Virus record (IMG/VR): IMGVR_UViG_3300028666_000106
Span: 1 to 23,721 of that record
Origin: a virus
DNA length: 23,721 bases
Direction: 5' to 3' (one strand)
Shown: positions 1 to 23,721 of the stretch, one piece after another
Layout of the letters: every line of letters starts with the position of its first letter
Position numbering within the stretch: position 1 is the stretch's first letter
Notes under the pieces: generated by a model
The model's database searches: none
Told to the model about the DNA's origin: nothing
Seen by the model: the letters and a program-made list of their open reading frames with translations, nothing else
Made by a program: the position numbers and the translations under genes

Positions 1-2
1 TG

Positions 3-197
3 GGTTCTTTCCATGGTATGCCAAAAGAAGTAGGATCTTTTAAAAAAACAGATCTTTTTAATCGCTGCGTTCGTATGCTCTCAAGTCAGATCACATACAA
101 CATCATTCAAGCCATTCAACTTAAAGAAGAAGCTGAACGGAAAAAAGAAAATCCTCAAACCTTGACCGCAGTACCTGATGAAGTAATTGAGCATTAA
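3..197 (+). CDS. C-terminal end of an unrecognised protein (5' truncated)
   Basis: An open frame enters from the left edge and ends at TAA 195-197, giving the last 64 residues of a protein. It is charged and probably helical, with a lysine/glutamate-rich stretch (around LKEEAERKKE) and an acidic tail ending DEVIEH. I recognise no family. Reading direction and the 11-bp overlap with the next gene suggest it belongs to the same transcription unit. An internal ATG at 18-20 could be a start, but nothing marks it as one. The call as a real coding end rests on the uninterrupted frame and the tight junction. Confidence 0.6.
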   Translation, partial: GSFHGMPKEVGSFKKTDLFNRCVRMLSSQITYNIIQAIQLKEEAERKKENPQTLTAVPDEVIEH

Positions 198-1053
198 GTG
201 TGGGCACTTCCGAATCGTTGAGAGCTGTGAAAGTTGTCAAAAAGTCCAAACACAATGGTATGAGAAAATCAAAAAAAGAGGTTTCCAAGACCTTGAGTCT
301 AATGGATATATTAAGGGAACATTTAACACCTTCAATATTTTACAAGAATCCGGATCATTGCAAAGTGCGTGGCCAGAAACGAACTTTAAAAAAGAAGAAG
401 AGCTCTTAAATCATCCAGATTTTATAGTTATTTGTAAAAGTGTTTTTAAGCATGGAAATAACAGAGTTAACCCAAAGCTTATGCTTAATATTTGGGAATC
501 CCATTGTGAGGGACTATCGACTAGAGAAATAGGACTAAAGTTTGATTTGTTCCATGTGACTATATTTAGAGCAATAAGAAGATTAAAGGAGCTTATAAAA
601 ATCATGGATCTGGATCAGACAAAAGAAACAGTTGTGATAAGACTATTTGATTCAGTGAATGATTCTCCCTTCTTATTTGCTACCTGGAGAAAATCGCTCT
701 GGTTTATGGACCATACAGAAAAAGATCCCATTGATCCTGCGTTTTTCAAACAAAAAACAAATCATATAAAAAATATCCTAGCCTTCTCAAAAGTTAATAT
801 CGCCTGTCTTAAGTCAGACCCAGATCAGATCGTGGGGTTTTCTGTCTTCTGTTATAAAAAAATAGAGTTTGTCTATGTTAAAATTAAGTATCGAAAACAA
901 GGCGTTGCAACACTTCTTACAAAAGGATTTGTTACAATCGCAAAGCCCTTTACAAAAATAGCAGAGGCAATAGCCAAAGAGCATAATCTAATAGTCGAGG
1001 AGAATAGAGAAGATGGAACAAACAAAAGAGACGAAGTCAGCAAAGAAGCCTAA
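187..1053 (+). CDS. Fusion protein: Cys-rich N-terminus, helix-turn-helix, GNAT-type acetyltransferase domain
   Basis: 288 residues from a TTG start; no in-frame ATG occurs until about residue 98, so TTG is the best choice although its ribosome site (GATGAAG) is weak. Three parts are visible. Residues 5-17 hold C5-x-H7-x6-C14-x2-C17, a possible metal knuckle. Residues about 110-136 (LSTREIGLKFDLFHVTIFRA) look like a helix-turn-helix. Residues about 205-250 (QIVGFSVF, then VYVKIKYRKQGVATLL) match GNAT motif A, with R236-x-x-G239-x-A241 binding acetyl-CoA in the family. Similar acetyltransferases are often found just upstream of the terminase in metagenomic podoviruses (from memory). The substrate is unknown. 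It overlaps the previous gene by 11 bp and the next by 41 bp. Confidence 0.75.
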   Translation: MSIKCGHFRIVESCESCQKVQTQWYEKIKKRGFQDLESNGYIKGTFNTFNILQESGSLQSAWPETNFKKEEELLNHPDFIVICKSVFKHGNNRVNPKLMLNIWESHCEGLSTREIGLKFDLFHVTIFRAIRRLKELIKIMDLDQTKETVVIRLFDSVNDSPFLFATWRKSLWFMDHTEKDPIDPAFFKQKTNHIKNILAFSKVNIACLKSDPDQIVGFSVFCYKKIEFVYVKIKYRKQGVATLLTKGFVTIAKPFTKIAEAIAKEHNLIVEENREDGTNKRDEVSKEA

Positions 1054-1300
1054 ATCAGTTTTAGAAGAAAAATGGGACAAAGCTATACCTGTATATTATG
1101 CAAGGTTTCATCAACCCGTCCCTCCAGCAACAGATAAAGAGCCAGTCTCAGAATTTAAGCTCGACTCAACAAAAAACAAAAAATATCTTGTCGATGCCCT
1201 CAGGTGGTCATGGGGAGATGGACTTATCTTTAAAGCTTATGGAGAAATAGACTTTACTCCCGAAGCCAATATTCAATATGTAAGATTTACACTTGGCTAG
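1013..1300 (+). CDS. Small hypothetical protein
   Basis: 95 residues from ATG 1013; a purine-rich AGGAGAATAGAGAAG run lies just upstream and can serve as ribosome site. The N-terminus is lysine-rich (TKETKSAKKPKS); the rest is mixed and aromatic (KYLVDALRWSWGDGLIFKAY). No family recognised. It overlaps the acetyltransferase gene by 41 bp and the terminase small-subunit start by 8 bp, so it is probably translated by coupling within the packaging operon. No membrane segment or signal peptide. Confidence 0.6.
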   Translation: MEQTKETKSAKKPKSVLEEKWDKAIPVYYARFHQPVPPATDKEPVSEFKLDSTKNKKYLVDALRWSWGDGLIFKAYGEIDFTPEANIQYVRFTLG

Positions 1301-1700
1301 GCCCCTTTTAGAAATAGATCGTGACGAAGTATTAAAACTCGCCCAACTAGGCTGTAAGACTGAGGAAATAGCGGATTTTATCGGTTGTTCAGTTGACACA
1401 CTGGATCGACGTTTTGCGGATGAATTACATAAAGGTCGAGCTGACTTGAAAATGAGCCTCAGACGTATGCAGCTCAAATCGGCACAGGGCGGCAATGTTG
1501 TCATGATGATATGGCTTGGTAAACAACTCTTAGGTCAAATAGATAGGACTCAAGTAGATATTACAAAGGTACCAGACGAAGTATTTTTAGAAGAAGCTAA
1601 AAGGAGATACGAAATTGGAGCCAAGGAATCTGAGTCTCCTACACTCGCTATTGAATCAAAAGATCCAGCAGAGCAACCTAAAACTGAGCCAAGTTCTTAA
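1293..1700 (+). CDS. terS: Terminase small subunit
   Basis: 135 residues. Expected role: recognition of phage DNA at the packaging start and regulation of the large subunit. The N-terminal region (residues about 8-60) contains a helix-turn-helix of the type usual in these subunits (EEIADFIGCSVDTLDRRF), followed by a helical stretch containing SLRRMQLKSAQGGN and a hydrophobic segment MMIWLGKQLLGQ. Size is normal for the family. The start is TTG; the next in-frame Met lies after the HTH, so TTG must be used if the DNA-binding domain is to be kept. No good Shine-Dalgarno is visible, so translation is probably coupled to the gene ending at 1300. Position directly before the large subunit supports the call. 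The C-terminal tail is polar (Glu/Pro/Ser). Confidence 0.8.
   Translation: MARPLLEIDRDEVLKLAQLGCKTEEIADFIGCSVDTLDRRFADELHKGRADLKMSLRRMQLKSAQGGNVVMMIWLGKQLLGQIDRTQVDITKVPDEVFLEEAKRRYEIGAKESESPTLAIESKDPAEQPKTEPSS
1601..1606 (+). promoter_or_regulatory. Ribosome binding site AAGGAG fixing the TTG start of terL
   Basis: A perfect AAGGAG lies 8 bases before TTG 1615, inside the terminase small-subunit coding sequence. It decides the start of the large subunit, which otherwise has no nearby ATG; the start therefore overlaps the small-subunit gene by 86 bp. Confidence 0.75.
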
Positions 1701-3108
1701 TGCAGGCTTTCCTGAACAACGTAAATTCATAGACGATCCAGCAAAACTCAAAGCCCTTCATTGTACACGCCGCGCAGCTAAGTCTTTCACGGCCGGTCTT
1801 TACATGGTTGAGACAGCCCTTAAGTATCCTGGCAGCAACTCTCTATTCATTGGCCTTACGAGACAATCGGCACTCGACATAATAGATAAGGACATCCTTC
1901 AGGTCATCAATCGGCGCTATAATCTAGACATGCAACTCAATAAAGCCTCACTCACTTATACCTTTCCAAATGGCTCAATCATTAGAATCTCAGGCGTGGA
2001 CTCTTCAGAAGATGAAATGAATAAAGAACTAGGTAAGAAGTTTAAGCTAGTATGTATAGATGAAGGATCGTTATACACGATTAACACGAGGCATCTGATT
2101 TATGACATTCTGGGTCCGGCTATGGCCGACGAAGAAGGGACTACTTGTTTCTTCGGAACTAGCTCGAATATCACCCAGGGTCTATTTTTCGATATTACTA
2201 ATGGCAAAGAGGCCGGATGGTCTTTACATAAATGGTCAGCACATCAAAATCCACACATCAATTGGCAAAAGCAATTAGACGAAATACAAAAGAATCGTCC
2301 TCTGTACATGGAAACCCCACAATTCAGGCAATGGTACTTAAACGAATGGGTTATCGAAACTGACAAACTAGTTTACAAATTCAATATTGAACGTAATATT
2401 TTCCGTGATTTACCTCACCCTCAATCGAAAGGATGGCAATATGTTTTATCATGTGATCTTGGCTGGGAGGACGATACTGCAATCGTATTGTCCGCGTATC
2501 ATGAAAATGATCCAACGTTTTACGTCCTAAAAACCTTCGCCCAAAAACATATGACCTTCGATATGGTCGAGAAAAAGCTTTTAGAGTTTCTAAAAGATCC
2601 TAAATACCCAGTCAACTCAGTCATAATCGACGGTGCTAATAAACAAGGTGTTGAGACCATGACCATGCGCTCAAACATTCTGTTTGAATACGCCGATAAG
2701 CTAGGTAAATCAGATCATATCGAAATCATGAACGGTGATCTTATCCAAGGTAAGGTCAAAATCCATCAGGATGAACATGACCTAATAGACGAGATGATGG
2801 CTTTGGTCTGGAAGACGGCAGGCGATAAAATAGTCTATCCTAGAAAAGAACATCCTAGCCTTCCCAATCATAGATGTGATGCGCTATTATATGGTTGGTT
2901 CAACGGTTGGCACTTTCTATCTACTCCCGCCAAGAAAGCTGCAATCCCAGGCACTCAAGAGTATATCAAAGAACAAGAAGCCCTACATAAAGAAGCCATC
3001 ATGGAGCGAATCAAGCGCGAACAAGCCCTAAAAGACGGTGGTGGTAATCAGATCACTTGGCAAAACGATAAATTCGGAGTAGCGCCTTGGCACCGCTGGG
3101 AGGATTAA
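1615..3108 (+). CDS. terL: Terminase large subunit (packaging ATPase/nuclease)
   Basis: 497 residues. ATP-driven motor that translocates DNA into the prohead and cuts the concatemer. ATPase half: Walker-A-like loop CTRRAAKS at residues 50-57, Walker B VCIDE with D149/E150, coupling segment TTCFFGTSSN. Nuclease half (RNase H fold): D281 in SCDLGWEDDTA, D339 in VIIDGAN, and D422 in HRCDALLYGW, the usual three acidic positions. Length is normal. The start is TTG 1615, set by the AAGGAG at 1601-1606. Oddity: the Gly normally before Lys in the P-loop is Ala (RRAAKS in place of RRAGKS). Ends with TAATG, overlapping the HNH gene by one base. Confidence 0.95.
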   Translation: MEPRNLSLLHSLLNQKIQQSNLKLSQVLNAGFPEQRKFIDDPAKLKALHCTRRAAKSFTAGLYMVETALKYPGSNSLFIGLTRQSALDIIDKDILQVINRRYNLDMQLNKASLTYTFPNGSIIRISGVDSSEDEMNKELGKKFKLVCIDEGSLYTINTRHLIYDILGPAMADEEGTTCFFGTSSNITQGLFFDITNGKEAGWSLHKWSAHQNPHINWQKQLDEIQKNRPLYMETPQFRQWYLNEWVIETDKLVYKFNIERNIFRDLPHPQSKGWQYVLSCDLGWEDDTAIVLSAYHENDPTFYVLKTFAQKHMTFDMVEKKLLEFLKDPKYPVNSVIIDGANKQGVETMTMRSNILFEYADKLGKSDHIEIMNGDLIQGKVKIHQDEHDLIDEMMALVWKTAGDKIVYPRKEHPSLPNHRCDALLYGWFNGWHFLSTPAKKAAIPGTQEYIKEQEALHKEAIMERIKREQALKDGGGNQITWQNDKFGVAPWHRWED

Positions 3109-3467
3109 TGATTAGAACAGAAAAACAAAAAGCCTATGAGAAACAATGGAAAATAGACAATAAAGAAAAGCATAGAGCCAGCTGCAAAAGGTATGAACAG
3201 AAGCATAAAGAAAAAAGTAGACTTAAATGTGCCATACGTCGCGCTATGAAACGGCTTCGAACGCCAAAATGGCTTACTAGATCAGATAGAATCGAAATGA
3301 ACTGGGCATATCGCACCGCAACCAACATCAGTAGAGAAGCCGGAATTAGATATGTTGTTGACCATATCATTCCCTTACAAGGCAAAAATATATCCGGCCT
3401 ACATTGTCCTCAAAACCTTCAAATTATAACAAGAAGCATCAATAGTTCTAAAAGCAATAACTACTAA
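3108..3467 (+). CDS. HNH endonuclease
   Basis: 119 residues from ATG 3108, which overlaps the terL stop (TAATG) and follows GGGAGG at 3098-3103; an upstream in-frame TTG at 3087 is less likely. The N-terminal half is very rich in Lys/Arg (DNA contact). The C-terminal half carries the HNH core: D85-H86 in VVDHIIPLQG, H99 and N103 in LHCPQNLQII, and N112. HNH proteins next to terminase are known in many phages to assist DNA cleavage during packaging (established for several cos phages). A free-standing homing nuclease is the alternative; the position and tight coupling to terL favour a packaging role. Confidence 0.88.
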   Translation: MIRTEKQKAYEKQWKIDNKEKHRASCKRYEQKHKEKSRLKCAIRRAMKRLRTPKWLTRSDRIEMNWAYRTATNISREAGIRYVVDHIIPLQGKNISGLHCPQNLQIITRSINSSKSNNY

Positions 3468-3491
3468 TTCTGAAGCACTTCACTATAAGTG

Positions 3492-3743
3492 ATGAGCAAT
3501 CTTCCATTTCTAAAAAAGAAGGTCTGGCCTACTGAACGCAAAATGTCGGGCGTATCAAAGTATGGCTATTCCGAAGATGATGAGCTTATCGAACAATCAT
3601 TAAATGAGCTAATCCACGCAATCGAAACCAAAGATCACAATCAGCTCTCGATGGCTCTTAAAGCTTTGATTGATTGCGTTATGAATAAAGAAAGTGAGAA
3701 GTCAGATGCCCCTGATTCACTCGAAGAAGCCAGCAGCATTTAG
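3492..3743 (+). CDS. Small hypothetical protein with a KDH-type helical module
   Basis: 83 residues from ATG 3492 (a GTG three bases earlier is in frame). No clear Shine-Dalgarno; the 24 bases before the start include a short CACTT/AAGTG inverted repeat. The N-terminus is basic (FLKKKVWPTERK). Residues about 28-67 are predicted helical and contain LIHAIETKDHNQL, closely resembling the C-terminal module of the next gene. The tail is acidic. Function unknown; it lies in the block of small genes between packaging and portal genes. Overlaps the next gene by 38 bp. Confidence 0.65.
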   Translation: MSNLPFLKKKVWPTERKMSGVSKYGYSEDDELIEQSLNELIHAIETKDHNQLSMALKALIDCVMNKESEKSDAPDSLEEASSI

Positions 3744-4317
3744 TAAAAATGTCTCAACTGAGATGCGTGCGGGGAAACCTCAAAAGCAGGCACTGGCAAT
3801 AGCTTATTCCATTAAGAATAGAGCCCACAAAGCAGATGGCGGAATGTGTGAATGTAAAGGTGAAGGCTGTGCCAAATGTATGGATGAAGGTGGCAAAGTA
3901 GACAGTCCCGGATGGAAAGCTAAAGGATGGACTCACGATAAAGATTATAATGAAGGAGTTCACAAAGATGTAAGTGGCAAAGGAGAATCTTATACTGGCA
4001 CATTAGTCAGAAAAGGATTTACCGATAGAGCGATAGACAGACAAAAAAGCCAAATGTCTCATAATGCCGCATCTCCAAGTCCTAAACTCAAAGGCTTAGC
4101 CGCTGGAGGCCCTGTTCTTCCAGGAGCTCAGTCAGCACAAGACTCTATGAGAAAGTCTTTTAACTTCAAAGATGGCGGAGAAGTTGATGGTGACTCAGAA
4201 ATCCATGACATGCTAGGCAGCGAGATGATGGATGCCATTCATTCTAAAGATCACAAAAAACTTATGCAAGGTATTGAAGCAATGGTGCTTCATCACATGA
4301 GCAAAAAGGAAGATTAA
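3706..4317 (+). CDS. Gly-Gly-box protein with Cys cluster, unknown function
   Basis: 203 residues from ATG 3706 (a GTG at 3694 would add four residues). The N-terminus is a basic module containing SKNVSTEMRAGKPQKQALAI, which I remember from other phage proteins. Four Gly-Gly boxes follow: KADGGM, MDEGGKV, LAAGGPV, FKDGGEV. Between the first two lies C48-x-C50-x4-C55-x2-C58, a plausible zinc knuckle. PKLKGLAAGG recurs, almost identical, in the protein encoded at 18832-20664. The last 38 residues form a helical module (MMDAIHSKDHKKL) paralogous to the one in the preceding gene. No membrane segment. The shared boxes suggest it works with the internal virion proteins downstream; this is inference. 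Confidence 0.7.
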   Translation: MPLIHSKKPAAFSKNVSTEMRAGKPQKQALAIAYSIKNRAHKADGGMCECKGEGCAKCMDEGGKVDSPGWKAKGWTHDKDYNEGVHKDVSGKGESYTGTLVRKGFTDRAIDRQKSQMSHNAASPSPKLKGLAAGGPVLPGAQSAQDSMRKSFNFKDGGEVDGDSEIHDMLGSEMMDAIHSKDHKKLMQGIEAMVLHHMSKKED

Positions 4318-4318
4318 A

Positions 4319-4597
4319 ATGATCGATGGGAAATCTCTCTCTAAAATGATTCGCGAAAAGAAAAAACAAGGCATGCATTCAGATTACAAGCAAGACATGG
4401 ATTATGCTGGTCAAGACGCTGTCGATCCAAACGTAGCATGGGATGAACAAAAGGCTTTGGAAGTAAATGAAGCTACTGGCGACATGGATCATGAGCCTGC
4501 ATCGGCAAGTGAAATGGGTGAGAACGAATCAAGCCAAGATAAAGAGCAGCTTAAGAAATCTATGGCTCGTATCGCTAAATATATCGAAAGTCTCTAA
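4319..4597 (+). CDS. Small acidic hypothetical protein
   Basis: 92 residues from ATG 4319, one base after the previous stop region, with AAGGAAG about 7 bases upstream. Begins with a basic helix (KSLSKMIREKKKQG), has an acidic middle rich in Asp/Glu, and ends in a basic helix (KEQLKKSMARIAKYIESL). No recognised domain. The charge pattern suggests a small protein binding partner rather than an enzyme. Ends with TAATG, overlapping the next gene by one base. Confidence 0.65.
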   Translation: MIDGKSLSKMIREKKKQGMHSDYKQDMDYAGQDAVDPNVAWDEQKALEVNEATGDMDHEPASASEMGENESSQDKEQLKKSMARIAKYIESL

Positions 4598-4842
4598 TGA
4601 ATTTGCAGGAAACTCTTGCTCTCATTGAGATGCTCAAATCTAGTGGTGTGACTAAATTCAAATCAAGTGAACACGAAATAGAGCTTAGTCCAGTTCCACG
4701 TGGAACACAGCCTAAGGTGAACATCCCTGAAACTCCAGTCACTAAAGAAGCTGAAGTTGAGGCAACTGAGAAGCTTAAGAACCTAATCAACACAATTAAA
4801 ATGAACCCTGAAGAACTTGCGAACGCTATGTTCCCTGATTGA
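4597..4842 (+). CDS. Small hypothetical protein upstream of the portal
   Basis: 81 residues. An N-terminal helix (LQETLALIEMLKSSGV) is followed by strand-like TKFKSSEHEIELSP, then a Pro/Glu-rich linker and a C-terminal helix. The N-terminal pattern resembles small helix-strand domains such as that at the start of biotin carrier proteins, but the match is too weak to assign. The start ATG overlaps the previous stop. Codons 33-37 (P-V-P-R-G-T) contain the 14-bp palindrome listed separately. Ends at TGA 4840-4842, close to the portal start. Confidence 0.62.
   Translation: MNLQETLALIEMLKSSGVTKFKSSEHEIELSPVPRGTQPKVNIPETPVTKEAEVEATEKLKNLINTIKMNPEELANAMFPD
4692..4707. other. parS-like palindrome AGTTCCACGTGGAACA
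   Basis: Bases 4693-4706 form a perfect 14-bp palindrome centred on CACGTG. With its flanks it matches the bacterial chromosomal parS consensus TGTTNCACGTGNAACA at every fixed position except the first, and its core equals the Pseudomonas-type version. parS is bound by ParB. The site lies inside a coding region where the codons read V-P-R-G-T, so chance is possible. Binding by any protein is inference. Confidence 0.4.
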
Positions 4843-4850
4843 GCCCTGTA

Positions 4851-6776
4851 ATGGCATTCAAGGTCGAGCCAATTGAAGTTCTTAAAGTTAAAGATAAGGT
4901 CGTAGACGGTCGAGATAAGAAGACTACTGAAAAAGCCAATAACTATTATCAATGGTGGTTAGCCCAAGATGATAAAGAACTTATGGCTCAGCTTTTGTCG
5001 ACTACTGCTTTTCTTAAAAACTTTCATTCAGCAAGAATTAGACAGGCTTCATTATATTCCAGGATTTTTTCCGGTAAGCCTCTTTATAATTATCTCGCTT
5101 CGACCTCCACGCTGGATAACTCACAGCAAATGCCGATGGGGCGCCCCACCGCAAACGTGGTTTATTCATGTGTTGACACAATAACAAGCATGATCACGCA
5201 AGATAACCCAATGCCAGTTTGGATCCCAGATGCTAGTAAATATCGAGAGAGATTGATTTCTGAACAAGTCAATAATTTCATTCAGGGTGAATTTTATAGG
5301 CTTAAGGCTTACAAAATAGGACCTAGAGCTTTCAGAGATTCAACAATCTTAGGCGATGGTTTTGTAAAGATAATAGAAAAAGATAAGCGCGTTGGTTATG
5401 AACGGACATTAGAAACAGAGCTTTTATCTGATTTTAATGATGCTTATTATGGAGCTCCACGTGGCCTTATTCATACAAAACTTTGTGATAGAGGCATTTT
5501 AGCTAATGAACTCCCTAAAGAAGCAGATAAGATCTATTCCGCACAAGCAGGCACAGTTGATTCTTCTCCTCAAAGCACAGATACGGTCTCTAGTCAGATT
5601 ATAATAAGCGAAGGATGGCATCTTCCCTCTGGCGAGGCAGCCAAGGACGGCAGGCATTCTATTGTCTGTGCTGATGGCGTTTTGTTAGATGAAGTTTGGG
5701 AATATGATTATTTCCCGTTTGAAGATCTTCATTATAACGACAATATGGTTGGATTCTTTAGCCAAGGTCTAGCTGAAATTCTTTTTCCAACACAAATGGA
5801 AATCTATAAAATGCTAATTATTGCATCTCAGAGCATTGAGATGACAGGTGTTCCAAAGATTATTATCTCTGAACTCTCAAAAGTCTTAGAAACAGCGTTC
5901 AATAACAACATCTCCAGCATTATCAAAGTTAAAACAATGGCCGAGGCTCCTCAGTTTATTAACGCAACAAGTAATAATGCTGAGATCTACGAATACATAA
6001 AATGGCTTATTGAAAACGCTTATCAAATATCTGGCATTTCAAATCTTTCAGCATCTGGGTCAAAGCCTGCTGGATTAAATAGTGGTGAAGCACAACGCGA
6101 ATACATGAATATCCAAAGCACAAGATTTTCAGCCATGCAAAAACGCTATCAAGACTTCTATCCTGGACTGGCGTCTAAAACATTGGATAAGGCAAAAGAA
6201 CTTCATGACAAATATGGATCCTATAAAACAACTTATGTTGGTAAAGATGGTACGACAGAAGTTGATTTTAAAAGATTAGATCTTCTTAAGAATACCAATG
6301 TCATTCGTTGCTATGAAGAATCATCTTTACCTAAAGATCCTGTTGGCAGGCAATCAAAGCTTTCAGAAATGCTTGCAGCCGGAGAAATATCTAACCAAGA
6401 GTTTAGGCGACTATCGAGACTCCCAGATCTTGAACAATCAGATCAATTAGCAGTCGCGTTAGAAGAACGTATTTTACATGACTTGGACCAAATCGTTGAA
6501 GAGGGTAAAAAAGGCTATAGCCCACCGGATCAATACATTTTAGATCCGACAGACCTTGCTACAACTCTAACAGTTCAGACTTACAATAAATATGCAGTGA
6601 CTGATTTAGAAGAAGAAAAGCTTCAACTCATTGAGCAATATTTCACAGAGATTCAGATCCTTAAATCAAAGTCTAATCCGCCCCCAGTTCAGCCAGCGCA
6701 AGCTCCCCAAGGACAAGGTCCTGCAGTAGCTCCGCCAGCACAGAGTATTGCTCCGACATCAAACGCACAAGTTTAA
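4851..6776 (+). CDS. Portal protein (podovirus-like)
   Basis: 641 residues from ATG 4851; an in-frame TTG at 4839 overlapping the previous TGA would add four residues, and neither has a good ribosome site, so translation is probably coupled. Portals form the dodecameric ring at the capsid vertex through which DNA passes. Evidence: size, location between terminase and scaffold/capsid, N-terminal helical segment with RPTANVVYSCVDTITSMITQ, a middle with EGWHLPSGEA, and a long helical C-terminal part containing SGSKPAGLNSGEAQREYMN, a pattern usual in portals of short-tailed phages. The final 40 residues are a Pro/Gln/Ala-rich flexible tail. No single diagnostic residue exists, so the call relies on pattern and context. 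Confidence 0.85.
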   Translation: MAFKVEPIEVLKVKDKVVDGRDKKTTEKANNYYQWWLAQDDKELMAQLLSTTAFLKNFHSARIRQASLYSRIFSGKPLYNYLASTSTLDNSQQMPMGRPTANVVYSCVDTITSMITQDNPMPVWIPDASKYRERLISEQVNNFIQGEFYRLKAYKIGPRAFRDSTILGDGFVKIIEKDKRVGYERTLETELLSDFNDAYYGAPRGLIHTKLCDRGILANELPKEADKIYSAQAGTVDSSPQSTDTVSSQIIISEGWHLPSGEAAKDGRHSIVCADGVLLDEVWEYDYFPFEDLHYNDNMVGFFSQGLAEILFPTQMEIYKMLIIASQSIEMTGVPKIIISELSKVLETAFNNNISSIIKVKTMAEAPQFINATSNNAEIYEYIKWLIENAYQISGISNLSASGSKPAGLNSGEAQREYMNIQSTRFSAMQKRYQDFYPGLASKTLDKAKELHDKYGSYKTTYVGKDGTTEVDFKRLDLLKNTNVIRCYEESSLPKDPVGRQSKLSEMLAAGEISNQEFRRLSRLPDLEQSDQLAVALEERILHDLDQIVEEGKKGYSPPDQYILDPTDLATTLTVQTYNKYAVTDLEEEKLQLIEQYFTEIQILKSKSNPPPVQPAQAPQGQGPAVAPPAQSIAPTSNAQV

Positions 6777-6803
6777 GAAGATTAATTAACAAGGAGAAAA
6801 ATT

Positions 6804-7757
6804 ATGGGTTTCACAACAGAAAGTATGCCTGCCCCACCAACCGCAAGAATGCTCGAAGAACCAGCACAATTTGATCTGCCAGTTAAAGAGTTCCTGGGCT
6901 ATGACCCAAAGGGAACAACAAGCGTTACGGGCTCACCTTTAGTTCAGAAAACAAAGACAGAAACTTCTGAACCGGCAATTGCCCAAGGACCAGAAGTACC
7001 AGAAACTCCCGCTGAAGAAGTAACCCTTTCATCTAAAGTATCGGCCATAGCAAGGCGTGATCAAGCTCAACGTCAAAGAGAGAAACAAATCGCAGAAAAA
7101 GAAAGAACATTTGCTGAGAAAATGGCAGATGCCGAGAAATATCGAAAGCTTACAGAAAAATTAGCTGCCAAAGATTATTCAGCTGTCGATGAGCTTGGGA
7201 TTAATTACGAAGAAATTGTGAAACATGAGCTCAATAAAGAAGCCTCAAAAAATCCTGAAGAGGAAAGAGTGAGGCAACTAGAAGAAAAGCTTACGGCCAT
7301 CGAAAAGGCCAGAGAAGAAGATGCAGTCAAGGAGTATCAGGTCAATCAGACCTTATGGAAAGAAGCCATTGATAAAGCCATTAATGAGAATGATGAATTT
7401 GCATCTCTTCGAGTTTTTGGTGCTTCAAAAGTTGTTCAAGATCATATCAATGAATCATTTGAAGAAGACGGCATTGAACTGACTGTTGAACAAGCGGCTA
7501 AAGAAATAGAAGAAGCCTTGTATCAAAAGAAGCAGGAAGATTATGAAAAATTTCTGCAAGTACAAGAGTTAAAGAATAAGGGGAAAGCTCCGGAGACTAA
7601 AGTGTTAGGGGCTCCGAAGACTCAAATCAAAACTCTAACACAAAACATGACAACTTCGCCTAGGGCGCAAGTGTCCAAGCCGTTTCACTTGATGTCTGAG
7701 TCTGAGCAAATTGCTGAGGCTATAAGACGGGTGCAAGCCGCTAAACTGCAAAGGTAA
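6804..7757 (+). CDS. Capsid scaffolding protein
   Basis: 317 residues from ATG 6804, preceded by AAGGAG 7 or so bases upstream. Highly charged, low in aromatic residues, with a Pro-rich N-terminal third and long predicted coiled coils (residues about 85-185, many Glu/Lys/Gln; NPEEERVRQLEEKLTAIEKA). A basic C-terminal helix (EQIAEAIRRVQAAKLQR) resembles the capsid-binding end of known scaffolds. Lies between portal and major capsid genes, the standard place. Scaffold proteins direct prohead assembly and then leave or are degraded. No protease domain is seen. Confidence 0.85.
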   Translation: MGFTTESMPAPPTARMLEEPAQFDLPVKEFLGYDPKGTTSVTGSPLVQKTKTETSEPAIAQGPEVPETPAEEVTLSSKVSAIARRDQAQRQREKQIAEKERTFAEKMADAEKYRKLTEKLAAKDYSAVDELGINYEEIVKHELNKEASKNPEEERVRQLEEKLTAIEKAREEDAVKEYQVNQTLWKEAIDKAINENDEFASLRVFGASKVVQDHINESFEEDGIELTVEQAAKEIEEALYQKKQEDYEKFLQVQELKNKGKAPETKVLGAPKTQIKTLTQNMTTSPRAQVSKPFHLMSESEQIAEAIRRVQAAKLQR

Positions 7758-7761
7758 ATAA

Positions 7762-9111
7762 ATGGGAACTCCAGCAAATCCAGCAATCGCGTATTCTAAC
7801 AGCCAGGATAATCTTCAGGTCCTGAAACAATTATACTCTGATGATGCATGGGTCATGAAGGATCTGGTTTTTAATAAAAACCGATTCCTAAGCATGGTCG
7901 ATAAAGATGAAACTGAAATGGGCTTAGGCGGATTGAATTTCCCTATTCCCGTGTTGTATGACGTCGGTGGTGGTGGTAGTGCAAACCTTGGTACGGCTCA
8001 AACCTATCAAACTGCACCTGCAACTGCTTCCTTCCTATTGACCACGGTCAATGTTTACAGAGTTGGTTCTATCCAGAATCAATTCTTGCGCGCATCGGCA
8101 CAAAATATTGGTGCTTTCATGCCTGCAGCCAAGATGAACGTGAAATCACTTTACATGGGAGCTGCAAATGACATCGCTTTCCAAATGTTTAGTGACGGCT
8201 CTGGTACTCGTGGTTCTTACGGGGCTAACGGTGGATCCGGTAGCATCGTGTCTGGCGTTATCACTCTTGATAATCTAGGTCAAGTTTATCAATTCTCGGT
8301 AAACATGGCTTTAAATAGCTTTTCTATTGCTGGTCAAACAGCAACTCAAAGCACGGGCGCTGCAATTGGTTATGTAATCGCCATTGATACAGGACTTGGA
8401 ACTATTACAGTAAGCCCTACTCAACAAGGTGCTGCTGGAACTCCAAGTGGATGGTCAACTGCATTCCCATATTTGGGACGCGCTGGTGACACTCTCTTCT
8501 CAACAAACGGTTTGAATTCTGCCAACATGCTTTGTATCGCAGGTCTAGGCGCTTGGATTCCTCTCGTGGCTCCCGGCCCGTCGGATTCATTTTTTACACA
8601 GAACAGATCTGTGTCAGTTACAAAATTAGCCGGTTTGAGATTTTCTGGAAGTTCAGAAAGTATTCAAGATTGTCTAATTGATGCTACGAATCAGCTTGCA
8701 GCTCAAAGCTCAGAAGCTGGAGATCCTGATGTTATCTTTATCAATCCTGTTTCTTACCAAACGTTGGTGAAAAACTTGACTGGTCAAGGTCAATATCAAA
8801 TGATCAAGGCTAAAGTTAATGAAGAAGTTGAAATCAGCTTTAAAGCTTTGGTTCTACCCACAGCAAACGGTGAGATTTCAATCATTCAAGATCGTAATGA
8901 AAGCAGTCAAATCGCTCATATCTTGACGATGAAAACTTGGAAACTCAGAAGCTTGGGAAAAATTCCTCAGTTCCTGACCTTCCCTGGATTCTATGACATG
9001 TTGGGATTTCCTATCCCTGGCCAAGATGCTGTAGAAATCAGAGTCGGAGGATATCTTAACTTGTCGTGTAACGCGCCAGGTGCAAATGCCGTTGTAAGCT
9101 TGCCTCAATAA
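7762..9111 (+). CDS. Major capsid protein
   Basis: 449 residues from ATG 7762, four bases after the scaffold stop, with AAAGGT about 7 bases upstream. Gene order and composition (Ala/Gly/Ser/Thr-rich, few Cys) fit an HK97-fold shell protein. N-terminal part LKQLYSDDAWVMKDLVFNKN, then LGGLNFPIPVLYDVGGG (loop-like), a beta-rich Gly/Thr/Ser segment at residues about 155-245 that may be an inserted surface domain, and a conserved-looking C-terminal part with PDVIFINPVSYQTLVKNL and VEIRVGGYLNLSC. It is followed by a strong terminator. Confidence 0.88.
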   Translation: MGTPANPAIAYSNSQDNLQVLKQLYSDDAWVMKDLVFNKNRFLSMVDKDETEMGLGGLNFPIPVLYDVGGGGSANLGTAQTYQTAPATASFLLTTVNVYRVGSIQNQFLRASAQNIGAFMPAAKMNVKSLYMGAANDIAFQMFSDGSGTRGSYGANGGSGSIVSGVITLDNLGQVYQFSVNMALNSFSIAGQTATQSTGAAIGYVIAIDTGLGTITVSPTQQGAAGTPSGWSTAFPYLGRAGDTLFSTNGLNSANMLCIAGLGAWIPLVAPGPSDSFFTQNRSVSVTKLAGLRFSGSSESIQDCLIDATNQLAAQSSEAGDPDVIFINPVSYQTLVKNLTGQGQYQMIKAKVNEEVEISFKALVLPTANGEISIIQDRNESSQIAHILTMKTWKLRSLGKIPQFLTFPGFYDMLGFPIPGQDAVEIRVGGYLNLSCNAPGANAVVSLPQ

Positions 9112-9142
9112 TTTATCTTACTGCCTCTTCAGTAGGATACGG

Positions 9143-9176
9143 ACCCTCCCTTAAAAAAGGAGGGTTTTGTTTTTTG
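9143..9176 (+). terminator. Rho-independent terminator after the capsid gene
   Basis: ACCCTCC (9143-9149) pairs with GGAGGGT (9159-9165) around an A-rich loop, followed by a T-rich run TTTTGTTTTTT to 9175. It lies 31 bases after the capsid stop and would end the packaging/head transcript or lower expression of what follows. Confidence 0.88.
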
Positions 9177-9227
9177 TGAAACATTTATTCATATATGTAG
9201 GACCACCTACGCGCTGACTAGACTAGT
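9176..9227 (+). promoter_or_regulatory. Intergenic control region: split motif, hairpin and palindrome before gene 9279
   Basis: Between terminator and start codon lie GTGAAACA (9176-9183), ATATGTAG (9193-9200), a hairpin GTAGG-ACCA-CCTAC (9197-9210) and the palindrome ACTAG-A-CTAGT (9217-9227). The two eight-base blocks recur before gene 22322. No good sigma70 -35/-10 pair is visible. A phage-specific promoter or activator site is inferred from position after a terminator and from the recurrence. Confidence 0.4.
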
Positions 9228-9278
9228 TTCCCTGACACTCTATGCAGCTTAAACTTTCGGGGATAGAGGTCCTATATC

Positions 9279-10841
9279 ATGGCTGGCGCGCTTGGTAATA
9301 ACGGCGGACGAATGTACTCGTTCGCAGCTCAACCTGTTCTTATCGATTGTAATTTCGTTGTAGATGCTGCAAATGGAAACGGATATGGCGTTAGGTCTTT
9401 AAAGGGCCAGGGCGTTCAAGAAGTTTTCATGCATACAACCGCCTCATTGACTGGAACCGTAGCATCTGGTTCTTTTAACATCACTTCAATTTCTGGTGGA
9501 ACATCAAGTCTTCTTCCTGGAATGCCCGTTCAAGGAACTGGTATCCCAGCAGGCACTACTATCGTCGCAGTGCTTTCAACAAGTTCAGTCCAAATGAGTG
9601 CTGCAGCAACCGGCAATCATTCTAGCGAATCAATCACATATCAAGCTCCTGGAAGCCCAAATCCTGCAGTTGGTTATGCCTGGGTAAAATTAGCAAATAA
9701 TTACAACAGATATCTTGGCGGATTTTCAGGATTTTCCTCACCAACGACTGGCGGAACAATCGCTATCGATGCTAGTGATGCCGCTTTAACGATCGGTAAT
9801 AGTTATATTATCGCATCAGTTGGAGTTGGTCCTGCAGGACAAGCAACAATTGCTCCTGTGGCAGACGTTTCTGGCAATCTTGCTGGAACATACTTTATGC
9901 TTTATGATTCTTACGGAAATGCTTTCTGCATTTGGTTTAGTGTGTCGGGTCTTGGTTCACAGCCAAATCTTGGATTGCCAGCTGCTTTTGGCCAAAGAGG
10001 TCTTCATTATGTTCAGCAGAGCATTGTAACAAATGATACGGCTGCAACAATCGGGGCAGATCTTGTCATTACTATTCAAAATCTTGCTTCTGGAATAAAT
10101 GGATTAAACAGCTTTACAGCTTCTGGGACTACAACTGTAACGGTTGTTTCTACTGCAACTAAACCTCTTGCTGGAATACCACAAGATGGGAATCAATTAA
10201 TCGCCGCAAGCAATTCTCAACCAGTTCCAATTTATTTTACGATTAGCTCTGGTTCCGCAACTGCAGGATCTATCTGGACTGATGGTTTTGGCAATCTTTA
10301 CACTGTATCAGCCACCATTTCTAGCCAAACCCTATTAAAGACCACTGGTGTTCAAGCTCCTGGAGCTGCTGCCGGCGTTTTGACTTTTGTATCTGGATCT
10401 GGAAGCACAACGGCCCTTAATTATTCAGCTGCTGTAGCGGGTCTTGCCACTGGATTTGCTTTCGCCCTAACTGTTAGCGATACAAATGATCAAGATTGGC
10501 ATGCTGTTGGCGTTCCTTTCGGTGTAACTCCGGCAGTAGGAGTTAGCTTTGTAGCAAAAGCTACTGGAGCTGGAGCAAGCACTGGTCTTGTTATAGCGGA
10601 TGGAGTTTCAGGAATTGTAACTTCAGAGGTTGTAGGTAATCCAAATCTTTCAATTGCTCCACATGTATCGGGACCAACTGCAAATGTCGGGGGCTGGATC
10701 TTAGTCAAATTTTTAGGTGCGACCGATTCTTCTACAACGACATTGATTCCAAAAGCCCCCGCTAGCGGATCAACTGCCGGAATGTGCTTTTATGTAGACG
10801 AAAGATTGTCTCCTTCTAACATCAACGGACGCTTTGGTTGA
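9279..10841 (+). CDS. Beta-rich virion structural protein (head decoration or fibre type)
   Basis: 520 residues from ATG 9279, with AGAGGT 8 bases upstream. Ser/Thr/Gly/Ala-rich, no catalytic motif. The outer parts (residues 1-54, about 125-160 and about 410-520) look like one conserved protein, and residues 55-122 read as an inserted beta-sandwich module (GSFNITSISGG, LLPGMPVQGTGIPAGTTIVA). A second low-complexity beta segment follows at about 275-390. A similar module pattern appears twice in the hub protein at 13415. Placement right after the capsid gene suggests a head-decorating or other virion protein. The exact role is unknown. Confidence 0.7.
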   Translation: MAGALGNNGGRMYSFAAQPVLIDCNFVVDAANGNGYGVRSLKGQGVQEVFMHTTASLTGTVASGSFNITSISGGTSSLLPGMPVQGTGIPAGTTIVAVLSTSSVQMSAAATGNHSSESITYQAPGSPNPAVGYAWVKLANNYNRYLGGFSGFSSPTTGGTIAIDASDAALTIGNSYIIASVGVGPAGQATIAPVADVSGNLAGTYFMLYDSYGNAFCIWFSVSGLGSQPNLGLPAAFGQRGLHYVQQSIVTNDTAATIGADLVITIQNLASGINGLNSFTASGTTTVTVVSTATKPLAGIPQDGNQLIAASNSQPVPIYFTISSGSATAGSIWTDGFGNLYTVSATISSQTLLKTTGVQAPGAAAGVLTFVSGSGSTTALNYSAAVAGLATGFAFALTVSDTNDQDWHAVGVPFGVTPAVGVSFVAKATGAGASTGLVIADGVSGIVTSEVVGNPNLSIAPHVSGPTANVGGWILVKFLGATDSSTTTLIPKAPASGSTAGMCFYVDERLSPSNINGRFG

Positions 10842-10886
10842 TTAAGAAAGAGATAATTAAAGACTAAACTTTTTAAGGAATAAAAT

Positions 10887-11957
10887 ATGGCCGTTGTTCA
10901 GAATATTATTTTACAAACTGGAAACGGCCAAAATTTCCTTACTTGGAATTTAATAATTGGGATACCAAATTATACTGTTCAGCGTAGTATTGATGGAATT
11001 AATTGGACTACCGTTGCATCTCCTACAACTAATAATTATCTAGATGCCAACGTTGCAATAGGAACAAATTATTCCTACCAAGTAAGTTCCGGGACAGGCT
11101 TTAGTCCTTCTCAGCCAAATTCAATCACTCCATGCGCTCCAGGGCAAATAAATCTAGGCTATCTTCGTTATCAGGCAAAACTTAGAGCTGATATGCTTAA
11201 GTCGAAGTTTGTCACAGACGATGAATGGAATATTGAGATTAATCAATCTGCCGCTGAGTTATACGGGCTACTCGTTTCTAAGTATGGTGAAGATTATTTT
11301 CTAGCTCCTTTACAGGTTTTCTCAACTGCAGGTCAGCAATTCTATCCGTTGCCTGATGGGACTAACTTTTTAAATACTAATGGAATTCCAGATCCAAATG
11401 GTACTCCAGCGCCTGCGTGTTATAAGGTCCATAAATTTGAAGTCAATTCCTTTGGCGCGAATGTCACAAATGTCCAAGGTTGGATACCGATGAATAGATG
11501 TAATTCGGCAGATCTTGATAAATACAATTTATTCTTAGGCGCAGCATCAAATAATGTATCCGGTCAATATTGTCAGTTCCAATATAGGGAAATGGGAACC
11601 AACGTCTGTATAATCCCAGTCAATAGTGGCCAATACATGCGTATTTGGTACGTTCCTATTGCAAAACAACTTTTACAAGACACAGATATGCTTCCTTATA
11701 GTTATTCAGGATGGCATGAATATGTCGTTCTTGATGCTGCTGCAAAATCGCTAGCTAAAAAACAATTCATGGATCAAGCGCAAGAACTTTTAAACCGTAA
11801 AGATTCCATGATGATTCGTATTGAGACAGAAGCTGCAAATCGTGACGTTGGACAGCCTAATACTGCTACAAATTCTAGAGCTATGCTGGGAGATCCTAAT
11901 TTCGGAGGAGGCATGTATGGCAGGGCTTGGGGCAATGGCGGAGGGTGGGGCTATTAA
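10887..11957 (+). CDS. Head-tail adaptor-like protein with N-terminal fibronectin-III-like domain
   Basis: 356 residues from ATG 10887, AAGGA about 8 bases upstream. Residues about 8-80 look like a fibronectin type III or Ig-like domain (FLTWNLIIGIPNYTVQRSID, then NYSYQVSSGTG). Residues about 88-330 match from memory a family of adaptor/connector proteins of short-tailed metagenomic phages: LGYLRYQAKLRADML, FVTDDEWNIEINQSAAELY, EYVVLDAAAKSLAKK, RIETEAANRDVGQP. Such proteins sit under the portal. The tail is Gly-rich (GGGMYGRAWGNGGGWGY). Ends in TAATG with the next gene. Confidence 0.75.
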   Translation: MAVVQNIILQTGNGQNFLTWNLIIGIPNYTVQRSIDGINWTTVASPTTNNYLDANVAIGTNYSYQVSSGTGFSPSQPNSITPCAPGQINLGYLRYQAKLRADMLKSKFVTDDEWNIEINQSAAELYGLLVSKYGEDYFLAPLQVFSTAGQQFYPLPDGTNFLNTNGIPDPNGTPAPACYKVHKFEVNSFGANVTNVQGWIPMNRCNSADLDKYNLFLGAASNNVSGQYCQFQYREMGTNVCIIPVNSGQYMRIWYVPIAKQLLQDTDMLPYSYSGWHEYVVLDAAAKSLAKKQFMDQAQELLNRKDSMMIRIETEAANRDVGQPNTATNSRAMLGDPNFGGGMYGRAWGNGGGWGY

Positions 11958-12253
11958 TGCCACTCAATTTATTCAAAACTCCAGATCAGACCTTGATGCT
12001 TATGCAAAAGCAATGGACTTCGGAATTAAATCCTTTACTTGCAGTTTCTTTAACTCAAGGAAGTTTGCTGCCTAACGTGAATCTCATAAAAGGGTCTAAT
12101 ACATTTGATCATTATTTGGGTCGACAAGTGATGGGTTGGTTTATTATAGATCAAAACTCTCAAGCTTCTATTTACAGAAGCGCTCCATTAAATTCTCAGA
12201 CATTAACCTTAACTAGCGATGCGGTGACAACCATTTCGCTTTGGATATTCTAA
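11957..12253 (+). CDS. Small conserved virion-associated protein
   Basis: 98 residues from ATG 11957, which overlaps the previous stop (TAATG) and has GGAGGG about 11 bases upstream; a TTG at 11927 is a less likely start. N-terminal helix (DQTLMLMQKQWTSELNPLLA), then beta-type region with NTFDHYLGRQVMGWFIIDQ and a hydrophobic C-terminal strand TTISLWIF. This pattern is familiar from short-tailed phages at the same position, where function is unknown. It probably joins the head-tail junction or tail; inferred from neighbours. Confidence 0.7.
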   Translation: MPLNLFKTPDQTLMLMQKQWTSELNPLLAVSLTQGSLLPNVNLIKGSNTFDHYLGRQVMGWFIIDQNSQASIYRSAPLNSQTLTLTSDAVTTISLWIF

Positions 12254-13414
12254 ATGAGTGATACAACAATTTCTCCAAATATGAGCTTAATACTTCCCAC
12301 GCCTGGTCAAGAGCCTGGACCTCAATATGCTGCAGATCAGAATCAGGATTTGCTCATTTTAGATGGACATAATCACTCACCTGGATCTGGGGTTGCAATA
12401 ACACCTGCAGGGATGGATATCTCGACAAATCTAAACTTTCAAAACAACAGCCCTTATAATGTTTACTCCGTTGTTTTCAGTATGCCAGCGCCTACATCAA
12501 GTCTCACGACTCTATATACGAATACTCAAAGCGGAGGAGGGTTAGTTGATCTGTTTTTTAATGATGGTGCTGGGAATGTCATAGCTCTAACAAAAGCAGG
12601 AACGGTAAATGCAACAATAGCATCTCTGCCTGGCGAAAGTTATGCAGGAGGAACATTCACATGGAAACAAGGCGCTGGATCTACCACCCCTGCAAACTTT
12701 GACATTGGATCCATTACAATTAGACCAAACACTCCAGCAACTACAAATGGGGTAGTTCTAGGGCCTCCGTCATCTATTTCTTCTCTATATAACGTTCAGT
12801 TACCGATCGTTCCTTCTGTAACAAGCATTATGCAACTTGATCCTTCTGGAAACATGCTGGCAACACTCGGGGTTGATAATTCAACCATCGTTATTTCATC
12901 AAATACATTAGTTGTTCCTGCGGTTCTTCCAAATAGTGCTGCAATTACAGAAAGTATGCTTGCGCCAAGAGCCACTGGACAAACCGTGGGCATTGGAGGA
13001 GTTGCAGTAAGTCCTTCTACCGGGACATATAACTCAACAAATACAAGCTCGGCTCCGTCGGCCACTCAGGTAACAACATCCTTAGTGACTCTAACAACTA
13101 CAGGTCGACCAGTCATGTTGATGTTGCAACCGACAACGGGCAATAACCAATCATATGTCGCAAAACTTTTAAGTACTGGCGGAGCATTTGGGTCTTTGTA
13201 CTTTCTTATTTATGACGGAGTAGCTACCACCACTATCCAATCAGTACTATTTGGCCAACCAACAAATGGTGATTTATATTATCCGCCAAGTTTTTTCTCG
13301 TGTTTAGATAACCCACGCGCTGCAGGAACATACACCTATAGTTTTGGCGCATCTGTTTCGGTTAATGGGGAAGTAGAATTTCTTAATGTCCAGCTTGTAG
13401 CATATGAGATCTAA
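12254..13414 (+). CDS. Fibre- or spike-like virion protein
   Basis: 386 residues; ATG directly follows the previous TAA, so translation is coupled. The N-terminal part has ISPNMSLILPTPGQEPGPQYA, followed by a His/Asp/Gly turn GHNHSPGSGVAITPAGMD, a pattern typical of trimeric fibre bases in short-tailed phages, and later LFFNDGAGNVIALTKAGTV. The rest is Thr/Ser-rich beta structure, with a C-terminal jelly-roll-like end (VEFLNVQLVAYEI). No enzyme motif. Probably a tail or head fibre, or an adaptor for one. Confidence 0.65.
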   Translation: MSDTTISPNMSLILPTPGQEPGPQYAADQNQDLLILDGHNHSPGSGVAITPAGMDISTNLNFQNNSPYNVYSVVFSMPAPTSSLTTLYTNTQSGGGLVDLFFNDGAGNVIALTKAGTVNATIASLPGESYAGGTFTWKQGAGSTTPANFDIGSITIRPNTPATTNGVVLGPPSSISSLYNVQLPIVPSVTSIMQLDPSGNMLATLGVDNSTIVISSNTLVVPAVLPNSAAITESMLAPRATGQTVGIGGVAVSPSTGTYNSTNTSSAPSATQVTTSLVTLTTTGRPVMLMLQPTTGNNQSYVAKLLSTGGAFGSLYFLIYDGVATTTIQSVLFGQPTNGDLYYPPSFFSCLDNPRAAGTYTYSFGASVSVNGEVEFLNVQLVAYEI

Positions 13415-16400
13415 ATGGCCGGAATAATCCCTCAACCAGTTACAATTAATTTTTCTCAAGGTGTAAATCTTAAGACAGATCCTTGGCAAATTCAAATGGG
13501 GCAATTTCTAGCTCTTGAAAACAGTATTTTTACTACACAAGACCAGCTAAGAAAAAGAAATGGCTATGGTCTTCTAACTACTATTCCTGGAGCTGCGACA
13601 GTAACTACTTATCTAGGAAATCTAATAGCTCTAGGAGAACAACTAACTATTTTCTCTGAAGATACTGATAAATTTATAAACACAGGCGCTATTCAGCCAA
13701 TGAGCTTAAGTGTTTTACCAATGGTCCGGTCTGCAACTTCCCAAACAACAGTTGATGCCGTAATTGCTCCAAATGGTTTGGCACTAGAAATATGGATGGA
13801 TTCAAATGGTAATTCTTATTATCAAATAAATGATTCAGCCACAGGCGGCACAATAATTCCTGCTGTTTCTATAACTTCAGTTGTAGATGTCGGCGCTACC
13901 ATGCCAAGGGTTTTTGTTTTAGGTAATTATTTTATTATTACATGGCTTGCTACGGTATCTTCTAATTCAGCGATAAGATACATGGCAATTCCATATGCTA
14001 ATCCTACATCTCCCTTTGCTCCGGTGACAATTTCTACTGCTATAACAAGCATAACTGCGGCATACGATGCTTTAAGTGTAAACGTGAACGCTGGAGTTTT
14101 ATACATAGCTTGGGAAGATGCCGGCGCTATTAAAATAACTCAGATAAGCAATTCTCTTTTACAAGGATCTACAGTCTCTCAAACTTCTTCTCCAGCAACA
14201 TTGATATCTCTTTCTTGGGACGCAGTTAATAGCCAATTATGGGTGTCTTATTATAATTCAGGAACCATACACACAGCAGCTTATTCATCAAGCATAGCTC
14301 CATTATTAGCAGCAACTCTTGTAAGCTCTGTGACTTTAAATAATGGGCTAACATCTACTGCAAATGCAGGAATCGTTACAGTATTTTATGAAGTAAGTAA
14401 TTTCTATGGATTTGATGCAACACTTAGGACTGATTATTTATCATCGAATACCTGCACAATTGGTGGGGTAGCTGGTACTCCTGTCATTGTTTTGCGAGGA
14501 GTAGGACTTTCAAGCAAGGCTGTTTTTTCAAACGATCAAAGCTACATGCTTATCTGCTACAGCTCAGCCTATCAACCAACATATTTTTTGATCTCTGGAA
14601 ACGGAAAGATTATTGGAAAGTTGGCTTATTCCAATGGCGGCGGATACATAATAAATCAAATACTGCCACAGATAAATGTGTCGATTTCAAACGGTGAAAC
14701 TGTATTTCAAGTTGGATATTTGTTTAAAGACTTTCTGGCAAGTATCGCAAATCCAATAGGACCTGTTGGGTCAAATGTTGGAACAAATAAAGCTTTAGGC
14801 GCTGCAGCTCCGCCTGTTTATAGCACTACTGGAATAAATATAGCCACATGGACTTTTGGAGCAAAAGTGCCGAGTGCTGAAACCGGATCAATCCTTCATA
14901 TGGGTATGGGATATCCTGTAATGTTTGATGGCGTAAAGCCGGTGGAACATCAATTTCATGTTTGGCCAGACGCAATGGAAGTTTCATCGACAAATACTGG
15001 CGGCGGATTATTTGCCCAACAATATTACTGGCAAGGTATTTATAACTGGACTGATGCGCAAGGCAATCCTCAATATAGCGCTCCGAGCATACCGGTAGGA
15101 CAAGTCATAAAAACAGGGCCAGGACTTACAACTACTGCCGCATTTTCAGCTGGCAGCACTACTATAACAGTTATTTCGGCTACAGGATTATTTGTAGGGC
15201 AAATAATAGAAGATATCTCAGTAGCTCCTCCTACGACAACCTCGGCATTCGCGGCAGGAGTCACTTTTATAAACGTAGCATCTGTGGCTGGATTTTCGAT
15301 TGGAATGATACTTGTAGACTCAACTCTTCCTGTAGCATTCCAGGCGAATACAACAATCATAAAAATAGATCCTGTTAATTTAATTTTTGAATTAAGTCAG
15401 CCTACAGCATTTGCTTCAAGCTCCACTGACACTATTACAACTCCAAATTTCGGAGGGCTTCAGGCCAATACAAAAATAACTTCAATTAATGGGCTTACAT
15501 TAACAATAAATCTGCCTACTTTGACCACGTCTACTGCAGATACAATACAAACGGTAGATCAAGGAAGCGCTACCATTTATTTTCCAACATTAAGACTCAC
15601 AGATAAAACTGTAAATAAGGTGAGATTAAATCTTTATAGATGGTCTGCTCTCAATCAAAACTTCTATGAAGTGACTTCAGTTTCAAGTCCTGTTTTAAAT
15701 GATCCAACTGTTGATTACATAACGATTATTGATAATGCAAATGATCTCTCAATAGTTGGAAATAGTTTGATCTATACAACCGGCGGGACAGTAGAAGATG
15801 TGGCAGCGCCTTCTTTTTCAGTTTGTTCAATGTTTGATGATAGACTTTGGGTATTGGATGCTGAAGATGGGACTATTTGGTATTCAAAACAAGTTTTGCC
15901 TGGCACTGGCGTTGAATTTAGCGATCTTTTCACTTATTATGTCGCTCCAACTCAGGGAGCTCAAGGTTCTACGGGATTACCTACAGCGCTTAGTCCTATG
16001 GACACGGAATTTGTAATCTTTAAAAAAGAAGCAATATTTTTTTTGACAGGCTCTGGCCCTGATAATACTGGAGCGGGGTCTACTTATTCTCAACCAATTT
16101 ATATTAGCTCCACTGTAGGATGCACTAATCCCAATAGCATAATTCAAACTGATGAAGGATTGATGTTTCAATCCGATAAAGGCATTTGGCTTTTAAGTAG
16201 AGGATTGCAGCCTATGTATATTGGCCAAGCTGTAGAACGACTTGTCATAGGGAATATTGTTACCGCCGCCAATGTTATACCAGGAACAACCCAAGTCAGA
16301 TTTATCATGAATACAGGAATCACATTGATGTATGACTATCTCTATAAGCAGTGGGGATGGTTTACAAATACTCCGGGAGTTTCAGCAACCCTTTATCAAA

Positions 16401-16906
16401 ATCTTCATACTTACTTAGATCAATACGACAGAATTGTTCAAGAAACCCCTGGAGTATATCTAGATATTTCAGAGCCCATAAATATGTATGCTTTATCTGG
16501 ATGGATTCAGCTTCAGGGATTATCTGGGTATCAAAGACTTTTAGAATTACAACTCTTAGGATCTTATATTACACCCCATACTTTGAATGTTGAGTTTGGA
16601 TATGACTATGGTCCTATAAGTGAGCAGGCAGAAATTCAACCCATTAATGGCACTGGAAATTATGGATCTGATGCGTTGTTTGGACAGACTTCTCCGTACG
16701 GTGGTCCAGGAAGTTTAGAACAATGGAGAGTCCAAAACGCACATCAGCAGTGCCAAGCATTTCAAATTTCTATTCAAGAAGTGTACGATGAAAGTCATGG
16801 AGTACCAGCAGGAGCGGGATTGACTCTGTCTGCTTTCACAGCAATAGTTGGAGTAACTAAAGGGTATAGACCTGTTAAGGCCGCTAACACGGTGGGGACA
16901 AATTAA
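13415..16906 (+). CDS. Large tail hub/nozzle-like beta-propeller protein
   Basis: 1163 residues; ATG directly follows the previous TAA. The start (VTINFSQGVNLKTDPWQIQM, then LENSIFTTQDQLRKRNGY) is the pattern of short-tail nozzle and DNA-stabilisation proteins such as those of P22/T7-type tails, which have beta-propeller cores. Many strand repeats (LYIAWEDAG, LWVSYYNSG) in residues about 60-430 agree. Residues about 572-677 contain two inserted beta modules (AFSAGSTTITVISATGLFVG and AFAAGVTFINVASVAGFSIG). The C-terminal region has WVLDAEDGTIWYS and YDYLYKQWGWFTN, further propeller-like blades. Role: closes the tail tube and retains DNA; inferred by analogy. Confidence 0.72.
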   Translation: MAGIIPQPVTINFSQGVNLKTDPWQIQMGQFLALENSIFTTQDQLRKRNGYGLLTTIPGAATVTTYLGNLIALGEQLTIFSEDTDKFINTGAIQPMSLSVLPMVRSATSQTTVDAVIAPNGLALEIWMDSNGNSYYQINDSATGGTIIPAVSITSVVDVGATMPRVFVLGNYFIITWLATVSSNSAIRYMAIPYANPTSPFAPVTISTAITSITAAYDALSVNVNAGVLYIAWEDAGAIKITQISNSLLQGSTVSQTSSPATLISLSWDAVNSQLWVSYYNSGTIHTAAYSSSIAPLLAATLVSSVTLNNGLTSTANAGIVTVFYEVSNFYGFDATLRTDYLSSNTCTIGGVAGTPVIVLRGVGLSSKAVFSNDQSYMLICYSSAYQPTYFLISGNGKIIGKLAYSNGGGYIINQILPQINVSISNGETVFQVGYLFKDFLASIANPIGPVGSNVGTNKALGAAAPPVYSTTGINIATWTFGAKVPSAETGSILHMGMGYPVMFDGVKPVEHQFHVWPDAMEVSSTNTGGGLFAQQYYWQGIYNWTDAQGNPQYSAPSIPVGQVIKTGPGLTTTAAFSAGSTTITVISATGLFVGQIIEDISVAPPTTTSAFAAGVTFINVASVAGFSIGMILVDSTLPVAFQANTTIIKIDPVNLIFELSQPTAFASSSTDTITTPNFGGLQANTKITSINGLTLTINLPTLTTSTADTIQTVDQGSATIYFPTLRLTDKTVNKVRLNLYRWSALNQNFYEVTSVSSPVLNDPTVDYITIIDNANDLSIVGNSLIYTTGGTVEDVAAPSFSVCSMFDDRLWVLDAEDGTIWYSKQVLPGTGVEFSDLFTYYVAPTQGAQGSTGLPTALSPMDTEFVIFKKEAIFFLTGSGPDNTGAGSTYSQPIYISSTVGCTNPNSIIQTDEGLMFQSDKGIWLLSRGLQPMYIGQAVERLVIGNIVTAANVIPGTTQVRFIMNTGITLMYDYLYKQWGWFTNTPGVSATLYQNLHTYLDQYDRIVQETPGVYLDISEPINMYALSGWIQLQGLSGYQRLLELQLLGSYITPHTLNVEFGYDYGPISEQAEIQPINGTGNYGSDALFGQTSPYGGPGSLEQWRVQNAHQQCQAFQISIQEVYDESHGVPAGAGLTLSAFTAIVGVTKGYRPVKAANTVGTN

Positions 16907-18831
16907 TGAATATCAAGAAATTCAATGAACGAATGGGCCGTCCTAAGTTTTCTAAAGGTGGCTATATCAAAAAACTTGGTAATAGACATTATTTTGATGC
17001 CGGCGGAATAGCCCAAAATGCAACAATTCCTGGAGTCGTAAGTGGAAATTCAACAAACACCACGACAAATGGGATTGGCGGAATTGCACAAGCTTTAGGT
17101 CTTAATGCGGCAAGCGCAAATATCAATCAAGGAACAAATGCCGCACAACTTAATAACGCTTATGGCAATGTAAACAATGCTCTTAATGCTCAAGTCGGTT
17201 TAACAAATACTTTAACTCCGCAAGCTCAAACTGCAGCTCAAAATCAAAATGCTGTAGCACAACAAGAATTAGCCATGACTCAAGGTCAAGGACCTAATCC
17301 AGCCCAAACACAACTTGCTCAAAGCACTGGTCAAAATGTTAATCAAGAATCTGCTCTTTTAGCAGGACAACGTGGATCAAATGCAAATGTTGGTTTAGCT
17401 GGAAGAAATATTGCTCAAACCGGTGCTCAAACTCAACAAACAGCTGCAGGACAAGCGGCTACATTAGAAGCTCAACAACAAATCGCAGCGCAGAATAATT
17501 TAACAAATTTATCTAACCAACAAGTAAATCAAGCTCAAGGCGCTACAACTGCTCTAAATCAAGGTCAACAAAATGAGCAAAATATTCTTCAGAATGCGAA
17601 CACTAGTGGCAATAATGCTGCAGTAAGTATGCAAGGAAATATCAATAATAATAATGCTGCAGCCAATTCGTCTCTTATGGGTGGTTTGACTTCAGGATTA
17701 GGAGCTGTTGCAGGCCTTCTTAATAAAGGAGGAGATGTTCATCCTGTTCATGGAAAACAAAAATTAGAATTTATTCATAAAATGGCCAAGATGGGTATGG
17801 AACACTATGATGGCGGGGGATATACATCAAGTGAACCATCGTCTGGTCCTACGATCGCAGCGCCTGCTCCGTCCTCCAGCGGAAGCAGCGGGGGTGGAGG
17901 GAGTGGCGGAGGGGGCCTTGGCCTTTTAGCTTTACTAGCAGATGGCGGAAAGGTAGCCACTCCTTCCCCTTCTCCAAGTCATCCAGGCATTTCTCTTGGA
18001 GCACCCGCTGCGAGTGCATCTGATGTCACTCCTGCGAATATGTCTCAATCACAAATGCAAAATGTAATGTCTGGATTTAAGCAGATGAAAGCAGATGGGG
18101 GAACAATTTCTGCTAATCCATTGCTTGCGGGAATAACAAATTCTCCTCAAAGTTTGGCTAATCAAGGTGGATATTCATCTTCTGAAGCCTCAAGTGGTCC
18201 AGGAAGTCTCGGCGGTCCATCTGGAGCGGGTGCTGATCTAGGAAAAAGCGCTTCTCAGGGATTTGCAGCAACTCATAAAGCTCCTGGTGATCCAATGGCT
18301 GGATCTAGCAATGATATAGCAGATTCTTCTGGTGTTGCTGGAGGAGCCCAGTGGGCTGGCGTTGATTCATCTGCGGCTCCTAGCTCTGTATTCGATACAG
18401 GAGCTGCTGGCCAAGTTGGTCCTTCACAAATGAACGTGGCAAAAGGTGGAGAAATTTGGTCTCTTCATCCTTCTCAACACGCCGCTTACTCAGCTAATCA
18501 TTTCGCTAGATATTTTGCAAAAGGTGGAGAAGCTAAAGAAGTTAAAGCTATGGTTTCTCCTGGGGAAAGATATTGGAACCCTGAAGAAGTTGAACAAATT
18601 AAGCATGGTGCAGACCCAATGAAACTAGGGAAAATATTTCCTGGTAAAGCTAAAGTCCCAGGAAAAGATACTTTGAAAAATGATACAGTTCCTGAAACTT
18701 TGCAAGAGGGTGGTATAGTAAATCCTCTGCATGTTGAGAAAACAAAAAATCCTGATAAAGCCAGACTCTTTATTTTAAAATCGCTTAAAGCAACCGGTAA
18801 ACATCTCAAACGACCTGCGGGGATGAAATAA
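16906..18831 (+). CDS. Internal virion (DNA ejection type) protein with Gly-Gly boxes
   Basis: 641 residues; ATG overlaps the previous stop. Residues about 60-260 are very rich in Asn/Gln/Ala, including QTAAQNQNAVAQQELAMTQG and ESALLAGQRGSNANVGLAGR, a pattern I know from internal/ejection proteins of short-tailed phages. About ten Gly-Gly boxes are scattered (FSKGGYI, FDAGGIA, LNKGGDV, LADGGKV, KADGGTI, VAKGGEI, FAKGGEA, LQEGGIV). There is a Gly/Ser linker at 17877-17930 and a repeated GGYxSSExSSGP block. Near the C-terminus, AMVSPGERYWNPEEVEQIK and NDTVPETLQEGGIV recall the NDxVPAxL/SPGE motifs of tape-measure proteins. Basic tail. Probably packed in the capsid and ejected with DNA; inference. 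Confidence 0.7.
   Translation: MNIKKFNERMGRPKFSKGGYIKKLGNRHYFDAGGIAQNATIPGVVSGNSTNTTTNGIGGIAQALGLNAASANINQGTNAAQLNNAYGNVNNALNAQVGLTNTLTPQAQTAAQNQNAVAQQELAMTQGQGPNPAQTQLAQSTGQNVNQESALLAGQRGSNANVGLAGRNIAQTGAQTQQTAAGQAATLEAQQQIAAQNNLTNLSNQQVNQAQGATTALNQGQQNEQNILQNANTSGNNAAVSMQGNINNNNAAANSSLMGGLTSGLGAVAGLLNKGGDVHPVHGKQKLEFIHKMAKMGMEHYDGGGYTSSEPSSGPTIAAPAPSSSGSSGGGGSGGGGLGLLALLADGGKVATPSPSPSHPGISLGAPAASASDVTPANMSQSQMQNVMSGFKQMKADGGTISANPLLAGITNSPQSLANQGGYSSSEASSGPGSLGGPSGAGADLGKSASQGFAATHKAPGDPMAGSSNDIADSSGVAGGAQWAGVDSSAAPSSVFDTGAAGQVGPSQMNVAKGGEIWSLHPSQHAAYSANHFARYFAKGGEAKEVKAMVSPGERYWNPEEVEQIKHGADPMKLGKIFPGKAKVPGKDTLKNDTVPETLQEGGIVNPLHVEKTKNPDKARLFILKSLKATGKHLKRPAGMK
17083..17680 (+). repeat. 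Asn/Gln/Ala-rich low-complexity coding region
   Basis: Codons here read mostly Asn, Gln, Ala and Thr (for example NINQGTNAAQLNNAYGNVNN). No exact tandem unit; it is compositional, heptad-like in places, and could form helical bundles or aggregate-prone segments. Confidence 0.7.
17812..18201 (+). repeat. Dispersed duplicate GGYxSSExSSGP within the gene at 16906
   Basis: Bases 17812-17850 encode GGGYTSSEPSSGP and 18166-18201 encode GGYSSSEASSGP. The protein matches at all but two aligned positions while codons differ widely, which suggests conservation of the peptide rather than recent DNA duplication. Confidence 0.7.
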
Positions 18832-20664
18832 ATGATGGACCTAAAAGGTTGGCAAAAAATAGGTGAAGACAAAAAAACCACTACAATGAAAAATGAAAAA
18901 GGCCATCTTATGACCTTGGTTCATAAAAGTCTTCCTGCGATTCAGAAAGAAGCATTAAAACGTTTACCTCTTTATGATGGGGGAGAAGTTAAGGGTGTTC
19001 ATAAAAGTTATTTTGATGAGCCTGAAACTAAAAAACAAATGGGTGAATCTAAAGCTGGTGATAAAGTTCGAAGCATGGATATTAATAAATCTTCTAAAAA
19101 TGAAGCTAAAGAAGAACATCATAAAGTTTTAGGCGAAATGAAGTCCATGCCAAACCCAAAATTAAAGGGATTAGCTAAAGGTGGAATGGCTTATTATGAT
19201 GAAGGTTCTAAAAATGGGCCTGTATCTTCTGATGATGCGAAAGCTCCCGTAGTTGTAAATGTTGGTCAACCAAGTGCGGCGGCACAACAAGCTCAAACGC
19301 CCGTTAATGTGCAACAGCCAAATGTAAGCTCACAAAATCCTCCAGTACAACTTCCTAATGGATCCATGTCAGCTCCAGGCACTGCTCAAACAGGATTACA
19401 AGCTGAGCAAGAACAAAGAAACGTTGATATCGCTAAAGCTCAATCAATGGTTCCAATTGAGCAGGCAAAATTGCAAGCTCAGCGCGATCAAGCTATAAAT
19501 GATCAAAATAATATTAATGCACTTAGAACACATGCTGATAATTTAGCTCAAAATCTAAATAAAGTTGATCCAGATGCATATAGAAAAAATATGTCAGCTC
19601 CAGATAAAGTTGCTACAGGATTAGGATTGTTCCTCGGAGGATTTTCTGTGCCTTATGGAGGACAAAATTACACAGCTGATTTTTTGAATAAACAAATCGA
19701 TCGCGATATAGATGCTCAAAAGAATAATCAGGAAAGACAAAAAACCATTTTTGGAGCTTACAAAGATCTTTATCAAGATCAAAACTTAGCCAGCAATATG
19801 GCTAAAGCATCCATGGCAGATATCTATCAGAGCCAAGCAGCTCAAATAGCTCAAAAGCTTGGCACCCCACAAGCCATTGCAAATTATCATAAAGTCGCAT
19901 CAGATCTGGCTACTGTAAAAAATAAAGCTATTTTGGACAGCGCCGGTAACTTGTCTAGTATACCAAATAATCCGGCCGGGAAAGTTCAACCAGCACAAGA
20001 ATTACCTTCTGGAGCGAGCAATAATCCAAATCAAAAACTCATCGATCAGGGACTGGTAGCAGGGCAAGCGTCTTTAGGGAATCCTTCAGCGCAGGCTTCT
20101 ATCCCTGGTAATGGCCAAAAACCATTGATCGAGCCTGACGAATACGCTGATACTCCTATTTTAAAACCAGGAGCTCAAGAACATTTAGATGAATTAAGAT
20201 ATACGCCTAAAGCTAAAGATGAGATCGAACAGATTAAAACACAATACAATGCCGCTCAACAGGCGGATATAGTTTTAAGTCAATTACATAATGTACATCA
20301 ACAACTTTATGAAGATGCCAAGGAGGGAGGAACAGGAGGTTATTTCAAAAGACATGACCCCACAGCTCATATACCGCTTATAGGAGGGGCTCTTTCCACA
20401 GCAGGTATACAACCAATGACAGATACAAAAACAAATAGAGATTATGAAACAAATAGGACGCGCGTGGTAAGCGATATAGCTAATGCCCTTAAAGGAACTA
20501 ATGTGTCTGGAGAAGAAATTAATAGAATTGTGGACGCCAATTTGCCCGAGCACGGCGATGATCCCCAACAAGTAGCACGAAAAGAACGAGCGATCAGAAT
20601 CTTTATTAAAAATGCTATAAACAAGGGTTTACTCAAAGATTGGAAATTACAATATGGGACTTAA
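18832..20664 (+). CDS. Internal virion (DNA ejection type) protein
   Basis: 610 residues; ATG ATG directly follows the previous TAA. N-terminal domain (residues about 4-50: TTTMKNEKGHLMTLVHKSLP) is a small module seen before Gly-Gly boxes in phage proteins (from memory), followed by LYDGGEV and PKLKGLAKGGMA. A Gln/Pro-rich linker leads to a long helical part (residues about 190-360) with VATGLGLFLGGFSVPYGG and FLNKQIDRDIDAQKNNQERQ, the signature I associate with internal proteins of short-tailed phages. The C-terminal part is charged and helical (EEINRIVDANLPEHGDDPQQ). No lytic-transglycosylase motif seen. Ends just before a strong promoter. Confidence 0.7.
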   Translation: MMDLKGWQKIGEDKKTTTMKNEKGHLMTLVHKSLPAIQKEALKRLPLYDGGEVKGVHKSYFDEPETKKQMGESKAGDKVRSMDINKSSKNEAKEEHHKVLGEMKSMPNPKLKGLAKGGMAYYDEGSKNGPVSSDDAKAPVVVNVGQPSAAAQQAQTPVNVQQPNVSSQNPPVQLPNGSMSAPGTAQTGLQAEQEQRNVDIAKAQSMVPIEQAKLQAQRDQAINDQNNINALRTHADNLAQNLNKVDPDAYRKNMSAPDKVATGLGLFLGGFSVPYGGQNYTADFLNKQIDRDIDAQKNNQERQKTIFGAYKDLYQDQNLASNMAKASMADIYQSQAAQIAQKLGTPQAIANYHKVASDLATVKNKAILDSAGNLSSIPNNPAGKVQPAQELPSGASNNPNQKLIDQGLVAGQASLGNPSAQASIPGNGQKPLIEPDEYADTPILKPGAQEHLDELRYTPKAKDEIEQIKTQYNAAQQADIVLSQLHNVHQQLYEDAKEGGTGGYFKRHDPTAHIPLIGGALSTAGIQPMTDTKTNRDYETNRTRVVSDIANALKGTNVSGEEINRIVDANLPEHGDDPQQVARKERAIRIFIKNAINKGLLKDWKLQYGT

Positions 20665-20666
20665 TG

Positions 20667-20695
20667 TTGACATATATGTTTACACGTGTTAATAT
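20667..20695 (+). promoter_or_regulatory. Sigma70-type promoter TTGACA-N17-TAATAT
   Basis: TTGACA at 20667-20672, a 17-base spacer, and TAATAT at 20690-20695 form an almost ideal vegetative promoter starting two bases after the stop of the previous gene. The spacer ends in the palindrome ACACGTGT (20682-20689), a possible operator. It would drive the membrane-protein gene at 20712, with a 5' leader of about ten bases. Confidence 0.82.
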
Positions 20696-20711
20696 ATTTG
20701 TAGAGGTGATT

Positions 20712-20957
20712 ATGGGAACATTAGGATTTATATTGGGTTCTACTCTTCATAGAATAGCTTATAACAAGATTAGATTTTTGGTTTCTACATTTCTAATTTG
20801 GTTTTTAGTTGTTTCAAATGTGAATGTCCCTGATTACATGATTAGAGATTGGTTCACAATGTTTATGATTTTTTCCATGTTGATTCTTATATATGGAGCT
20901 ATTGGATTTAGAGTGTTTTTAATAGGTCGTGGAACAATGAGAATTATGAGCAAATGA
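20712..20957 (+). CDS. Small membrane protein (candidate moron or holin)
   Basis: 81 residues from ATG 20712, preceded by AGAGGTGA (20702-20709). Two membrane segments: residues about 20-39 (RFLVSTFLIWFLVVSNVNV) and about 47-71 (FTMFMIFSMLILIYGAIGF), with a short basic C-terminus RGTMRIMSK. By hand count the gene is about 30% GC, lower than its neighbours. It has its own promoter and interrupts the internal-protein genes, which fits a moron, for example a superinfection-exclusion factor. Size and topology also fit a class II holin, but no lysin gene is next to it. An upstream in-frame TTG (20640) is rejected because it precedes the promoter. Confidence 0.72.
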   Translation: MGTLGFILGSTLHRIAYNKIRFLVSTFLIWFLVVSNVNVPDYMIRDWFTMFMIFSMLILIYGAIGFRVFLIGRGTMRIMSK

Positions 20958-20991
20958 AGTTCTGTAACAAATGAAAAATAGAGTAACATAA

Positions 20992-22254
20992 ATGGCAATT
21001 GGACAAATACCAGTTACAAAAGACAATAGTGTTTCTGGAGCGTCAGGTCCGAGCAAGGCAGAACCTTCAGTAAGTTACTCTAAAAACAAACTTGGTGAAG
21101 GACAAGTCCAAACTGTTACTGATGGCAAAACAAAAGTAATAACATCTACAGGCGAAAGCACTGGCTCAAAAGCTGGCGATGATATTTCTCGTGGCGCCAG
21201 GCAGAATTATTTTAATCAAAACGGCAAATGGCCTCCATGTATAAATACCGATTGTAAAAGTTATGGAAGGCCGCATCCAAACTGCCTTTGTTTTGGACCT
21301 ATGAGCCAAGCGGGAAAATTTGAATATGCTCAAGGAGGATGTGTTGGTCCACATCATGAATCTTGCGAACACTATGCCGAAGGGGGACAAGTCGCAGAGC
21401 AAACTAAATTTTCACTTCACCCACAAAATTCACTTGATCACGTAGCTGCAGAACATGGGCTTTTACATTTGCTGACAAAAACTGGTCATAACGGGCAATC
21501 TAAAAATGAACATAAATATTTAGAAGATTATTTTGAGAATTCTAAAAAGGGCCATAAGACAGTTGATAGCCATGTGAAACGTCTTATAGTGGATGAAAAG
21601 TTAGATCTCGATCCTGATAAGGGAAAAGTAGAGGCTTTAAAAAGTCATTTAGATGATCTTGAGCAAAATCCTGGAAAAGCATTTGATGTGGGTGGACATT
21701 TAGGAAAAACATTACCTGATCATGCTGCGGCACTTGGATCAAAGACTGCTCAAGCTATGAACTACTTTAAGGGACTAAAACCTATGAAGTCACAAAATAG
21801 CCCACTTGACCCAGTCACTGAGCCTACAAAATCATCTAAACACACTTATGACAGGCAACTTGGTATCGCTGAGAATCCCATGCTTGTGTTGCATCATGCT
21901 AAGCACGGTACATTACAACCACAAGATCTCATTACTTTGCACACACTTTATCCTGCACTTGGTCAATCTATGACTGGTAAGGCTGGAGAAGCTGTAATTG
22001 ATGCAAAACAAAAAGATGTAACTATTCCTAGGATTCAAAGACATGGACTTTCATCTCTTTTAGGGCAACCATTAAGTACAACTCAAACTCCGATGGCGAT
22101 GCAAGCCATTATTAAAGCAAATATGCCTATGCAAGCTCCTCAGGGGCAAAAACCCCCTAAGAAGGCTTCTGGAACAGAATTAAAACAAATCGATAAGACA
22201 AATGATCTTTTGGCAACTCCAAATCAGTCTAGACTTCTCAATAAAAAACAATAG
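20992..22254 (+). CDS. Internal virion-type protein with zinc-knuckle-like clusters and Gly-Gly boxes
   Basis: 420 residues from ATG 20992; only a weak AGAG site upstream. Polar N-terminus, then C83-x4-C88-x9-C98-x-C100 with H95 (CKSYGRPHPNCLC), a pattern I remember from other phage proteins. Next, YAQGG and YAEGG boxes bracket C117, H121, H122, C125 and H127. Residues about 140-400 are helical: LDHVAAEHGLLHLLTK, FDVGGHLGKTLPDHAAALGS, YDRQLGIAENPMLVLHHAKH, RHGLSSLLGQPLSTTQTPMA. The helical part fits a virion-internal protein family of short-tailed phages by memory. Metal binding is inferred from residue spacing only. Confidence 0.68.
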   Translation: MAIGQIPVTKDNSVSGASGPSKAEPSVSYSKNKLGEGQVQTVTDGKTKVITSTGESTGSKAGDDISRGARQNYFNQNGKWPPCINTDCKSYGRPHPNCLCFGPMSQAGKFEYAQGGCVGPHHESCEHYAEGGQVAEQTKFSLHPQNSLDHVAAEHGLLHLLTKTGHNGQSKNEHKYLEDYFENSKKGHKTVDSHVKRLIVDEKLDLDPDKGKVEALKSHLDDLEQNPGKAFDVGGHLGKTLPDHAAALGSKTAQAMNYFKGLKPMKSQNSPLDPVTEPTKSSKHTYDRQLGIAENPMLVLHHAKHGTLQPQDLITLHTLYPALGQSMTGKAGEAVIDAKQKDVTIPRIQRHGLSSLLGQPLSTTQTPMAMQAIIKANMPMQAPQGQKPPKKASGTELKQIDKTNDLLATPNQSRLLNKKQ

Positions 22255-22257
22255 AAT

Positions 22258-22315
22258 GTGAAACAAATACGCATATGTAGTATGGGGTATGTCCCCTAGA
22301 ATCCTTGTTTAGGAG
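22258..22315 (+). promoter_or_regulatory. Intergenic control region before gene 22322
   Basis: GTGAAACA (22258-22265) and ATATGTAG (22273-22280) repeat the pair seen at 9176-9200, with 7 rather than 9 bases between them. A hairpin GGGG-TATGT-CCCC (22284-22296) follows. TCCT (22302-22305) can pair with the AGGA of the ribosome site AGGAG (22311-22315). The hairpin lacks a T-run, so a terminator is unlikely. Confidence 0.4.
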
Positions 22316-22321
22316 CTACTT

Positions 22322-22762
22322 ATGGGTAAAGCCCAGTTCCCTTCTACATTCAATTGGCAAACAACTTCACCAGAAATTGGATTTTTACCAGGGCCAGGCC
22401 CTAATCAAGATGTTGCTGGAAATAGTCCAAAAAGCGGAATTCTTTCAGGTACAATGTCGGGGACTAATGCAATTTATACTAATATCCTTGGTCTTCAACA
22501 AATGGACAATCAAGGTATTGAAATTAATTGGACAGGGACTCCCACGGGCACAATTCAAATAATGGTTTCTAATTCTGGAATCCAAGGTAATTTCCACGCA
22601 TTAACATACAATCCAGTTCTTGCTCAACCCAGCGGATCTTCTGGAGGATACGTTATTGCCAATATTGGGATTCCATTCAGATATATGTACATCCTTTATA
22701 CCAATTCTTCTGGGTCTGGAACTATAACGGCATATTGTCAATGCAAGGCGAATAATTCCTAA
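22322..22762 (+). CDS. Small beta-rich virion protein
   Basis: 146 residues from ATG 22322, AGGAG six bases upstream. Mostly strands and turns: QGIEINWTGTPTGTIQIMVS, then AQPSGSSGGYVIANIGIPFR and MYILYTNSSGSGTITAYC. This last stretch is a pattern I recall from small phage surface or decoration proteins (Ser-Gly-Ser-Gly followed by a final strand). No enzyme motif. Located before the fibre gene, with TAATG coupling to it. Role as a capsid- or fibre-associated protein is inferred. Confidence 0.65.
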   Translation: MGKAQFPSTFNWQTTSPEIGFLPGPGPNQDVAGNSPKSGILSGTMSGTNAIYTNILGLQQMDNQGIEINWTGTPTGTIQIMVSNSGIQGNFHALTYNPVLAQPSGSSGGYVIANIGIPFRYMYILYTNSSGSGTITAYCQCKANNS

Positions 22763-23721
22763 TGGCTACTGATTACGGTTCATACGAATGGCCTCCTTCT
22801 GGTAGTGGCTCTGGCGGCTCTGGCACAGTAACAAGTGTAGGTCTCGCTGATGGCTCAACAGTCCCTTTATATGGTATTAGTGGTAGCCCCGTTACGACTA
22901 CTGGAACTCTTACTTTCACGCTAAACACCCAAAGCGCAAATACAGTTTTTGCTGGACCCACCACTGGATCAGCAGCTCAGCCAACTTTTAGAGCTATCGT
23001 TCCGGCAGATATTCCGACATTAAATCAAAATACTACTGGCACAGCAGGGAATATAACGGCCACAAGCAATTCAACCCTAACAACATTATCTGCCTTAAGC
23101 CTTCCTTATTCTCAAGTTACTGGGGGCCCCGTATTATCTGGCTTTACTACGGATGGTGTTATTTATGCGGCTAGCTCTTCAACTGTGGCAAGCACCGGCG
23201 TTCCAACAAATAATTTTGCATTGGTTGGAAATGGTGCCGGGACTCCTCCTTCCTGGCAGCAATTAAATTTAACTGCCGGAGTGCAAGGAACGCTTCCTTC
23301 TTCAAATGGCGGGACAGGACAAAATTCTTCTTTTACACAATTTGGCGTTACCTATGCTTCAACAACAACGGCTCTAGCAACAACGGCAGCCGGAACTGCT
23401 GGGTTTGTATTAACAAGCAATGGAACAAGCGCTCCAACATTTCAGGCGAATTCTGGTGGATCAGCTATCACAGCATTAATTGGAGACGGAACAGCGTCTG
23501 GCCCGGGATCCGCAGCATTTACGCTTGCTACAGTAAATTCAAATGTCGGTTCTTTTGGATCTTCTACAAGTATTCCAAGTTTCACCGTTAATGGTAAAGG
23601 TCTTATTACCGCAGCTTCAGGTAATGTTGTCATAGCTCCCGCTGGAACTCTCAGCGGCACTACGTTAAATTCAACAGTTGTCACTTCTTCTTTAACTTCT
23701 GTCGGAACAATTACTTCTGGA
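22762..23721 (+). CDS. Tail fibre-type repetitive protein (3' truncated)
   Basis: An open frame of 320 codons from ATG 22762, which overlaps the previous stop, to the window edge. Gly/Ser linker after the N-terminus, then Thr/Ser/Ala/Gly-rich beta repeats. Recognisable fibre phrases: GTVTSVGLADGS, NTVFAGPTTGSAAQPTFRAI, PADIPTLNQN, SSNGGTGQNSS, LATVNSNVGSFGSSTSIPSF, and TLSGTTLNSTVVTSSLTSVG. Two modules repeat: GVIYAASSSTVAST (23155 onward) and GVTYASTTTALATT (23344 onward), each followed by a NGxGTPPxWQ- or NGTSAPTFQ-like end. Such proteins form trimeric fibres contacting the host. The receptor-binding end lies outside the window. Confidence 0.82.
   Translation, partial: MATDYGSYEWPPSGSGSGGSGTVTSVGLADGSTVPLYGISGSPVTTTGTLTFTLNTQSANTVFAGPTTGSAAQPTFRAIVPADIPTLNQNTTGTAGNITATSNSTLTTLSALSLPYSQVTGGPVLSGFTTDGVIYAASSSTVASTGVPTNNFALVGNGAGTPPSWQQLNLTAGVQGTLPSSNGGTGQNSSFTQFGVTYASTTTALATTAAGTAGFVLTSNGTSAPTFQANSGGSAITALIGDGTASGPGSAAFTLATVNSNVGSFGSSTSIPSFTVNGKGLITAASGNVVIAPAGTLSGTTLNSTVVTSSLTSVGTITSG

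Follow-up and report, generated by a model that had tools for sequence, protein, structure and literature searches.

The ejection proteins gp20-24 of phage SU10 are lost on genome release (PMC9509320), and ART-PolyVal domains are typical components of phage proteins that are believed to be packaged and then injected (PMC5512222). These facts give indirect points of comparison for four proteins described here, referred to by the first position of their genes as the 3706, 16906, 18832 and 20992 proteins. The last three are encoded together behind the tail genes, a position that parallels that of the gp20-24 genes in SU10, whose portal and capsid protein are distantly related to those found here; gp20-24, however, show no sequence match and contain neither Cys nor Gly-Gly boxes of this kind. 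No sequence match to known ejection proteins was found for any of the four, nor a fold match for the 20992 protein, in phage records, PHROG, BFVD or the PDB. The phage polyvalent proteins (PF18760 ART-PolyVal and others) are similar in being multi-module phage proteins, and one homologue, that of phage G004, does have ART-PolyVal, whereas the window's own protein has no enzyme domain in Pfam. At the level of the modules, short zinc knuckles and treble-clef-like fingers (the retroviral CCHC knuckle, the DnaJ CR repeat, the RING-type cross-brace) share four Cys/His in 11–25 residues and Gly-rich turns with the clusters found here, and two-zinc modules share the eight ligands of the double motif of the 20992 protein.

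The window, the whole stretch of 23,721 nucleotides that was analysed, is an IMG/VR virus record in which profile searches found a terminase gene and probable SU10-like portal and SU10-like capsid protein genes, in a gene order similar to that of SU10. It is a fragment of an uncultured podovirus. Its portal matched PF23899 (E 6e-5) and its MCP PF17236 (E 0.004), both below the curated Pfam cut-offs. None of the INPHARED phages matched the window portal; cultured phages gave no match to the portal, the 20992 protein or the double motif, and the double-motif pattern was not found in bacterial genomes. About 30 related phage contigs were identified, collected from viral contigs through the portal and capsid protein and later through DNA patterns of the motif. 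A direct search of viral contigs with the 20992 protein gave no match, and its homologues were reached through the portal/capsid relatives. The same portal, at 34–54% identity, was present in all eight contigs tested among those found by motif patterns, so the Cys/His module belongs, as far as seen, to one phage clade. Pattern matches in L130, L131, L133 and L134 were chance occurrences in unrelated proteins. Elsewhere in the window, a gene with weak HTH and GNAT acetyltransferase matches lies upstream of the terminase genes (187–1053), and a possible HNH-type endonuclease gene, perhaps a mobile insertion, lies behind the terminase (3087–3467); it is not listed there in the relative L013, where a gene resembling a DNA methyltransferase instead precedes the terminase. 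In G003, two opposite-strand genes directly follow the capsid gene (L097 8785–10508), and the FkbM methyltransferase and glycosyltransferase family 9 matches of that phage may be these two genes.

The 3706 protein (203 aa; 3706–4317, plus strand, like the genes of the other three proteins) is encoded directly upstream of the portal gene. Its start is placed at the ATG at 3706 rather than the GTG at 3694 because the phrog_2423 match begins at residue 1 and homologues begin MPL. Residues 1–44 match this PHROGs profile of unknown function (E 2.9e-15) and form an N-terminal helical hairpin module (3706–3837; AF2 helices at residues 9–21 and 26–39). In other phages phrog_2423 is usually a stand-alone gene of about 50 aa rather than an N-terminal module; in those of L002–L005 and MW202545 a Gly-Gly pair follows the module, as in the 3706 protein, but no Cys cluster lies behind it. 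In the window, the module runs into a first Gly-Gly box (KADGG, residues 42–46, 3829–3843), the copy-1 Cys cluster C48-x-C50-x4-C55-x2-C58 (3847–3879) and a second box (MDEGGKV, 3880–3900, with MDEGG at residues 59–63). Further on are a "GVH...PKLxGLAxGG" module (3952–4113), a third box (LAAGGPV, 4096–4116), a fourth (FKDGGEV, 4165–4185) and a C-terminal helical hairpin (SKDHKK region, 4189–4305), which is the best conserved part (AF2 pLDDT about 93). The AF2 model consists of confident helical hairpins joined at the boxes by linkers with pLDDT < 50, as at residues 41–47 and 152–158. A small gene ahead of the 3706 protein (3489–3743) resembles its C-terminal hairpin (cross-matches of the two families at E 1e-4 to 5e-5), so that the hairpin seemingly occurs both alone and as a module.

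An earlier note on this DNA had described the cluster as bracketed by KADGG and MDEGG. The translation bears this out: the GG pairs (residues 45–46 and 62–63) lie 17 residues apart around C48, C50, C55 and C58, with the interval 3835–3900 about 6 bases off (KADGG 3829–3843, MDEGG 3880–3894). These are all the Cys of the protein; if four Cys were placed by chance in 203 aa, all of them would fall in the 15-residue gap with a probability of about 2e-5, and in any 11-residue span with one of 3e-4. When the gene between terminase and portal was taken from about 20 related contigs, a Cys cluster stood directly before a Gly-Gly box in 16 proteins (the window's own and 15 close homologues), with very variable spacing. 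Eight of these have four Cys (CxCx4CxxC or Cx4CxxCx4C), five have three Cys and a near His (H-x3-C-x-C-x2-C in three of the five), and three have two Cys and a near His; the two-Cys versions would have to draw on His as ligands, in a protein that is rich in His. Taken alone, this compensation by His is not significant (product of background chances about 0.05 for the three-Cys group), and the excess of His near the cluster may be background because the 3706-type protein is His-rich. The upstream box is present in 7/16 and missing in 9/16, because that box ends the N-terminal phrog_2423 module. Two complete close homologues (L066, L062) keep boxes and have no Cys cluster, L045 and L013 have lost both, and L043 and L046 are incomplete sequences. 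In distant phages (portal about 40%), the cluster was found in five of six (G028, G027, G023, G026, G024), in one version as H-G-E-D-C-E-C-P-N-C and in G023 with no box directly behind it; G029 has boxes and no Cys.

The second copy proposed in the same note, with 16 residues from GG to GG, is likewise present, in the 420-aa 20992 protein (20992–22254), where YAQGG-C117-VGPH121H-ES-C125-EHYAEGG spans 21325–21387 and the region between the boxes holds C117, H121, H122 and C125. An alignment of ten proteins of this family (the window's own and nine homologues, 38–62% identity) showed C83, C88, H95, C98, C100, C117, H121, C125 and both GG pairs to be invariant. Because ligands in both halves are invariant, what had been called copy 2 is only the second half of an eight-ligand double motif that starts at C83. 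The first half, C83-x4-C88-x6-H95-P-N-C98-x-C100 (21238–21291), is followed by a box (YAQGGCV, 21325–21345, GG115/116), the second half C117-x3-H121-x3-C125 (21340–21366) and another box (YAEGGQV, 21373–21393, GG131/132). All six Cys are invariant, versus 44/420 positions overall, and the two invariant His, of 21 in the protein, fall in the same motif, giving eight ligands, which by their number would be enough for two zinc ions. Further proteins with the double motif were found by DNA pattern search. The pattern that the note had named as evidence against a metal module, Cys lost at random while the boxes are kept, is thus absent from copy 2. In copy 1 it was seen in part: there is no clear-cut loss of a single residue, but the kind of ligand and the spacing vary, and Cys are missing from some homologues.

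The Cys/His modules are not tied to one gene. In G008, GGHVxGCQCAQC-xx-EGG is found in the 3706-type protein and again in the 18832-type one; the two copies differ mostly by synonymous changes, and identical residues often have different codons, which points to an old copy or to selection on the protein. The window's own 18832 protein (610 aa, 18832–20664) has Gly-Gly boxes, and while its G008 homologue carries this copy-1-like module, those of G023 and G024 contain the copy-2-like double motif; the 20992-type protein of G023 has no Cys in its visible parts. The GVH...PKLxGLAxGG module is common to the 3706 and 18832 families, as phmmer cross-matches between them show. In the G004 homologue of the 20992 protein (L086 640–2394), an ART-PolyVal ADP-ribosyltransferase domain (PF18760, E 4e-13) takes up exactly the stretch that separates the box behind the first half from the box ahead of the second half. 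Of the earlier proposal that two genes share a defined box-knuckle-box module, the core therefore holds, in that a Cys/His mini-module is common to different genes, is conserved and moves between proteins. The fixed two-box format does not: the upstream box is often missing, G023 has no box directly behind the cluster, copy 2 belongs to the larger motif, and boxes join Cys-free modules too. Judged from the sequences, the mini-module is real, conserved and mobile. It is quite possible, if somewhat short of an even chance, that copy 1 and copy 2 are nevertheless unrelated, their Cys motifs having arisen separately and the common boxes being a mere joint, as the whole proteins are non-homologous, the ligand patterns differ and the copy-1 spacing drifts; a common origin is plausible because Cys modules demonstrably move between proteins of the clade. 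A broader idea, that the clade uses Gly-Gly boxes as the standard joints of a construction kit for virion-delivered proteins, with genes swapping zinc cassettes, helical beads and, in one phage or more, an ADP-ribosyltransferase at these joints, the zinc cassette having a role in packaging or delivery, is offered tentatively and is rather doubtful.

The boxes themselves are defined by their context. In the 3706 protein, GG pairs as such show no enrichment (4 seen, 2.4 expected), while the motif [YFLMH]-x-x-GG-x-[VI], a regular expression with a restricted alphabet, occurred 84 times versus 1.0 expected by shuffling in the four families, taken from 11 related phages, and 16 times versus 4.5 expected in 467 other ORFs; these ratios are descriptive because the expression was written after inspection of the boxes. 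Boxes are concentrated in the four proteins, among them the 16906 protein (641 aa, 16906–18831), which has many boxes and no Cys. Since boxes also join Cys-free modules, they are not part of the presumed metal site. Most of the 16 other matches seem to represent a single fixed YTTGG site of a tail protein. The L097 homologue of the large tail-type protein at 13415–16906 has a weak match to the internal virion protein phrog_511 (E 7e-7), and a YTTGG site recurs in the relatives. The C-terminal stretch of the 16906 protein (AMVSPGE...KVPGK...LKNDTVP...LQEGGIV) resembles what we take to be a common phage internal/tape-measure repeat, with PGEFV as its last box, and in L105 this box reads SKGELVV, so that the Gly-Gly box may be a form of such a PGEFV-type motif. 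A fixed DNA element or recombination site was rejected as an account of the boxes, their codons being diverse (14 codon pairs, mild GGC excess).

Two other functions for the boxes can be weighed against that of joints. They could be short docking motifs that recruit proteins into the head through scaffold, capsid or portal, with the Cys clusters a separate matter; the same context motif in four non-homologous proteins, with at most six strict boxes each, and its rarity in the remaining proteome would fit this. Box number and position, however, change freely between homologues, as those of linkers would, and two 3706-type homologues (L045, L013) have no box at all, which makes docking unlikely. 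It could also be that a protease cuts after GG and frees the modules as the capsid matures. GG-X is the cutting site of adenovirus-type proteases, and such cleavage is known from some dsDNA viruses of eukaryotes; four proteins have their boxes at module borders and in linkers predicted to be disordered, which would suit such processing. The residue in front of GG is variable, however (D, E, K, A, H or S), and residue +1 varies widely. Pfam and PHROGs searches of the 38 ORFs in the near-complete relative G003 found no peptidase family, which makes processing less likely, though a divergent one could be missed. Processing is accordingly rated as improbable.

As to the Cys/His modules, it is likely from the pattern of their residues that they bind metal. 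At least four conserved Cys/His ligands per site, the generic mark of a zinc module, are found in copy 2, while in copy 1 the cluster is conserved and its spacing variable. The Cys regions matched no Pfam, NCBIfam or PHROG model and no PDB sequence, and narrow literature searches found no description of the motif. The ligand spacings differ from the C-X2-C-X4-H-X4-C of the retroviral CCHC knuckle (PF00098), and CECKGEGCAKC is only loosely like part of the four CXXCXGXG repeats of the DnaJ Cys-rich domain, with no Pfam match to either. Modelled by AF2 without metal, the Cys regions of the 3706 and 20992 proteins have low confidence, so the ligand geometry is not supported; the 20992 model has a confident helical domain at about residues 140–360 and gave no Foldseek match at E <= 0.001 in either library. 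That the Cys form disulphides or a redox switch with no metal site, holding the proteins in the particle or reacting on entry, has little to recommend it, for although the Cys are concentrated in clusters and CxxC and CxC are also redox spacings, the invariant His of copy 2 and the His near all three-Cys versions favour metal ligands, and virions assemble in a reducing cytoplasm.

Conserved ligand sets, modules common to several genes, an insertion at a box and boxes in low-confidence linkers were all observed. To these we would add, by inference, zinc, packaging in the virion, ejection and an advantage in threading, and we lean slightly towards the reading that the 3706, 16906, 18832 and 20992 proteins are virion-internal proteins built as beads on a string, some beads being zinc knuckles, with the 16906–20992 group probably ejected. 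Small helical or Cys/His modules would be joined in all four by flexible Gly-Gly boxes. The Cys/His clusters would be structural zinc knuckles, with a single four-ligand site in the 3706 protein and, in the 20992 protein, two zinc sites made up of six Cys and two His, each able to fold a stretch of about 20–45 residues without a hydrophobic core. The four proteins would most likely be packaged in the virion, in keeping with the ART-PolyVal domain of the G004 homologue, and the 16906–20992 group would probably be ejected with the DNA, as its gene block corresponds in position to that of SU10 gp20-24; the 3706 gene adjoins the portal and lies outside this block. Zinc beads on flexible joints could suit passage through a narrow portal and tail with rapid refolding, or contacts made with a partner or with DNA. 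Zinc binding could hold together with docking by the boxes and with an independent origin of the two copies.

If this reading is true, the clade would hold an undescribed zinc mini-domain, whose eight-ligand form has invariant Cys/His, together with phage proteins of jointed architecture that probably accompany the DNA. Fast-evolving proteins could then be annotated by their pattern of joints and ligands where sequence search fails, and there would be a hypothesis to test about how the construction of delivered proteins lets them through a narrow tail.
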